This document shows, one piece after another, positions 1-64,000 of a DNA stretch of 64,000 nucleotides; within the stretch, counting starts at the first letter, position 1; every line of letters begins with the position of its first letter. The stretch lies in contig NZ_CP108381.1 in NCBI RefSeq assembly GCF_035956715.1, positions 1,426,001 through 1,490,000 on the forward strand, written 5' to 3'. Position numbers and translations under genes: made by a program. This DNA comes from Nocardia sp. NBC_01329. Its GTDB lineage: Bacteria; Actinomycetota; Actinomycetes; Mycobacteriales; Mycobacteriaceae. The notes beneath the pieces are model-generated. The model was not told the DNA's origin and ran no database searches. It saw only the letters and a program-made list of their open reading frames with translations.

Positions 1-766
1 GTACCGGTCGCCGTCGCGTTCTGGTCTGTACCCGAATTGGTTCGGACAGGAGACGGGGAGCGGGCTGCTGGTACGGCCCGGTCGGCCCTTCCGGTAGGTC
101 GACTGCATTTCGCCCGCTAATGGTGTGCTTTCACTGGAATGCGGCTATTTCACGTTCCCGCCGTGTGGTCGATCGAGTGTTCGCATAGCGGATTTCGCCG
201 GAGACCCGGGCTCGATTCGACCGGCCCGGTGCAGTATTCGATCTGTCTTGATATCAATTTTCCGAGCCTGCCGCCAATCGCCGACCGGTCGGTCCGCTTT
301 TGGTGCTCCGCCGCTGGTGATAGAGGATCCGGTCGCGGTGTGCCCCCGGGTGCCCCGGCTGCGCGTCCCGGCCCGGCGGTGTCCGCGGCCGTGATCTTCA
401 CCGTCGCAATACCTTCCGCATTCCACGAGGTCGCGGCCCTATCACGGAAAGGTGACAATCGATTATCGGCCGTTATTGAGAGAGTTCACCACAATGCTGC
501 TACTGTGAGCGAGTCGTCGGGTTCCGGGCCATCGGAGCTGTGCTCCGATGGTGAGCGATCGGCCGAATGACTTGTCCCTTAGTTACTTTCGAGTAGCCGA
601 AAGTAACTAAGGGATATGTCACCGACCGTTACCGCGGTGCCCGGCACGGACCTCATCCGGCCAGGGGCGAACACGGTCGGCGTCGCGAGGAAGGCGAGAC
701 GAAGCGCCGTGGCCTGCCACGGCACCTCGTGGCGCACCTCGAGCCCCGTCAACGACGAGAAAGCTG
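1..766. other. Gene-free upstream region of the conservon
   Basis: I find no open frame here with a credible ribosome binding site, family signature or protein-like composition; the open stretches on both strands look like frame shadows of GC-rich DNA. Locally the sequence is less GC-rich than the genes around it (for example around 240-260 and 460-510), as expected of a promoter region. The only distinct structure is the long inverted repeat at 575-614. Most likely it holds the promoter and long leader of cvnA. Confidence 0.5.
575..614. promoter_or_regulatory. 17-bp perfect inverted repeat upstream of cvnA
   Basis: The left arm TCCCTTAGTTACTTTCG (575-591) is the exact reverse complement of the right arm (598-614), separated by the 6-base spacer AGTAGC. 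It lies about 150 bp before cvnA and is AT-richer than its surroundings. There is no T-tract. It could be an operator for a dimeric regulator, or a hairpin in the leader or at the end of a gene lying left of the window. Position and AT-rich arms favour an operator. Confidence 0.6.
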
Positions 767-2350
767 ATGAATCTGAATACCGCCGTGCTGCTTCCCTGGA
801 TACTCGCCCCCATATTGGTGCTCGGCGTGGCGTGGTACGCCGTTCGGGCCGTGCGAGAACAACAGAAACGACTCGATGTGCTCGAGCGGGAGCTGGCTGT
901 GCGCGAGGACGCGCTCGAGCATCTCGCGGCCAGTACCTTGCCCGCCCTCTCGGAGTCCCACCGCCGGTTCGACCAGACTGCTGTCGCACCCGAAGTACCT
1001 CCGGGACTGGAGAATTCGCGCTTCGCGCAATGCTTGCGCTGGATCATCGACCGCGTCTCCGAGGAACTGCGCACCGTGCAGACCGAGACCCGCGAAGCCG
1101 TCACCCGTGAGATGGAGGAGCAGGTCCGTACCTCCGTCTCCACCGCGGAACGCAATGTCCGCACCGAGGCCGACGCCGGCCGCGAACGCGCGGAAACCCT
1201 TGCGCGTGAAGCGACCAGCGCCGCGGTCCGCTCGTTCGGCACCTCCGTGGTGAGCTTGGGTGCCGACGTCTCCCAGGTCGTGAGTTCCGCACTGCGTGAA
1301 CACCGCGACGACCGCGTGTACGAGACGCTGATCCGCATCGACCACACAGTGCAGCAGATGATCCGCCAGGCGCAGTCCTACGTGATCGTCTGCGGTGGTC
1401 TGCCCGGTCGCCGCTGGCCCGCCCAGTCGCTCACCGATGTCGTCGGTGGTGCGACCGGTCGTGTCCGTGACTACCTGCGGGTGCGCCCCTCCCAGCTGGA
1501 TCGCATCGTCATCAGTCGTGCGGTCGAACCGCTGGTGCACACCCTGGCCTCGCTCATCGACAACGCGCTGCGCTACTCGCCGCCGACCTCTTTCGTGGAC
1601 GTGACCTTCCAGGAAGGTCATCACGGTGTCACCGTGATCGTCGACGACGCCGGCGTGCGGATGAACGCCGAGCAGATGGAAGAGGCTCGGCAGGTCCTGG
1701 CCAACGAACGCTCGATCGATATCCACCAGCTGGGCCCGGCCCCCAAGGTCGGTTTCCCCGGTATCGCCGCACTTGCTCGCCGTTACGGGTTCACCGTCTA
1801 CATCGATGGCCCCAATGCCTACGGCGGTATGCGCGCCATGGTCTACATTCCGGAGGCACTGCTGGTCGCACCGAAGACCAACCAGGACAACGACGCCGCG
1901 CTGCCCGTCAGCGCTCCGGCCCCGCGTGAACTCGCGGCGGTGCCCGGAGGGCAGGCCTCGTCGGTATCGGGAAGCTCGGGTAACGCCTTGGTCGGTAACG
2001 CCGTATCGTCCGGTGGTGGAGCACATTCGGCGACGAGTACCGGAGCGCATGCCGCGTTACCGGTGACGCCGGAGATCTCCCGCCCTGCCCAACGGACCCC
2101 GTCGGCAGGCGAGACCGACGAGACCGAGAGCGAGCAGCGTACGACAGTCCACGACATCACCAGCGGCGGTCTGCCCCGACGCCGACGTCGGGCCGCGGCC
2201 GTCCCCGCCGATATCAACGATCGTGCGTCCGGACAGGACGACCGGACCGAAGCGGGGCAGCCCCGCCCCGATATCGCCGCCGCCTGGCAGAGCGGCTCCA
2301 AGAGCGGCCGTGCCGCCGCAACCGAACACACCGAAGGGATGACATCCTGA
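767..2350 (+). CDS. cvnA: Conservon sensor kinase-like membrane protein CvnA
   Basis: First gene of a conservon, 527 aa. Residues about 6-27 form one membrane segment, followed by a long charged, probably coiled-coil stretch. A GHKL ATPase domain lies at about 250-365, with an N-box (SLIDNALRYSP), a G1-like VDDAG and a GFPGIAALARRYG loop. A disordered Ala/Pro/Ser-rich tail covers about 380-527. No classical phospho-acceptor H-box is evident, as is usual for CvnA. In the family, CvnA is the membrane component that signals with CvnB, C and D through a small GTPase. The start has a GAGAAAG-like site 6-7 bases upstream. Its stop overlaps the cvnB start by one base (TGATG), so the two are probably translationally coupled. 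Confidence 0.9.
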   Translation: MNLNTAVLLPWILAPILVLGVAWYAVRAVREQQKRLDVLERELAVREDALEHLAASTLPALSESHRRFDQTAVAPEVPPGLENSRFAQCLRWIIDRVSEELRTVQTETREAVTREMEEQVRTSVSTAERNVRTEADAGRERAETLAREATSAAVRSFGTSVVSLGADVSQVVSSALREHRDDRVYETLIRIDHTVQQMIRQAQSYVIVCGGLPGRRWPAQSLTDVVGGATGRVRDYLRVRPSQLDRIVISRAVEPLVHTLASLIDNALRYSPPTSFVDVTFQEGHHGVTVIVDDAGVRMNAEQMEEARQVLANERSIDIHQLGPAPKVGFPGIAALARRYGFTVYIDGPNAYGGMRAMVYIPEALLVAPKTNQDNDAALPVSAPAPRELAAVPGGQASSVSGSSGNALVGNAVSSGGGAHSATSTGAHAALPVTPEISRPAQRTPSAGETDETESEQRTTVHDITSGGLPRRRRRAAAVPADINDRASGQDDRTEAGQPRPDIAAAWQSGSKSGRAAATEHTEGMTS

Positions 2351-2784
2351 TGGGTTCACCGAGGACAGTGGTATCCGACAGCACCAATAAATTGGGCTGG
2401 TTACTGGACGATCTCGAGGTTCCCGGCGTCCGATTCGCCGTTCTGCTGTCCGAGGACGGGCTGCGCATCGCCCATTCGGCGGGTATCGCGAAAGACGATG
2501 CCGAGCGATTCGCGGCCGCGGCCTCCGGCCTGCGGTCGCTGGGTAAGGCGCTCGGCGAGTTCTGCGGCAGCAACGGAAACGACGTGCGGCAGAACATGAC
2601 CGAATACGACCAGGGCATGATCATGATCACCGCGGCGGGCGAGGGCGCGCTCCTGGGTGTGGCGACCATGACCGATATCGATGTGGGCCTGATCGCCCAC
2701 CGAATGAACGAGCTGGCCGGCCGCGTGGGTCACGAGCTCGGTAGCGAACCTCGCAGAGGCGCACACGGCGGCGATCTGCAATGA
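2350..2784 (+). CDS. cvnB: Roadblock/LC7 domain protein CvnB
   Basis: A 144-aa protein that is essentially one roadblock/LC7 domain, the small alpha/beta fold that regulates GTPases. Features seen are the early DDLEVPGVRFAVLLSEDGLRIAHS strand-turn-strand region (in part), the central helix with FAAAASGLRSLGKALGEF, and a late GEGALLGVAT strand. Family knowledge: CvnB partners the small GTPase CvnD, like MglB with MglA. It starts on the last base of the cvnA stop and ends overlapping cvnC (ATGA), fixing the operon order. Confidence 0.92.
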   Translation: MGSPRTVVSDSTNKLGWLLDDLEVPGVRFAVLLSEDGLRIAHSAGIAKDDAERFAAAASGLRSLGKALGEFCGSNGNDVRQNMTEYDQGMIMITAAGEGALLGVATMTDIDVGLIAHRMNELAGRVGHELGSEPRRGAHGGDLQ

Positions 2785-3128
2785 GCCGGTCGCGGCGTGA
2801 TCCAGACCTGGTCCGTGCCTATGTGCGGACCGGCGGACGCTCCCGTCCGACCCGCGAACTCGGCCTGGTGACCCTGGTCCTCGCCGTCGGGGATCCAGCG
2901 CCGGGCTCCACGCCGGACGCACGCCGGGTGGTCGATGTCTGTGCACGCGGTGCCCTGTCGATCGCTGAGGTCGCCGCCTATCTCGACCTCCCGCCGTCGG
3001 TGGTGACCATCGTGGTGTCCGATCTGCTGGACAGCGGACATCTCAATATCCCGACCCCGGCGGAGATAATGCCGGAGATCGCCCTGCTCGAGGAGGTACT
3101 CAATGGGCTCCGTGCTCTCCCGGCCTGA
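2781..3128 (+). CDS. cvnC: DUF742 winged-helix-like protein CvnC
   Basis: A 115-aa DUF742 protein. The N-terminus is basic (SRSRRDPDLVRAYVRTGGRS), then a segment VDVCARGALSIAEVAAYL and DLPPSVVTIVVSDLLDSGHL that resembles a winged helix-turn-helix, which is how the family is usually described. Its role in conservons is to join the CvnA-B-D complex; a DNA-binding role is not established. The ATG overlaps the cvnB stop as ATGA. The 3' end overlaps the next gene by 26 bp, which is longer than the usual 4-bp coupling. Confidence 0.9.
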   Translation: MSRSRRDPDLVRAYVRTGGRSRPTRELGLVTLVLAVGDPAPGSTPDARRVVDVCARGALSIAEVAAYLDLPPSVVTIVVSDLLDSGHLNIPTPAEIMPEIALLEEVLNGLRALPA

Positions 3129-3726
3129 TCGGCCCGCGGACTACGGCCGCGCGGTCGACTATGTGCCGGAGACGGTGACCCGATCGGTGAAATTGCTGGT
3201 TGCCGGTAATTTCGGCGTCGGCAAGACCACCTTCGTGAGCAGTGTCTCCGAGATCAAGCCGCTGCGTACCGAGGAGACCATCACCGAGGCCAGCGTCGGG
3301 ATCGACGATCTGGGCGGGCTGGGATCGAAAACACAGACTACGGTCGCCATGGACTTCGGCCGTATCACGCTCAACCCCGAATTGGCCCTGTACCTCTTCG
3401 GTACACCGGGCCAGCAGCGGTTCATCCCGCTGTGGGAGGAACTGGCCAAGGGCGCGCTCGGTGCCCTGGTACTGGTGGACACCCGGCGCATCGAGAAGGC
3501 CGACGAGGTACTGGCCGTACTCGAGGAACGCGGTGTGCCGTACGCGGTCGGCGTGAACGAGTTCGAGGGTTCGAATCGGTTCCCGCTGTCGGAAGTGCGC
3601 GAGGCGCTCGATCTGACTGCCGACACTCCGCTGATCGCCCTCGACGCCCGTGATCGGCGAACCTGCATAAAGTCGCTGATCACGCTCGTCGAGTTTCTGT
3701 TCCGCCGATTGGAGTCTCGTCTTTGA
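3103..3726 (+). CDS. cvnD: Conservon small GTPase CvnD
   Basis: A 207-aa ATP/GTP-binding protein of the conservon GTPase family. The P-loop is GNFGVGKTT at about residues 31-39. A switch-II-like FGTPGQQRF lies near 99-107. The base-specificity motif is the divergent VNEF (near 148) instead of NKxD, which is normal for CvnD. It should act as the nucleotide switch downstream of CvnA and be regulated by the roadblock protein CvnB. The ATG at 3103 lies inside cvnC; a GTG two codons later is an alternative start. The stop overlaps the TTG start of the next gene (TTGA). Confidence 0.92.
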   Translation: MGSVLSRPDRPADYGRAVDYVPETVTRSVKLLVAGNFGVGKTTFVSSVSEIKPLRTEETITEASVGIDDLGGLGSKTQTTVAMDFGRITLNPELALYLFGTPGQQRFIPLWEELAKGALGALVLVDTRRIEKADEVLAVLEERGVPYAVGVNEFEGSNRFPLSEVREALDLTADTPLIALDARDRRTCIKSLITLVEFLFRRLESRL

Positions 3727-4994
3727 CCACGCAGTTCTCTCCGGTTCCACAGCAACAACCTCCATTTGCCGGATGTCCGGTAGTACATGGAGACCCCACC
3801 GGAGGCGGCGGCGACCGATTCAGCCTGTTCTCCGAGGAATTCGCCGGTGATCCGCATCGTGCCTACGCCGCCATGCGGAGCCGGTACGGATCTCTGGTCC
3901 CCATCGATCTGGCGCCGGATGTCCCCGCCACCTTGGTGATCGGTTACGACGCGGCTGTCCGGATCCTCAACGATTCCGACCGGTTCCCGGCTGATCCACG
4001 GACCTGGCAGACGAGTATTCCGCCCGATTCACCGGTCAAGCCGATGATGGAGTGGTACCCGAATGCCCTGCGCAACAGCGGCGATCTGCACCAGCGCTAC
4101 CGCCAGGCCTACGTGCACGCGATCGACGGGATCGATCTGCACGAATTGCATCAGACGGTGGAGACGATCGCGGTTCCGCTGATCAACTCCTTCTGTGAGA
4201 CCGGTAGAGCCGATCTCGTCACGCAGTACGCTTTCCCGCTCGTATTCGAAGTGGTCAACCGGATGGTCGGTTGCTCGCTCGAATTGGGCGAGCGGGTCGC
4301 CAACGGTATGGCCGCGCTCTTCGACACGGTCAACGCCGAATGGGGGATGGCCCACCTCAGCGAAGCGTTGATGGAACTCATCTTCCAGAAACGTTCCGAT
4401 CCGGGCAACGATGTGACCTCCCGGCTGGTGCACCACTCGGCGAAACTCGACGACGAGGAGATGCTGTCCAATCTGATCAGCTTCTACGGCGCCGGGGTGG
4501 AACCCCAGCAGAACCTGATCAACAACACGCTGCTGCTGATGATGACCGACGACCGGTTCGGCGGGAACATGCTCGGCGGTGCGTTGTCGACCCGCGACGC
4601 GCTGGACGAGGTGCTTTTCAACGACCCCCCGATGGCCAACTTCTGCACCACCTACCCGCGGCAGCCGATTCTCGTGGAGAACACCTGGCTGCCGGCCCAC
4701 CAGCCGGTGGTGATCAGCCTGTCCGCGTGCAACAACGATCCGGCCATCCGGGGTGCCGACCATACGGGCAACCGGTCCCATCTGGCCTGGAGTATCGGTC
4801 CGCACGCCTGCCCCGCGCAGTCCCCGGCGTTCGTGGTGGTCCAGGAGGCGATCGACCTCCTGCTCGATGCGTTGCCCGAACTGGAACTGGCGGTGGCGCC
4901 GGAAGAACTCGTCTGGCGTCCCGGCCCCTTCCACCGGGCGCTGGCGGCCCTGCCGGTCGTCTTTCCGCCTTCTCCGCCGCTGAATCTCGTATAA
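3723..4994 (+). CDS. cvnE: CYP157-like P450 lacking the ExxR arginine (conservon CvnE)
   Basis: A 423-aa cytochrome P450-fold protein in the fifth position of the conservon. The heme-ligand loop SIGPHACPA keeps the cysteine (Cys363). The K-helix reads DEVLFNDPP, so the invariant ExxR is Glu296-Val-Leu-Phe299 with Phe for Arg. The I-helix AGVEPQQ lacks the usual acid-Thr pair. Known family match: CYP157 P450s of Streptomyces conservons also lack ExxR. It may be a structural or signalling partner rather than an ordinary monooxygenase (inference). The TTG start is set by TTGA overlap with cvnD and by the matching TTG-ACC-AC start of the paralogue at 6369. A canonical P450 follows after 11 bp. 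Confidence 0.9.
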   Translation: MTTQFSPVPQQQPPFAGCPVVHGDPTGGGGDRFSLFSEEFAGDPHRAYAAMRSRYGSLVPIDLAPDVPATLVIGYDAAVRILNDSDRFPADPRTWQTSIPPDSPVKPMMEWYPNALRNSGDLHQRYRQAYVHAIDGIDLHELHQTVETIAVPLINSFCETGRADLVTQYAFPLVFEVVNRMVGCSLELGERVANGMAALFDTVNAEWGMAHLSEALMELIFQKRSDPGNDVTSRLVHHSAKLDDEEMLSNLISFYGAGVEPQQNLINNTLLLMMTDDRFGGNMLGGALSTRDALDEVLFNDPPMANFCTTYPRQPILVENTWLPAHQPVVISLSACNNDPAIRGADHTGNRSHLAWSIGPHACPAQSPAFVVVQEAIDLLLDALPELELAVAPEELVWRPGPFHRALAALPVVFPPSPPLNLV

Positions 4995-5005
4995 GGAGCC
5001 CGTCG

Positions 5006-6232
5006 TTGGAACGCGAACTCATCGTCCTGGACATGGCCGGTGCGGATACCCAGGGAGAATCCGCACGGTTGCGTGTCCAGGGTCCTGCCGCGCTGATCGA
5101 ACTGCCGGGTAACGTCCCGGCGTGGTCGATCACGGACGCGGCGGTCCTGAAGAGTCTGCTGGCCGACCCACGTGTGTCCAAGGATCCGCGCCGCCACTGG
5201 ACGGCGTTCGTGAACGGCGAGATCACCCAGGATTGGCCGCTGCTGCCGTGGATCGCGGTGGAGAACATGTTCACCGCCTACGGTGCCGACCATCGCCGGC
5301 TGCGCAAGCTGGTCTCTCCGGCGTTCACCCACCGGCGGACCACGGCGCTACGGCCGCGTGTGGAAGCGCTCATCGGCGAACTGCTCGACAAGTTGGCCGC
5401 CGTGCCGGCCGGTCAGGTCGTCGACCTGCGTGAAAGCTACGCTTATCCGGTCCCGATCCAGGTGATCACCGAACTGCTCGGGGTCCCCGAGACACTGGAA
5501 GCGGGTCTGCGGGTCTGCGTCGACCGATATTTCGACACCACGATCGATCAGGCCGGGGCGCAGGCGAATTTCGTCGAGATGTACGGTCTGGTCACCGAAC
5601 TGGTCGCCTATCGGCGCGATACTCCCGGCGACGACATCACCAGTGTGATGATCACCAGCCGGGACGAGGACGGTTCGCAGCTCACCGAGAAGCAGATCGT
5701 CGAGACCCTGATGCTGGTCATCAACGCCGGCCACGAGACGACGGTCAACCTGCTCGATCAGGCCATTGTCGCGCTGCTCGCCCATCCGCAGCAGCGGGCG
5801 GCGGCCCTGGCCGGTGAGGTGAGCTGGTCGGAGGTGGTGGAGGAGACGCTGCGCTACGAAGCCCCGGTCGCGCATCTGCCGCTGCGGTATGCCGTGGAGG
5901 ATATCGAGATCGACAACCTGCGGATCGGCAAGGGCGAGGCGATCCTCGCCTCCTACGCTGCGGCCGGCCGCGACCCGAAGGTCCACGGCGCCACCGCCGA
6001 GTTCTTCGACGTGACTCGGGCGGTGAAGGATCATGTGTCGTTCGGGCACGGGGCGCACCATTGCATCGGGGCGCCGCTGGCGCGGATGGAAGGTGAACTG
6101 GCCCTGCCCGCGCTGTTCCGGCGCTTCCCGGACATTCGTCTGGCGGTGGATGTGAGCGAACTGCGTCCGGTGGTCAGCTTCGTTTCAAACGGTCACCAGG
6201 AATTGCCGGTGTACCTGGGCCGAAGCCGGTAG
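5006..6232 (+). CDS. Canonical cytochrome P450 (CYP154-like)
   Basis: A 408-aa P450 with all hallmarks: I-helix AGHETT, K-helix ExxR in EETLRYEAP, and heme loop FGHGAHHCIGAPLAR with Cys353. It likely performs an oxygen-dependent hydroxylation with ferredoxin partners encoded elsewhere; the substrate is unknown. I chose the TTG at 5006 because AAGGAG ends 7 bases before it and the length then matches the paralogue at 9131. A longer in-frame opening from 4271 only antisenses or overlaps the preceding gene. In Streptomyces conservons a CYP157 gene is also commonly followed by a CYP154 gene. Confidence 0.92.
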   Translation: MERELIVLDMAGADTQGESARLRVQGPAALIELPGNVPAWSITDAAVLKSLLADPRVSKDPRRHWTAFVNGEITQDWPLLPWIAVENMFTAYGADHRRLRKLVSPAFTHRRTTALRPRVEALIGELLDKLAAVPAGQVVDLRESYAYPVPIQVITELLGVPETLEAGLRVCVDRYFDTTIDQAGAQANFVEMYGLVTELVAYRRDTPGDDITSVMITSRDEDGSQLTEKQIVETLMLVINAGHETTVNLLDQAIVALLAHPQQRAAALAGEVSWSEVVEETLRYEAPVAHLPLRYAVEDIEIDNLRIGKGEAILASYAAAGRDPKVHGATAEFFDVTRAVKDHVSFGHGAHHCIGAPLARMEGELALPALFRRFPDIRLAVDVSELRPVVSFVSNGHQELPVYLGRSR

Positions 6233-6368
6233 CGTAAAAGGTTCCGGTTACTACAACTTAATGCTGATGGCTCGTCGCGGACGTCGCTGAGCGGGATGTA
6301 TGGGTCGGCGGATAGGTCTGCGAAACCGCACTATTCACCGATTCATACGAACCTCGGAGTGTGACGTC

Positions 6369-7637
6369 TTGACCACAGCGCAACACGATCAGTACCGCGT
6401 TTCCGATCCGCGTCCGGTGATCCACGGTTCTCCGATGGACCCCATCGGTCCCTACATGCCTATGTATTCGGAGGAGTTCGCCGCCGACCCGCACAAGATG
6501 TACCGGGAGATGCGGCAGCGCTTCGGATCGCTGGCTCCGGTGGAGCTGGCGCCTGGGGTACCGGCCACCCTGGTGATCGGGTATCACACCGCTTTGCGAA
6601 TCCTCAACGATCCGGAGCACTTTCCCGCAGACCCGCGGGTATGGCAGCGCGGAGTACCCGAGGACTGCCCGGTGCTACCGATGATGGAGTACCGGCCCAA
6701 TCCGCTGCGCACGGTCGGCAACGACCGGATCCGCTACCGCTCGGCCGCGGTATCGGCGATAGGCGAGGTGGATATGCACGAGTTGCATTCCACCATCGAG
6801 AAGATCGCGGTCACACTGATCAATTCGTTCTGTCGCGACGGCTACTGCGATGTGGTCGGCCAGTACGCCTCGCCTCTGATCTTCGCCACCTTGAACGCCA
6901 TGCTGGGCTGTCCGCCGGAACTCGGGCATCGCGCGGCCCGCGGCCTGGCCGCGATGTTCGATACGGTTCATGCGGCCGAGGGCAATGCCACCCAGGCCGA
7001 CGCGCTGCTGGAATTGGCGCGCCTCAAACGGGTTCAGCCCGGCGACGACATCACCACCCGGCTGGTGCAGCATGCGGTGCAGCTGAGCGATGAGGAGACG
7101 CGGCAGCAGCTGGCGCTACTGTACGGCGCGGGTACCGAACCACCGCAGAACCTGATCGTGAACACGCTGCTGCTGATGTTGACCGACGAGCGGTTCGCGG
7201 CGAATGTGCTGGACGGGAGTCTGTCGACCCGGGATGCGCTGGACGAGGTGCTGTTCAACGATCCACCGATGGCCAATTACTGCATCAGCTATCCCCGGCA
7301 GCCGATGCTGATCGACGGTATCTGGTTGCCGGCTCATCAACCGGTGCTCATCAGTATGACCGCGTGCAACAACGACCCGGCCATCAAATCCGGTGGGCTC
7401 ACCGACAACCGCTCACATCTGGCCTTCAGCGTGGGCCAGCACAGTTGTCCGGCCCGGTCGGTAGCGCTGCTGGTCGTGCAGGACGCCATCGACCAGCTGC
7501 TGGACGTGATACCCGAGATGGAGTTGGCGGTGCCGGCCGCTGAGCTGCGGTGGCGGCCGGGCCCGTTCCATCGGGCGCTGGTATCGCTGCCGGTCACCTT
7601 TCCCGAGTGTCCGCCGATTCGGACGACCGGGCACTGA
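6369..7637 (+). CDS. CYP157-like P450 lacking ExxR, second copy
   Basis: A 422-aa paralogue of the protein at 3723. It keeps the heme cysteine (VGQHSCPAR, Cys360) and again has Glu293-Val-Leu-Phe296 instead of ExxR; the I-helix is AGTEPPQ. The TTG at 6369 follows GGAG by 9 bases and aligns with the TTG-ACC start of the first copy; the upstream ATG at 6300 would add 23 residues absent from the relatives. The 136-bp gap before it is relatively AT-rich (6238-6265) and could carry its own promoter. Its closest relative in the window is the next gene, implying tandem duplication. Confidence 0.88.
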   Translation: MTTAQHDQYRVSDPRPVIHGSPMDPIGPYMPMYSEEFAADPHKMYREMRQRFGSLAPVELAPGVPATLVIGYHTALRILNDPEHFPADPRVWQRGVPEDCPVLPMMEYRPNPLRTVGNDRIRYRSAAVSAIGEVDMHELHSTIEKIAVTLINSFCRDGYCDVVGQYASPLIFATLNAMLGCPPELGHRAARGLAAMFDTVHAAEGNATQADALLELARLKRVQPGDDITTRLVQHAVQLSDEETRQQLALLYGAGTEPPQNLIVNTLLLMLTDERFAANVLDGSLSTRDALDEVLFNDPPMANYCISYPRQPMLIDGIWLPAHQPVLISMTACNNDPAIKSGGLTDNRSHLAFSVGQHSCPARSVALLVVQDAIDQLLDVIPEMELAVPAAELRWRPGPFHRALVSLPVTFPECPPIRTTGH

Positions 7638-7859
7638 ACTGCGAAAGTGCTTCGGCCGGAGTGGGTCGGGTCCGGGAGCTTGGGCATAGTCACCACGGGC
7701 GCGGGCCGGGCCGACTCATCCGGTGGGCATTCATGTGCAAGAGATCCGGTCGTACTGCGAAATCCGATCCGGCCCGCTAGGTTCCAGGTAGAGTCGCCAG
7801 CTCAGCTCTGCGGTCGGATCTCCGGCCGCGAGACCCACCGCGCAGGAACCGGCAGGCGT

Positions 7860-9104
7860 TTGAATATCGACAGTCTTTCCGTATCACCCGCAGCGCCCCG
7901 AGACTTCGCCGGTCCGCGCGTTTCCCTGTACTCGGATGAATACGCGGCCGATCCGCACCGGACCTATCGGGAAATGCGGCAGCGCTTCGGATCACTGGCT
8001 CCGGTGGAGCTGGCGCCGGGGGTACCGGCCACCCTGGTGATCGGTTATCACGCCGCGCTACGGATCCTGCACGATCCGGAACATTTTCCGGCCGATCCGC
8101 GCGTATGGGAGCGCAACATTCCCGCTGATTGCCCGATTCGGCCGATGATGGAATGGCGTCCCAACCCGATTCGCAGCGCGGGCAGTGACCACAAGCGCTA
8201 TCGTTCGGCGGCCGCCGCGGCGCTCGGCAAGATCGATCTGCACCGGCTGCACGCCACCGTCGAGCAGGTCGCGGTTCCACTGATCAACTCGTTCTGCGAG
8301 GTCGGGCACTGCGATGTGGTCAGCCAGTACGCGTTACCCGTCATGTTCTCCACTTTGAACGCCACGCTCGGCTGCTCGCCCGATATCAGCCGGCGGGCGG
8401 CCACCGGGATGGCAGCGATGTTCGATACGGTGGACGCCGAGGCCGGTAGTCGGATGCTGTCCGAGGCGTTACTCGAACTGACCCGGATCAAGCGCGCCGA
8501 GCCGAGCGACGATGTCACCAGCTGGCTGGTGGAACATCCGGTGCGGTTGGACGACGAAGAGATGCTGCACCAGCTCGTGACGCTGTACGGGGCGGGAATC
8601 GAACCGGTGCAGAACCTCGTCGCGAACACCCTGCTGCTGATGCTGACCGACGACCGGTTCGCGGCGAACGTGCTGGACGGAAGTCTGTCGACCCGAGACG
8701 CGCTGGACGAGGTGCTGTTCAACGATCCGCCCATGGCCAACTACTGCATCAGCTATCCGCGCCAGCCGATTCTGATCGACGATGTCTGGTTGCCGGCACA
8801 CCAGCCGGTGATGATCAGCATGGCCGCCTGCAACAACGATCCGGCGATCCGTACCGGCGATGTGACCGACAATCGATCCCATCTGGCATTCGGTACCGGT
8901 CCGCACGGCTGCCCGGCCCGTCCGGTGGCGGTGCTCATCGTGCAGGACGCGATCGATCAGCTGCTGGATGCCATACCCGAACTGGAGCTGGCTGTGCCGG
9001 TCTCGGAACTGCGGTGGCGGCCCGGACCGTTCCACCGAGCCCTGGCCGCGCTCCCGGTGACCTTTCCCAAGAGCCCCCCGATCAGCCTGGCCGGTATTCG
9101 ATAG
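7860..9104 (+). CDS. CYP157-like P450 lacking ExxR, third copy
   Basis: A 414-aa paralogue sharing long near-identical blocks with the preceding gene, such as REMRQRFGSLAPVELAPG near the N-terminus and FAANVLDGSLSTRDALDEVL before the altered K-helix. Cys351 (GTGPHGCPAR) is kept; Glu284-Val-Leu-Phe287 replaces ExxR. The N-terminus is shorter than in the other two copies. The TTG at 7860 has AGGAA about 9 bases upstream; the frame is open upstream to 7647, but that stretch has no family similarity and I treat it as non-coding. A 26-bp gap separates it from the next P450. Confidence 0.87.
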   Translation: MNIDSLSVSPAAPRDFAGPRVSLYSDEYAADPHRTYREMRQRFGSLAPVELAPGVPATLVIGYHAALRILHDPEHFPADPRVWERNIPADCPIRPMMEWRPNPIRSAGSDHKRYRSAAAAALGKIDLHRLHATVEQVAVPLINSFCEVGHCDVVSQYALPVMFSTLNATLGCSPDISRRAATGMAAMFDTVDAEAGSRMLSEALLELTRIKRAEPSDDVTSWLVEHPVRLDDEEMLHQLVTLYGAGIEPVQNLVANTLLLMLTDDRFAANVLDGSLSTRDALDEVLFNDPPMANYCISYPRQPILIDDVWLPAHQPVMISMAACNNDPAIRTGDVTDNRSHLAFGTGPHGCPARPVAVLIVQDAIDQLLDAIPELELAVPVSELRWRPGPFHRALAALPVTFPKSPPISLAGIR

Positions 9105-9130
9105 TTCGGTAGTTCAGTCAGGAGTTTCCG

Positions 9131-10360
9131 ATGCAGAACCGCACCGCCCCGTTCGTCCTCGATCCCGGTGGTTCCGATATCCAGGGCGAAATCGCCCGTA
9201 TCCGCCGGCAGGGCCCGGTCTCGCAGGTGGAATTACCCGGTGGTGTGCGCGCCTGGTCGGTGACCGACGCGACCCTGCTGAAAGAGATCCTGTCGGGACC
9301 GCAGGTCTCCAAAGATCCCCGGCAACACTGGCCGGCTTTCCAGAAGGGCGAGATCTCCGCGGACTGGCCGCTCCTGCCCTGGGTGACGGTGACCAGCATG
9401 TTCACTGCTTACGGTCCCGAACACCGGCGGTTGCGCAGAATCGTGGCCCCGGCGTTCACCCACCGGCGGACCATGGCGTTGAAGCCCCGGATCGAGGTGA
9501 TCACCCAGGATCTGCTCGACGCAATCGCCGCCGGCTCCGACGGTGAGATCGTCGATCTGCGCGAAGGATTCGCCTATCCACTGCCCATCCGCGTCATCAG
9601 CGAACTGATGGGCGTTCCGGCGGAACTGAATCCGAAGCTGCGTAAAGGTGTGGACGGGTTCTTCGATACGACTCTCACCGCGGAAGAGACCCAGGCCAAT
9701 TACGCGGAAATGTCGGCGCTGCTCTTCCGGCTCGTGGCCTACCGCCGGGAGAATCCGGGCGAGGATATGACGAGTCTGCTCATCGCCGATAGTGACGATG
9801 TCGAAACCCCGTTCACCGAACAAGAACTGGTCGACACTCTGCTGCTGGTGATCAGCGCGGGGCACGAGACGACCGTCAACCTGCTCGACCAAGCGATATA
9901 TCTGCTGCTGACGCGGCCGCAGCACCGGGCCGACCTGGCGGCCGAGCGGATCTCCTGGGCGGATCTGGTCGAAGAGGCGCTGCGCTTCGAAGCCCCGGTC
10001 GCACATGTTCCGTTGCGCTACGCGGTCGAGGATCTCGTCCTCGGTGATGTCGAGATAGCTCAGGGTGATGCGATCCTCGCCGGTTACGCGGGGGCGAGCC
10101 GGGATCCGAAGGTCCACGGCGAAACGGCCGACGAGTTCGACCCGACCCGCGCTGTGAAAGACCATCTGGCGTTCGGGTACGGCGCCCATCACTGCCTCGG
10201 CGCACCGCTGGCCCGGCTGGAAGCGCTGGTGGCGTTGCCCGCGATCTTCCACCGGTTCCCGGATATGGAACTGGCGGCCGCACCGGGGGAACTCGGCGTG
10301 GTACCCAGCTTCATTTCCAACGGCCATCACCGCTTGCCGGTGTACCTGAACGGGCGCTGA
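9131..10360 (+). CDS. Canonical cytochrome P450 (CYP154-like), second copy
   Basis: A 409-aa paralogue of the protein at 5006. It has I-helix AGHETT, ExxR in EEALRFEAP and heme loop FGYGAHHCLGAPLAR with Cys355. AGGAG lies 6 bases before the ATG. It closes the five-P450 array, so the pair (ExxF type plus canonical type) is present twice, with one additional ExxF copy between. Substrate unknown. A terminator-like hairpin follows at 10368-10404. Confidence 0.93.
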   Translation: MQNRTAPFVLDPGGSDIQGEIARIRRQGPVSQVELPGGVRAWSVTDATLLKEILSGPQVSKDPRQHWPAFQKGEISADWPLLPWVTVTSMFTAYGPEHRRLRRIVAPAFTHRRTMALKPRIEVITQDLLDAIAAGSDGEIVDLREGFAYPLPIRVISELMGVPAELNPKLRKGVDGFFDTTLTAEETQANYAEMSALLFRLVAYRRENPGEDMTSLLIADSDDVETPFTEQELVDTLLLVISAGHETTVNLLDQAIYLLLTRPQHRADLAAERISWADLVEEALRFEAPVAHVPLRYAVEDLVLGDVEIAQGDAILAGYAGASRDPKVHGETADEFDPTRAVKDHLAFGYGAHHCLGAPLARLEALVALPAIFHRFPDMELAAAPGELGVVPSFISNGHHRLPVYLNGR

Positions 10361-10367
10361 CCCGCCG

Positions 10368-10404
10368 GTGCGCCGGATCGTGCGTCGGCCCCGGTCCGGC
10401 GCAC
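10368..10404. terminator. Bidirectional terminator between the P450 array and the ABC operon
   Basis: GTGCGCCGGA (10368-10377) is repeated inverted at 10395-10404 between two convergent genes that end at 10360 and 10408. The stem is perfect over 10 bp with a 17-base loop and no T-run, as is common in high-GC actinobacteria. Confidence 0.6.
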
Positions 10405-10407
10405 GAT

Positions 10408-12014
10408 TCAATTGGTTTGCAGATCGCGGCGGCGGAAACCGAACGTCCCCGCCCCGTGCAGCAGCAGCGCCACCGCCAGGGTGAGCAATACCGGCACGGC
10501 GTCGAAAGCCTGTGCCGGAACAAGCGGAATATTGTCGAACGGCGACACGCTCATCAGCCATCCGGGGAATTTCAGGGTCGCGCCGAACATCAGCACCACC
10601 ACGCAGAACGCCATCGCAAGCCATGCGACGGAGTTGATCAGTGGCGCGAAGCCGAACAAGAACAGCGTTACCCCGCCGAGTACCCAGACCGCGGGAAGAT
10701 AGGTCAGAGCGGCACCGGTGAGGGTGACCACCTGGGATAGATCACTGGTGATCAGGCCATAGGTGACACCCATCCCGGCACCGCTGAGGGCCACCACCAT
10801 CGCCGAACCTGCCAGCACGATCACCGAATGCCCAGCCGCCCAGCGCAGCCGGCCCAGTTCGGTGGACAGCAGCGGTTCGGCATGCCCGGCTGTCTCCTCG
10901 GCGCGTAGGCGCAGGGTGGCCGAGATGGTGTAGGCGGAGGCGATGATCGCCAGGATCGCGACGGCCATGGCATAGAAGGCGTCGACCATACTGCCCATGT
11001 TCTGGCCGAGCACCTCGTTCAGATCGATATCACCGAGCAGATCGTCGACATCGTCGCCGATGGTGCCGAACGCCAGACCCCCGAAGAACATCCCGATCGC
11101 CCAGCCGAACAGCAGACCGCGCTGCAGCCGCCAGGCCAGCCCGAAGGTGCCGTGCAAGGACCCGGCGGCGCGGGCCGGCCCCGGTCGCGGCGGGACCAGG
11201 CCCGCGCCGAAATCCCGGCGATCCAGCACCCGAGCCGCTGCGAACCCGATGGCGACCGTCGCCGCCACCGACAGTGCGGCAGGCCACCAGATCTCGCCGT
11301 CGTAGGGGCGCATCGCCTGCCCCCAGCCCAGTGGCGACAACCAGGAGAGCACCCCGTTGCCGACATCGCCCACGGCACGCAGTAGATAGGAGACGGCCAG
11401 TACGGCGCCGGTAATGGCGTAGCAGGCGCGGGTGGTCGCGCTGATCTGCGCCGCGAGCAGCGCGATCGCGCCGAACACCCAACCGGCGCAGGTCGCTCCC
11501 ACGCCCAGCGCCACCGAACCCGCCACCGGGAGTCCGTAGCCGATGAGGCTCAGTGTGATCGCTGCGCCGAGCACGATATTCGCGCCCACCATGACCAGTG
11601 CCGCCGCTGTAGGCGGCGCGTAGCGGCCGACCACCGCGGACCGGATGAGCTCGTCGCGCCCGGACTCCTCGTTCGAGCGGGTATGCCGTCCGATGAGGAA
11701 CATGCTCATCAAACCGGCCACCACCATCCCGAATGCGCTGGACTGGAACGCGACCTGGCCCGCCACTGTGTCCAGCACCCGGGGTGGCCCGGCCATGGCG
11801 ATCATCGCCGCGTTGCCGGACATACTCCGGGCGAGGGCGTCCAGATCGGCCTGGTTCGGGTAGGCGGCGTCCAGCGCGACCGCCTGTGACCAGTACACGA
11901 GCGTGCCACCTACGATCCAGGCGACCAACGGAAAGCGTTCACGTCGCAACGCGAACCGGGCGAGTACACGTGTACCGATGAGTGTGCCCGGGGTCCGGGC
12001 CGTGCGCTGGGCGG

Positions 12015-12018
<4 letters not shown>
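10408..12018 (-). CDS. ABC-2-type exporter permease
   Basis: A 536-aa polytopic membrane protein with about 12 hydrophobic segments spread over its whole length (for example around residues 32-52, 97-125, 150-190 and the last segment near 508-525). This is the size and pattern of the actinobacterial 'exporter of polyketide antibiotics' permeases, a duplicated ABC-2 permease. With the ATPase encoded immediately upstream (4-bp ATGA overlap) it should form an exporter for a small molecule or drug. The substrate cannot be read from sequence. Confidence 0.88.
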
Positions 12019-12926
<908 letters not shown>

Positions 12927-12991
12927 GCCAGCACAGTATTCCGAACCTGCGGTATCCGGGGCTTTTCCCGCGCCGCGGCGCAACGGCGGAG

Positions 12992-13984
12992 TCAGGCGGC
13001 GCGATGCAGTTCCAGGAAGTCACCGACGGTGCGCCGAGGTGTCGGGGGCTGTGCGGCGGAGGTGGGTGCGGTGCCCACCCGGACCACCACCTGCGGTGCT
13101 GCGGGTTCGTGCAGCAGATTCGCGATGGTGCGTCGGCTCACCGGGACCTCGGTGATATGGGTCAGCGGGCAGGTGGCCAGCCCGGCGGCGGTGCATTCCA
13201 GCAGGACGGCCGACAGGGCCTCACCGGCTCGCAGCCAGTCCAGGGGGCTATCCCCGGCCGAACCGATGACCAGCAGGCGTGAGGAGTCGGTCAGTTCGCC
13301 GCGCCGCAGCGAGGGCGGCGCGGTGGGGAAGGCTCGACCCACTCCGACCTGTGCCAGTTCGGCGGCCGAGACCAGCGCGGAGATCGGCACCCCGTCGGCG
13401 GGGGAGTCGTTGCCGGCCCACCAGTGCAGTTCGTTGAGGTACTGCGGATCGTATTCGCGTAGCGCCGCCGATTGAGCCGAGGCGGCGGCCAGCCGCAACC
13501 GGGCGGAATCGCCGAGTACCTCCAGCGTGCCGCCGCGCTCGGTGGCGGTGGTGTGCAGGCCCGATTCCACGCGCGCCCAGTTGCGAGGTGGCAGCATCGG
13601 CAGCCGATCGGTGTAGCGCTGGTCGATGGCGGCGGCCCGGGCCCGGACCGTATCGGACACCGCGGGTGCGGGAGCGAAGTCGACCGTGGCGAGATGGTCG
13701 GGCACGGTATCGGGGAGCCGGACCACCTCGGTGTCCCAGCCCGCGGCCGCGAACGCGATCCGCGTGTGGTCCAGGATGGCTCCGCAGCTGATGATCAGCT
13801 GTCTGCCCTGCGGATCGGCCGAGAACAGCTGCCTGCTGGTGTCCCGGTGCAGATGTAGCCGGTGGCCGTCGAAAACCCAGCGCCACGGCTGGGTGTTGTG
13901 TACCGACGGGGCGCGCCGGGCGAGCGAGAGAGCGGCCTGCACTGTCGGATGGTCGGGCACCCGAGCCGTACCGATGGCGTCCAT
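12992..13984 (-). CDS. Acg-family nitroreductase-like FMN protein
   Basis: A 330-aa protein of the Acg (Rv2032-like) family, a double nitroreductase fold. The N-terminal [17 protein letters not shown] motif is diagnostic, and a second half resembles the nitroreductase C-terminus with RIGxAP-like [18 protein letters not shown]. In mycobacteria Acg-type proteins belong to the dormancy regulon and may sequester flavin rather than catalyse; the role here is unproven. I prefer the ATG at 13984 over 14020. It ends 65 bp before the ABC ATPase start, so read-through transcription is possible. Confidence 0.88.
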
Positions 13985-14052
13985 CTCCCGAGTCTGCCTC
14001 TCGGGACACCACCGGACCACCTCGTACGCTGATTCGCGCCGAATCGTGGCAC

Positions 14053-15090
14053 TCAGGGCATGGGGCCGATACCGGTGATCAAGGTCCGATCACCTATTCG
14101 CATCGTTGTGACCAGTTGCGGGTTGTATCCCAGCGGCGCCGAACCGGGACGGTACTCGGTGACGGCGACGGTGTACTGGCCGACGAACGCACCGGGGGTT
14201 ATCCGTACGCAGTGGGTGGTTCCGGCCGGAATGCCGTCGATACCGCGCTGGATATCGGCCGCCGGGGGTACGGCGGCGTCCGCCGCGACGAGGGTGCGGG
14301 CCTGTTCCCCGGACCGGGCGACGTAGTAGGCGTGCTGGAATCCGAAGATGGCCCCCGGCCCGGAATCGGTGCCGCCCGCACTGTTGCCCTGCACGGTGTT
14401 GCCGACCCGCTCGGCCGCGCAGTACGGATCGGTGCCGGGTGCGGCGGGCGCGGTGGCGCTCGGCGCGGTCGCAGCGGGTGCACGCGCATCCTCCCCGCCC
14501 ACGACCGCGAACTGTACATACGCGGCCGCGCCGAGTGCCACGACACCGGCCACACCGAGCAATACCGGAACCGCCCGGCCACTGCCGGTGGTGGGCGCCG
14601 CGGCACGCGCCGGTGCCGGGGTGGTGTGGTCGGGCGGGGTCAGCCGCCGGCGTAGGCGTTCCCGGGCGCCCGCCGGCGCACTCTGTTCGGCGGGCGGGGC
14701 CGGATCGTGCTCGTCGCCGGCGTCCGCCGGATCGGGCTCCGGCGACCGGGCCGGATACGGTTCCGGCTCCTGGTCGGGGCGAGTCTCCGCGGCTTCGGTG
14801 CCGGCCCGCGCGACCCAATCCGACCACGAGCCCTCGTAGGTGGCGTTTCCGCTGTCCCATCCCGGCAGGCGGAGTACCGGTATGGGTTCGGTCGGCATCG
14901 CCTCGTCGGAAACCGGAACGGCACCGGGCGCGTTGCCGTACTGCGGCCGATACAGCTCCGGCTGCCGGGAAATCGAGTCCGCGTCCTCGTATCCGGTTTC
15001 CGGGCGGGTGTGCGAGTCCCGCGCGGCCGGGCCGACGGGGTCCGGGGGATACGGTTCCCGGTCGGTGGGACCCGAGGCCGGTCGATCCAT
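14053..15090 (-). CDS. Single-pass membrane protein with extracytoplasmic domain, function unknown
   Basis: A 345-aa protein with a long hydrophilic, Pro/Glu/Asp-rich N-terminal half (1-180), one membrane segment near 182-203 (VPVLLGVAGVVALGAAAYVQFAV), and an exported C-terminal domain of about 120 residues. That domain has two cysteines (in DPYCAAERVG and THCVRI) that could form a disulfide. Mycobacteriales have many such anchored proteins of unknown role. The start is the ATG at 15090, preceded by GGAAGG-type purines. Confidence 0.75.
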   Translation of the reverse strand: MDRPASGPTDREPYPPDPVGPAARDSHTRPETGYEDADSISRQPELYRPQYGNAPGAVPVSDEAMPTEPIPVLRLPGWDSGNATYEGSWSDWVARAGTEAAETRPDQEPEPYPARSPEPDPADAGDEHDPAPPAEQSAPAGARERLRRRLTPPDHTTPAPARAAAPTTGSGRAVPVLLGVAGVVALGAAAYVQFAVVGGEDARAPAATAPSATAPAAPGTDPYCAAERVGNTVQGNSAGGTDSGPGAIFGFQHAYYVARSGEQARTLVAADAAVPPAADIQRGIDGIPAGTTHCVRITPGAFVGQYTVAVTEYRPGSAPLGYNPQLVTTMRIGDRTLITGIGPMP

Positions 15091-15209
15091 GGTGCGGCCC
15101 CCTTCCTCGGTTCACGACGCGTGATCGCTCTCCATTGTTCTAGTGGATCGGCGTCGGAATCGCAGCGCGGGGGCGTCATCGGGCGCGGTCACCCGGCCCG
15201 ATGCCCAGC

Positions 15210-15965
15210 TCACCAGTGGATATTCACCGGATCGCCGATACCTACGTTCTCGTAGTACCAGGAGGCGTCGCCGGGAGCCAGGTTGATGCAGCCGTGGCTC
15301 ACATTCGAATTGCCCTGCTGGTCGACCGACCAGGGCGCGGAGTGGACGAAGACACCACCCCAGGTGAGCCGCTCGGCCCATTCACCGTCGATCAGGTAAC
15401 CCTCCGAGGAATCCAGCGGGATACCGATGGTGCGGGAGTCGAAGATGACATTGCGGAACTTCTCCAGCACCGGATAGGTGCCGGTGGGAGTCTCGTAACC
15501 GGGCTTGCCCATCGAAGCGGGCATGGTCCGCACCGGCACGCCACCCATGCTGACGGTGAAGGTGTGGGTGGACATGTTCGCGTCGGCGATAACTCCGACG
15601 TTGGTGTCGAACTGCGTGCGACGGTCGCCGAAGTTCACGGTGAACGTCGTATTCGCCGGGAGATATCCGGTCGGTGTCCAGGTCAGCTCGCGGTCACCGT
15701 GCCAGGAATAGGAACCGGGCAGCGCATCGCCGGCGGTGACGACCGACAGCGACTTCTCGGCGCGGGCCCGATCGGTGACCGCGGTGGAGAACCGGACGGT
15801 AACCGGATGAGCGATTCCGACGACGGCGCCGTCGGACGGAGTCACCGAGGCCACGGGTGCGGGGCCGGGTCGATCGATCGTCATGGCGCTCGCCCCGGCG
15901 GGGGCGACGGCCAGCGAGAGTGCGACCGCGATCGCTAGAAATAGATGCCGGGCAACAATATTCAT
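15210..15965 (-). CDS. L,D-transpeptidase (YkuD) with Ig-like domain, secreted
   Basis: A 251-aa exported peptidoglycan cross-linking enzyme. An N-terminal signal peptide covers residues 1 to about 28. An Ig-like domain of the mycobacterial Ldt type occupies about 35-125. The YkuD catalytic domain ends in SHGCINL with the nucleophile Cys226, and an upstream conserved His lies in VHSAPW. It should make 3-3 cross-links in the wall. It is smaller than LdtMt2 and has only one Ig-like domain. Its ribosome binding site sits inside a hairpin at 15973-16014. Confidence 0.93.
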   Translation of the reverse strand: MNIVARHLFLAIAVALSLAVAPAGASAMTIDRPGPAPVASVTPSDGAVVGIAHPVTVRFSTAVTDRARAEKSLSVVTAGDALPGSYSWHGDRELTWTPTGYLPANTTFTVNFGDRRTQFDTNVGVIADANMSTHTFTVSMGGVPVRTMPASMGKPGYETPTGTYPVLEKFRNVIFDSRTIGIPLDSSEGYLIDGEWAERLTWGGVFVHSAPWSVDQQGNSNVSHGCINLAPGDASWYYENVGIGDPVNIHW

Positions 15966-15972
15966 GGTGCCA

Positions 15973-16014
15973 CCCCTTACGGACGACTGGTGGACAGACG
16001 TCCATCCTAAGGGG
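15973..16014 (-). promoter_or_regulatory. Nested leader hairpin covering the ribosome binding site of the L,D-transpeptidase gene
   Basis: On the + strand CCCCTTA (15973-15979) pairs with TAAGGGG (16008-16014), and inside this GGACG (15981-15985) pairs with CGTCC (15999-16003). Read on the minus strand, the promoter-distal arm TAAGGGG is the likely Shine-Dalgarno sequence, 8-9 bases before the ATG at 15965. Folding would hide it, so this could tune translation. It may also act as an operator. Confidence 0.5.
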
Positions 16015-16084
16015 CCATGATCAACTCAACCACCCAAGATATCCTCCCGGCACCCGTTTGCGACGTTGACACACCGCGCGATTG

Positions 16085-18196
16085 CTATTCGGTGACAAGT
16101 TTCCAGTCATCGGGTAGCCCGTGGACATGCATGGTGGCGCCCTCGGCATGGATGCTGACCGTGGCAGATCCCAGTCGCAGATCCGTCAGGCCCACTTTGC
16201 CCCATTCCCGCGGCAACTGCGGAGTAACCCGCAGGACACGGTGCGGTACACAGGGCGACAGTCCCAGGAAGGAACGAACCAGCAGCAGCGGCGCCGCGCT
16301 CGCCCAGGCCTGCGGGGAGCACGAGGTGGGGTAGGGCACCGGCGAACGGAACTCGGTGCGCGCGAAACCGCAGAAGAGCTCCGGCAGCCTGCCGCCGAAG
16401 TCGATGGCCGCGTCGAGCAATCCGGTGGTGAGCCGTTCGGCGAGCTCCGAGGCGCCGGGGATATGCCGATAGCGCAGCAGTCCGGCCACCGCGATGGCGG
16501 TGTCGTGCGGCCATATCGAGCCGTTGTGATAACTCATCGGGTTGAAGGCGCCCATCCCGGCGGCCAGGGTGCGCAGGCCGAAACCGCTGTCCATACTCGC
16601 GTCGGCCAGCCGTTCGATCAGTTCGGCGGCGCGTTCGTCGGAGACGATCCCGGTCCACAGACATTGGGCGGCGTTGCTGGTCAGCGAGTCGACCTGGTGC
16701 TTCTGGCCGTCCAGGGCCACCGCGTACCAGCCGTTCTTGGCGACCCAGAACGCCTCGTCGAATCGGTCCTTGAGGTTCTCGGCCTGGTCGCGCAGGCGTG
16801 CGGCGTGATCGGTATCGCCGAAATGTTCGGCGAGCTGGGCGCGGGCCAGCCGGGCCGCGTAGACGTAGCCCTGGACCTCGCACAACGCGATCGACGGTTC
16901 GGCCAGATGACCGGACGCGTCGTTGATCGAGTCGAAACTGTCCTTCCAGCCCTGGTTGCTCAGCCCACGATCGGTCTTACGGCGGTATTCGACGAACCCG
17001 TCGCCGTCGGCGTCGCCGTATTCGTCGACCCAGGCCAGGGCCGCGTCGGCGGCCGGGAGGAGTTCGCGGATCACCTGGTCACTAGCGCCCCAGCGCCAGC
17101 ATTCGGCCAGCAGCATCACGAAGAGCGGTGTCGCGTCCACCGAACCGTAGTAGACAGTGCCGCCCAGCACCTGGTTGCTGGCCGGGCCGTGCCGCATCTC
17201 GTGCATGATGCGACCCGGTTCCTCCTCGGTGATCGGGTTGACCTTGGTGCCCTGCAGACCCGCCAGCCGGCGCAGGGTGCCGACCGCGAGCGCGGAATCC
17301 AGTGGTAGCGCCATCCAGGAGGTCAGCAGGCTGTCCCGACCGAACAGGGCCATGAACCAGGGTGCCCCGGCGGCCACATAGGCCGGGGCACCGTCGGAGC
17401 TGCCGTCGATGCGCAGCGCACCGAGATCACTCTCGGTGCGCTGCAGCACCTCCGACAGTGCCGGATCGGTCGCGGTGAGGTCGGTGGCGGTGGCCCGCCA
17501 CGCCTTGAGCCGGCTGATCGGACTGTCCTCGTCGTCCCCGAACGCCATCTGCACCCGGCGGTGCGAGACGATCGGCTGGGCCAGGATCTCGGTGTCCCAG
17601 CGGCCGCGGGCCGGCACCACCACCTGCCAGGTGATGGTGCCGGGCAGCATGACCGCCCCGGCCGTGGCGCTGATGGTCAGGCCGCGGCCGGGTTCGTTGT
17701 GGTCGGTCAGATGCAGATCGCCGTCGACGGCATTGTGCTCGGCGCCGCCGCCGTGGTTGCGCCCCTCCTTGACCGCGAACAGATCCGCGAAATCGGAGTC
17801 GACGAACATGGTGATGGTCATCCCCGTGTCCTCGTGTCCGAGGTTGTGCACGGTGATGGTTTCCTTGAGTCCGTTGCCGATGAGCCGCCGACGCACCACG
17901 AGTACGGTGCTGTCGGCGACCCCGGCGCGCGGGGGTTTGCGCAGGATGAACCGGCCCTTGAAGGCCTCCGGCGTGAGCACCGTGAGGTGTTCGGCCGGTT
18001 GCCCGTCCAGGCGCAGCTCCCACCGTGAGATCACCCGCGAGTCCCGGTAGAACAGGCCCTGCGAGGTGCCGGAATGGATATCGCCGAGAGGGTCGGACAA
18101 GCAGAAGGTGCTCGCCTCGACCAGGGTCACCGTCCCCCCGCCGCCATTGATGGCGGCGGGCTGGCCGGAGTTGAGAATTCTCGGCGGTGCGTTCAT
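16085..18196 (-). CDS. Amylo-alpha-1,6-glucosidase-like (glycogen debranching) enzyme
   Basis: A 703-aa protein with the N-terminal glycogen-debranching bis-type domain (residues about 1-210, with SDPLGDIHSGTSQGLFYRDSR in part) followed by an (alpha/alpha)6 barrel of the GH15/GH63-like superfamily (about 270-690). Barrel marks are APWFMALFGRDSLLTSW, QGWKDSFDSI and YHNGSIWPHDTA. Family knowledge suggests hydrolysis of alpha-glucosidic linkages in storage glucans or oligosaccharides; the exact substrate is unproven. There is no signal peptide. It starts overlapping the glycosyltransferase gene stop (ATGA), so the two are co-translated. Confidence 0.88.
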   Translation of the reverse strand: MNAPPRILNSGQPAAINGGGGTVTLVEASTFCLSDPLGDIHSGTSQGLFYRDSRVISRWELRLDGQPAEHLTVLTPEAFKGRFILRKPPRAGVADSTVLVVRRRLIGNGLKETITVHNLGHEDTGMTITMFVDSDFADLFAVKEGRNHGGGAEHNAVDGDLHLTDHNEPGRGLTISATAGAVMLPGTITWQVVVPARGRWDTEILAQPIVSHRRVQMAFGDDEDSPISRLKAWRATATDLTATDPALSEVLQRTESDLGALRIDGSSDGAPAYVAAGAPWFMALFGRDSLLTSWMALPLDSALAVGTLRRLAGLQGTKVNPITEEEPGRIMHEMRHGPASNQVLGGTVYYGSVDATPLFVMLLAECWRWGASDQVIRELLPAADAALAWVDEYGDADGDGFVEYRRKTDRGLSNQGWKDSFDSINDASGHLAEPSIALCEVQGYVYAARLARAQLAEHFGDTDHAARLRDQAENLKDRFDEAFWVAKNGWYAVALDGQKHQVDSLTSNAAQCLWTGIVSDERAAELIERLADASMDSGFGLRTLAAGMGAFNPMSYHNGSIWPHDTAIAVAGLLRYRHIPGASELAERLTTGLLDAAIDFGGRLPELFCGFARTEFRSPVPYPTSCSPQAWASAAPLLLVRSFLGLSPCVPHRVLRVTPQLPREWGKVGLTDLRLGSATVSIHAEGATMHVHGLPDDWKLVTE

Positions 18197-19440
18197 GCCC
18201 TACTCCATACCGGTGTCGTGCCGGCGTCGGCGCGTATCTCGGGTACCGAATTGCGGCGCGTACCGACGGCGGTCAATGGCTGGCCACTGTGGTGGGCTTC
18301 GTCCCACGCATCGAGTATGCGGTAATAGGCCGCTTCGTACCCGGCACCCAGCTGATCCACGCCGAAATAGTCTTCGACGCGGCGCCGGCAGGCGTGCGGA
18401 TCGAGTTCACCGGCCCGGGCGATGGCGGCCGGGAGCTCGTCGGGGTGATCGCAGATGAAACCGGTGACACCGTGCTCGATCACCTCGTCCACCGCGCCCC
18501 CGCGCAACGCCACCACCGGGGTGCCGCAGGCCATGGCCTCGATCATCACGATGCCGAAGGGTTCTTCCCACCGGATCGGGAACAGCAGGCAGCGCGCCCC
18601 GGCGAGCAGCTCCCGTTTGGCGACCGCGTCGGCTTCCCCGAAGACGTGGTCGGTATCGGTGAGCAAAGGTTCGATCTCCTGGGCGAAGAACGCCTTCTCG
18701 GGTGGCTCGTTGCACTTACCGGCCAGGATCAGTTTTATCCCGGCCTCGTGCGCGGCGCGCAACGCGAGCTGGGGGCCCTTGTAGGAGGCGTAGCGGCCGA
18801 GGAACAGCGCATAGTCCTGCTTCTCGGTCCGGAAGGGCCATTCGCTGGGTCTCAGGGCGTTGTGCACACGGCCGATCCAGTTGAAACTCGGCGCCAGTTC
18901 GCGCTGCCGGTCGCTGATCGCGACGAGGCGCGTGTGCTCGTCGAGGGCGCCGTAGTACTCCCACATATCGTTGTCGACCGGCCCGTGCACCGTGACCGCG
19001 GTGGGAATACCCAGAACCTCATAGGCAGGAGCGTTCAACGGGCCGGCGAAAGTGTGGTCGTGGATGATGTCGATATGCCGGGAGCGGGCGAGCTTCTCGA
19101 CCACGCGCCGTACCTTCAGCGCGTTGACCACCTCCGGGAAGGGGTCACCCAGTCGGTCGGCCTGGATGTTCTCCCAGACCGGGACGAATTCGGCTTCGGT
19201 ACCGGGCTTTCCGGCGCCGAGCAGTGTCACCCGGTGCCCCCGCGCGACCAGCGTGTCGGCGAGTTCGGCCACCACGGCCTCGACACCGCCGTATCCGGCC
19301 GGGGGGACATCGAAATACGGCGGCGCGACCAGCACGATGTTCAGCGGGTGGTTACGACCGTTTCCTCCGAAACCGGCGCGTCGGGGTTTTCGCGCCGGGG
19401 TTTCCGAATCGGATTCCGCATTCGTGAATATGGTGCTCAA
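18193..19440 (-). CDS. GT4-family glycosyltransferase
   Basis: A 415-aa GT-B glycosyltransferase of family 4. The N-terminal domain has the APPYFDVPPAGYGGVEAVV loop; the C-terminal domain has LFLGRYASYKGP and the donor-binding E-x7-E region EEPFGIVMIEAMACGTPVV. I choose the TTG at 19440 because GAGGAG lies 6 bases upstream and the preceding 26 in-frame residues are not family-like. It is coupled to the debranching-like gene, suggesting joint metabolism of a glucan or trehalose-type sugar. Confidence 0.88.
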   Translation of the reverse strand: MSTIFTNAESDSETPARKPRRAGFGGNGRNHPLNIVLVAPPYFDVPPAGYGGVEAVVAELADTLVARGHRVTLLGAGKPGTEAEFVPVWENIQADRLGDPFPEVVNALKVRRVVEKLARSRHIDIIHDHTFAGPLNAPAYEVLGIPTAVTVHGPVDNDMWEYYGALDEHTRLVAISDRQRELAPSFNWIGRVHNALRPSEWPFRTEKQDYALFLGRYASYKGPQLALRAAHEAGIKLILAGKCNEPPEKAFFAQEIEPLLTDTDHVFGEADAVAKRELLAGARCLLFPIRWEEPFGIVMIEAMACGTPVVALRGGAVDEVIEHGVTGFICDHPDELPAAIARAGELDPHACRRRVEDYFGVDQLGAGYEAAYYRILDAWDEAHHSGQPLTAVGTRRNSVPEIRADAGTTPVWSRA

Positions 19441-19614
19441 CTCGTCCTCCTCGATTAGTGGCCGCGCGGCATACCACAATCGCCACCCGGCCAATGGGTG
19501 GAGCTGATAGACAACCATTCGGTGCGAGAGCAGTACTGCTATCGGAAGCGCGCCGGAATACCCGGCGCCGGAAAGAAGCGTGGTGAGAGGCTTTTTCCAC
19601 CCGCCACGCAGGAA

Positions 19615-19899
19615 TCAATCGGAGAAGTACGCGGACCGCCCGGGCGAAATGCCGAACGCGGGTCGATCCGGGGCGGCCGAAGCGATGGCCAAGGTGAGAC
19701 CGGCCCGTCTGAGGACCAGACATTCGGGAGAACAGAGTCGATGGATACCGTGTGCGCGCTGGGCTTGGCCGAGCGTCAACACTCCTGGATCCGCCGAACA
19801 GTCGGCGATATTGGATACGACTCCGTGTTCGGTGATGACATCGATACCCGAATCTTGGGCTTCCGCCGCGAATGGCGCCGATGTGTACCCGATCCTCAC
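19615..19899 (-). CDS. Small protein of unknown function
   Basis: A 94-aa reading frame beginning with GTG at 19899 behind a perfect AGGAGG placed 5 bases upstream, which is the main reason to believe it. The product (starting MRIGYTSAPFAAEAQDSG) has no motif I recognise and no membrane segment. It lies in the same direction as the glycosyltransferase gene, 174 bp upstream of its start, and a GC-rich hairpin (19550-19568) follows its stop. It could be a true small gene or the remnant of a longer one. Confidence 0.45.
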   Translation of the reverse strand: MRIGYTSAPFAAEAQDSGIDVITEHGVVSNIADCSADPGVLTLGQAQRAHGIHRLCSPECLVLRRAGLTLAIASAAPDRPAFGISPGRSAYFSD

Positions 19900-20117
19900 C
19901 GTTACCTCCTGCACTCGTCGAGCTGGGGCAAACAGTTCCCCGGCCGCCGGTGCCCCGCCGGCCGGTCTAGCTGAGCGAGCCTGGGTCGAGCGGTGGAGCA
20001 GTGTGAATATCAGGAACGAGGCCCATTCTACGCGTGCTCCGTTGTTCACTTGATCTCGAATAATCCCAGTTCGGCATAAAACTGGTTAATTCGCGCGTGC
20101 TGATATGTGCACATGAA

Positions 20118-20780
20118 TCATCCGCCACGGACCGCACGCAGCACCTCCTGGTGCAGCGAATCCGCTCGGGCGTTGATTTCCTCGATCCGTACCAGTACCT
20201 CGGTGAAAGCCGCGGCGTGCTCGTCCGGAAGCGAGACGACATTGATCTCGATATTCAGTTGGGAGGTACCCGCGGCGGCCCGTGCGGCCGCGGCCGCGGC
20301 ACCGATATCGGTGACAACATTCGGGTTACCGATCGGCAGCAATTCGGTTGCCAGGGTCAGGATTCCGTGGGCCTCGTCGATCACCGCGGCGGGTACCCGG
20401 GCGGCCTCGAGCAGTGCCGTGTGGATCGCCGCCGAACGCGCGGTGACTTCGCCGTCGGTATCCCTCGGCAGTTTGTAGGCGGCGCCGACGGCGGTGAAGG
20501 CGTGGGCGTCGGCGTCGGCCAGGGCCAGGGCACGGGCGCGGGCGGTGTCGGCGGCTTCGATGATGCGGTCGATCGCCGGTCGATGGTCGGCATCCTTGGC
20601 CCGGGTGGTGTAGCGCGCGACCATGGCGATCAGCGCGGCTCCCTGCGCGGCGTGTAGCGCGGCCACTGCGCCACCACCCGGCGCGGGCACCTTCGCCGCG
20701 AGTTCGCCCAGGTACTCACCGATCGGCGAACCCCCGAAACCGCTGGCGGTGTGCTGAGGCGATTGGGTGGGCTGCGACAC
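20118..20780 (-). CDS. Cyclodeaminase/cyclohydrolase (FTCD C-terminal) family protein
   Basis: A 220-aa all-helical protein of the formimidoyl-THF cyclodeaminase/methenyl-THF cyclohydrolase family. It carries the typical APGGGAVAALHAAQGAAL segment and a helical body with DADAHAFTAVGAAYKLPR. In one-carbon metabolism such proteins interconvert folate species; stand-alone bacterial copies are poorly characterised. I prefer the GTG at 20780 (AAAGG 7 bases upstream) over the TTG at 20801. It is transcribed divergently from the LLM oxidoreductase gene, with a 130-bp shared promoter region. Confidence 0.82.
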   Translation of the reverse strand: MSQPTQSPQHTASGFGGSPIGEYLGELAAKVPAPGGGAVAALHAAQGAALIAMVARYTTRAKDADHRPAIDRIIEAADTARARALALADADAHAFTAVGAAYKLPRDTDGEVTARSAAIHTALLEAARVPAAVIDEAHGILTLATELLPIGNPNVVTDIGAAAAAARAAAGTSQLNIEINVVSLPDEHAAAFTEVLVRIEEINARADSLHQEVLRAVRGG

Positions 20781-20910
20781 GATTCGGCCTTTCTCGATCA
20801 AAATTGCTCGAAGTTAGCTGCATTGCTCCAAGGGTTACCTGCTTCAACCTACAGCGTCGCCCGGCGTGGCCGGTGCCGGGCCACCCCGTAACCGGGATTA
20901 TGTTGAGGGC

Positions 20911-21951
20911 ATGCGGATCGGATTGAGCATCAACTACTCGGGCGGCTTCACCGAGGCGGCGGCCGAAGTGGCCGATTTGGAGCGTGCCGGGCTGGACATC
21001 GTGTTCGTGCCCGAGGCGTACTCCTTCGACGCGGTGAGCGCGCTGGGTTACCTCGCTGCCAAGACCTCCCGGTTGCAGCTGGCGTCGGGGATCCTGCAGC
21101 TCTACACCCGGACGCCCACGCTCACCGCGATGACCGCGGCGGGCCTGGATTTTGTTTCCGACGGCCGATTCGTGCTCGGCCTGGGGGCCTCCGGGCCGCA
21201 GGTCATCGAGGGATTCCACGGCGTGCCCTACGACGCGCCGATCGGCCGGACCCGTGAACTCGTGGAGATCTGCCGCAAGGTCTGGCGCCGGGAACGGCTG
21301 GAATATCAGGGCAAGTACTATCAGATCCCGTTGCCGGAGGGGACCGGCACCGGCCTGGGTAAACCGCTGAAGCTGATCAATCATCCGGTGCGCGAACGTG
21401 TCCCGGTGCTGCTGGCCGCACTGGGCCCCAAGAATGTCGAACTGGCCGCCGAGGTCGCCGAGGGCTGGCAGCCGATCTTCTTCCTGCCCGAGCGTGCCGA
21501 CGCGGTCTTCGGTGACGCACTGCGCGCCGGAAAGGCGAAGCGGGACCCCGAACTCGGCCCGCTCGACGTCTATGCCGGACCCGCCCTGGCCATCGGCGAG
21601 GATGTGGAACCGCTGCTGGGGTTCGTGAAACCGATGCTGGCGCTCTACATCGGTGGAATGGGAGCCAAGGGCAAGAACTTCTACCACACTCTGGCCACCC
21701 GCTACGGTTACGGCGCGGAGGCCGACCGCATCCAGGAGCTCTACCTGGCGGGCAAGAAAGACGAAGCGACCCAGGTGGTTCCGGACGCACTGGTCCGCGA
21801 TATCTCGCTGATCGGTCCGGCAAGCTATGTGAAGGAACGGGTCGCCGCGTTCGCCGAAGCCGGGGTCACGGTTCTCAATGTCGCGCCGCTGGCTGCGACA
21901 CCGGCCGAGCGGGTCCAACTCATCGAACGGTTCCGCGCGATCTGCGACTGA
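20911..21951 (+). CDS. LLM-class F420-dependent oxidoreductase
   Basis: A 346-aa TIM-barrel flavin/F420 oxidoreductase of the luciferase-like monooxygenase family. Seen are MRIGLSINYSGGF at the start, SGILQLYTRTPTLTAMTAAGLD, GRFVLGLGASGPQVIEGFHG, and PVLLAALGPKNVELAAEVAEGW, which are conserved in the mycobacterial F420 group. It probably reduces or oxidises a small molecule with coenzyme F420; the substrate is unknown. The ATG at 20911 starts the conserved region. A very strong terminator follows. Confidence 0.9.
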   Translation: MRIGLSINYSGGFTEAAAEVADLERAGLDIVFVPEAYSFDAVSALGYLAAKTSRLQLASGILQLYTRTPTLTAMTAAGLDFVSDGRFVLGLGASGPQVIEGFHGVPYDAPIGRTRELVEICRKVWRRERLEYQGKYYQIPLPEGTGTGLGKPLKLINHPVRERVPVLLAALGPKNVELAAEVAEGWQPIFFLPERADAVFGDALRAGKAKRDPELGPLDVYAGPALAIGEDVEPLLGFVKPMLALYIGGMGAKGKNFYHTLATRYGYGAEADRIQELYLAGKKDEATQVVPDALVRDISLIGPASYVKERVAAFAEAGVTVLNVAPLAATPAERVQLIERFRAICD

Positions 21952-21963
21952 GACGCGGCCTCG

Positions 21964-22015
21964 TGCACAGGGATGGGCCGGCGCAACGAACGTTGCGCCG
22001 GCCCATCCCTGTGCA
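21964..22015. terminator. Strong bidirectional terminator (25-bp perfect stem)
   Basis: The arm 21964-21988 is an exact 25-bp inverted copy of 21991-22015, with only two bases (AA) between them. It lies between genes converging at 21951 and 22034. The stem is GC-rich and lacks a T-run. The length and perfection make it the clearest terminator in the window. Confidence 0.85.
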
Positions 22016-22033
22016 GCCCGAGGTGTGCCCGGC

Positions 22034-22429
22034 TCAGTCTGCCCGGAAACTCGCCAGGGCGGCTTCCAGCGTGGTGTGCAGGGCGAAGACCTGATCCAAT
22101 GCCGTCATCTTCAGTTGACGACTGGTGGCGGGTCCGTCTGCCACCAGGGCGATCGTGGTCTTGTCACCGGCCCGCTGATGCGCGGCGACCAGCGCGGCCA
22201 TCCCGGCCGACGCCAGGAAGCTCACCGCCGCCAGGTCGACGACCAGGCCGGCGGGATCGGCATCGAGAGCCGCATCGATCGCGGTCTCCAGGGCCGGGGC
22301 CGTCGCGAGGTCGACCTCTCCGACAACCGTGAGCACAGTGACCCCGTCGTGGTCGGCGACCGAGGTCGTCATCGTATCCGTGAGATTCGCGTCTGGAGGA
22401 GTGTTGGTCACATCTTCACAATCTGCCAT
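22034..22429 (-). CDS. STAS-domain anti-sigma factor antagonist (RsbV-like)
   Basis: A 131-aa STAS protein with the phosphorylation-site loop VVDLAAVSFLASAGM; the Ser in LASAG is the expected acceptor (the usual motif is D-S-S/A-G). It should bind and neutralise an anti-sigma kinase when unphosphorylated. It overlaps the end of the phosphatase/kinase gene by 14 bp, so that gene's HATPase domain is its natural partner. The protein has an N-terminal extension of about 20 residues before the STAS fold. Confidence 0.9.
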   Translation of the reverse strand: MADCEDVTNTPPDANLTDTMTTSVADHDGVTVLTVVGEVDLATAPALETAIDAALDADPAGLVVDLAAVSFLASAGMAALVAAHQRAGDKTTIALVADGPATSRQLKMTALDQVFALHTTLEAALASFRAD

Positions 22430-24755
22430 GAGTCTCTCGATCTCGCTGCATCGTATCCCCGCCGGACCGGTTCGCTGTCCCGCGCAGGGCGCTGGCCACC
22501 GGGAACGTGATCGCCGGAAGCGTCACCGACATCCGTACCCGGGTTCCGGGTCCCAGGTGGTGATCTATCTCGAGTTCTTCGGTCAGTGCCCGCATCATAT
22601 CGATCCCGCGGCCCCGCGGCCCCGGATCGGCCGGACGCGGACGCCAGGTCCCGGTATCGGTGATCTCGATGACCACCCGGTGGCCTACGCATTCGGCGGT
22701 GAGCACGACCCGGTCGTTCTCACCGCCACCGTTCTGGTAGGCGTGCTCGATACTGTTGCTGCACGCCTCGTTGGTGGCGGCGACCAGATCCGAGGTGAGG
22801 TTGTGCGGTACCGCCGCGGACGACAGCCACGCTGTCAGCGTACGGCGCAGCATGGCCAGCCGGTCCGGCCGGGCCGGCACATCCAATCGCAGCGGGGCGG
22901 GCTGCTGCCGGTAGACGACCATGGCGATATCGTCGTCGTAGCCGCCGTCCGGCCGCAGCGCCGACAGCACCGAATCGGCGACCTCGCGGGGGAGTTTCTC
23001 GGCGGTATCGGCCAGGATACCGGCGATCTTCGTGAAGCCCTCGTCGATATCCTCTCCGCGGCGTTCGACCAGTCCGTCGGTGAACAGCACCAGGGTCGCG
23101 CCGGGCGGCAACGGCGTGGTGGCCTCCGGTCGCCGGGTGGTCTCGAAGGTCGCCAGCGGCACCGACCGGCCTCCCTCCAGCATGCGTCCTGTCTTGTCCA
23201 CATCGGCAAGGATGGGCGGCATATGGCCCGCGTTGCTGTAGCGCACGAGTCCGCGCACCGGATCCAGTACCGCCGCGCATACGGTGGTGCACAACGCACC
23301 GGGAATCCGAGCCGCCACCGGGTCGAGTTCGGTGAGCAACTGGGCGGGTCCGGCGCCGCGGAGCAGCAGGGCGCGGGCGGCCGTACGCAATTGACCCATG
23401 ACCACGGCTGCGGACAGACCGCGACCCACACAGTCACCGACCACGACGCCGATGGTGCCGTCGGGCAGCGGCACCACGTCGTACCAGTCGCCGCCGATCT
23501 CCAGCGGTGGCAGCGCGGGTTCGTAGTGCACCGAGAACCGCGGCGGGAGTTCGATGGGGCCCAGCATCGCGCGCTGCAGGGTCAGTGAGGTGGAGCGCGC
23601 CTGATCGAAGTTGCGGGCCCGCTGCACTGCCAGGCTGAGATGCCCGATGAGCAGTGAGAACAAGGTCCAGTCAGCGGCATCGACGACGCGGGGGACAGCG
23701 AAGCGCAACCACAACGCCGCATCGCTCTTCTCGCCGAGCGGTGCGACGATGCCCTGGGCGCTGCCCGCGCCCTCCGGGACAGCTATCAGGGTGCGGCCGG
23801 GCCGTACCCGCGCGCGTTTGAGAATGGCCTCCGTCGCGGGTTCGAGCCGGGATCCGGTGGTGGTGGCGGCCGGGGGCGTGCCGGAGATGTAGACCTCCGG
23901 AGCGGTGGGCGAAGTCCATACCGCGACAACCGCCGTCTCCGCGCCCACCGTGCGCCGCAACTCGTCCAGACCGACCTCGAGCACCTCGGCGACCGTGGTC
24001 GCCGCGGCGAGCGCGGTAGCCAGCCGGTTGGCGGCCTGGTCACGGGCCTGAGCGTCGTGTTCGGCGGTGACATCGCGGACGGTGCCGACGAAGATATGTT
24101 CCTCGCCGTCCGGTTGCACCAGGGCGCTCGTGCTCACCGCGATCCAGCGGCGGCGCCCGTCCCGGTGCTGGACCGGTACCACGAACCGGGACGCCTCGGT
24201 ACCCAGATCGGGATAGCGGGGACCTTCCGGAATGGCCCACGGATGCGGTATCGGATAGGGCACTCCGGACGCGCCGTAACCGGTCAGCTCACCGAAAGCC
24301 TTGTTCACCTCGATGAGCGTGCCGCGCGCGTCGGCGACGAAGAACCCGTCCTGCAACGATTCGACCAGTGCGGTCCGGAACTCGTCGCGTCCGGCGAGAT
24401 CGTCGGCGCGGGAACGCTGCTGTTCGTACCGGCGGGTGCCGTCGAGGTAACCGCGGGTCGCCACATCCAGCGTGATCAGAGTCTGCAACAGGAATTCGAG
24501 CGCCTGCTCAGCGAGCGGATTCTCCGGGCGGGCGGAGTCCGACGGCGCACCCGCCACGGTCGCGGCAGCCGCGGCCTGCACTTGTTTCACCACCCGGAAG
24601 TGGTGCTCGGTGAGATCGAGCAAGCTGATGCCCTCGACCAGTGCCCGGCGGCCCAGTTCGTGACCTTCGGCCAGGCCGTCGCCCTCGGGTGCGGCGAGAT
24701 GGCGGCGCAATGCGTCGGCGTAGGCGTCGAGGAACGCCGCGAGCACCGTGCTCAT
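22416..24755 (-). CDS. Multidomain PP2C-type phosphatase fused to an anti-sigma kinase domain (RsbU-RsbW-like)
   Basis: A 779-aa signalling protein. Residues about 1-110 resemble the helical N-terminal domain of RsbU/RsbR proteins. A PAS domain lies near 125-240 (DGFFVADARGTLIEVNKAFGELTGY, in part) and a GAF-like region near 250-385. A SpoIIE/PP2C phosphatase follows at about 405-600 with GGDWYDVVPLPDG, VVGDCVGRGLSAA, LFTDGLVER and DDDIAMVVYR. A HATPase/RsbW-like domain ends the protein (N-box TNEACSNSIEHAY, then GRGIDMMRAL). Thus a phosphatase and a kinase for the same STAS antagonist are on one chain, as in mycobacterial Rv1364c, but here the STAS protein is separate. Confidence 0.9.
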   Translation of the reverse strand: MSTVLAAFLDAYADALRRHLAAPEGDGLAEGHELGRRALVEGISLLDLTEHHFRVVKQVQAAAAATVAGAPSDSARPENPLAEQALEFLLQTLITLDVATRGYLDGTRRYEQQRSRADDLAGRDEFRTALVESLQDGFFVADARGTLIEVNKAFGELTGYGASGVPYPIPHPWAIPEGPRYPDLGTEASRFVVPVQHRDGRRRWIAVSTSALVQPDGEEHIFVGTVRDVTAEHDAQARDQAANRLATALAAATTVAEVLEVGLDELRRTVGAETAVVAVWTSPTAPEVYISGTPPAATTTGSRLEPATEAILKRARVRPGRTLIAVPEGAGSAQGIVAPLGEKSDAALWLRFAVPRVVDAADWTLFSLLIGHLSLAVQRARNFDQARSTSLTLQRAMLGPIELPPRFSVHYEPALPPLEIGGDWYDVVPLPDGTIGVVVGDCVGRGLSAAVVMGQLRTAARALLLRGAGPAQLLTELDPVAARIPGALCTTVCAAVLDPVRGLVRYSNAGHMPPILADVDKTGRMLEGGRSVPLATFETTRRPEATTPLPPGATLVLFTDGLVERRGEDIDEGFTKIAGILADTAEKLPREVADSVLSALRPDGGYDDDIAMVVYRQQPAPLRLDVPARPDRLAMLRRTLTAWLSSAAVPHNLTSDLVAATNEACSNSIEHAYQNGGGENDRVVLTAECVGHRVVIEITDTGTWRPRPADPGPRGRGIDMMRALTEELEIDHHLGPGTRVRMSVTLPAITFPVASALRGTANRSGGDTMQRDRETHGRL

Positions 24756-24771
24756 CGCCGGCCTCGCCGGA

Positions 24772-25416
24772 TCACGACACGTCTCGCTGAGCGGCTCCGT
24801 TCGACGCGCCGCGCACCCGGGCCGCGAGCACCAGGGCGTCGTCGGAGTCCTTGGCGTGCCGATTCAGCAACTCCGCCACGATCTCCGCGGTCGACTTCGC
24901 GAGATCCACACCCTGGCCCGGTTCGGCCTCCACCCCGTCGGTGGACATCAGCAGCAGATCGCCCGGCCGGACCGGTACGGTCTGCGGCTGCAACGTCGAC
25001 GGCAACCGATATCCCACGATCCCGCCGCTCTGCAGAACGGTCGCGCTGATCTGCGGACCGGCGGGGCCCGCGGTGAGAAGATGCGATTCGACATTGCCGA
25101 CACTGAGCCACTGCGTTTCCTCCGCGCCGAACAAAACCAGGGTGACCGCGGCACCACGTGTATCGGACATGGCCCGGTGACACAGCATCATCAGCGCGTC
25201 CAGCGGTTCGGTGCGGTTCTCGGCGAGCACCCGCGTCGCGCGGTCCACGGCGGCGGCCGCCGCCGCACCGTGGCCGAGACCGTCGAGTACCGCGAACAAT
25301 ACGGTGCCGGTACCGGTATCCAGAACGAGGCAGCGATCCCCGGATACATCCTGTCCAGGGAGGGGGCGGCCGGCCATCGCCCATTCGATCCGGCCGATGT
25401 ACCCGTCCTCATGCAC
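24772..25416 (-). CDS. RsbX-like SpoIIE/PP2C serine phosphatase
   Basis: A 214-aa single-domain PP2C-like phosphatase with the metal-binding motifs LFAVLDGLGHG and LLMSTDGVEAE, and SDDALVLAAR near the end. In the Bacillus stressosome, RsbX dephosphorylates RsbR and RsbS to reset the complex; position next to rsbT supports the same role. I choose the GTG at 25416, which overlaps the rsbT stop by 8 bp; the frame continues open to 25458 but that part lies wholly inside rsbT. Confidence 0.85.
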   Translation of the reverse strand: MHEDGYIGRIEWAMAGRPLPGQDVSGDRCLVLDTGTGTVLFAVLDGLGHGAAAAAAVDRATRVLAENRTEPLDALMMLCHRAMSDTRGAAVTLVLFGAEETQWLSVGNVESHLLTAGPAGPQISATVLQSGGIVGYRLPSTLQPQTVPVRPGDLLLMSTDGVEAEPGQGVDLAKSTAEIVAELLNRHAKDSDDALVLAARVRGASNGAAQRDVS

Positions 25417-25834
25417 CGTGGGGTACCCACTTCCACATCTCCACCAACGTGCCTGCACCGGGCGCGGATTCGATGGCCATACCGTCCATCAGCCGTTTGG
25501 CACCGGGGAGACCGAGGCCCAGCCCCAGGCCGGTCGAATAGCCGTCTTCCATCGCCCGGGCGATATCGATGATCCCGGGCCCCTGATCCTTGGCCTGGAC
25601 CACCAGAGCGCGTCGGCCGTCGCGTTCGTCGACCTGCAACCGGATCTCGCCGCTCCCGGCATAACTCGTGATATTCCGGGCGACCTCCGAGATCGCCGTG
25701 GAGATCATGGTCCGGTCGGTGAGGGTGAAGCCGAGTTCCTCGGCCAGCTCACGTCCGGCCTGGCGCGCGGTCACGATGTCGTTCGACATCTTCACCGCGA
25801 TAACCACCTGTTCAGCGGGCACTGTCACGACCAT
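25409..25834 (-). CDS. rsbT: Stressosome kinase RsbT-like
   Basis: A 141-aa GHKL serine/threonine kinase. N-box ISTAISEVARNI, G1 DQGPGI and G2 GLGLGLGLPGAKRL match RsbT/anti-sigma regulatory factors. RsbT phosphorylates RsbS and RsbR in the stressosome, then leaves to activate an RsbU-type phosphatase. Here the phosphatase encoded two genes downstream has a matching N-terminal domain. The ATG at 25834 lies 23 bp inside the preceding rsbS gene. Confidence 0.93.
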   Translation of the reverse strand: MVVTVPAEQVVIAVKMSNDIVTARQAGRELAEELGFTLTDRTMISTAISEVARNITSYAGSGEIRLQVDERDGRRALVVQAKDQGPGIIDIARAMEDGYSTGLGLGLGLPGAKRLMDGMAIESAPGAGTLVEMWKWVPHGA

Positions 25835-26204
25835 CTCGGTGCTGGCGCCGCGCCGAAGCCTTGCGGTTGAGCCAGGCCAAGCCCTCCTCGAGGTCCAACG
25901 CGGTGTGCATGTCCTCGAAGGTGAGGCCGAGTTGCACCATCGCGAAAGCGACCTCGGGCTGTAGGCCCACGATGACGGTCTCCGCGCCGCGCAGCTGGGT
26001 CATATGCGCGATGGTGCGCAATGATCTGGCCGCGAAGGAATCCATCACGTCGATGGCTGTCACGTCGACGATGATGCCCTGCGCGCGGTATTTACTGACC
26101 TGCTTCATCAGGTCGTCCTGCAGTCGCTCGGTATCGGCATCGGTCAGCGCCGACTGCACGGACGCGATCAGATATGTGCCCTGTTTGAGTATCGGTACTG
26201 GCAT
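25812..26204 (-). CDS. rsbS: Stressosome STAS scaffold protein RsbS-like
   Basis: A 130-aa single STAS domain (MPVPILKQGTYLIASVQSAL start) with the acceptor loop VTAIDVMDSFAARSL, where the Ser of DSF is the site phosphorylated by RsbT in the family. RsbS builds the stressosome core with RsbR. It follows rsbR after 13 bp and overlaps rsbT by 23 bp. A typical RsbR-RsbS-RsbT order. Confidence 0.93.
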   Translation of the reverse strand: MPVPILKQGTYLIASVQSALTDADTERLQDDLMKQVSKYRAQGIIVDVTAIDVMDSFAARSLRTIAHMTQLRGAETVIVGLQPEVAFAMVQLGLTFEDMHTALDLEEGLAWLNRKASARRQHRDGRDSAR

Positions 26205-26217
26205 AGTGGGTTCCGGG

Positions 26218-27120
26218 TCAGCGCGAATCGCGTTCGCTGCGCTCGGTCACTCTGGACACTTCATAGCCCAGTAACCGCTCCGCTTCCTCGATACCGCCCT
26301 GCAGATCGCCGACCGCGTTCATCTTCGACAGGTCCAACCCGATGGTGACCAGTGTCAAGGCGATCTCCGAGGACAGTCCGGTCATGATGACGCTGGCGCC
26401 CATCAGCCCCGACGCGTCCACCGTCTGAACCAGGTGGTTGGCCACCGTGGAGTCTATATCGGGCACACCGGTGATATCGATGACGACCACCTTGGCACGG
26501 TTGTTCCGGATGGCGCGCAGCAGTTGCTCGGTGAGCTGGCGGGCGCGCTGACTGTCGAGTACGCCGATTATCGGCAGGATCAGCAATTGTTCGCGTACCT
26601 GGAGGACCGGGGTGGACAGCTCCCGGATGGCTTCCTGCTGTTGCCGGATGACCCGCTCGCGTTCCTGGACGAAGGAGACGCCCACCGTATTGGCGATCCG
26701 GTTGGCCGCCGGTTCGTAGGCGTCGAGCACTGCGTTGAGTAACTCGAAATTGGACTGGTACTTCTCGAACAGCGAGCGCGCCAGCACATCGCGCAGCAGC
26801 AGCACCATGCCGAGGACCTCGTCGGTCTCCACTCCACGCGGAATGATGCGCTCGGAGAGGTCGCGGGCGTAGGCCTGCAGCGCCTCGACGCTACCGGTTT
26901 CCAGAACCTCGACGTAGTTGTCGTAGACCGACGTCGCCTCGGAGAAGACCTCCTCGGGCGTCATCGCCGTCAGCAGGCGCGCCTCGGTGATCCGTCGGGC
27001 CCACTCCTCGCGGAGCGCGGTGCGGTTCTGGCGCAGATGTTCGACCAGCTGCGGGAGCAGATTGTCTACGGGTCCCGCAGCCAACGAGTCCGCCGAAAGG
27101 CCCATGGACACCTCGGACAT
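26218..27120 (-). CDS. rsbR: Stressosome sensor RsbR-like protein
   Basis: A 300-aa protein with an N-terminal helical RsbR-type domain (about 15-165) and a C-terminal STAS domain (about 185-290). The acceptor loop is VIDITGVPDIDSTVANHLV. The N-terminal domain is the conserved RsbRD-like kind rather than the globin-like domain of Bacillus RsbRA, so the sensed signal is unknown. I choose the ATG at 27120 with GGGG about 9 bases upstream; an in-frame extension to 27210 is not supported. It is the promoter-proximal gene of the six-gene operon. Confidence 0.92.
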   Translation of the reverse strand: MSEVSMGLSADSLAAGPVDNLLPQLVEHLRQNRTALREEWARRITEARLLTAMTPEEVFSEATSVYDNYVEVLETGSVEALQAYARDLSERIIPRGVETDEVLGMVLLLRDVLARSLFEKYQSNFELLNAVLDAYEPAANRIANTVGVSFVQERERVIRQQQEAIRELSTPVLQVREQLLILPIIGVLDSQRARQLTEQLLRAIRNNRAKVVVIDITGVPDIDSTVANHLVQTVDASGLMGASVIMTGLSSEIALTLVTIGLDLSKMNAVGDLQGGIEEAERLLGYEVSRVTERSERDSR

Positions 27121-27237
27121 GTAACTTGTGCCCCTTTCGACGGCGGTCGGGTACATCATAGATTTTCCGGCGGTCGTGCCGATACCGAGCCTAGTCATAC
27201 CCACGCACACATACTGGCGAAACCTGCGGGTCCGGTT

Positions 27238-27855
27238 TTATCGCGCCGGTGTGACCGGGGTCGCGGCGGGGGTCGGGAAACCGTGCTCGAGCGCCGCGAG
27301 CGCGCGGTCCAGGTACACGGTGAGATCCGCGTCCGCCCGGGCGAGCCATGCGTCGAACGCGGCCCGGGCGGCGGCCAGCGTGGTGCGCCCGACCGCCATC
27401 GGCAGGAGTGAATCCGCCGGTTCCCCCAGTCGTCCGGCGGCGAACTCGCCCACCGCCCGCTCCCAGGCGTCGTAGTGGGTGCCGGCCGTGGCGGCCAGCG
27501 CTGGGACGGTGGCCACCAGTTTCATCCGCATCCGCAGCTCGGGCACGTCCTCGGCGCGATACCGATTGGCGTTCACCACCACCCGCCGGACGGCTGCCAT
27601 CATGGGCTCGGCATCGGGCACTGTGCCGAACGCGGCCCGTAGCGCGGTGACCTCGTCGTCGAACGAATACCAGAGCACTTCCGCCTTGCCGGGGAAATAG
27701 CGGAAGAAGGTGCGGCCGCTGATCCCGGCGGCGGCGGCGATCTGCTCGACGGTGGTCTCGTCGAATCCCTGCTCACTGAACAACCGCATCGCGATCAGTT
27801 CGAGCTCGCGTTTGGTGGTGCCCCGCGGCCGGCCGCGGGGATGCTGTCCCGTCAC
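27238..27855 (-). CDS. mftR: TetR-family regulator of mycofactocin genes (MftR)
   Basis: A 205-aa TetR protein. The N-terminal helix-turn-helix TTVEQIAAAAGISGRTFFRYFPGKAEVL is typical (given here in part), followed by a C-terminal ligand domain of MftR size. It is assigned as MftR because it is divergent from mftE-mftD, with a palindromic operator in the 121-bp gap. MftR of mycobacteria is a repressor responsive to acyl-CoA. The start is GTG at 27855. It ends 118 bp before the rsbR start. Confidence 0.82.
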   Translation of the reverse strand: MTGQHPRGRPRGTTKRELELIAMRLFSEQGFDETTVEQIAAAAGISGRTFFRYFPGKAEVLWYSFDDEVTALRAAFGTVPDAEPMMAAVRRVVVNANRYRAEDVPELRMRMKLVATVPALAATAGTHYDAWERAVGEFAAGRLGEPADSLLPMAVGRTTLAAARAAFDAWLARADADLTVYLDRALAALEHGFPTPAATPVTPAR

Positions 27856-27945
27856 GGGTAAATAGTGCGCTGCGACCGTGAAGTTCGGGGCCGGTACCCC
27901 CGAACACCGCGCGGCGGGAGCAGTCGTGCGGGCGCGGGCGCTTGA

Positions 27946-27967
27946 TTATGTCAGTCACTGACGATAA
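27946..27967. promoter_or_regulatory. Probable MftR operator
   Basis: A 22-bp near-perfect palindrome: GTCAGT (27950-27955), centre C, ACTGAC (27957-27962), flanked by TTAT and GATAA so that only one flanking pair mismatches. It ends 9 bp before the mftE ATG and lies about 90 bp before mftR. A TetR regulator bound here would block mftE-mftD transcription; the short distance suggests that mftE has a very short or absent leader. Confidence 0.72.
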
Positions 27968-27976
27968 TCTCGGCCC

Positions 27977-28678
27977 ATGATGGTGGCGGACCTCACATCG
28001 CCCGAGGTGGGCGCGCTGCGCGCGACCGCACCGGTGCTGGTGGTGCCGGTGGGTGCGACCGAGCAGCACGGCCCGCATCTGCCGCTGTCCACCGATACCG
28101 ACCTCGCCGGTGCCCTTTGCGCCGGGGTGGCCGCGCGGTGTCCCCGAGTGCTCGTCGCGCCCGCGATCGCCTACGGCGCGAGCGGTGAGCATGCCGGATT
28201 TCCCGGCACGCTGTCGATCGGGCAGGCCGCACTGGAACTACTGATCGTCGAACTGTGCCGTTCGGCGACCGATACCTTCGAACGGATCGTGCTGGTGAAC
28301 GGACACGGCGGCAATATCGAGGCCTTGCGCCGCGCGGTGACCTCGCTACGTGGCGAATCCCGCGATATCCGGCTGTTCCTGCCGCGCCACGACAGCGACG
28401 CGCATGCCGGACGGGCCGAGACCGCGCTGCAGTTGCACCTCACGCCGGGGCGGGTGCGCCTCGAGCGCGCCGAACCCGGTGATACGCGGCGGCTCGCCGA
28501 GATCCTGCCCCTGTTGCGGGCCGGAGGTGTCGCGGCGGTGAGCGCCAACGGGGTGCTCGGCGATCCCAGCGGCGCGACCGCCGCCGAGGGCGCTGAGTTG
28601 CTCGAACGGCTCGTCTCCCAGTTGTACGAACAGATCCGGCAGTGGTGGCCGGAACCAGTGGAAAGGATCCGACTATGA
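27977..28678 (+). CDS. mftE: Mycofactocin system creatininase-family peptidase MftE
   Basis: A 233-aa creatininase-fold metalloprotein. Metal and active-site motifs are GATEQHGPHLPL near residues 25-36, YGASGEHAGFPGT, NGHGGN and the acidic RAETAL. In mycofactocin biosynthesis MftE releases the C-terminal Val-Tyr-derived dipeptide from the MftA precursor. Two ATG codons (27977, 27980) are possible starts. The stop overlaps the mftD start as ATGA. The usual order is mftD-mftE; here it is reversed. Confidence 0.85.
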   Translation: MMVADLTSPEVGALRATAPVLVVPVGATEQHGPHLPLSTDTDLAGALCAGVAARCPRVLVAPAIAYGASGEHAGFPGTLSIGQAALELLIVELCRSATDTFERIVLVNGHGGNIEALRRAVTSLRGESRDIRLFLPRHDSDAHAGRAETALQLHLTPGRVRLERAEPGDTRRLAEILPLLRAGGVAAVSANGVLGDPSGATAAEGAELLERLVSQLYEQIRQWWPEPVERIRL

Positions 28679-29859
28679 ATCCGTGGTTCGAAACCGTCGC
28701 CGAAGCGCATCGGCGCGCGAAGAAACGGCTGCCGAAATCGGTGTACGGCGCGTTGGTCGCCGGCTCGGAACGCGGCCTGACCATCGACGACAACCAGGCC
28801 GCCTTCGGCGAGCTCGGTTTCGCCCCGCACGTGGCCGGACCCATCGGCGAGCGCGACCAGTCGACCACGGTGCTGGGTCAGCAGATCTCGATGCCGGTGA
28901 TCATCTCGCCGACCGGCGTCCAGGCCGTCCATCCCGAGGGTGAGGTCGCCGTGGCCCGCGCCGCCGCGGCCCGCGGGACCGCGATGGGGCTCTCCTCGTT
29001 CGCCAGTAAACCGGTGGAGGAAGTCGTCGCAGCCAACCCTGCCACGTTCTTCCAGCTCTATTGGTGCGGGAGCAAGGACGATATCGCCGGACGGATGGCG
29101 CGCGCGAAGGCCGCGGGTGCGGTAGGCCTGATCCTCACCCTCGACTGGTCGTTCTCGCACGGTCGCGACTGGGGCAGCCCGTCGATCCCGGAGAAACTGG
29201 ATCTCAAGACGATGGCGAGTTTCGCGCCCCAGGTGATCGCCAAACCGCGCTGGCTGACCACCTATCTGAAGTCGGGCTCACTGCCCGATCTCACCGCGCC
29301 CAATATGGCGCTGGGCGAGGCGCCGGCCCCGGGTTTCTTCGGCGCCTACGGTGAATGGATGGGTACCACGCCGCCGGACTGGACCGATGTGGCCTGGGTC
29401 TGTGCGCAGTGGGACGGCCCGGTGATGCTCAAGGGTGTGATGCGGGTGGACGACGCGCGGCGCGCGGTCGACGCCGGCGTGGCCGCGATATCGGTGTCCA
29501 ATCACGGTGGTAACAACCTCGACGGCACCCCGGCCTCCATCCGCGCCCTCCCGGTGGTCGCCGACGCGGTGGGACACGAGATCGAGATCCTGCTCGACGG
29601 CGGTATCCGCCGCGGAGGCGATGTGGTCAAGGCCGTGGCACTCGGCGCGCGGGCGGTCATGATCGGCCGCGCCTATCTGTGGGGTCTGGCAGCGAACGGG
29701 CAGGCCGGCGTGGAGAACGTGCTGGACATCCTGCGTGGCGGTATCGATTCCGCGCTGCTCGGGCTGCGCAAGACCGGTGTCACCGAGCTGGACCGGTCCG
29801 ACATCGTGATTCCCGCGGGTTTCGAGCGACGACTGGGGGCCGACGCCTCGACGCAGTGA
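28675..29859 (+). CDS. mftD: Pre-mycofactocin synthase MftD (FMN alpha-hydroxyacid oxidase family)
   Basis: A 394-aa FMN-dependent enzyme of the lactate/glycolate oxidase fold. I recognise close similarity to mycobacterial MftD/LldD1: WFETVAEAHRRAKKRLPKS at the start, ISPTGVQAVHPEGEVAVARA, and the C-terminal SVSNHGGNNLDGTPASIRAL with the catalytic His. MftD converts the excised dipeptide-derived intermediate into redox-active premycofactocin. It is coupled to mftE; the ATG at 28675 gives the family start. No precursor gene mftA, nor mftB or mftC, is found next to it. Confidence 0.9.
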   Translation: MNPWFETVAEAHRRAKKRLPKSVYGALVAGSERGLTIDDNQAAFGELGFAPHVAGPIGERDQSTTVLGQQISMPVIISPTGVQAVHPEGEVAVARAAAARGTAMGLSSFASKPVEEVVAANPATFFQLYWCGSKDDIAGRMARAKAAGAVGLILTLDWSFSHGRDWGSPSIPEKLDLKTMASFAPQVIAKPRWLTTYLKSGSLPDLTAPNMALGEAPAPGFFGAYGEWMGTTPPDWTDVAWVCAQWDGPVMLKGVMRVDDARRAVDAGVAAISVSNHGGNNLDGTPASIRALPVVADAVGHEIEILLDGGIRRGGDVVKAVALGARAVMIGRAYLWGLAANGQAGVENVLDILRGGIDSALLGLRKTGVTELDRSDIVIPAGFERRLGADASTQ

Positions 29860-29900
29860 TTGCGGTCATCCGACCACCCGCCGGCTTCGCGAGCAGTTCG

Positions 29901-29936
29901 CTTACCTACAGGTGAGTTATCGCACTGAAAAGTGCG
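29901..29936 (+). promoter_or_regulatory. Two adjacent palindromes upstream of the imine-reductase pair
   Basis: CTTACCT-AC-AGGTGAG (29901-29916) is an inverted repeat with one mismatch, and CGCACT-GAAA-AGTGCG (29921-29936) is a perfect one. They lie 40-75 bp before the GTG at 29977. The first resembles sites of HxlR/MarR-like regulators that often control redox enzymes, but no such regulator gene lies next to it. Confidence 0.5.
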
Positions 29937-29976
29937 TACTTGTGGGCTCCACCGGCCGCGCCGACACTCGATCACT

Positions 29977-30939
29977 GTGAACACGACCGCAGAACCGCCC
30001 CGAACAGCGCATACGGGAGGCTCATCGGCCGACCGGCCGATTCCGGTGACCGTGCTCGGCACCGGGTCGATGGGTCGTGCTCTGGCCGAGGCCTTTCTCG
30101 CGGCCGGGCACCCGACCACCGTATGGAATCGCACCCCGCACCGAGCGGCCCCGCTGGTGACCGCGGGTGCCGACCATCGGCTCGCCATCGCCGATGCCCT
30201 TGCCGCGGGCTCGCTGATCATCAGTTGTACGACCACATTCCGAGCCGCACGGGAAAGTTTGACGGGCGCGGAGTCCCAGCTGGCCGGGCGCACCTTGATC
30301 ACCCTCAACAGTGGCACGCCCGCCGATGCGCGGGAATTCGCGGCGTGGGCGCGGGACTGCGGGGCTCGGTTCCTCGCCGGTGCGATCAAGAATGTGCCCG
30401 CGGCCGTCGGAAAGCCGGACACACTGCTGTATTTCGGCGGTGAGCGAGCCGTCTTCGACAACCATGAGGGGGTATTGCGGGCTCTCGGCGGTGATCTCGT
30501 CCATCTGGGCGAGGACCCGGATCTGGCTGCCCTCTACGAGTCGGCTGTCGGTGCGACTCTGCTTCCCACACTGCTCGGGTTCTTCGAAGGGGCGGCATTA
30601 CTGGCGGCGCGTGGGATCCCGGCGCGGTCGATGGTGTCCTACTCCGTCAAGTGGCTACAGATGATCGAATCTCTGCTACCGCTCATGGCCGGAGAGATCG
30701 ACGACCGGGACTTCACCCGGCTGGGTTCGTCGATCGCGTTGTTCCACGACGCGATTCCCTACGACGAGCAACTCGGTGCGGAGGCAGGTGTCGATATGAC
30801 GTGGCACGATCCGATCCACGAGCTGCTGGGCCGGGCAGTGGCCGAAGGCCGAGGCGACCAGAGCATCACCGCCTTGATCGAGCTCCTGGCACCGGCTGCC
30901 CGCGCCGCCGGCGGACGCGAACCCCGGAAGGAAGCATGA
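29977..30939 (+). CDS. Imine reductase-like NADP-dependent oxidoreductase, first copy
   Basis: A 320-aa protein of the imine reductase/beta-hydroxyacid dehydrogenase superfamily. The Rossmann motif is GTGSMG at about residue 28-33 with the NADP-type WNRTPHRA turn; the C-terminal half is the helical dimerisation domain (LLPTLLGFFEGAALLAARGI, in part). It may reduce cyclic imines to amines or act on another C=N/C=O substrate. I take the GTG at 29977; an upstream ATG at 29932 would overlap the palindromic region. It overlaps the next, related gene by 4 bp. Confidence 0.83.
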   Translation: MNTTAEPPRTAHTGGSSADRPIPVTVLGTGSMGRALAEAFLAAGHPTTVWNRTPHRAAPLVTAGADHRLAIADALAAGSLIISCTTTFRAARESLTGAESQLAGRTLITLNSGTPADAREFAAWARDCGARFLAGAIKNVPAAVGKPDTLLYFGGERAVFDNHEGVLRALGGDLVHLGEDPDLAALYESAVGATLLPTLLGFFEGAALLAARGIPARSMVSYSVKWLQMIESLLPLMAGEIDDRDFTRLGSSIALFHDAIPYDEQLGAEAGVDMTWHDPIHELLGRAVAEGRGDQSITALIELLAPAARAAGGREPRKEA

Positions 30940-31820
30940 GCATGAATCCAGCAGCCGGTTCGGTGACCGTTATCGGACTCGGGCCGATGGGTCGGGCGAT
31001 GGTCGAGACATTGCGCGCTTCGGGCACCGTGGTCACCGTGTGGAACCGCAGTCCGGAGAAAGCGCACGCCATGACCGAGCACGGCGCTGTCCCTGTGGAT
31101 ACGGTCGCCGAGGCTCTCGACGCCGGCGAAGTGATCCTGGTCAGCCTGACCGAATACGCCGCGATGTATGACGTCCTCGGGGCTGCCGGCGATCACCTGC
31201 CGGGCAAGGCGATAGTCAACCTCTCCTCGGATTCGCCGGAAGAGACACGTACGGCGGCGCGGTGGGTCCATGCGCGAGGCGGCCGGTTCCTCGCCGGTGG
31301 AGTGATGGCCGATGCCGCGGGCGTCGGAGGTGCGGACGCCTTCATCTTCTACAGCGGCGAACGCGAGGTGTTCGACGCCTGTACCGAGGTGCTCCGCCCC
31401 CTCGGCCGGCCCGAATACCTGGGCGCGGATGTCGGGCTGGCGCAACTCTATTACCAGGCAGTCCTCACGCTGTTCCTGTCCGGACTGCTCGCGTTCGAAC
31501 AAGCACTGGCCATGATCGAGCGTTCGGGCGAACCGATCGAGCGGTTCCTGCCCTTCGCACAACAGTCGATGGGCGATATGACGGAGTTGTACGCCGGTGT
31601 CGCCGCCATGGCCGCCGACACCGACGGATGGCGTGATATCGGTCATCTGCGGATGATGGCGGCCGGTGCCGGGCATGTGGTCGAGACCGCCGCGGCCATC
31701 GGAGTGGGCACAGGCCTGGCGCGCGCGGTTCAGGACCACTGGCTCCGCGCCTTGTCCGACAGTGAGCGGACAGGTGCGCCGGTATCGACTTTCCAGCTGT
31801 TTCGCGGTGGTACGACCTGA
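30936..31820 (+). CDS. Imine reductase-like NADP-dependent oxidoreductase, second copy
   Basis: A 294-aa relative of the preceding product: GLGPMGRAMVETL Rossmann motif near residue 13, VWNRSPEKA for NADP, and a helical C-terminal domain (LYYQAVLTLFLSGLLAFEQA, in part). AAGGAAG precedes the ATG at 30936, which overlaps the upstream stop as ATGA. The two copies are clearly diverged, so a heterodimer or two-step pathway is possible. These enzymes are dimers in the family. Confidence 0.84.
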   Translation: MSMNPAAGSVTVIGLGPMGRAMVETLRASGTVVTVWNRSPEKAHAMTEHGAVPVDTVAEALDAGEVILVSLTEYAAMYDVLGAAGDHLPGKAIVNLSSDSPEETRTAARWVHARGGRFLAGGVMADAAGVGGADAFIFYSGEREVFDACTEVLRPLGRPEYLGADVGLAQLYYQAVLTLFLSGLLAFEQALAMIERSGEPIERFLPFAQQSMGDMTELYAGVAAMAADTDGWRDIGHLRMMAAGAGHVVETAAAIGVGTGLARAVQDHWLRALSDSERTGAPVSTFQLFRGGTT

Positions 31821-31933
31821 CATCGGCCTGCCGATCGTGGTGGCCGGAGTCGGATTCAGTGCTTGCGGGGCGATGGTCCGTGTGGTGCTGGTGTCGGTAA
31901 CTCCGCCTATCAGCGGACCCGGCGGGTTACGAT

Positions 31934-31952
31934 TTAGGTTCGCCTAACTCCA
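31934..31952 (+). promoter_or_regulatory. IdeR/DtxR-like iron box upstream of fumarase
   Basis: TTAGGTTCGCCTAACTCCA matches 14-15 of 19 positions of the iron-box consensus TTAGGTTAGSCTAACCTAA, with the left half perfect. It lies 113 bp before the fumarase start, in a 244-bp non-coding gap. No other gene is close enough on the right side to own it. Confidence 0.62.
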
Positions 31953-32064
31953 GGTGGTGCGGGGGTCGGCCGCTAGGCTCGCTGTGCTCGACCCCGGCGC
32001 AGTGGCCGTTCTCCGCGGCTGCGCCCTGTTAGACCAGCAGCCCACTTCCAAAGGAGTGCGATCG

Positions 32065-33741
32065 GTGACCGCGCCCGAGTTCCGTTATTCAGACCTGCTC
32101 CCGATCGGCGCCGACGACACCCCGTACCGGCTGCTCACCACCGAGGGCGTCAGCACCTTCGAATCCGGCGGCCGGACCTTCCTCCAGGTAGACCCGGAAG
32201 TGCTGCGGATGCTGACCGCCGAGGCGATGCACGACATCAGCCACTATCTGCGGCCCGCGCATCTGGCCCAGTTGCGGCGGATCATCGACGACCCGGAGGC
32301 CAGTGGTAACGACCGGTTCGTCGCGCTGGATCTGCTGAAGAACGTCAACATCTCCGCCGGCGGCATCCTGCCCATGTGCCAGGACACCGGTACCGCCATC
32401 GTGATGGGTAAGAAATCCGAGGGTGTGCTCACCGGTGTCGACGATGCCGAATGGATCAGCCGCGGCGTTTTCGACGCCTACACGAAATTGAACCTGCGCT
32501 ACTCCCAGCTCGCGCCCGTCACCATGTGGGACGAGAAGAACACCGGGTCCAATCTCCCCGCTCAGGTCGAGCTGTATTCCGCGCCCGGCGATCCCGCGAA
32601 GCCCTCCTACAAATTTCTGTACATGGCCAAGGGCGGGGGTTCGGCCAACAAATCGTTCCTGTATCAGGAGACCAAGGCGATCCTGAATCCCACCCGGATG
32701 CTCGAGTTCCTGGACGAGAAGATCCGTTCGCTGGGCACCGCGGCCTGCCCGCCGTACCACCTCGCCGTGGTGATCGGTGGCACCAGCGCCGAATTCGCAC
32801 TCAAGACCGCCAAATACGCCTCCGCGCACTACCTGGACAATCTGCCCACCGAGGGTTCGATGACCGGGCACGCCTTCCGCGACCTCGAACTCGAGCAGGA
32901 AGTGTTCAAGCTGACCCAGTCCTTCGGGATCGGCGCCCAGTTCGGCGGTAAGTACTTCTGCCACGATGTCCGCGTGGTGCGGCTGCCCCGGCACGGTGCC
33001 AGTTGCCCGGTGGCGCTCGCGGTCTCCTGCTCGGCCGACCGGCAGGCGCAGGCGAAGATCACCCCGGAGGGTGTGTTCCTGGAGCAGCTCGAGCGTGAAC
33101 CCGCGCAGTATCTGCCCGAGCAGACCGACGCGATCCTCGGTGGCGATGTGGTGAAGGTCGATCTGAACCGGCCGATGGACGAGATCCGCGCCGAACTGTC
33201 GAAATACCCGGTGAAGACCCGGCTCTCGCTATCGGGTTCACTGGTCGTGGCCCGCGATATCGCGCACGCCAAGATCAAGGAACGCCTGGACGCGGGGGAG
33301 GAGATGCCGCAGTACCTGCGTGATATGGCTGTCTACTACGCCGGACCGGCCAAAACCCCCGACGGCTACGCCTCGGGCTCCTTCGGCCCCACGACCGCCG
33401 GTCGGATGGATTCCTACGTCGACCAGTTCCAGGCGGCGGGCGGCTCGTTCGTGATGCTGGCCAAGGGCAACCGCTCCGCCCAGGTCACCAAGGCGTGCAA
33501 GGAACACGGCGGTTTCTACCTCGGCTCCATCGGTGGCCCCGCCGCCCGGCTCGCTCTGGACTGCATCAAATCGGTGGAGGTCCTGGAATACCAGGAACTG
33601 GGTATGGAAGCAGTCTGGAAGATCGAGGTCGAGGATTTCCCCGCGTTCATCGTGGTGGACGACAAGGGCAACGATTTCTTCGCCGAAACCCAGAAGCCGA
33701 TCGCGCTGCGGGTGCGGACCCGGTCCAAAGAGCGCGTCTGA
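32065..33741 (+). CDS. fum: Class I (4Fe-4S) fumarate hydratase
   Basis: A 558-aa class I fumarase, converting fumarate to malate in the TCA cycle. Cluster ligands are likely Cys105 ([10 protein letters not shown]), Cys228 ([10 protein letters not shown]) and Cys322 (AVSCSADRQ), matching the spacing known for this class. A C-terminal beta domain holds [19 protein letters not shown] choose the GTG at 32065, with AAGGAG 8 bases upstream; an in-frame extension from 31954 would cross the iron box. Mycobacteria commonly also use the class II enzyme; an oxygen-labile Fe-S version with an iron box makes iron control plausible. Confidence 0.92.
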
Positions 33742-33760
33742 CGCGTGCGGGGCGTCGAGT

Positions 33761-33790
33761 CCGGGCGTCGTCGCGGGTAGCGTCGCCCGG
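33761..33790. terminator. Weak terminator-like hairpin between convergent genes
   Basis: CCGGGCG (33761-33767) pairs with CGCCCGG (33784-33790) between fumarase (ends 33741) and the XRE regulator (ends 33838). Only 7 bp, with a 16-base loop. Confidence 0.35.
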
Positions 33791-33837
33791 CCTGTCGAGC
33801 CCAGCGGGGCCGTGAGGCCGGCGCGGCAGCGAATGGC

Positions 33838-34485
33838 TCAAGGAGACCAGGATCCATCGGTTTCGACGAGCTTGTCGATGACGCGCACGACCTGCTCCTC
33901 GTCGCGGGCCATGGCGCCCCAGCCGCGGTTCATCGGCCCGTCGAAGGACTGGCCCCACCAGCCGCCCCAAGCAATGCGCCCGTCCGGATGGAGGGCGAAG
34001 TAGATGGTGCCCTTGGAACCGAAGGGTCCGTCGCTCGCGCGGTACCAGCCCACCAGGGATTCACCGTCCCAGATCCGGACCTCGCCCAGCCAATGGAAAG
34101 AACCGTCTTTCCCGGCATCCGGTCCGCGAGCGCCCAGGCTCAGGATCTCGCCCTGCTGCGTGACCGACAGTGCGTGTACCTCGACCCGGCTCGCGCCGTT
34201 GTGCTGCGTTTCCCATGCTGCCCACCACTGACCGGACAGATCGATTCCGCCCGGGGTCATGCCCGCTATCTCGGCGATCGGCACCTGCAGTACCCGGGCG
34301 AGCTTGACCGCTATCTCCAGGCTGGGTGCCTGTTCGCCGGTCTCGTACCGTCCGATCTGGCGGAGTTGGACGCCGACGGCGACCGCCAGGTCTCGCTGGG
34401 ACAGGCGGCGCCGGTCCCGGGCATGCCGTATCGCGTCCGCCACTTGCACGCGGAATCGGTCATCCGTGCCGCTCACGAGCTCCAT
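33838..34485 (-). CDS. XRE-family regulator with C-terminal sensory-type domain
   Basis: A 215-aa protein. The N-terminal helix-turn-helix (about 12-70) reads RRLSQRDLAVAVGVQLRQIG and YETGEQAPSLEIAVKLARVL. The C-terminal about 130 residues are rich in Trp and Gly (GQWWAAWETQHNG, WGGWWGQSF) and probably form a beta-rich effector domain, seen in other actinobacterial XRE proteins of unknown signal. It is divergent from the small gene at 34581; two copies of a GTCY-TTTC-AGAC element lie between them. Confidence 0.82.
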   Translation of the reverse strand: MELVSGTDDRFRVQVADAIRHARDRRRLSQRDLAVAVGVQLRQIGRYETGEQAPSLEIAVKLARVLQVPIAEIAGMTPGGIDLSGQWWAAWETQHNGASRVEVHALSVTQQGEILSLGARGPDAGKDGSFHWLGEVRIWDGESLVGWYRASDGPFGSKGTIYFALHPDGRIAWGGWWGQSFDGPMNRGWGAMARDEEQVVRVIDKLVETDGSWSP

Positions 34486-34494
34486 GATCGCATC

Positions 34495-34565
34495 TGTCCT
34501 TTCAGACTTCCCGCAACGGCTTCTCGGGCATAGAATCGCCGCGTTGATGGTATGTCTTTTCAGAC
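34495..34565. promoter_or_regulatory. Two direct copies of TGTCYTTTCAGAC in a divergent promoter
   Basis: TGTCCTTTCAGAC (34495-34507) and TGTCTTTTCAGAC (34553-34565) differ at one base. Each contains an inverted repeat GTCY-N4-AGAC. One copy lies 10 bp before the XRE regulator start, the other 16 bp before the small gene start. They look like operators of the XRE protein controlling itself and the divergent gene. Confidence 0.62.
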
Positions 34566-34580
34566 GATCCAGGGAGACTA

Positions 34581-34916
34581 ATGAGACATGATCACGCGGA
34601 TAGCGGGGAGGGGCTCTCCACGGGCACGCACCAGCCCGGGTGGCCGCCCCCCGTCGGTCTGCCCGTGTACCCCCGGAGCGTCGAGAGCGCGCGGCGACGC
34701 GGCCCCACCTATCGCTTGACCGTTCTTCCCGTCGGTTCGTCGTACCTGGTACGGGTCCCCGCTTTCGGATTGGTCATGTACCTGGACGACGAGAATCGAA
34801 TCGTGGATGAGGCCGTGCGGCGTATCGGCGGCTGCGGCGCCGCCAATAATGACTTCCACGTCGAGATAGAACACCTCCCGAAATCGGGTATCGGCGGCCT
34901 GCGGGTGGTCGAGTAG
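34581..34916 (+). CDS. Small protein of unknown function, divergent from the XRE regulator
   Basis: A 111-aa protein, hydrophilic at first, then with a compact region YRLTVLPVGSSYLVRVPAFG and LVMYLDDENRIVDEAVRRIG that looks like a folded beta-alpha unit. AGGGAG lies 4-5 bases before the ATG. The product has no family I recognise. Its promoter carries one of the paired GTCT-TTTC-AGAC elements, so the XRE regulator probably controls it. Confidence 0.6.
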   Translation: MRHDHADSGEGLSTGTHQPGWPPPVGLPVYPRSVESARRRGPTYRLTVLPVGSSYLVRVPAFGLVMYLDDENRIVDEAVRRIGGCGAANNDFHVEIEHLPKSGIGGLRVVE

Positions 34917-34942
34917 CAGCCAGGATGGAGCCGATCGGGTGG

Positions 34943-35884
34943 TCATCGCAGATCCAGGCGCACGGTGCCCGCGGCGAGGATCGCCGCGCCGAGCGCGACC
35001 ACCGTGTAAGGCCACCACTGACGATCGCCGGGCGCCGCTGTCGGTTCCTCCTGCACGACTGTGGTACTGGATATCGCGTCCGTCGCCGACCGCACGTTGT
35101 GGGCGATCCCGTCGACGACTCCGGACACCGGCGCGACACCGTCGAGAAGTTGTCCCGTACCGTCGGTCAACTCCTGACCGCCGTCGTCGAGTAGGACAAG
35201 GCCGTCGCGGAGCTGACGGGACCCGTTGGCAGCCTGCGAAGTGCCCGCGACGAACTCGGCGTTCGGATCGGTGAGTTCGTAGGCGAGTTGCCGTGCGCCG
35301 TCGCGCAGCTGGGCGAGTTGGTCGAGGGAAGCGCGCCCCAGTCCCTGGGTTTCCGAGAGTTCGACGAGCGCGCGCACCCGGTCGCCAGCGTGCTGTGACG
35401 CCGGATCCGGTGCGGCAGCGAGAGTCTCTGCGACAGTCCGCAGCTGGGCGGTCACCTCCCCCTGGATCTCGCCGAGCCCGGACAGCCGGTCCACCAGTTC
35501 CTCGACTCCGTCACTGACCTGGGTCGCGCCGTCGCCGAGCAAGACCACACCGTCCTCGAGCTGCCCGAGTCCGTCGGCGAGCTGCTGACCACCGTCTCGG
35601 GCCTGCCGAAGGCCGTCTGCGAGCTGGTGGGCACCGTCGTCGAGTCGGTGGCCACCGTCGGTGAGCTGTCCGACACCACCATCGAGCAACGCCAGCGGCA
35701 GAGTCGTCTGCTGCAAGGTCGCGCGGACGGCGGCGACACCGCCGCCGGCATCGCCCGCCCGCGCCGGTGAACGTGCCGCCGTCACGGTCCCCTCGGGTGC
35801 GTCGCAGTAGGCGAACAGGGCGCCTGCTCCGATGAGGAGCAGGCCGGACGCGGCGATGAACATGGTGATGGCACGGGAACGCAC
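34943..35884 (-). CDS. Membrane-anchored heptad-repeat protein (xxxLxxG type)
   Basis: A 313-aa exported protein with an N-terminal membrane segment (about 5-27) and a C-terminal one (about 290-308). Between them is a long helical rod built of seven-residue LxDG-type repeats (for example LTDGGHRLDDGAHQLADGLR), as found in the YhgE/Pip and MmpL-linked actinobacterial proteins, but without their permease domains. The role is unknown; such rods may bridge membrane and wall. The start is GTG at 35884. It is not clearly in an operon. Confidence 0.75.
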   Translation of the reverse strand: MRSRAITMFIAASGLLLIGAGALFAYCDAPEGTVTAARSPARAGDAGGGVAAVRATLQQTTLPLALLDGGVGQLTDGGHRLDDGAHQLADGLRQARDGGQQLADGLGQLEDGVVLLGDGATQVSDGVEELVDRLSGLGEIQGEVTAQLRTVAETLAAAPDPASQHAGDRVRALVELSETQGLGRASLDQLAQLRDGARQLAYELTDPNAEFVAGTSQAANGSRQLRDGLVLLDDGGQELTDGTGQLLDGVAPVSGVVDGIAHNVRSATDAISSTTVVQEEPTAAPGDRQWWPYTVVALGAAILAAGTVRLDLR

Positions 35885-36088
35885 GACCGGTCACGCTACT
35901 GGCCGAGATTAAGGAATCATTGAGCTCGCCGGTGTCCAGAGATGGCACACACCGGGCTCGGGCCACCCAGCCGCCGTCCCGGGCCCCGCCGTGCTCCCAG
36001 GGACGGTGCTCGGTTTGTCGGGGTCTGCTGGATGTAGCACTGCTGGTGAGACCGGTCGCCGGCGGGCACCCCTCGCGCAGTGGCTATC

Positions 36089-38710
36089 TCACTCGGCCTC
36101 CTGCGACACGATCTCGACGTACCCGTCCGTTCCGTTCACACGGATCCGCTGCCCGTCGCGGATCAACCGGGTGGCATGCTCCACGCCGACAACGGCGGGC
36201 AACCCGTACTCCCGGGCGATCACCGCGCCGTGGGTCATCAGTCCACCCACCTCCGTGACCAGACCCTTGATCGCCACGAACAAAGGCGTCCAGCTCGGAT
36301 CGGTGTAGGCGGTGACCAGTATGTCGCCCGGTTCGAGATCGGCTCGCGCCATATCCGACACCACCCTGGCCCGTCCCTCTACGGTCCCGCTGGATACCGG
36401 CATTGCGGCCAGCGCCCCGGCCGGTAGATCTGTGCGCCGATACGCTCCGGCGAACGTCTCGCCGTCGGAGGTGAGCACCCGGGGCGGTATCAGCGCCCGG
36501 TAGGAGCGGAAGGCGTCCCTTCGCTCGCGGATGAGCTGGTCACAGGACTGCTGTGTGCGCACGAGCCGAGACAACTCGTCGAAGGTCAGGTAGAAGATGT
36601 CGTCGAGCCGGCGCAGCACCTGGACCCCCACGAGACGCTCGGCCTCGCGCAACAGGGCCTGCTTGTAGACGAAGTAGCGGCTGACCATGCCGTACTTCGG
36701 GTACTCCCGATATCCCGAGAAGGCGCGAAGCTGCTCGATCATCCGCGCGGTCTCCTCGGCCTTCCGTTCCCCGTCCGGCCGCGCGCGCAAACGTGTCAGC
36801 AGCTCCTCTTTTTTCTGTCGGGCTTCGTGCCGGCCGTCCTCGAAGTGCCGCGCGGCCGCGCCCGGTTCGAAGTTTTTGATATTCCCCAGAATCGTCGGCA
36901 CGAGTGCGGCCGGGCGTTCGCTCCAGCGCGGCCGCGTGAGGTCGATCTCGCCGGCGCAGCGCATACCGTATTCGTCGAGATAGGCCTCGATGGCGGCCCG
37001 TGCCTCGCGTCCGCCCGGCACCTCCACCAGCTCGTCCAGAAAGCTCCGGTCCTCACGACCCGTGTCCTCGACGCGCCGCAGAAAGGTCACCACCTCCGGG
37101 TACGGGCGGATCACGTCGGCCACGTCCAGCAGCGCCAGGCCCATCTCCGAGGTGACATTGTGCGGAACCGATTGTGCGAGCGTATCGGCCGCGTTGTTCT
37201 TCTCGCCCAGCCACTCCCGGAGGTGGTCGTCGAGCCAGAAGGCGGCGTCCATACTCGCCGTGATCGCGCGGTAGCTGCGCGGGTCGAACAGGAGCCGCTG
37301 CATCTCCCCGATATCTTCCTGGATGAAGTCGAGTAGTTCCGGTCCGGATCTGGTTCCGATATCGCGCTGCAGGGTTTCGACCGAGGCCCGGTTGTCCGCG
37401 ATGAGTTCGGTGACGATCGCGGGATCGTTCTCGATCGGATCGGGGGTGCCGGCGGCCGGTACGGCGACAGGTCCGGCTGCCGCGGCCGTCCGGGCGAACT
37501 CGTCCCGTTCGACGACGGTCCGCAACGCGTCCCCGATGAGCGGATCGGATTTACCGAGCGCCTCGATCATGCTCTCCCGGGCCGTCGGCGACGACAGCCG
37601 TTCGGTGACATCGATGAACAGCCGGCCGCCCGCATGTCGCATGGGTGCCCGGCTGGTCAGCTGCCACATCGAGATTCCCAGCGGTTTCATCGGGTCGGTC
37701 ATCATCTGCTGGTGGCCGACGGAGACGTAGACGCGGTTCCCGTCGTCGGCGGCCTCGGGAACAGGGAACAAGGTGGTGATCGGCCGGCTCTGCACTATGC
37801 GGAACCCCTCGTCGACCAGACACCATTCGATATCCTGTGGGCTACCGAAGTGCGCCTCGATACGGCGGCCCAGGGCCGCGAGGTCCACGATCTGCGCATC
37901 GGTCAGTACCTGCCGGTTCTGCCATTCGTCCTCGATCTCCTCGATGCGTGTGCCCCCCGCCGGTGCGGGTGCGACGGCGACCCGTTTGGTGGGGACGGTC
38001 CGGTCGGTGATCTCGCCGTCGCGCACCCTGTAGACATCGGCGTTCACCAGACCGGAGACCAGGGCCTCGCCGAGACCGAAGCCGGCGTCCACGGAAATGA
38101 TCTTCCGGTTCGAGGTGATGGGGTCGGCAGTGACCATGATCCCGGACGCCTGTGGAAACACCATCCGCTGCACAACCACCGCCATCTGTACTTTCCGGTG
38201 GTCGAAGCCGTTGCGCAGGCGGTAGGTGACGGCTCGCTCGGTGAACAGCGAACCCCAGCACCGGCCGACGTGCCGAAGCACCGCGGCCGCTCCGGCGACG
38301 TTCAGATAGGTGTCCTGCTGACCGGCGAAAGAGGCGGTCGGCAGATCCTCGGCGGTCGCACTGGATCGCACGGCACAGGCCTCGTCCGCACCGAGCCGAC
38401 CGAGTGCGCCGGTGATCTCCGCCGCCACTTCGCCGGGAATGACGGCCTCTTCGATCACGCGCCGGATTTCCGCGCTGAGCACGCGAATCGATTCCCGGTC
38501 ATCCGGTTCGACCGATGACAACCGATCGAGCCGCTCCGCGATCGAGGGCACTTCGGCCATGACCCGCCGGAAGGCGGCCGTCGTCACACAGAAGCCGTCC
38601 GGGACCCGGGTGCCGTCGATTCGCGACAGCTCTCCGAGGTTCGCGCCCTTGCCGCCGACGACCGCGACCTGTGTCCGGTCGATCTCCTGGAAGCTCAGCA
38701 CGTAACCCAT
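36089..38710 (-). CDS. rph: Rifampin phosphotransferase (Rph)
   Basis: An 873-aa three-domain enzyme that inactivates rifamycins by phosphorylating them with ATP. An ATP-grasp domain (about 1-315) carries VGGKGANLGELSR and RSSATAEDLPTASFAGQQDTYL (in part). The rifampin-binding domain spans about 330-755. The C-terminal swivelling phosphohistidine domain holds GGLMTHGAVIAREYG with catalytic His827 (His825 in the Listeria enzyme). AGGAG sits 7 bases before the ATG at 38710; the longer frame to 38896 is not coding-like. It stands alone, transcribed against the gene at 39007. Confidence 0.93.
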   Translation of the reverse strand: MGYVLSFQEIDRTQVAVVGGKGANLGELSRIDGTRVPDGFCVTTAAFRRVMAEVPSIAERLDRLSSVEPDDRESIRVLSAEIRRVIEEAVIPGEVAAEITGALGRLGADEACAVRSSATAEDLPTASFAGQQDTYLNVAGAAAVLRHVGRCWGSLFTERAVTYRLRNGFDHRKVQMAVVVQRMVFPQASGIMVTADPITSNRKIISVDAGFGLGEALVSGLVNADVYRVRDGEITDRTVPTKRVAVAPAPAGGTRIEEIEDEWQNRQVLTDAQIVDLAALGRRIEAHFGSPQDIEWCLVDEGFRIVQSRPITTLFPVPEAADDGNRVYVSVGHQQMMTDPMKPLGISMWQLTSRAPMRHAGGRLFIDVTERLSSPTARESMIEALGKSDPLIGDALRTVVERDEFARTAAAAGPVAVPAAGTPDPIENDPAIVTELIADNRASVETLQRDIGTRSGPELLDFIQEDIGEMQRLLFDPRSYRAITASMDAAFWLDDHLREWLGEKNNAADTLAQSVPHNVTSEMGLALLDVADVIRPYPEVVTFLRRVEDTGREDRSFLDELVEVPGGREARAAIEAYLDEYGMRCAGEIDLTRPRWSERPAALVPTILGNIKNFEPGAAARHFEDGRHEARQKKEELLTRLRARPDGERKAEETARMIEQLRAFSGYREYPKYGMVSRYFVYKQALLREAERLVGVQVLRRLDDIFYLTFDELSRLVRTQQSCDQLIRERRDAFRSYRALIPPRVLTSDGETFAGAYRRTDLPAGALAAMPVSSGTVEGRARVVSDMARADLEPGDILVTAYTDPSWTPLFVAIKGLVTEVGGLMTHGAVIAREYGLPAVVGVEHATRLIRDGQRIRVNGTDGYVEIVSQEAE

Positions 38711-39006
38711 TTCGTTGCTCCTGACCTGTAGGTTCCGGTGTTCGTCGGCGATTATGGACCAGAATCCGAATCCGCATGAGGGCCCCGGATCGTGTATAAC
38801 CTGGAAGGGGGATGGGGATCGGCGTATCGCCCACGACGATGCGAACCACGAGGCATGGCTGCAGGCGATGGCCGGGCAGGTCCGGGGACGACTCACAGCG
38901 GTGGGCAGCCGACTCCGGCTGAGGCAGATGCCTTCTCCGAACTACCGGAGTAGCCCTACCCTCAGGGCAGGGGAGACCAACGAGTGCCGAAGGCACTTGT
39001 CAGTGA
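38711..39006. other. Intergenic region between rph and the gene at 39007
   Basis: It holds no gene I can support. I do not see the 19-bp rifamycin-associated element known upstream of other rph genes. Its right part carries two palindromes (separate entry). Composition in 38711-38830 is more AT-rich than the surroundings, consistent with the rph promoter. Confidence 0.5.
38954..38997 (+). promoter_or_regulatory. MerR-type palindrome and a second inverted repeat
   Basis: CCCTACCCTCAGGGCAGGG (38954-38972) is a 19-bp imperfect palindrome of the form CCCT-N-CCCT-N-AGGG-N-AGGG, much like operators of TipA/MerR-family activators. AGTGCC-GAA-GGCACT (38983-38997) follows. Both are placed for control of the gene starting near 39007-39027. 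No MerR gene lies in the window. Confidence 0.5.
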
Positions 39007-39552
39007 GTGGCCTTAGGGTGCTGCGCATGTACTCGTCGATCACTGCAGTCCGCGAACGGGAAGCGGCTGCCCGTTTTCCTGGCCTGGCCGGCCGACTCCG
39101 ACCTGGACCGAGGCGATCACAGTGAGGCTGTCCATCTGGCCTCGGGCGACGCGCTGGAGGGCCTTGCAGGCGACGGTGCTGGGGGGACCTTCTTCTTCTG
39201 TGGTGAAGGCGGCGAGGAGCGTCCCGTCCTTTACGCAGATTCCGAAGGCGGAGCGGCGCTGATCGCGATCGGCCTGCCTGAACTTCTGCGGCTCCTATTG
39301 GTAGTTCCATGGTGGCGTGACTGCCAAATGTTCACACCGGAGGAAAGTCGGGAGCTCGCAGCCGAGTATCTGGCCGACATACCAGATCTTGTGGCCCGCC
39401 GGGACAATGCGGCCGCGGTCCTTGAACTCCAGCTTCCTCAGGAGGCACAGGTATCGGCGCGTTTGCGGGAGGTGGCCGTTGACGTAGGCAAGGACGTCAC
39501 CCTCATTTTCACACCTGAGGGTGAGCCCTATGCTCCTCTCTTCATGAACTGA
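39007..39552 (+). CDS. Streptomycete-like protein of unknown function, start uncertain
   Basis: A reading frame of up to 181 aa. From about residue 20 on the product is protein-like: FLAWPADSDLDRGDHSEAVH, GGTFFFCGEGGEERPVLYAD and LLVVPWWRDCQMFTPEESRE. I associate this with a streptomycete protein type of unknown role. The first 18 codons (GTG at 39007) look out of character, with three cysteines and no ribosome binding site, while another frame opens with ATG at 39027. The 5' end may thus be truncated or frame-shifted. Confidence 0.5.
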   Translation: MALGCCACTRRSLQSANGKRLPVFLAWPADSDLDRGDHSEAVHLASGDALEGLAGDGAGGTFFFCGEGGEERPVLYADSEGGAALIAIGLPELLRLLLVVPWWRDCQMFTPEESRELAAEYLADIPDLVARRDNAAAVLELQLPQEAQVSARLREVAVDVGKDVTLIFTPEGEPYAPLFMN

Positions 39553-39666
39553 GGATGGTCTATCCGCCAACTGTGACGTCACTCATCGGTGGATGTCGAC
39601 GTCGGCCGGGATCGGGAAATTCTTGTATCGGCGAATTCCGACGACGTGGCCCCGGGTCTCCACGAG

Positions 39667-40329
39667 TCAGTGGCCGCCGAGGCCCCACGCGTCGAGTCCG
39701 CCGTAGATATGAGCCTCCCGGCAGTGAGGCGCGGCCAGGCCGACAGCTTCCCCGCGGTAGATGGCGATGAGTGAGTCCTTGCCCCGCCACCAGGTGTCGG
39801 CGAGTCCCTGAACCTCGGGTACGGGCTCGAATCCGTCGAGATTCACTTCTTCGACGGCGTCACCCTTGATCTTCGTGACGGTCCGGGCCCAGTGGCCGGC
39901 GTGGTGGGCCAGTGCCAGGGCTTCTACCCATCCCTGCGTGCCGGCGTGCAGGGGTGTCCAGTGGTCGGCGTCGATTCCGAATTCGCCTCCGGGCCCGATC
40001 ATGAATCCGTAGGCCATGGATACGCGGCAGTCGCCGGCCGGAAAGTGCCACCCGTCCGTGACCAGGGTCTCGGGGGCATCGGCTTCGAGAACACGCGGGC
40101 CGCCCTCGTACGCGGGGGCAGGGGGCAGGGCGAGGCCGCCCCAGACTTCTTGGAAGGCCACGGCCCGGTCGATCTCCGCAGCGGGTATCCCGTTGTCGAG
40201 CCATACGTCCCGGTAGGGGCGGAGATCCCGGCAGGGCAGACGCATCCCGTGGGTTTCGACGAAGTACCGGGCCCGGCGGCTCAGGCTTTCCGGCGTTCGA
40301 GGGGACAGTGGCACGCGCGCGGCACTCAT
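39667..40329 (-). CDS. Protein of unknown function
   Basis: A 220-aa soluble protein. Protein-like blocks include RARYFVETHGMRLPCRDLRP, AEIDRAVAFQEVWGGLALPP and WTPLHAGTQGWVEALALAHH, with many Trp and Gly residues. The style resembles streptomycete SUKH-like or immunity-type proteins, but I cannot place it in a family. I choose the ATG at 40329, which overlaps the end of an upstream frame as ATGA. Confidence 0.6.
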   Translation of the reverse strand: MSAARVPLSPRTPESLSRRARYFVETHGMRLPCRDLRPYRDVWLDNGIPAAEIDRAVAFQEVWGGLALPPAPAYEGGPRVLEADAPETLVTDGWHFPAGDCRVSMAYGFMIGPGGEFGIDADHWTPLHAGTQGWVEALALAHHAGHWARTVTKIKGDAVEEVNLDGFEPVPEVQGLADTWWRGKDSLIAIYRGEAVGLAAPHCREAHIYGGLDAWGLGGH

Positions 40330-40658
40330 GAGCAGCGAGCGAAGGTCGAACAGCACGAACAGCGGAATCCGAGATCACCGGTCATGATGCGGAGTCTAGA
40401 TCGTGGCCCAGGCCCAGACCGCACGCTCTTCGAGGAGTCCCAGATGGACGCGCCGGCCGGCTCATCGTAGGCCCGGAACGGCGTCGACGAATCCTTCCTC
40501 TGCCGCGTGTAAGTCCGGCCCCTGAACGTGAACCGGCCGCCGAGCGGAAACGGCGAGCCGCGGCGCAACGGCACACCGAGCATGACCAGGGCCGCAACAA
40601 GTAGCCGCCAGGGGAGTGGCAGCCGAGCGGGGAGGGGATCGGATACAACGACGGCCAC
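40326..40658 (-). CDS. Possible small membrane protein, doubtful
   Basis: A 110-aa frame starting at GTG 40658 with one hydrophobic N-terminal segment (LPWRLLVAALVMLGVPL). The middle (GRFTFRGRTYTRQRKDSSTP, FRAYDEPAGASIWDSS) reads like real protein, whereas the last about 25 residues (GFRCSCCSTFARCS) do not. Its stop overlaps the next start as ATGA, which supports translation through it. A frameshift or decay near the 3' end is possible. Confidence 0.38.
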   Translation of the reverse strand: MAVVVSDPLPARLPLPWRLLVAALVMLGVPLRRGSPFPLGGRFTFRGRTYTRQRKDSSTPFRAYDEPAGASIWDSSKSVRSGPGPRSRLRIMTGDLGFRCSCCSTFARCS

Positions 40659-40702
40659 CTGGGGCGGCGCGGTCCGGGCGCCGCCGACCAGGTGGCCGCT
40701 GG

Positions 40703-40734
40703 ATCGATCGCTGCCAACCCGACGAGCGATCGAT
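40703..40734. repeat. Inverted repeat ATCGATCGCT
   Basis: ATCGATCGCT (40703-40712) is repeated inverted at 40725-40734 with a 12-base spacer. It lies 14 bp from the stronger terminator hairpin at 40748-40782 and just upstream of the frame at 40658, where it could be an operator or an auxiliary hairpin. Confidence 0.4.
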
Positions 40735-40747
40735 GCGAGAACGCACC

Positions 40748-40782
40748 CCAGGCGATCGGTGGGTGGGCCACCGATCGCCTGG
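40748..40782 (-). terminator. Terminator downstream of the DoxX-like gene
   Basis: CCAGGCGATCGGTGG (40748-40762) is a perfect 15-bp inverted match to 40768-40782 with a 5-base loop. It begins 16 bp past the DoxX-like stop on the minus strand. Confidence 0.72.
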
Positions 40783-40798
40783 CGTGCTCATGGATTTG

Positions 40799-41236
40799 TC
40801 ATCGCGTGAGCGAGTTGCGCAGATCGGTGATCGTTGCGCGGCGCTCGTAGGCGATCCAGGCGAAGATCGCGGCGAGTACCAGTGGGAAGATCGCCATCGA
40901 GGGCTTGTCGGCGATGAAAGCCTGCGTCCCGGCGGCGAGCACGGTGAGAACGGACAGACCCGCGGCAGCAAGGGCGCTGAGCCGTGGCACCATCAGGCCG
41001 ATACCGCCCGCGACCTCGACAACTCCGATGAAGATGAGCAGCCCGAGGGGGATGGTCAGGTTTTCCGGGGCGTTGTCGGTCAAGGTGTTGGGTATAACGA
41101 GCTTGGGCCCGCCGGAGGCGATGATGAAGAACAGGCCGAGCAGGATCTGCAGAGTCCAGAGAACGCGGTTGCGGACCTTGCCGGGACGGTAGGCGCGGTC
41201 CTCGGAGAAGTCGGCGGTTGGGTCGATGGTGGTCAT
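40799..41236 (-). CDS. DoxX-family small membrane protein
   Basis: A 145-aa protein with a charged N-terminus and four membrane segments, near 25-45, 58-80, 85-105 and 112-130, with the DoxX-type GLFFIIASGGPKLV and VVEVAGGIGLMVPRL features. DoxX proteins associate with redox or stress systems in actinobacteria (as in the mycobacterial membrane oxidoreductase complex), but stand-alone copies have no fixed role. AAGGACAG precedes the ATG at 41236, which I prefer over 41281. Confidence 0.82.
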   Translation of the reverse strand: MTTIDPTADFSEDRAYRPGKVRNRVLWTLQILLGLFFIIASGGPKLVIPNTLTDNAPENLTIPLGLLIFIGVVEVAGGIGLMVPRLSALAAAGLSVLTVLAAGTQAFIADKPSMAIFPLVLAAIFAWIAYERRATITDLRNSLTR

Positions 41237-41573
41237 TTTCTGTCCTTCTGGTCGGTCGCGCCGGGTTGGTAGCGCGTTCAACGGATAGGACGGAGCACCG
41301 CCGTCGGACTCATCGCTGTCCGCGTAGATTTTCTGGAACCGCTGCTGGACCGGCTCGGCGCCGGATCCGTAGAGAAGGTGCGTTCATCGTGGCCACCGGC
41401 TCCACAGCGATAGTCTTCTCGGTGACCGGACGTGCGCTTATGGTGGACCGATGGCCCCGGAGGGGTCGCCACGTGGGACGAGTTCTGTCTCGACTGAGGG
41501 ACGTCATGCGAGTCGGTGTGTCGGGAGGGTCGGCGCAAGACGGCGACGAGCTCTGCTCAGACAGAATCTTCTT
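41237..41573. other. Divergent intergenic region
   Basis: 337 bp between the divergent DoxX-like gene and the variant-repeat gene. Frames are open on both strands through part of it, without family-like protein or ribosome binding sites, so I see only promoter space. Confidence 0.4.
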
Positions 41574-43082
41574 GTGCAGCATGCTCTCCTCGGCCTGGCC
41601 GAGAACCCGTCGCTACCATCCGAACTGGTCGATCGGCTCGTTGCGGGCGCGGATGCGGACCTCGCCGAGGTGTTGGCGTGCCGAGCGGACCTGACTCCCG
41701 CGCTGGTGGTCGCACTCGCCCGTTTCGACCCAGCCGCCGTACGGCTCGTTTGTGATGGGCGGCTCACCACCGATGACATCGATCCGACGGCCCGCCCGCG
41801 CGTCGCGCTCGCCATGCTGGAACAGGGCTCGGGCCGACCGGAGTGGGCGCGTCTGCTCGCCACCGACCCACTCGAGGAGCACAGGGAGAAGCTGGCGGCC
41901 TGCGTCGGCCTGCCGGATGACGTAACGCGAACGCTCGCTTCCGCCCCCGAGGTCCGGGTTGCCGCGGAGCTCGCCCTGTGGACGACGGCGGATGTCGCCA
42001 CCGATCTTTCCGAACACCCACATGCCGAGGTACGCCGCGCGCTGGCAGCCAACGAGACAGCGCCGCCCACCGTGCTGGCCGCGCTGCTCACCGGCCAGGG
42101 GTGGCCGCCGGCCCGGTCCTGTTCGGTCTGCGACCGGGAAGAGACTCCGTTCGTCCACGATCCCCACTGCGCCCGACCCGGCTGTACTCTGCCACCGGGC
42201 GCGGCCTGCTCCGGCGCTCATGAATCCACCGTCCGCCAGATCGAGCAGATGGCTCTGCGGAACCCGGCCACCCCGGTCGCGGCTGTTGTGGACTTCGTCG
42301 ACCACCCCTCGATGCTGCTACGTCACGAACTCGCGACCCGTATCGACCTGCCCGCATCGGTTTACGCGCGGCTCGCCAGGGATTCCGTCCCGTGGATCCG
42401 CGCAACGCTCGCGGACAATCCCGCGATCGAGGAGAGTGTGATCCACACTCTGGCCGGCGACACCGGACATGAGGTCCAGCGTCGGTTGGCGCACCATCCG
42501 GGTCTGCCGCTCGAATTCCTGCCCCACCTCGCCGAGGCCACCCGGATCGGCTCGACGCTGCTGCCGCGGATCGCCTCCGCCACTTCCGCCGAAGTCGAGG
42601 AGTTGGCAGCCTCACCGAACCCGACCGTGCGAATGCTCCTCGCCCAACGCCGGGACCTGCCCGACGCGATCCGCGACACTCTGGCCCGCGACCCCGATGC
42701 CAAGGTCGTCAAATCCATCGCACCGCACCCGGGGCTTTCCGAAGATCAGTTGCGAACGACGGTCGCGCGACACGGTGTCCGGGTGATAGCGAAAGTGGCG
42801 GCCAATCCCGATGCCACGTCGGCTCTGCTGGAGAGTCTGGCCGATTTCCGGCCGCCGGTGCGCAAGGCGCTCCGCGAGATCGCTCGGCACCGCAATGCGA
42901 CATCCACCGCATTGCTCGTGTGCCTGACCGACCCGGACGCCAGGCCGTTGGCCGCCCGCCATCCGGCCCTACCACCCTCGGTCATCGCCGAACTGCTCAG
43001 TGACGGCGACTGGCAGGTGGTGGAAGCAGCGGCGGCAAATCCGTCGCTGCCGTACGCAGCTATGTCGGGGCTGCTGCACTGA
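41574..43082 (+). CDS. Variant leucine-rich/HEAT-like repeat protein with a cysteine cluster
   Basis: A protein of about 502 aa made of some 15 short helical repeats of the form LA-x-N/D-P-x-L-P-x-x-V-x-x-x-L, as in the leucine-rich repeat variant (LRV) family. Repeats are visible in LAENPSLPSELVDRLV, IAPHPGLSEDQLRTTVA and AAANPSLPYAAMSGLL. In the middle (about residues 178-208) sits a cluster CSVC-x11-C-x4-C-x6-C that could bind zinc or an Fe-S cluster; LRV proteins of other bacteria carry such a cluster at the N-terminus. The start is uncertain; GTG at 41574 begins the repeat region, the frame is open from 41451. Confidence 0.75.
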   Translation: MQHALLGLAENPSLPSELVDRLVAGADADLAEVLACRADLTPALVVALARFDPAAVRLVCDGRLTTDDIDPTARPRVALAMLEQGSGRPEWARLLATDPLEEHREKLAACVGLPDDVTRTLASAPEVRVAAELALWTTADVATDLSEHPHAEVRRALAANETAPPTVLAALLTGQGWPPARSCSVCDREETPFVHDPHCARPGCTLPPGAACSGAHESTVRQIEQMALRNPATPVAAVVDFVDHPSMLLRHELATRIDLPASVYARLARDSVPWIRATLADNPAIEESVIHTLAGDTGHEVQRRLAHHPGLPLEFLPHLAEATRIGSTLLPRIASATSAEVEELAASPNPTVRMLLAQRRDLPDAIRDTLARDPDAKVVKSIAPHPGLSEDQLRTTVARHGVRVIAKVAANPDATSALLESLADFRPPVRKALREIARHRNATSTALLVCLTDPDARPLAARHPALPPSVIAELLSDGDWQVVEAAAANPSLPYAAMSGLLH

Positions 43083-43191
43083 CCGAGTCGGGCGCACTCC
43101 GGTTTCTTTCCGACACTTGTGAGAGACAGGCCCAACCATCTGAACGTGAGCCGGGCGGGGCAGATCGCGGGCCGGTGCTCTTCGCTCTCGG

Positions 43192-43518
43192 TCAGGCCGG
43201 CCGTGGCGCGTACATGATGACCGCGACGCCGATCAGGCAGATGACCGTCCGGGTGATATCCCAGCGGTCAGGCCGAAAACCGTCCAGGGCCATGCCCCAT
43301 AACAGTGATCCGGCGACGAACACTCCACCGTAGGCCGCCAGGATGCGCCCGAAGTCGGCATCGGGCTGCAGGGTCGCGGCGAAACCGTAGATGCCGAGTG
43401 CGATGACACCGGTGCCGATCCACGCCCGGCCGCGGTGTTCGCGCACGCCCTGCCAGACCAGCCATGCCCCACTGATTTCCGCGACGGCGGCAAGGACGAA
43501 CAGCAGAGGCCGCGGCAT
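43192..43518 (-). CDS. YnfA/UPF0060 family membrane protein
   Basis: A 108-aa protein with four membrane segments covering nearly its whole length, and the UPF0060 marks [14 protein letters not shown] near the start and [15 protein letters not shown] in the third helix. The fold resembles small multidrug resistance exporters; efflux activity is reported for some members, with substrate unknown here. The ATG at 43518 is clear. Confidence 0.9.
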
Positions 43519-43520
43519 TC

Positions 43521-43601
43521 GATTCGGGCGCGGGCCTGGTGGTGATCAACCTCAGCCATGTGCTGATGGAGACCTTCGCGAAGTTGCGGTCGGAGCACTG
43601 A
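43521..43601 (+). pseudogene. Possible orphan C-terminal coding tail
   Basis: A 26-codon stretch reads [20 protein letters not shown] followed by KLRSEH and a TGA stop. The composition is more protein-like than other non-coding frames nearby. No start or ribosome binding site exists for it, and upstream lies ynfA in the other direction. It may be the end of a gene whose remainder was lost. Weak evidence. Confidence 0.25.
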
Positions 43602-43721
43602 CCGGGCAGGCCGCGAACCGGCGCGCGGCAGGTGACGGGTCTATGGCTTCCGGGTCACATTTGTGCAGCTCAGAACCGGTTCCTTCGGAGACGGTAGGTC
43701 GGCGCCGATAGGATCGTCGGC

Positions 43722-44249
43722 ATGATCGATCCTGCGTGGGCTCTGCCCCGCCGCACCCGTGCGACGGCCGCGATCCTGGCCGCCGCGGCCGCCGGACTGG
43801 TATTGGGCACAGTGCCCGCCACCGCCGCGCCCGGATTCCCGGTCGCGCCGCTCACCGAGGTCGCGGCGGCGGGAACCGAGGGCCTCGACCCGCTCCTGGC
43901 TCTGGCCTACACCATGGCAGAGCAGGAGGCGCACGCGCAGGGAGTGCCGATGTCGATCAATTCCGGCTACCGGGCGCCCGAGGAGCAGCGGGCGATGTGG
44001 GAGGACGGGCTGCGCACCTACGGGACTCCGGAGGAAACGCGGCGCTGGGTGCTGCCTCCGGAGGAATCCACCCATGTCACCGGCAAGGCCGTGGATATCG
44101 CACCCCGTGAGGGGGCCGCCTGGCTGGAGGCCAACGGCAACCGCTGGGGTTTGTGCCGGACCTTCGAGAACGAGTATTGGCACTTCGAGTTACAGACCCT
44201 GCCCGGGACACCATGCCCGCCGCGGGTGCCGGACGCCGCACATCGCTGA
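43722..44249 (+). CDS. Secreted M15-family D-alanyl-D-alanine carboxypeptidase
   Basis: A 175-aa exported peptidase. An N-terminal signal peptide (about 1-35, ending in ATAAPG) precedes a VanY-like M15 domain with SGYRAPEEQ, the zinc motif STHVTGKAVDI and the second zinc His in EYWHFE. It should trim peptidoglycan stem peptides. Two cysteines near the C-terminus (GLCRTF and GTPCPP) may form a disulfide. A terminator lies downstream. Confidence 0.9.
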   Translation: MIDPAWALPRRTRATAAILAAAAAGLVLGTVPATAAPGFPVAPLTEVAAAGTEGLDPLLALAYTMAEQEAHAQGVPMSINSGYRAPEEQRAMWEDGLRTYGTPEETRRWVLPPEESTHVTGKAVDIAPREGAAWLEANGNRWGLCRTFENEYWHFELQTLPGTPCPPRVPDAAHR

Positions 44250-44261
44250 CGGGAGGTCGGC

Positions 44262-44295
44262 GTCGTCCGGGGCTCGGTGCCGAACCCCGGACGAC
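44262..44295. terminator. Bidirectional terminator
   Basis: GTCGTCCGGGG (44262-44272) pairs perfectly with CCCCGGACGAC (44285-44295) between genes converging at 44249 and 44305. The 12-base loop itself contains TCGG/CCGA. Confidence 0.75.
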
Positions 44296-44304
44296 CGGTG
44301 GTTC

Positions 44305-45537
44305 TCAGACTCCTGACAGCGACCTGAGCTCGTCCAGGAAAGCGCGGGTCCGCGGGTCACCCGGAAAGCTCTCGACCAGTTCGTGGGCCACCTCGCTGCC
44401 GATACACAGCAGCGAGGGCAGAGACCGCCGTTTCGCCTGGAACGCCAGCCGCCCTTCCTCGACCGCCAACTCCAGGTCACGCCCGCGGGCGGCCACCACG
44501 GCCAGCGTCAGCCGAGCTTCGGCAACCCGCATAGGGTTGCGCACCGAACCGTCCAGGGTGAGCGAATCGGCCAGTACCGCCTGGGCGTACATCTCTGCGT
44601 TCGTATCGTCGCCGACGACACGGCAACAGTCCATGGCGTAGAAATCGAATTTCTGGGGGTCGACCACGAAATGGTTCTCGAGATCGTCGGGATGTCCCAG
44701 CCGGTCCAGCAGGGCGCGGCCCTCTGCCAGCGCCGCGTCCACCGCCGCGCGATCACCCAGCCGCGCCCAGGCTTTGGCACGCTGGGCGGCCAGTTGTACC
44801 CCGACCCCGCTGGCCGCGCATTCGGGCGGGACCGCCTCGGCCGCCTGGATGACACCGCGATGGTTGCCCTGGGTGAGGGCGAACCAGGCCGCCAGTTCCG
44901 AACTCCAGCCGATGATCTCGCAATGCCCGGCCTCCTGGCCCAGCGAGCGGGCCGCCCGCCGGGTGGCCTCGGCGCTGCTTCGTCGACCGAGATCGTATTC
45001 GAGACAGCCGAGCAGCAGCGCTACCCATCCGGCCAGCTCCAGGACCTCTTTGTGCTGGGCCAGGGTGAGCCGGCTGTCGAGCAGCGCGGCGATCCGGCGC
45101 AGCCAGCCCGTCGCCTCCAGGTGGAGTTCATGCGGGTCGGTAGAGGCGTAGTCACAGCACAGACGCTGCGCGGTGATCCGGACCGCGTCCAGGGTCGCGG
45201 TCGAAATATCGGACATCCGTAGCCGTCCCATGAATTCGAGCGTGTCCATTCCGGTGGCGGTGAGCAATTCGTCGTCGCGACTCGGCCGGGCTTTCGGGAA
45301 GAAGGCTGCGGCCACCGAATCGAATGCGGCCGCGATGAGGGGAGCGTAGAAGTCGTCGGGTCGTGATTCGCCCGATTCCCAACGCCGCCAATTGCGTAGA
45401 AGTGTGCTGTCGGTGGGGAGATTATGGGACGACTTGGCGCGCAGGGCGCGTACGGCGTCCGCCTGTGACCACCCACGCGCATCGCGTTCCGAGCGCATCC
45501 GGATGGCCCACAGCGGACGATCTTCAGCAGCAGTCAC
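44305..45537 (-). CDS. Helix-turn-helix regulator with TPR-like helical domain
   Basis: A 410-aa protein. Its N-terminus carries a degenerate XRE-type helix-turn-helix (RMRSERDARGWSQADAVRAL, then LLRNWRRWESGESRP). The rest is an all-helical repeat domain (about 110-400) with TPR-like periodicity, for example EVLELAGWVALLLGCLEYDL and RAKAWARLGDRAAVDAALAE. Such proteins are common in actinobacteria, often acting with developmental or secondary metabolism regulons; the target here is unknown. The GTG at 45537 gives the family-like start. Confidence 0.82.
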   Translation of the reverse strand: MTAAEDRPLWAIRMRSERDARGWSQADAVRALRAKSSHNLPTDSTLLRNWRRWESGESRPDDFYAPLIAAAFDSVAAAFFPKARPSRDDELLTATGMDTLEFMGRLRMSDISTATLDAVRITAQRLCCDYASTDPHELHLEATGWLRRIAALLDSRLTLAQHKEVLELAGWVALLLGCLEYDLGRRSSAEATRRAARSLGQEAGHCEIIGWSSELAAWFALTQGNHRGVIQAAEAVPPECAASGVGVQLAAQRAKAWARLGDRAAVDAALAEGRALLDRLGHPDDLENHFVVDPQKFDFYAMDCCRVVGDDTNAEMYAQAVLADSLTLDGSVRNPMRVAEARLTLAVVAARGRDLELAVEEGRLAFQAKRRSLPSLLCIGSEVAHELVESFPGDPRTRAFLDELRSLSGV

Positions 45538-45665
45538 GTCGCCAGTATTGCACCAGCAAACTTTCCGTGGACCGAAGAGGGCATCCAGATGTCCCCCGCA
45601 TGACCTCTTCTGCCGCTGTCTACGGTCGGTCATGCTCGAATCGGACCGGCTGCGTGCCGGTTCAA

Positions 45666-45738
45666 GCAACACCCCCGCGAATGCGGGGAGGAGATCCCGG
45701 AGCAGCAAATGGTTCCCCGCCCCCGTGTGGGGAAGGAT
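45666..45738. repeat. Two CRISPR-like (type I-E style) degenerate repeats
   Basis: The 28-bp segment 45666-45693 (core ACACCCCCGCGAATGCGGGG) resembles, by my recollection at about 24 of 28 positions, the reverse complement of the type I-E repeat of actinomycetes. A more degenerate hairpin (core CCCCCGTGTGGGGAAGGA) occupies 45711-45738. They are only 17 bp apart, too short for a normal 32-33 bp spacer, and no cas genes are near. At best a relic. Confidence 0.3.
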
Positions 45739-45751
45739 TCAGGAGGTTCGG

Positions 45752-46057
45752 GTGGAAGCGTTGGTATACGGGTATTTACGCGACGATCTGGCCGCGGGAG
45801 ACGGTGACGATATGGAGGCCGCGCTACGCGAGCTGGCCGAGGCCCGAGGACTGTGCTTCGCCGCGACGTTCCACGAATCACGTCCCGGGGATGGGACGGC
45901 ATTCGCAGAGCTGACCCGGGAACTCCAGCGGGCGGATGCCCATCATGTGGTGGTTCCCTCGCTCGATCACCTCACCGGCCAGACGATTCCACGCGAACTG
46001 CTCATCGCGAAACTGGCCAGTGATGCCGCCGCCCGCATCTGGTCGGTGGCCGGCTGA
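45752..46057 (+). CDS. Small resolvase-N-terminal-like protein
   Basis: A 101-aa protein starting with GTG at 45752 behind a perfect AGGAGG. It begins VEALVYGYLRDD and contains FAELTRELQRADAHHVVVPS and LDHLTGQTIPRELLI, a pattern recalling the N-terminal catalytic domain of serine recombinases (YGYLR, then a conserved V-P-S/L-x-x-L), but the catalytic serine position is not present and there is no DNA-binding part. Small proteins like this are widespread in Streptomyces; role unknown. Confidence 0.62.
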   Translation: MEALVYGYLRDDLAAGDGDDMEAALRELAEARGLCFAATFHESRPGDGTAFAELTRELQRADAHHVVVPSLDHLTGQTIPRELLIAKLASDAAARIWSVAG

Positions 46058-46088
46058 ACCGAGGACCCGGCGGCCCGGCGTACCCCCC

Positions 46089-46976
46089 TCAGCGCCCGAA
46101 GCCGCCGGGTCCTCGTCTGCGCAGGTACTTCTCGAATTCGGCGGCGAGGGCGTCGCCGTCGATCTTGGCCATTGCCTCGTTCACATCGATCGCGGCATCG
46201 CCGCGCTCCTCGAGTGAACGCACGTATTCGGCGATCTCGTCGTCGGCGTCGGTCATCTCGTTGACCGTGGACTCCCACTCCTCGGCCTGTTGCGGCAGTT
46301 CGCGCAGCGGCACCTCGATATCGAGCACATCCTCGACCCGGTGCAGGAGCGCGATCGTCGCCTTCGGATTCGGTGGCTGCGAGACGTAGTGCGGGACCGC
46401 GGCCCAGAACGACACCGCCGGAACCCCGGCCTTCACGCACTGGTCCTGGAGCACGCCGGTGATCCCGGTGGGGCCTTCGTAGCGGGTCTGCTCGAGGTTG
46501 AACTGCTCGGCCGCTTCCTTGCTGTAGGCGGAACCGGTGACCGGCACCGGGCGGCTGTGCGGGGTGTCGGCCAGCAGTGCCCCCAGGATCACCACCGTCT
46601 GCACGTCGAGCTGGTCGATGAACTCCAGCAGGTCTGCGCAGAAACGCCGCCATCGCATATTCGGTTCGATACCACGCAAAAGCACGACATCACGGTCGCT
46701 CCCGGGTGGGGAGCACACCGACAGCACCGTCGCCGGCCAGACGATCTCCCGGGTGACACCCTCCACCTGCCGGACCATCGGCCGGTTCACCTGGTAGTCG
46801 TAGTAGTCCTCGGAATCGAGTTCGGCCAGCGGCCGCGCATCCCAGATCAACTCCAGATGCTCCACCGCACCGCTGGCGGCATCACCAGCATCGTTCCAGC
46901 CCTCGAAGGCCGCAACGAGCACCGGGTCACGCAATGCGGGCAGTTCCCGATCCACCGGAGATTCACTCGAGCTCAC
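46089..46976 (-). CDS. PAC2-family (proteasome assembly chaperone-like) protein
   Basis: A 295-aa PAC2 protein, similar to mycobacterial Rv2125. Marks are VLVAAFEGWNDAGDAASGAV near the start, VVILGALLADTPHSRPVPV and GPTGITGVLQDQCVKAGVPA, followed by an acidic helical tail ending in RRRGPGGFGR. PAC2 proteins share a fold with eukaryotic proteasome assembly chaperones; in actinobacteria the function is unproven, although the mpa gene lies 15 kb away. It is divergent from metH. Confidence 0.9.
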   Translation of the reverse strand: MSSSESPVDRELPALRDPVLVAAFEGWNDAGDAASGAVEHLELIWDARPLAELDSEDYYDYQVNRPMVRQVEGVTREIVWPATVLSVCSPPGSDRDVVLLRGIEPNMRWRRFCADLLEFIDQLDVQTVVILGALLADTPHSRPVPVTGSAYSKEAAEQFNLEQTRYEGPTGITGVLQDQCVKAGVPAVSFWAAVPHYVSQPPNPKATIALLHRVEDVLDIEVPLRELPQQAEEWESTVNEMTDADDEIAEYVRSLEERGDAAIDVNEAMAKIDGDALAAEFEKYLRRRGPGGFGR

Positions 46977-47088
46977 CCCTGCCAGCCTACGGTGCGGGCC
47001 GCTACCGGCGCGCAGTATCGGTTCCGCCGCGCCTGTCGTGCCCCGCAGGCTGTGGTCGCCCGCACATGGCGGGAACTAGGGAGACACC

Positions 47089-50000
47089 GTGACGGAGGTG
47101 CCCACTAGGCTGGAATCCATGTCTGCCTCCCACTCCGCCGAGTTCGATACCACGTTGCTCGACACTCTCACCAGGCGTGTCGTGATCGGTGACGGTGCGA
47201 TGGGCACGATGCTGCAGGCCGTGGACCTCACCCTCGACGATTTCCGCGGGCTCGAGGGCTGCAACGAGATCCTCAACGACACCCGCCCCGAGGTGCTGCG
47301 CCATATTCATCGCGCCTATTTCGAGGCCGGCGCCGACGCTGTGGAAACCAACACGTTCGGCTGCAATCTGCCCAACCTGGCCGACTACGGGATCGCCGAT
47401 CGGATCCGGGACCTTTCGGAGAAGGGCACCCGGCTCGCCCGTGAAGTCGCCGACGAGATGGGGCCGGGCCCCGACGGGGTGCCGCGCTATGTCCTCGGCT
47501 CGATGGGCCCGGGTACCAAACTGCCGACGCTGGGTCACGCCCCGTACGCGGCCCTGCGCGACGCCTACGCCGAAGCCGCCCTCGGCATGCTCGACGGCGG
47601 CGCCGACGCGGTACTGATCGAAACCTGCCAGGACCTGCTGCAGGTCAAGGCCGCCATCACCGGGACCCGCCGGGCGATGGAAAAGGCCGGGCGCCGGATC
47701 CCGATCATCACCCACGTCACGGTGGAGACCACCGGCACCATGCTGGTGGGGAGTGAGATCGGCGCGGCGCTCACCGCGCTCGAACCGCTGGGTATCGACC
47801 TGATCGGCCTCAACTGCGCGACCGGCCCGGACGAGATGAGCGAGCATCTGCGGTATCTGTCCCAGCATGCGCGCATCCCGGTTTCGGTGATGCCCAACGC
47901 CGGTCTGCCGGTGCTCGGCGCGAACGGTGCCGAGTATCCGCTCACTCCCGAGGAGTTGGCCGCGGCGCTGCGTGGTTTCGTCGCCGATTACGGGTTGGCC
48001 CTGGTGGGCGGTTGCTGTGGCACCACCCCGGAACATATCCGTCAGGTGGCCGAGGCGGTCCGGGAGGTCGAGACCGGTTTGGCGCCGGTCGAGCAGCGCC
48101 GCACGCCCGAACCCGAGCCGAGTATCTCGAGTATGTACACGGCGGTGCCGTTCCGGCAGGACGCGAGTGTGCTGATGATCGGCGAGCGCACCAACGCCAA
48201 CGGTTCCAAGGCCTTCCGCGAGGCCATGCTCGTCGGGGACTGGGCGAAATGCCTGGACATCGCGAAGGACCAGACCCGCGACGGCGCCCATATGCTCGAC
48301 CTCTGCGTCGACTACGTCGGCCGCGACGGTAGCGCCGATATGTCGGAGCTGGCCTCCCGGCTGGCCACCGCGTCCACGCTGCCGATCATGCTCGACTCCA
48401 CCGAGACGCCGGTGCTGCGCGCGGGCTTGGAACATCTGGGCGGGCGCTGCGCGGTGAACTCGGTGAACTACGAGGACGGCGACGGTCCCGATTCCCGGTT
48501 CCAGCAGACCATGGCCCTGGTCGCCGAACACGGCGCCGCGGTGGTCGCGCTGACCATCGACGAGGAGGGGCAGGCGCGGACGGCCGAGCACAAGGTCGCC
48601 ATCGCCGAGCGGCTCATCGCCGATATCACCGGCAATTGGGGTCTGCACGAGAGCGACATCATCATCGATACGCTCACCTTCACCCTGGGCACCGGGCAGG
48701 AGGAGTCGCGCCGGGACGGCCTGGAAACCGTCGAGGCCATCCGGGAACTCAAACGCCGTCACCCCGATGTGCAGACCACGCTGGGCCTGTCGAATATCTC
48801 CTTCGGTCTCAATCCCGCCGCGCGGCAGGTACTGAACTCGGTGTTCATGCACGAATGTGTGCAGGCCGGCCTGGACAGCGCCATCGTGCACGCGTCGAAG
48901 ATCCTGCCGATGAGCCGGATCCCCGACGAGCACCGGGAGATCGCGCTGGACCTGGTCTACGACCGCCGGCGCGAGGGCTACGACCCACTGCAGGTACTCA
49001 TGCAGCTCTTCGAAGGTGTCTCCGCGGCCGATTCCCGCGCCTCCCGGGCCGACGAACTGGCGGCGCTGCCGCTGTTCGAACGGCTGGAGCGGCGCATCGT
49101 CGACGGCGAGCGCGGCGGTATGGAAGCCGATCTCGACGAGGCGATGGCGGAAGTGCCGCCGCTGAAGATCATCAACGAAACCCTGCTGTCGGGGATGAAG
49201 ACCGTCGGCGAGCTGTTCGGGTCCGGCCAGATGCAGTTGCCGTTCGTCCTCCAGTCGGCGGAGGTCATGAAGACCGCTGTCGCCCACTTGGAACCGCATA
49301 TGGAGGCCACCGACGACAGCGGCAAGGGCCGGGTGGTCCTGGCCACGGTCAAGGGCGATGTGCACGATATCGGGAAGAACCTGGTGGACATCATTCTCTC
49401 CAACAACGGCTACGAGGTGGTGAACCTCGGGATCAAACAACCCATCGCGACCATCCTCGACGCCGCACTGGACAAGAAGGCCGATGTGATCGGAATGTCC
49501 GGGCTACTGGTGAAATCCACGGTGGTGATGAAGGAGAACCTGCAGGAACTCAACTCCCGCGGCGTGGCCGACCAGTTCCCGGTCCTGCTCGGTGGTGCCG
49601 CGTTGACCCGGTCGTATGTGGAGAACGATCTCACCGACGTCTACGAGGGCGATGTGCACTATGCCCGCGACGCCTTCGAGGGTCTGCGCCTGATGGACGA
49701 GATCATGTCGCGTAAACGCGGCGGCGGCCCCGATCCCGACAGCCCGGCCGCCGTCGCCGAACGGGAGAAGGCGGCCGAACGCAAGGCGCGTCACGAGCGG
49801 TCACGCCGGATCGCCGAACAGCGCCGCGCGGAGGAGGTGCCGATCGAGGTGCCCGCCCGGTCGGACGTGGCCGCCGATGTGCCGGTGCCGGTGCCGCCGT
49901 TCTGGGGAACCCGGGTGATCAAGGGCTTGCCGGTGCACGAGTATTCCGGGCTGCTGGACGAGCGGGCGCTGTTCCTCGGCCAGTGGGGGCTGCGCGGCCA

Positions 50001-50715
50001 GCGCGGCGGCGAGGGGCCGAGTTACGAGGAACTGGTGGAGTCCGACGGCCGGCCGCGGTTGCGGGCCTGGCTCGACGAGCTCAGCACCCAGGGTGTGTTG
50101 CAGCACGCCGCGGTGGTGTACGGCTATTTCCCGGCCGTCTCCGAGGGCGACGATGTCGTCGTCCTCAGTGAACCGGAACCCGGTGCGCCGGAGCGTTACC
50201 GCTTCACCTTTCCGCGGCAGCAGCGCGACCGGTTCCTGTGTGTCGCCGATTTCATCCGCTCGCGCGAGCGCGCCCGGGAGACCGGACAGGTGGATGTACT
50301 GCCCTTCCAGCTGGTCACCATGGGGCAGCCGATCGCCGACTACGCGAACGAACTCTTCGCCGCGGACAACTACCGGGATTACCTGGAGGTGCACGGTATC
50401 GGTGTCCAGTTGACCGAAGCGCTCGCCGAGTACTGGCATCGGCGCATCCGGGAAGAACTCACCCTCGACGGTCACGCGATCGCCGAAACCGATCCCACCG
50501 AGGTCGCCGACTACTTCAAACTCGGCTACCGCGGCGCGCGTTACTCGTTCGGTTACGGTGCGTGCCCGGATCTCGAGGACCGAGCCAAACTGGTGGACCT
50601 GCTCGACGCCGCGCGACTCGGGGTGACTCTGTCGGAGGAACTGCAGTTGCATCCCGAGCAGTCCACCGACGCGTTCGTCCTGTTGCACCCGGAGGCGAAG
50701 TACTTCAATGCCTGA
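47089..50715 (+). CDS. metH: Cobalamin-dependent methionine synthase MetH
   Basis: A 1208-aa enzyme that remethylates homocysteine using methyltetrahydrofolate and B12. The homocysteine domain (about 15-335) has the zinc cysteines Cys243 (GLNCATGP), Cys309 and Cys310 (VGGCCGTTPEH). A pterin-binding domain (about 355-640), the B12 cap, and the B12 domain with ligand His759 (DVHDIGKN) follow. The reactivation domain forms the C-terminus (YRGARYSFGYGACPDLEDRA). I keep the GTG at 47089 because GGGAG lies 5 bases upstream; the ATG at 47119 is possible. The 112-bp gap to PAC2 shows no recognisable cobalamin riboswitch. Confidence 0.96.
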   Translation: MTEVPTRLESMSASHSAEFDTTLLDTLTRRVVIGDGAMGTMLQAVDLTLDDFRGLEGCNEILNDTRPEVLRHIHRAYFEAGADAVETNTFGCNLPNLADYGIADRIRDLSEKGTRLAREVADEMGPGPDGVPRYVLGSMGPGTKLPTLGHAPYAALRDAYAEAALGMLDGGADAVLIETCQDLLQVKAAITGTRRAMEKAGRRIPIITHVTVETTGTMLVGSEIGAALTALEPLGIDLIGLNCATGPDEMSEHLRYLSQHARIPVSVMPNAGLPVLGANGAEYPLTPEELAAALRGFVADYGLALVGGCCGTTPEHIRQVAEAVREVETGLAPVEQRRTPEPEPSISSMYTAVPFRQDASVLMIGERTNANGSKAFREAMLVGDWAKCLDIAKDQTRDGAHMLDLCVDYVGRDGSADMSELASRLATASTLPIMLDSTETPVLRAGLEHLGGRCAVNSVNYEDGDGPDSRFQQTMALVAEHGAAVVALTIDEEGQARTAEHKVAIAERLIADITGNWGLHESDIIIDTLTFTLGTGQEESRRDGLETVEAIRELKRRHPDVQTTLGLSNISFGLNPAARQVLNSVFMHECVQAGLDSAIVHASKILPMSRIPDEHREIALDLVYDRRREGYDPLQVLMQLFEGVSAADSRASRADELAALPLFERLERRIVDGERGGMEADLDEAMAEVPPLKIINETLLSGMKTVGELFGSGQMQLPFVLQSAEVMKTAVAHLEPHMEATDDSGKGRVVLATVKGDVHDIGKNLVDIILSNNGYEVVNLGIKQPIATILDAALDKKADVIGMSGLLVKSTVVMKENLQELNSRGVADQFPVLLGGAALTRSYVENDLTDVYEGDVHYARDAFEGLRLMDEIMSRKRGGGPDPDSPAAVAEREKAAERKARHERSRRIAEQRRAEEVPIEVPARSDVAADVPVPVPPFWGTRVIKGLPVHEYSGLLDERALFLGQWGLRGQRGGEGPSYEELVESDGRPRLRAWLDELSTQGVLQHAAVVYGYFPAVSEGDDVVVLSEPEPGAPERYRFTFPRQQRDRFLCVADFIRSRERARETGQVDVLPFQLVTMGQPIADYANELFAADNYRDYLEVHGIGVQLTEALAEYWHRRIREELTLDGHAIAETDPTEVADYFKLGYRGARYSFGYGACPDLEDRAKLVDLLDAARLGVTLSEELQLHPEQSTDAFVLLHPEAKYFNA

Positions 50716-51032
50716 GCCCCGGTAAACCTGTCGGCGATGTGATTGTCGTCACTTACGAGTGGATCCGACCGATCCGACCCGGCTTCGGATACGAAAATTG
50801 CAGGTGAGCGGGGTTCTTCGGTATCGGTAAACCCCTACTGCCCGCGCGGCTTCCAGGTGCCGGAGCGTAGGATTTCCGAGACTTTCCGCTGAGGTTCCCG
50901 GCCGAATCAGGTGTCCCGACAGAGTTGTCGGGTAGTTCGGTTGCGCCGTGCCGGAGCGGAGCCGTAGGCAACCGCCTGTGACGCGCGGAGTGCTGGCAGA
51001 CTCGGCGGCGAACAGAAGGGGCCACGACAGAG
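50716..51032. other. Intergenic region between metH and the protein kinase gene
   Basis: 317 bp with no supported gene. It contains GGGGTT/AACCCC arms (50810-50815 and 50830-50835), possibly a weak metH terminator, and a perfect small palindrome CCCGACA-GAGT-TGTCGGG at 50915-50932 that may be an operator for the kinase gene. The segment near 50735-50800 is the most AT-rich. Confidence 0.45.
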
Positions 51033-52622
51033 ATGACCAAGGATCGGCTGATCGCCGGACGGTATCGGCTCACGGATCCCATCGGCACCGGCGCCATGGG
51101 TGTGGTGTGGCGGGCACTCGATATCCGGCTCCAGCGCACCGTCGCGGTCAAACAGGTGCTGCTCGGACCCAATCTGACCGAGCAGCAGACCGCGGAGGCG
51201 CGCAAACGCGCGTTGCGCGAAGGGCGTATCGCCGCCCGTCTGCACCACCCCAATGCGATCTCGGTGTTCGACGTCGCCGACGAGGACGGCCAGCCGTGGC
51301 TGGTCATGGAGTACATGAACGCGCCGAGCCTCGCGAGCCGGTTGAACCTCGACGGCACCATGGAGCCGCTGGAAGTCGCCGGACTCGGTGCCCAAGCGGC
51401 GGCCGCGCTCGCCGCCGCGCACGACGCCGGCATTGTGCACCGCGACGTGAAACCCGCGAATCTGCTGGTGGGCGACGACGGTACGGTGAAGATCACCGAT
51501 TTCGGAATCTCGCGTGCCACCGGCGATGTGACGGTGACGGCCACGGGATTCCTCGCCGGTACACCCGCCTACCTGGCCCCCGAGGTCGCCCGGGGCGAGC
51601 AGCCGATACCCGCCTCCGATGTGTTCGCGCTGGGATCCACGCTGTACCACGCGCATACGGGCCGGCCGCCGTTCGGCGACGGTGACAACCCGCTGGCGGT
51701 GCTGCACGCGGTGGCCGGCGGGCAGGTCGAACCACCCGCCGGGGCGGGCGCGCTGGGGCCGGTGCTGATGCGGCTGCTCGCGACCGAGGTCGCGACCAGG
51801 CCCACCATGCACGAGGCTCGCGCGATGCTCGAAGATGTGGCAGCCGGACGGGCGGTCGAACCGGTCGAACCGGCGTCGCCCGCCGCTACGAAGATCCTGC
51901 CGGCCGATCCGACCGCGACCACCTCGTTGTCTCCGACCGTCCCGGCACCGGTTCCGCCGGTGGGTGGCACCCCGCCGGCGTTCCGTGGTCCGCGTCAGGG
52001 GGCGAGCGGCCCCGGTGTCACCCCTTCCGGCCCCACCGCGCCCGCACCACAACGTCCGCCGGCCGGTGACGGATCCGGGAAGCGCACCAGGACCGCGCTC
52101 CTGGCGGGTGTCGCCGCGCTGGTCCTGGTGGTGATCGCGGGTCTGGTGCTGGCGAACTTCACCGGTGGTGAGGACGCCGAAGATCCGTCCGCGCTCGCGC
52201 CCGGCACCTCCCAGGCTCTCGCCCCGGATACCTCCGAAACCGATACCGCCACGGCCCGGTCGACCACCACCACAACCGCGCCGCCGACGACCACCCCGGC
52301 CGAGACCGGCCCGCCGACGCCCGCGCGGGTGGAGCAGTTCGTTCGCGGGTACTACGGCCTGCTGCCGGGCAATCCGTCCGCCGCCTGGGCGCAGCTGTCG
52401 CCCGCGTATCAGGGCACCGCCGGCGGTTACGCCGAGTACACCCGCTTCTGGTCGGGTATCTCGGCGGTGAGCATCGGCGCGGTGACGCCGGCGGCCAACG
52501 GTTCGGCCGTGGCCACGATCACCTACACGATGAGCAACGGTGCGACGCAGTCGGAGAGCCGGTCGTTCCAGGTGGTGCCCGAGGGCGGCCAGTTGATGAT
52601 CACCGCGTCCCAGCTGCAGTGA
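51033..52622 (+). CDS. Membrane Ser/Thr protein kinase (Pkn type)
   Basis: A 529-aa eukaryotic-like kinase. The catalytic domain (about 8-270) has the glycine loop GTGAMGVVW, Lys40 (VAVKQV), catalytic Asp138 in HRDVKPANL, DFG and GTPAYLAPE. A Pro/Thr-rich linker leads to one membrane segment (about 353-374). Outside is a Thr/Pro-rich stalk and a C-terminal domain of about 100 residues beginning VEQFVRGYYGLLPG that resembles the NTF2-like fold rather than PASTA repeats. The outside domain is presumably the sensor; ligand unknown. Confidence 0.93.
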   Translation: MTKDRLIAGRYRLTDPIGTGAMGVVWRALDIRLQRTVAVKQVLLGPNLTEQQTAEARKRALREGRIAARLHHPNAISVFDVADEDGQPWLVMEYMNAPSLASRLNLDGTMEPLEVAGLGAQAAAALAAAHDAGIVHRDVKPANLLVGDDGTVKITDFGISRATGDVTVTATGFLAGTPAYLAPEVARGEQPIPASDVFALGSTLYHAHTGRPPFGDGDNPLAVLHAVAGGQVEPPAGAGALGPVLMRLLATEVATRPTMHEARAMLEDVAAGRAVEPVEPASPAATKILPADPTATTSLSPTVPAPVPPVGGTPPAFRGPRQGASGPGVTPSGPTAPAPQRPPAGDGSGKRTRTALLAGVAALVLVVIAGLVLANFTGGEDAEDPSALAPGTSQALAPDTSETDTATARSTTTTTAPPTTTPAETGPPTPARVEQFVRGYYGLLPGNPSAAWAQLSPAYQGTAGGYAEYTRFWSGISAVSIGAVTPAANGSAVATITYTMSNGATQSESRSFQVVPEGGQLMITASQLQ

Positions 52623-52750
52623 CCCCGTCGCGGCCGGTGCACATCGGTTTCCGCGGTGCCGATACGGTCGGCCGGGTGTCGAGCGGTCGCGCTCCGGCGT
52701 CGGCTGCCGGACCGGGCCGTGTGTTCCATCGCGAAGAAAGGGATCGGCGT

Positions 52751-53449
52751 ATGACTCCGCTGGCCGGGGTTCTGTGGGATATGGACGGCACCCTCCTCGA
52801 TTCGGAGAAGCTCTGGGATGTCGGTGTCCGGGAGCTGGCCCGGGAACTCGGCCGGGAGATGACCCAGGAGATCCGGCACGCGCTGATCGGCGCTTCCGGG
52901 GCTAACGCGCTGCGGATCATGTTCACCGAGCTCGGCCTGCCGCCGGAGCCCGCGGCTGTGGCGGAGGCCGGACGTTTTCTCGAAGAGCGTGTCACCGAAC
53001 TCATGACCGGGCCGATCCCGTGGCGGCCGGGCGCGGTGGAGGCGCTGGAGATGGTGCGCGCCGCGGGTCTGCCGTGTGCGCTGGTGACCAATACCAAGCG
53101 GTCGCTGACCGAACTGGCGCTGGAGACACTGGGTCGCGACCGGTTCGACGTATCGGTCTGTGGTGACGAGGTGCGGCACGGAAAGCCCGATCCGGCTGTC
53201 TATCTCCGGGCGGCGGAGCTGCTCGGCCTCGACCCCGGCGATTGCGTGGCCGTGGAGGATTCGGTCACCGGCGTGGCCGCCGCGGCGGCCGCGGGCTGCG
53301 GGGTGCTGGTGGTGCCGTGTGAGATCCCGGTGCCGGTTCACCTGTCCCGGGTGCATCGCGAGAGCCTGATCGGATTGTCGCGAAACGACCTCGACGAGGT
53401 GCTGCGCACCGGTCGCGCGGTCGCGGCGAGCGGTCCTGCCGCGACCTGA
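52751..53449 (+). CDS. HAD-family phosphatase (beta-phosphoglucomutase-like group)
   Basis: A 232-aa HAD hydrolase. Motif I DMDGTLLDSE near residue 10, motif II LVTNTKRSL, motif III lysine in GKPDPAVYL, and motif IV VAVEDSVTGVAAA are all present, with a helical cap between I and II. The substrate is probably a small phosphorylated metabolite. I choose the ATG at 52751 with AAAGGG 8 bases upstream; the preceding in-frame 44 residues are not conserved. It follows the kinase gene by 128 bp. Confidence 0.9.
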   Translation: MTPLAGVLWDMDGTLLDSEKLWDVGVRELARELGREMTQEIRHALIGASGANALRIMFTELGLPPEPAAVAEAGRFLEERVTELMTGPIPWRPGAVEALEMVRAAGLPCALVTNTKRSLTELALETLGRDRFDVSVCGDEVRHGKPDPAVYLRAAELLGLDPGDCVAVEDSVTGVAAAAAAGCGVLVVPCEIPVPVHLSRVHRESLIGLSRNDLDEVLRTGRAVAASGPAAT

Positions 53450-53473
53450 TTAGTCTCGGCCCGCCCGAACGGT

Positions 53474-53500
53474 GTCTTGTATCAACAAGACCGAACGGTC
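53474..53500 (+). promoter_or_regulatory. Overlapping palindromes (operator) upstream of the oxygenase-methyltransferase-acyltransferase operon
   Basis: GTCTTGT-ATCA-ACAAGAC (53474-53491) is a perfect 7+7 inverted repeat and GACCG-AA-CGGTC (53489-53500) is a second, overlapping one. They lie 70-100 bp upstream of the ATG at 53572. The site is typical of a dimeric repressor; no regulator gene is adjacent. Confidence 0.6.
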
Positions 53501-53571
53501 CGTGACCGGACTCACCTGCTATCTCAGGCAAACGCCGGGCGAGTCGCAGACAGTCCGATAACAATATCGCT

Positions 53572-54432
53572 ATGGCCGCCACGGTGACCTTGGACGAAAT
53601 CGTTGACACTTCCCGCTACCCGCTCGCCGAGCCCGGTGCTCCCGGGTGGCGCGCCGCGGTCGCGGCGGCGCGGGCCGATCTCGCCGAGGACGGCTGCACT
53701 GTCCTGCGCGAGTTCATCCGGCCCGAACTGCACGGGATGCTCGCGGAACAGGGTGCGCGGATGGCACCGCACGCCTATTACCGCACCGAACAGGTCAATG
53801 CCTACAACATTCCGCTCGACAGCGAATTACCCGACGGTCATCCCGGCCGGATCGTCTTCGAACGCGGTAATGCCTTCGTCCCGCGCGACCGGATCCCTGC
53901 CGGCGCGCTCATTCAGCGCCTCTACACCGACGACCTCTTCCAGCGGTTCCTCGCCGACTGCTTCGGCCGGGACCGGCTGCACGAATTCGCCGACCCGCTG
54001 GCCGGACTGGTGCTCAATGTGGTCTCACCGGGGCAATCGCACCCCTGGCATTTCGATACCAACGAATTCACCGTCAGCATGCTCACCGCCACCCCGGAAT
54101 CGGGTGGTGTCTTCGAATACTGCCCGGGCATCCGCTCCCCGCAGGCCGAGAACCTGGCTGATGTGCACGCGGTGCTGACCGGGTCGGGGGAGGGCCTGGT
54201 CCGGCGGCTGGCACTGCGCCCCGGCGATCTGCAACTGTTCCAGGGCCGCTTCTCCCTGCACCGGGTCTCGCCGGTGGAAGGCGCGGCCGCGCGGCATACG
54301 GCGATCTTCGCCTACAGCGACCGTCCCGGTGTCATCGGCACCGTGGAACGCACCCGTCAATTGTTCGGACGGGTGCTCACCGATCATCACGCGGCGGCCG
54401 ATGCCGTCCGGGGTGACCGGCTGCTCGATTGA
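53572..54432 (+). CDS. Fe(II)/2-oxoglutarate-dependent oxygenase-like protein
   Basis: A 286-aa protein with a double-stranded beta-helix. The iron triad is His-x-Asp in HPWHFDTNEF (about residue 161-163) and a distal His in FSLHRVSPV, followed by Arg in RHTAIFAYSD for 2-oxoglutarate. Because the Asp is present it should be a hydroxylase rather than a halogenase. I relate it to the HalD/ArpA-like group loosely; the substrate is unknown. No clear ribosome binding site precedes the ATG, so the mRNA may be leaderless or nearly so. First gene of a three-gene operon. Confidence 0.82.
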   Translation: MAATVTLDEIVDTSRYPLAEPGAPGWRAAVAAARADLAEDGCTVLREFIRPELHGMLAEQGARMAPHAYYRTEQVNAYNIPLDSELPDGHPGRIVFERGNAFVPRDRIPAGALIQRLYTDDLFQRFLADCFGRDRLHEFADPLAGLVLNVVSPGQSHPWHFDTNEFTVSMLTATPESGGVFEYCPGIRSPQAENLADVHAVLTGSGEGLVRRLALRPGDLQLFQGRFSLHRVSPVEGAAARHTAIFAYSDRPGVIGTVERTRQLFGRVLTDHHAAADAVRGDRLLD

Positions 54433-54478
54433 TCGAGAACGCGATCGAGCGGATACAGCCCGAGGAGAGGAACACGAC

Positions 54479-55300
54479 GTGCCAGTTCCGTTGCACACCA
54501 CCGGGAAAGCGTCCTTCGACGATATCTACTCGAGGCCCGATCCTCGCGACTACTACGCACGGATGTCGGAGCTGGACTACCGCATCCCGGAACTGGCGAA
54601 ACCGCATCTGCGCCGGCAGATCGGCGAATACCGCGCCGCCACCGGCGCGGCGCCCGATGTGCTGGATATCGGCTGCTCCTACGGGGTGAACGCGGCCCTG
54701 CTGCGACTGGACACCAGCCTCGCCGAACTGGCCGGATCATACGCGGACCCGGATACCGCCACCGACGAGCTCATCGCCCGGGACCGGGCCCGGGTCGCCG
54801 GGGCGGACACCTTGCCGGGGGTGCGTTTCATCGGTATGGACGCCTCCGCGCCCGCACTGGAGTACGCGCGCGCGGCCGGGTTGCTCGATGCCGTGGTACA
54901 TGCCGACCTCGAGGCCACCGACCCCACCGACGCGCAGCGCGCGGTGCTGGCCTCGGCCGATCTGGTCGTCTCGACCGGCTGTATCGGATACGTCACCGAG
55001 AAGACGATCGTGCGCATCGCCACGGCCCATCCCGAACGGCGCCCCTGGATGGCCCACTTCGTACTGCGTATGTACGGTTTCGGACCCATCGAGGCAGACC
55101 TGGCGGCGCTGGGCTACCGCACCGAGCGGATACCCGGCGAATTCGCCCAGCGCCGCTTCGCCTCGGCCGCCGAACGCGAGCAGGTGCTCGGTACGCTGGC
55201 AAGTAACGGGATCGATACGACCGGGCTGGAGGACGAGGGTTGGCTGTATGCCGATCTCTATGTGTCCCGGCCGCTTTCGTCGCCCATATCCACCGAATAG
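54479..55300 (+). CDS. Class I SAM-dependent methyltransferase-like protein
   Basis: A 273-aa protein with a Rossmann methyltransferase core: motif I VLDIGCSYGVNAALLR near residue 60, an acidic GMDAS strand, and DLVVSTGCIGYVT as a motif IV region. The N-terminal segment (FDDIYSRPDPRDYYARMSEL) and the insert with ELIARDRARV may form the acceptor pocket. I infer a small-molecule N- or O-methyltransferase because of its operon partners. GTG at 54479 follows GAGAGG by 8 bases. It lies 46 bp after the oxygenase gene and 46 bp before the acyltransferase gene. Confidence 0.8.
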   Translation: MPVPLHTTGKASFDDIYSRPDPRDYYARMSELDYRIPELAKPHLRRQIGEYRAATGAAPDVLDIGCSYGVNAALLRLDTSLAELAGSYADPDTATDELIARDRARVAGADTLPGVRFIGMDASAPALEYARAAGLLDAVVHADLEATDPTDAQRAVLASADLVVSTGCIGYVTEKTIVRIATAHPERRPWMAHFVLRMYGFGPIEADLAALGYRTERIPGEFAQRRFASAAEREQVLGTLASNGIDTTGLEDEGWLYADLYVSRPLSSPISTE

Positions 55301-55346
55301 CCCGCCGGGCGCGACCCGACGACCGACGACCGAACCGGAGAACGAC

Positions 55347-57161
55347 TTGACCGAACCGACCTTCGCCGCCGAGGACCAACTCCCGAGGGTCCCGCTGCCG
55401 ACCCTCGAGGACAGCTGCGCGCGTTTCGTCCAGTGGTGTACGCCCCTGCTCACCGCCGAGCAGCTGGCCACCACCGAGGACGCTGTCGCGGATCTGCTGC
55501 GTACCGGCGGCCCCGGCCGCGTGCTGCACGACGCGTTGCGTGAATACGACCGGACCCCGGGCGTGGGCAGCTGGCTCGACCGGTTCTGGCCGTCGCGCTA
55601 TCTGGGCCGGCGGGACCGGATCGCGTTGAACGCCAACTTCTTCTTCCTCTTCCGCGACGACACCGTGCTGGCGCGTTCGACCGCGACCGATCAGGCCGAG
55701 CGGGCCGCCGCCCTGGTCTCCGCCGCGGTCGACTACAAACTGGCACTGGACCGGGAGGAGATCCCGCCGGTCACTCAGCGGGGTCAGCGCCTGTCCATGT
55801 GGCAGAACAAGTACCTGTTCTCCGAGACCCGGATCCCCGGGACCGAACAGGACACCGTGCGGGTGCCCTACAGCGATGCAGAGCCGGGGCCGTCCACCGC
55901 CCGGCACATCCTCGTGCTGCACCGCGGGTGGCTGTTCCGCCTGGAGGTCGTCGCACCCGAGGGCGATCCGTACGCCTTCGAGGATGTGACCGCCGGTCTG
56001 CGCGGCATCCTGAAATCCGCCACCGAACCGGCCCCGGCCGGTACCTCGGTCGGGCAGCTGACCACCGGGGCGCGCGGCGACTGGGCCCGGTCCCGCGCCC
56101 GGTTGCTCGGCGATCCGCACAACGCCGCGGCACTCGACACGATCGAAACCGCACTGTTCGCCGTCTGCCTCGAGGATTTCGCCCCACGCGACGATCTCCA
56201 CGCCGCCGACACCCTGCTGCACGGGAACAGCGCCAACCGGTGGTTCGACAAATCCGTCTCGTTCATCGTTTTCGCCGACGGCCGGACCGGGATCAATGTC
56301 GAACACTGCGGACTGGACGGCACCACGATCCTGTCCTTCGTCGACACCCTGCTCGAGACATCCGTCGGTGAACACACCGAGCGGTCCGGCGCACGGGGGC
56401 AGGGACTGCCGCCGGCCGAACAGATCGAGTTCCGGCTGGACGCGGATCAGCAGGCCGACGTGGTCGCGGCAGGCGCGGCATTCGCGCAGTACGCCGCCGA
56501 CAACGCCACCACCACGGTGTCGTTCGAGGATTTCGGAACCGCCCGCGCCAAACAGCTCGGTATCTCCCCGGACGCGTTCGCCCAGCTGAGCTATCAGCTC
56601 GCGCACCGGCGCAGCAAAGGCCTCACCGGCGCCACCTACGAATCCATCGCCACCAGGCAGTACCGCAACGGCCGTACCGAGGCGATGCGCGTGGTGACCC
56701 CGGAGATGGTGACCTTCGCCGATACCCTGCAGGACCCGGCGGCCGATACCGCCACGAAACTGGCCGCCGCGCGCGCCGCCGCCGCCGCGCATGTGGAACG
56801 GGCCAAACAGTGCCAGTCGGGAGCGGCGCCCGAACAGCACCTGTGGGAACTCGAATGGATCCAGCGGCGGCGCGGCGCCGAACTGGGGGTCACCGAGCCG
56901 ATCCCGCTGTACACCAGCCCGGGCTGGACCGTCATGCGTGACGATTACCTCAGCACCAGCTCCGCACCGTCGGTGAATATCAGCTATTTCGGTTTCGGGT
57001 CCACCAGCCCGAAATGCATCGGTATCGCCTACGTCCTGCTGCCCGACCGGTGGAACCTGTATCTGGCCACTCCGGCTGCCGTCGCCGACGAGATGCACGC
57101 CTTCGCCGGCCACCTGCGCACCGCGGTCGCCGAACTGGAGGCCCTGCTCTCCGAGGCCTGA
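55347..57161 (+). CDS. Choline/carnitine O-acyltransferase family protein
   Basis: A 604-aa protein of the choline/carnitine acyltransferase fold, unusual in bacteria. The N-terminal family motif is LPRVPLPTLEDSCARFVQW, the catalytic His is in NVEHCGLDGTTIL, and the C-terminal ISYFGFGSTSPKCIGIAYVL matches the family's STSxx region; an R-x-E-A segment TEAMRVVT is also present. It should transfer an acyl group from acyl-CoA to a hydroxyl of a quaternary amine-like acceptor. TTG at 55347 has GGAG 6 bases upstream. An in-frame extension over the preceding gene from 54888 is a shadow. A strong terminator follows. Confidence 0.88.
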   Translation: MTEPTFAAEDQLPRVPLPTLEDSCARFVQWCTPLLTAEQLATTEDAVADLLRTGGPGRVLHDALREYDRTPGVGSWLDRFWPSRYLGRRDRIALNANFFFLFRDDTVLARSTATDQAERAAALVSAAVDYKLALDREEIPPVTQRGQRLSMWQNKYLFSETRIPGTEQDTVRVPYSDAEPGPSTARHILVLHRGWLFRLEVVAPEGDPYAFEDVTAGLRGILKSATEPAPAGTSVGQLTTGARGDWARSRARLLGDPHNAAALDTIETALFAVCLEDFAPRDDLHAADTLLHGNSANRWFDKSVSFIVFADGRTGINVEHCGLDGTTILSFVDTLLETSVGEHTERSGARGQGLPPAEQIEFRLDADQQADVVAAGAAFAQYAADNATTTVSFEDFGTARAKQLGISPDAFAQLSYQLAHRRSKGLTGATYESIATRQYRNGRTEAMRVVTPEMVTFADTLQDPAADTATKLAAARAAAAAHVERAKQCQSGAAPEQHLWELEWIQRRRGAELGVTEPIPLYTSPGWTVMRDDYLSTSSAPSVNISYFGFGSTSPKCIGIAYVLLPDRWNLYLATPAAVADEMHAFAGHLRTAVAELEALLSEA

Positions 57162-57177
57162 TCCGTACCCGCGTTCG

Positions 57178-57221
57178 CCGCCCGAGTGCGCGCCACGACA
57201 CCGTGGCGCCCACTCGGGCGG
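57178..57221 (+). terminator. Terminator of the three-gene cassette
   Basis: A 20-bp arm (57178-57197) and its inverted copy (57202-57221) with one mismatch and a 4-base loop ACAC. It follows the acyltransferase stop by 16 bp and precedes hisE by 35 bp. Confidence 0.82.
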
Positions 57222-57256
57222 AGTCGTGCCACGGGAGTCTGAAACAATGACCTGCC

Positions 57257-57520
57257 GTGAAGACTTTCGAGGCCCTGTTCGCCGAGCTCCAGGATCGCGC
57301 AACCACCCGTCCCGCCGGGTCGGGTACCGTCGCCGCACTGGACGCGGGCGTCCATACCCAGGGCAAGAAGGTGCTGGAGGAGGCCGGTGAGGTGTGGCTG
57401 GCCGCCGAACACGAAAGCGACGAGGCGCTCGCCGAGGAGATCTCACAGCTGCTCTATTGGGTGCAAGTCCTCATGGTGGGTCGCGGGTTGCGGCTGGAGG
57501 ACGTCTACCGACATCTGTAG
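57257..57520 (+). CDS. hisE: Phosphoribosyl-ATP pyrophosphohydrolase HisE
   Basis: An 87-aa single-domain HisE (MazG-like fold), second step of histidine biosynthesis. The conserved [20 protein letters not shown] and [12 protein letters not shown], then [16 protein letters not shown] carry the acidic metal-binding residues. The start is GTG at 57257. hisG follows after 37 bp, the usual actinobacterial order. Confidence 0.96.
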
Positions 57521-57557
57521 ACGCCCCGACCATCCCTCCCAGCCGAAAGGACCAGCC

Positions 57558-58409
57558 ATGCTGCGCGTCGCAGTACCCAACAAGGGCGCACTCTCCGAAT
57601 CCGCGGTCGCCATCCTCACCGAGGCCGGTTACCGCAAACGCACCGACTCCCGCGACCTGACCGTGCTCGATCCGGCCAACCAGGTGGAGTTCTTCTTCCT
57701 GAGGCCCAAGGACATCGCCATCTACGTCGGCTCCGGCGAACTCGATCTGGGTATCACCGGGCGGGACCTCTCGCTCGACTCCGGTGCCCCCGTCGACGAA
57801 CGACTCTCACTGGGCTTCGGCGGTTCGACCTTCCGCTACGCCGCCCCACAGGGCCAGGACTGGAACGTCGAAGACCTGCAGGACAAGCGGATCGCCACTT
57901 CCTACCCGAACCTGGTGCTGGCCGATCTGTCCCGGCGCGGGATCGAAGCCGAGGTGATCCGCCTCGACGGCGCCGTCGAGATCTCCATTCAGCTCGGGGT
58001 GGCCGACGCGATCGCCGATGTGGTCGGTTCCGGCCGGACCCTGCGCCAGCACAATCTGGTCGCCTTCGGAGAATCGCTGTGCGATTCCGAGGCCGTCCTG
58101 ATCGAACGCGCCGGTTCCGATCAGCGGGACCGGGCCCGTAACCAGCTGATCGCCAGGGTCAAGGGTGTGGTGTTCGCTCAGCAGTATCTGATGCTCGATT
58201 ACGACTGCCCGAAGAGCCTGCTGGAGGCCGCCGCGGAACTGACTCCCGGCCTGGAATCGCCGACGGTCGCCCCACTGGCCGATCCCGGCTGGGTGGCGGT
58301 GCGGGCTCTGGTGCCGCGCCGACAGGGCAACGAGCTGATGGACCAGTTGGCCGAGCTCGGCGCCAAGGCCATCCTGGCCACCGATATCCGCTCCTGCCGC
58401 GCCTTCTGA
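57558..58409 (+). CDS. hisG: ATP phosphoribosyltransferase HisG (long form)
   Basis: A 283-aa long-form HisG, the first and feedback-controlled enzyme of histidine biosynthesis. It begins [13 protein letters not shown], has the phosphoribosyl-binding [13 protein letters not shown] region and the C-terminal ACT-like regulatory domain (about 210-283, including [20 protein letters not shown]). GAAAGG lies 8 bases before the ATG. It ends with a compact hairpin terminator. Confidence 0.96.
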
Positions 58410-58416
58410 GTTCATG

Positions 58417-58435
58417 GCGGCGCCTTCGGCGCCGC
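58417..58435 (+). terminator. hisG terminator
   Basis: GCGGCGCC-TTC-GGCGCCGC forms an 8-bp perfect stem, 8 bp past the hisG stop. Confidence 0.7.
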
Positions 58436-58649
58436 GGTCGGGGCCCTATTAACCCCGGTTCTTCACTCCTACGCTCAGTCGCTGCGCTCCTTCGCTTCGT
58501 CGCTCCAGAACCGGGGCGGGCCCCGACAGTGTTCGATTGCCCCGCCTTCGGCTGGGCGGTCGGGGCCCTCGTGACCCCGGTTCTTCACTCCGGCGCTCAG
58601 TCGCTGCGCTCCTTCGCTCTGTCGCTCCAGAACCGGGGCGGGCCCCGAC
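58434..58649. repeat. Two direct copies of a 94-bp hairpin-forming intergenic repeat
   Basis: Copy 1 is 58434-58527 and copy 2 is 58556-58649, period 122 bp. Both start GCGGTCGGGGCCC and end GGCGGGCCCCGAC, so each closes on itself; an inner pair CCCCGGTTCT/AGAACCGGGG frames a shared core CTCAGTCGCTGCGCTCCTTC. They differ at only a few positions. They look like dispersed, non-coding palindromic repeat units. Confidence 0.75.
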
Positions 58650-60755
<2,106 letters not shown>

Positions 60756-60772
60756 GCGGGCGCTACGGACGG

Positions 60773-60824
60773 CCGCGGGACCACGAGACGAACCGGTTTC
60801 ACCGGCGGCTCGGTGGTCCCGCGG
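60773..60824 (+). terminator. trmI terminator
   Basis: CCGCGGGACCAC (60773-60784) pairs perfectly with GTGGTCCCGCGG (60813-60824), 18 bp past the trmI stop. The 28-base loop contains further internal pairing. Confidence 0.68.
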
Positions 60825-60876
60825 GCCACCCCACCCCACCCCGCCGCCGGCCCGCGCCCATCCGCCATCAACGCAT

Positions 60877-61140
60877 GGCCGGAGCGAATGCGGAGGTACG
60901 CCGAGGGTTGGGGGTGTGTGTTCGTGTGTTGTGTGGGGCTGGATGCGGACGCGCACGGCCGGAGCGAATGCGGAGGTACGCCGAGGGTTGGGGGTGTGTG
61001 TTCGTGTGTTGTGTGGGGCTGCTTGCGGACGCGCATGGCCGGAGCGAATGCGGAGGTACGCCGAGGGTTGGGGGTGTGTGTTCGTGTGTTGTGTGGGGCT
61101 GGATGCGGACGCGCACGGCCGGAGCGAATGCGGAGGTACG
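60877..61140. repeat. 80-bp tandem repeat array (3.3 copies)
   Basis: Units start with GGCCGGAGCGAATGCGGAGG at 60877, 60957, 61037 and a partial 24-bp copy at 61117-61140. Units 1 and 3 are identical; unit 2 differs at about three positions near its end (GGATG against GCTTG, and T for C just before the next unit). Within each unit lies a GT-rich stretch (GTGTGTGTTCGTGTGTTGTG). The period is not a multiple of three, yet no stop codon falls in any frame, so all six frames look open. It fills the space between the convergent trmI and lipoprotein genes. Confidence 0.92.
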
Positions 61141-61141
61141 C

Positions 61142-61687
61142 CTAGGCCGGGGAGCAGGGGATCTGGGCGAACCCGAACAGTACGCAGGCGCTGGCGTCGG
61201 ACAGTTTCCAGGTGCCGTCTTCGTGCTCCCAGGTCAGCGGCATGGGCGGTGCGCTCTGGCCGGTGGGGCTGGTGATGGTGGTCTGGCCGGTGGCGGTATC
61301 GCCGTCGACTGTGATCTCGCCGACCTGGAAGGTGATTCCGCGGTAGGTCTGGAGTGCGGCGTTGAGTTGTTCGAGGATCCCCCGCCGGTCCTCGCCGTCG
61401 TCGATCAGCTTCACCTTCTCGTCGACCGGGACATCCGGGTTTGTGATCTGTTCCAGGTTGGACTGTAGGCTCTGCGCGGTGGGCGCCTCCGCGGTATCCC
61501 CGTGGTCGTGATCATGCGCTGGAGCGCTGGTGGTGGCCGCGGCGCTGCTGGGGGCGGCGCTGCTCGCGGCGGTCCCGGTGCCGTCTTCGTCGGACCCGCA
61601 GGCCGTCAGGCCCAGCGCCAGTGCGGCGGCTGCGACCGTGGCCGCAGCGACGCGGGACAGCCGCAGTGTCCGTGCGGGAAGTTGCAT
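61142..61687 (-). CDS. MTB12-like lipoprotein
   Basis: A 181-aa exported lipoprotein: signal peptide with lipobox LTACGS (lipidated Cys near residue 30), a Ser/Ala/Thr-rich linker with a His/Asp cluster HDHDHGD, and a C-terminal domain (about 75-181) resembling the mycobacterial low-molecular-weight antigen MTB12 (ITNPDVPVDEKVKLIDDG, then WEHEDGTWKLSDASACVLFG). Two cysteines near the end may form a disulfide. An IdeR-like box lies about 50 bp before the ATG. The TAG stop touches the tandem repeat array. Confidence 0.82.
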   Translation of the reverse strand: MQLPARTLRLSRVAAATVAAAALALGLTACGSDEDGTGTAASSAAPSSAAATTSAPAHDHDHGDTAEAPTAQSLQSNLEQITNPDVPVDEKVKLIDDGEDRRGILEQLNAALQTYRGITFQVGEITVDGDTATGQTTITSPTGQSAPPMPLTWEHEDGTWKLSDASACVLFGFAQIPCSPA

Positions 61688-61735
61688 AGCTGGCAACCTT
61701 TCGGCTAGTTGGTGAGCATGCCCACCGTAAGTGGG

Positions 61736-61754
61736 TTAGGGCAGGCTAACATGG
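61736..61754 (-). promoter_or_regulatory. IdeR/DtxR-like box between the lipoprotein and mpa genes
   Basis: TTAGGGCAGGCTAACATGG matches 14 of 19 positions of the iron-box consensus TTAGGTTAGGCTAACCTAA, including TTAGG and AGGCTAAC. It lies 49 bp upstream of the lipoprotein ATG and 113 bp upstream of mpa, so the lipoprotein gene is the likely target. Confidence 0.5.
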
Positions 61755-61866
61755 TTTGACCAGCAGACGGCCGCGGACCAGATGTGATCACGACGAAACC
61801 GTGTCGGACAGCGCAAACGGGCCGCGCCCGGTAGCGTTGGTAGACCGGGACTGGGAGGAGCAGCAC

Positions 61867-63627
61867 ATGAGCCCCATCGAGAATTCGGATTCGGCGGCCT
61901 GGAGAGAACTCGAGGCAGTACGCGCCGAAGCGGCTGCACTCCGGAGGCAACTGGCCGACTCACCGGATCGCTCACGGGAACTGGAAGCCCGTATCGATTC
62001 GCTGACCATTCGCAACACCAAGCTGATGGATACCCTGAAGGAAGCGCGGCAGCAACTCGTCGCGTTGCGCGAGGAGGTCGACCGGCTCGGTCAGCCGCCC
62101 AGCGGCTACGGGATTCTGATCGGTGTGTACGAGGATCAGACCGTCGACGTGTTCACCTCCGGCCGCAAGATGCGATTGACCTGCTCGCCGAATATCGATA
62201 CCACGACCCTGGCCTACGGCCAGACCGTCCGCCTCAACGAGGCGCTGACAGTGGTCGAGGCCGGAATGTTCGACGCGATCGGGGAGATCGGCACCCTACG
62301 GGAGATCCTCGACGGAGGCCGGCGCGCGCTCGTCATCGGGCATGCCGACGAGGAGCGGGTGGTCTGGCTGTCCGGGCCCCTGTCCAAACTCGCCGACGCC
62401 GACGATCTGGAGGATCCGGATTCCCCGATCCGCAAATTGCGGCCGGGTGATTCCCTGCTGGTCGACACCAAGGCCGGGTTCGCGTTCGAACGCATCCCCA
62501 AGGCCGAGGTCGAGGATCTGGTGCTGGAGGAGGTGCCCGACGTCGGTTACGAGGACATCGGCGGTCTCGGCCGGCAGATCGAGCAGATCCGCGATGCCGT
62601 GGAGTTGCCGTTCCTGCACAAGGATCTTTTCCGCGAATACGCGCTGCGCCCGCCCAAGGGTGTGTTGCTCTATGGTCCGCCCGGCTGCGGTAAGACGTTG
62701 ATCGCCAAAGCGGTGGCGAATTCGCTGGCCAAGAAGATCGCCGAGGCGCGCGGGGAGGATGCCAAGGAAGCGAAGTCCTACTTCCTCAACATCAAGGGTC
62801 CCGAGCTGCTGAACAAGTTCGTGGGAGAGACCGAACGCCATATCCGGATCATCTTCCAGCGCGCCCGGGAGAAGGCGTCGGAAGGTACGCCGGTGATCGT
62901 GTTCTTCGACGAGATGGACTCGATCTTCCGGACCCGTGGTTCCGGTGTCTCCTCGGACGTGGAGACCACCGTGGTCCCGCAGCTGCTGAGCGAGATCGAC
63001 GGTGTGGAGGGGCTGGAGAACGTCATCGTCATCGGCGCTTCCAACCGCGAGGACATGATCGACCCTGCGATTCTGCGGCCGGGCCGGTTGGACGTGAAGA
63101 TCAAGATCGAGCGGCCGGATGCCGAATCCGCGCAGGACATCTTCTCGAAGTACCTCACCGAAGGGCTACCTCTGCACGCCGATGATCTCGAGGAGTTCAA
63201 GGGCGACAAGGTGGCCTGCATCCGCGCCATGATCGAACGGGTCGTGGACCGCATGTACGCCGAAAGCGAGGACAACCGCTTCCTGGAGGTCACCTACGCC
63301 AACGGTGACAAGGAGGTCCTGTACTTCAAGGACTTCAACTCCGGTGCCATGATCCAGAACATCGTGGACCGGTCCAAGAAGTACGCCATCAAGGCGGTGC
63401 TCGATACCGGCAATCCGGGTCTGCGGATCCAGCATCTCTACGATTCGATCCAGGACGAGTTCTCCGAGAACGAGGACCTGCCCAACACCACGAATCCGGA
63501 TGACTGGGCCCGTATCTCGGGTAAGAAGGGTGAGCGGATCGTCTATATCCGCACGCTGGTCACCGGGAAGAACGCCAGTGCCAGCCGGGCGATCGATACC
63601 GAATCGAATACCGGCCAGTACCTGTAA
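61867..63627 (+). CDS. mpa: Proteasome-associated AAA ATPase Mpa/ARC
   Basis: A 586-aa AAA ATPase that unfolds pupylated proteins for the 20S proteasome. An N-terminal coiled coil (about 10-75) is followed by the OB domains and the AAA module with Walker A GPPGCGKT, Walker [12 protein letters not shown] and a sensor [16 protein letters not shown]. The C-terminus is GQYL, the motif that docks into the proteasome. GGGAGGAG lies 6 bases before the ATG at 61867; the frame is open from 61756 but that part is not conserved. The proteasome and pup genes are not in the window. Confidence 0.96.
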
Positions 63628-63641
63628 AAGCCGGCACGATC

Positions 63642-63678
63642 ACCGAGGCCGCGCTTCCGCCGGAAGCGCGGCCTCGGT
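63642..63678 (+). terminator. mpa terminator
   Basis: A 17-bp perfect stem (63642-63658 with 63662-63678) around the 3-base loop GCC, starting 14 bp past the mpa stop. Confidence 0.82.
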
Positions 63679-63833
63679 CGTGTGGCGGTACCTCCGTGGA
63701 CGTATCCCGGGTACTCCGCAATGGGCAGCGCCCGCCGGACATCGCGTACCCGGAATCCTCCGGGAGGTGGATGCCGCCGTATCCCGGACGCGGCTATGTT
63801 CCGGGGTCCGGCTCACGAAGACCAGGAGTGCCC

Positions 63834-64000
63834 GTGACCACGAAGACCGACACCGTCGCGCCGCCGTCGGAGCCATCCCGCGATCGTCCCTTCGCCACAG
63901 GTCCGGTCTTCGGCGTCGTCGCGGTGGCCGCCGTCGTCCTGGTGCTCTCGGCCACCCGCTACGGCTATTTCGGGGACGAACTGTACTTCCTGGCCGCGGG
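63834..64000 (+). CDS. GT39-type membrane glycosyltransferase, N-terminal part only
   Basis: The first 55 codons of a gene cut by the window end. GTG at 63834 follows AGGAG by 5 bases. After a hydrophilic leader of about 23 residues comes a membrane segment (VFGVVAVAAVVLVLSATRYG) and then YGYFGDELYFLAAG, where the F-G-D-E-L-Y-F motif is typical of the dolichyl-phosphate-mannose/ArnT-like (GT39) group with its catalytic Asp-Glu. Donor and acceptor are unknown. Confidence 0.75.
   Translation, partial: MTTKTDTVAPPSEPSRDRPFATGPVFGVVAVAAVVLVLSATRYGYFGDELYFLAA

Follow-up and report, generated by a model that had tools for sequence, protein, structure and literature searches.

The window analysed here, a 64,000-nucleotide stretch of DNA from Nocardia sp. 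NBC_01329, carries three open reading frames on the forward strand where the initial annotation had placed a co-directional cassette. The first, OX (53572-54432, 286 amino acids), is a BesD/HalD-family Fe(II)/2-oxoglutarate oxygenase of the hydroxylase type, assigned from Pfam PF23169 and its fold. It is followed by MT (54479-55300, GTG start, 273 amino acids), which is predicted from its fold to be a class I SAM-dependent methyltransferase, and by CAT (55347-57161, TTG start, 604 amino acids), an O-acyltransferase of the carnitine/choline acyltransferase family (PF00755) with an H320/D324 pair. The genes metH, a kinase and a HAD gene lie upstream and hisE and hisG downstream, in line with the metH ... 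hisE-hisG neighbourhood previously described. The cassette was probably inserted between HAD and hisE, since HAD lies immediately 5' of hisE in 8 of 13 same-family relatives. Both intergenic gaps are exactly 46 bp (54433-54478 and 55301-55346), but this evenness does not hold throughout: counting the window's own copy, approximate OX-MT gaps ranged from 6 to 89 bp (78 loci) and MT-CAT gaps from -4 to 216 bp (the same 78, minus the fusion L066 and L009, an artefact in which the alignment overruns the stop), and 28 of 78 gene pairs showed 4-bp overlaps.

Upstream of OX, a Crp-type inverted repeat, GTGA-N6-TCAC (53502-53515, forward strand), is centred 63 bp 5' of the start codon and is likely a regulator site. 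Of the 66 Nocardia upstream regions, that of the window among them, 53 have the repeat at -62 to -65 with varying inner bases; this conservation among related species is not independent evidence, and its control was a mononucleotide shuffle. The repeat was not found in the remaining 13 (12 of the L044-L060 types and L014) or in 11 of 12 non-Nocardia cassettes, the twelfth (L071) having one at a different distance. The motif alone is not unusual, with two copies in the whole window against 0.96 expected. Between the repeat and OX lies a putative promoter (53536-53571, forward strand), in which a CCGGGCG(T/A)GTC block stands roughly 35 bp 5' of the ATG, with AACAATAT immediately before that codon. 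Fifty-eight of the 66 Nocardia regions carry GGGCGTGTC exactly, placed at -35 to -37, the window having the one-base variant GGGCGAGTC; the upstream alignment was built leaving out the window itself (L001) and L005. From this arrangement we infer that the OX transcript would have a short leader or none.

The initial annotation had instead proposed as the cassette's own operator a perfect 18-bp palindrome, GTCTTGT-ATCA-ACAAGAC (53474-53491, unstranded). The palindrome exists, and 0.08 matches with at most two mismatches are expected per shuffled window. It is probably not the operator: its right arm alone recurs in some close relatives and its left arm is unconserved among the other aligned Nocardia regions, the conserved element being GTGA-N6-TCAC. 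The initial annotation also placed a strong terminator downstream. A GC-rich hairpin between CAT and hisE (57178-57221, unstranded) is very stable (-49.7 kcal/mol for 57165-57235, z -5.4) and likely marks the 3' end of the transcript, but it has no U-tract, and a scan of 53300-57400 returned no canonical terminator. Of 60 loci, counting the window's own copy, 28 have a stem of at least eight pairs 3' of CAT.

The three genes recur together elsewhere. OX adjoined CAT in 78 of 80 related loci, with MT in 77; in the other two (L069 and L072) the contigs end 78-101 bp 5' of CAT, leaving OX and MT unscorable. In a class sample of 394 genomes, the OX and CAT subfamilies were present in the identical 40, and MT in 38 of these, a count that excludes the diverged CAT matches of G139 and G776 (about 300 bits) and a fragment in G210. 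We put no probability on this 40/40 overlap because the genome samples overlap the named loci (G834 and L068, or G752 and L063, for example, have equally long contigs) and are not phylogenetically independent. Among the 38, G555 has MT with CAT on one contig and OX with CAT, plus an MT remnant, on another; MT matches were split in two pieces in G653, G701, G745 and G827. MT and CAT are fused at two loci, L066 and L087, the L087 fusion being a second cassette. The three proteins diverged in step (r 0.80 to 0.89, with none of 2000 permutations as high, species history being ignored). Outside Nocardia, loci had neighbours in common only within a genus; the exceptions were generic ABC ATPases and single weak cases, and the unit therefore requires no fourth conserved gene. 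OX-MT-CAT is thus a heritable unit that recurs in unrelated neighbourhoods. MT is its dispensable member: OX and CAT stand without MT between them in G755, G788 and L080, and methylation may therefore be optional.

The distribution of the acyltransferase is consistent with the earlier statement that such enzymes are uncommon in bacteria. PF00755 was detected in 147 of 148 Nocardia genomes and in 30 of 35 genomes from the family of a Frankia metagenome-assembled genome. Carnitine-type acyltransferases were found in just 5 of 396 genomes of the phylum (three Nocardia and one fragment match among them) and in 42 of the 394 class-sample genomes, chiefly of the Frankia family, and the acyltransferase of the cassette in none of the 20 other same-family genomes listed. 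CAT was also absent from the plasmid collection searched.

OX matched PF23169 over residues 103-249 only (E 8.8e-15, 55.2 bits against a cut-off of 26). Its predicted structure (AF2, pLDDT 90.5) retrieved HalB, HalD, BesD and the lysine hydroxylase 7JSD as leading Foldseek matches, with E values of 5.8e-16 to 2.8e-14 over ranks 1-8. The HxD...H motif reported earlier is intact as H160-x-D162...H230, accompanied by R241. The halogenase HxG triad is absent: D162 is invariant in the 44 sequences of alignment A1, redundancy-thinned from 78 OX proteins. The fold is that of oxygenases acting on free amino acids, with HxD in place of the halogenase HxG. Residue H157 aligns with the histidine that binds the carboxylate in BesD and is invariant in cassette OX; since it is not invariant in the homologues L110-L113, L131 and L132, it was set aside as an argument.

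CAT covered profile positions 1-573 of 574 of PF00755 (517.4 bits against a cut-off of 22.3, E 6.6e-155), and its sequence matches include carnitine acetyltransferase (CrAT), CPT2, COT and choline acetyltransferase (ChAT). The assignment to this family and the catalytic histidine were borne out, H320 lying within NVEHCGLDGTT. In alignment A3 (26 of 78 full-length CATs after redundancy thinning), H320, D324 and S536-T537-S538 are invariant, and CAT keeps the equivalents of CrAT H343, Y452, T465, S552, S554 and F566; by these residues its catalytic machinery is retained. CrAT M564 is the acyl gate, and an invariant phenylalanine, F548, occupies this position in the 26 aligned CATs, which suggests the use of short acyl groups. 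CrAT F566 contacts the trimethylammonium group, and this aromatic is kept as F550.

These residues bear on whether the operon makes carnitine itself, with MT converting GABA to gamma-butyrobetaine, OX taking the part of gamma-butyrobetaine hydroxylase as its analogue, and CAT being a true carnitine acetyltransferase. Three genes would be sufficient for such a route, the Y452, T465 and F566 equivalents are kept, and the fused second cassette of L087 retains an arginine at the 518 position, as do the paralogues L086, L088 and L089 and the distant L090. CrAT Arg518 binds the carnitine carboxylate, however, and all 26 cassette CATs of A3 have glutamine there (Q497 in the window), so that a carnitine-like carboxylate would not be gripped in the usual manner; carnitine is disfavoured as the acceptor because of this invariant replacement. 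The oxygenase also argues against carnitine synthesis, as OX matches HalD, and the three Pfam families that it matched at E up to 1 include none of the TauD/gamma-butyrobetaine hydroxylase type, such as PF02668. We regard de novo carnitine synthesis as very improbable.

The identification of MT as a SAM methyltransferase agrees with its modelled structure (AF2, pLDDT 88.4), which has a class I methyltransferase fold and reached VIA Z values of up to 12.8 against enzymes of this class. In profile searches MT scored slightly under Pfam cut-offs, and a PDB sequence search returned nothing significant (best E 0.24). An attempt to call its substrate from the fold was abandoned, since Foldseek and VIA mixed C-, N-, O- and S-methyltransferases at near-equal scores; MmtN ranked fifth in Foldseek (TM about 0.43) and was not among the 50 VIA rows, and it was weighed neither for nor against. 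The MT alignment, A2, comprised 39 of 75 sequences after redundancy thinning.

Neighbours of homologues outside the cassette indirectly support a betaine (onium-type) substrate. Genes for betaine transport or resembling MttB, DddP or dimethylargininase were present in 6 of the 11 OX-homologue contexts viewed, a count taken without a background rate and from homologues just 30-51% identical. They comprise a ProXWV-type transporter beside L110, MttB-family genes beside L113 and L132, DddP-like M24 genes near L110, L111 and L134, and a dimethylargininase-like gene near L135; all MttB, GbcA, DddP and dimethylargininase matches fell under NCBIfam cut-offs. The other five (L112, L131, L133, L136 and L139) had none of these neighbours, and two of the five represent the commonest plasmid matches, Pantoea with 70 and Klebsiella with 7 of the 119 records, one context being viewed for each. 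Around 17 non-cassette MT homologues (L106-L109, L114-L119 and L124-L130, with neighbours taken mostly from annotation or by eye from ORF starts), a betaine-type transporter was recognised near at least one (L118), and contexts were otherwise mixed. EutA-like and DoeA-like neighbours of L109, L126 and L127 scored far under cut-off and were given no weight.

Were MT instead to methylate oxygen or carbon, for example to form a carboxyl methyl ester, the product would be an acyl amino-acid signal of neutral or lipophilic character and not a betaine. The tied Z scores of C- and other small-molecule methyltransferases among its top VIA matches would allow this, as would the rhizobial homologue L127, which lies near an ATP-grasp ligase of the L-amino-acid ligase type. 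The onium, N-methyl or DddP-like genes around OX homologues and the retained F550 of CAT point the other way, and we consider this alternative unlikely. Quite improbable, in our estimate, is a catabolic or buffering unit in which CAT runs backwards and an imported onium solute is detoxified or salvaged. Several proteobacterial OX homologues do appear catabolic from their neighbours, but the cassette includes neither a transporter nor a downstream degradative gene, none is common across genera, and a betaine-type ABC transporter was seen downstream of the cassette in L081 only.

The gene families and catalytic residues, the inheritance of the genes as a unit, the fusion of MT to CAT and the conserved Crp-like sequence are observed here; we infer the substrate, the methylated atom, the sequence of reactions, the length of the acyl group, the product and the regulator. 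On balance we lean towards the operon being a complete, self-contained small-molecule pathway, whose end product would be a short-chain O-acyl ester of an amino-acid-derived zwitterion that has been hydroxylated and methylated. OX would hydroxylate the zwitterion, MT would methylate it, most likely on nitrogen and before or after hydroxylation, and CAT would esterify the hydroxyl so introduced with a short acyl chain, acetyl or propionyl, taken from acyl-CoA. This would give an N-methylated amino acid or betaine bearing an O-acyl-hydroxy group, built like acetylcarnitine without being carnitine. The scheme of hydroxylation, N-methylation and O-acylation in the initial annotation is kept as far as the single unit, the catalytic residues of CAT and, indirectly, the onium substrate are concerned; its fixed order and a carnitine acceptor are not, the latter given the arginine-to-glutamine change.

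The presence of the operon in nearly every Nocardia and most Frankia-family genomes suggests that its metabolite is presumably kept for a reason and may serve as a chemical marker of both groups. Esters resembling acetylcarnitine or acetylcholine are active on animal hosts, and for this reason a host-facing role merits testing. The cassette would also give the BesD family of hydroxylases a broader range and be a source of bacterial acyltransferases whose acceptor pocket is changed. More tentatively, and with rather less than even confidence, we suggest that this operon, core in Nocardia and near-core in the Frankia family, is a prokaryotic acetylcholine- or acetylcarnitine-like pathway, in which a self-made betaine is hydroxylated by a BesD-family enzyme and acetylated by a eukaryote-type CAT with the carboxylate-binding arginine replaced by glutamine, under a Crp-type regulator. 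If so, a metabolite not seen before would be common to opportunistic pathogens of one genus and to one family of root-nodule symbionts. No description of this cassette was found among literature titles and abstract openings.

OX shares its fold with 7JSD, HalA, HalB, HalD and BesD (Foldseek ranks 1-41, E 5.8e-16 to 2.4e-10, TM 0.54-0.73), which act on free amino acids, and the HxD...H...R pattern with the hydroxylase 7JSD, but identity in these ranks is only 15-19%. In the BesD-type lysine oxygenase, E123, D143 and D239 salt-bridge the substrate ammonium, according to PMC13244439; E123 and D143 in that numbering aligned to L143 and T163 of OX, in a weak alignment that mapped two of the three positions. 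MT has the Rossmann class I fold of the small-molecule methyltransferases SgMT, BamL/BpumL and MmtN, but had no significant sequence match in the PDB, and Z values were tied over many functions. CAT shows full-length homology to eukaryotic carnitine acetyltransferase, choline acetyltransferase and CPT2 (PF00755), with the catalytic histidine and STS motif in common and, relative to CrAT, the Tyr452, Thr465 and Phe566 equivalents. It differs from CrAT in Arg518 to Gln, Thr467 to Ala and Met564 to Phe, and from all three eukaryotic enzymes in being bacterial and encoded within a three-gene operon.

The three-gene cassette proposed in the initial annotation was confirmed by ORF coordinates. OX (53572-54432) encodes a BesD/HalD-family Fe(II)/2-oxoglutarate oxygenase matching the Pfam HalD model (8.8e-15), MT (54479-55300, GTG start) scores just under the Pfam methyltransferase cut-offs, and CAT (55347-57161, TTG start) encodes a carnitine/choline acyltransferase homologue matched along its entire length by PF00755 (6.6e-155); both intergenic gaps are 46 bp. 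A structure search with the predicted OX model (pLDDT 90.5) returned HalB, HalD, BesD and the lysine hydroxylase 7JSD as first matches, and the MT model (pLDDT 88.4) was that of a predicted class I methyltransferase, with top structural matches tied across many chemistries.

The cassette is one unit, with MT as its variable member. Among 80 related loci (66 from Nocardia, 14 from seven other genera), OX adjoins CAT in 78 and MT is present in 77; L069 and L072 are contigs ending just upstream of CAT, and a Saccharomonospora locus (L080) carries an OX-CAT pair without MT. In a class-level sample of 394 genomes, the OX subfamily (>440 bits) occurred in 40 genomes and the CAT subfamily (>500 bits) in the identical 40. 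MT was found in 38 of these, with the trio on a single contig by coordinates in 37; in G755 and G788 only OX and CAT are near each other, a distant MT lying on a separate contig. Elsewhere in this sample the genes occurred singly as a distant MT (nine more genomes), a more distant OX homologue (G715, G735, G767, G815 and G823) or a diverged CAT (G139 and G776). Four-bp overlaps were seen in 28 of 78 pairs, and MT and CAT form a single-frame fusion in Streptomyces specialis (L066, 902 aa; 1 of 78 pairs) and again in L087, a second cassette from Nocardia (888 aa). The three proteins showed correlated divergence across 17 sequences (r 0.80-0.89, uncorrected for species history; 0 of 2000 permutations as high). 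A distant MT homologue in genome G744 (L119) lies beside ORFs resembling, by eye, a PLP cysteine-synthase-type enzyme, an MFS transporter and an ornithine-carbamoyltransferase-like protein.

Conservation of the cassette is far above what could be known from the window. PF00755 was detected in 147 of 148 Nocardia genomes, the exception being an assembly of 1340 contigs. In the family of G834 it occurred in 30 of 35 genomes; G834 is taken as the Frankia alni MAG of L068, with which it shares the same gene content. The class sample yielded 42 of 394 genomes and a phylum sample 5 of 396 (three Nocardia, one fragment match); none of the 20 genomes listed in the class sample from other genera of the same family carries the domain. 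Within Nocardia, the HAD gene precedes the cassette in 64 of 66 loci (absent in L010, a short contig, and L065) and hisE follows in 59, the remaining seven stopping at most 0.4 kb past the CAT match. The cassette was probably inserted at the HAD-hisE position, because HAD adjoins hisE with no space for a cassette in 8 of 13 hisG regions from same-family relatives and none of the 13 contains OX, MT or CAT; HAD was not detected in the examined hisG stretch of the other five. Outside Nocardia, loci have flanking genes in common inside Actinomadura, inside Actinokineospora and in two Streptomyces; neighbours spanning genera are limited to generic ABC ATPases and a few isolated cases. An OpuAC-type ABC transporter follows the cassette in Herbihabitans (L081); no other of the 14 loci outside Nocardia was seen to have one. 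Downstream of hisG, the window also carries an 80-bp tandem repeat (60872-61146; 3.4 copies, 95% match).

The palindrome at 53474-53491, previously read as the cassette operator, is perfect in the window but is not retained in other species. Conserved instead is GTGA-N6-TCAC, which 53 of 66 Nocardia regions (the window included) carry at -62 to -65 relative to the ATG, with variable inner bases; it occurred in 0.2% of mononucleotide-shuffled control regions. GGGCGTGTC lies near -35 (exact in 58 of 66 regions, one change in the window copy). Together with AACAAT immediately ahead of the ATG, these elements suggest a putative promoter for a short-leader or leaderless transcript, preceded by a putative Crp-family site. 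The hairpin downstream of CAT (57178-57221) is very stable in the window, and a stem of at least eight pairs occurs there in 28 of 60 loci.

We examined 11 contexts of OX homologues outside the cassette. In Caballeronia SBC2 (L110, 51% identity), OX, a DddP-like M24 hydrolase, OpuAC/ProX, a ProW-like permease and ProV are consecutive; a DddP-like M24 gene also follows OX in Pseudomonas MPC6 (L111, 41%) and genome G815 (L134, 46%), all three M24 proteins scoring only about half the DddP cut-off. MttB-family proteins lie near the homologues of Mesorhizobium WSM1497 (L113, 35%), together with a GbcA-like Rieske oxygenase, and Rhodobacteraceae M382 (L132, 33%). In G767 (L135, 35%) a dimethylargininase-like gene, over two Pfam cut-offs (ADI, DDAH_eukar) and under the NCBIfam cut-off, is directly upstream. 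No DddP-like, MttB, GbcA-like, betaine-transport or dimethylargininase-like neighbour was seen in L112 (Pantoea), L131 (Klebsiella), L133, L136 or L139; Pantoea, represented by that one context, accounts for 70 of 119 plasmid records with an OX match. Some members of the wider OX family thus seem to encounter onium or N-methylated amino compounds, and these neighbours give the best, albeit indirect, support for a betaine-like substrate. Separately, the recurring OX homologue/M24 pair, on Caballeronia and Pseudomonas plasmids and in an actinobacterial genome, is a candidate for onium-solute catabolism.

The intact HxD triad of OX points to hydroxylation rather than halogenation; in PMC13244439, making the related hydroxylase a halogenase involved swapping out that carboxylate ligand. 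The same paper places D239, D143 and E123 near the amino group of lysine, with R77, H137 and W241 near the carboxylate. In OX, E123 and D143 are replaced by L143 and T163 in a weak alignment, which hints that the bound amine may not be a primary ammonium gripped by acids.

A second acyltransferase paralogue, with about 50% identity to cassette CAT and neither OX nor MT adjoining, occurs in Nocardia genomes G435, G464 and G423 (L086, L088, L089). Its catalytic His is Glu in all three copies read (NIEESGLDGTT), it has Arg at the 518 position, and its L086 neighbours encode an MFS transporter, a class I/II aminotransferase and a 2-hydroxyacid dehydrogenase. The second, diverged cassette of genome G446 (L087, 3961-7487) comprises OX and the MT-CAT fusion, with the carnitine-type Arg518.

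In eukaryotic carnitine acetyltransferase (CrAT), R518 binds the carnitine carboxylate, M564 is the acyl gate and F566 contacts the trimethylammonium group. Mapping via a CrAT alignment and a small alignment of variants equated CAT H320 with H343, D324 with E347, Y431 with Y452, T444 with T465, A446 with T467, Q497 with R518, S536/S538 with S552/S554, F548 with M564 and F550 with F566; all are invariant in 26 of 26 aligned cassette CATs. His343 is described as the catalytic residue in PMC11852590. Because of these invariant residues, CAT is predicted to be an active acyltransferase, probably using a short acyl-CoA, whose acceptor would differ from carnitine at the carboxylate. Since L087 and the distant CAT paralogues retain Arg, Gln at the 518 position appears to have become fixed in the main cassette. 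The earlier betaine-ester proposal, with its putative N-methylation, remains plausible and is improved, but carnitine itself is disfavoured as acceptor by the replacement of CrAT R518 with Q497.
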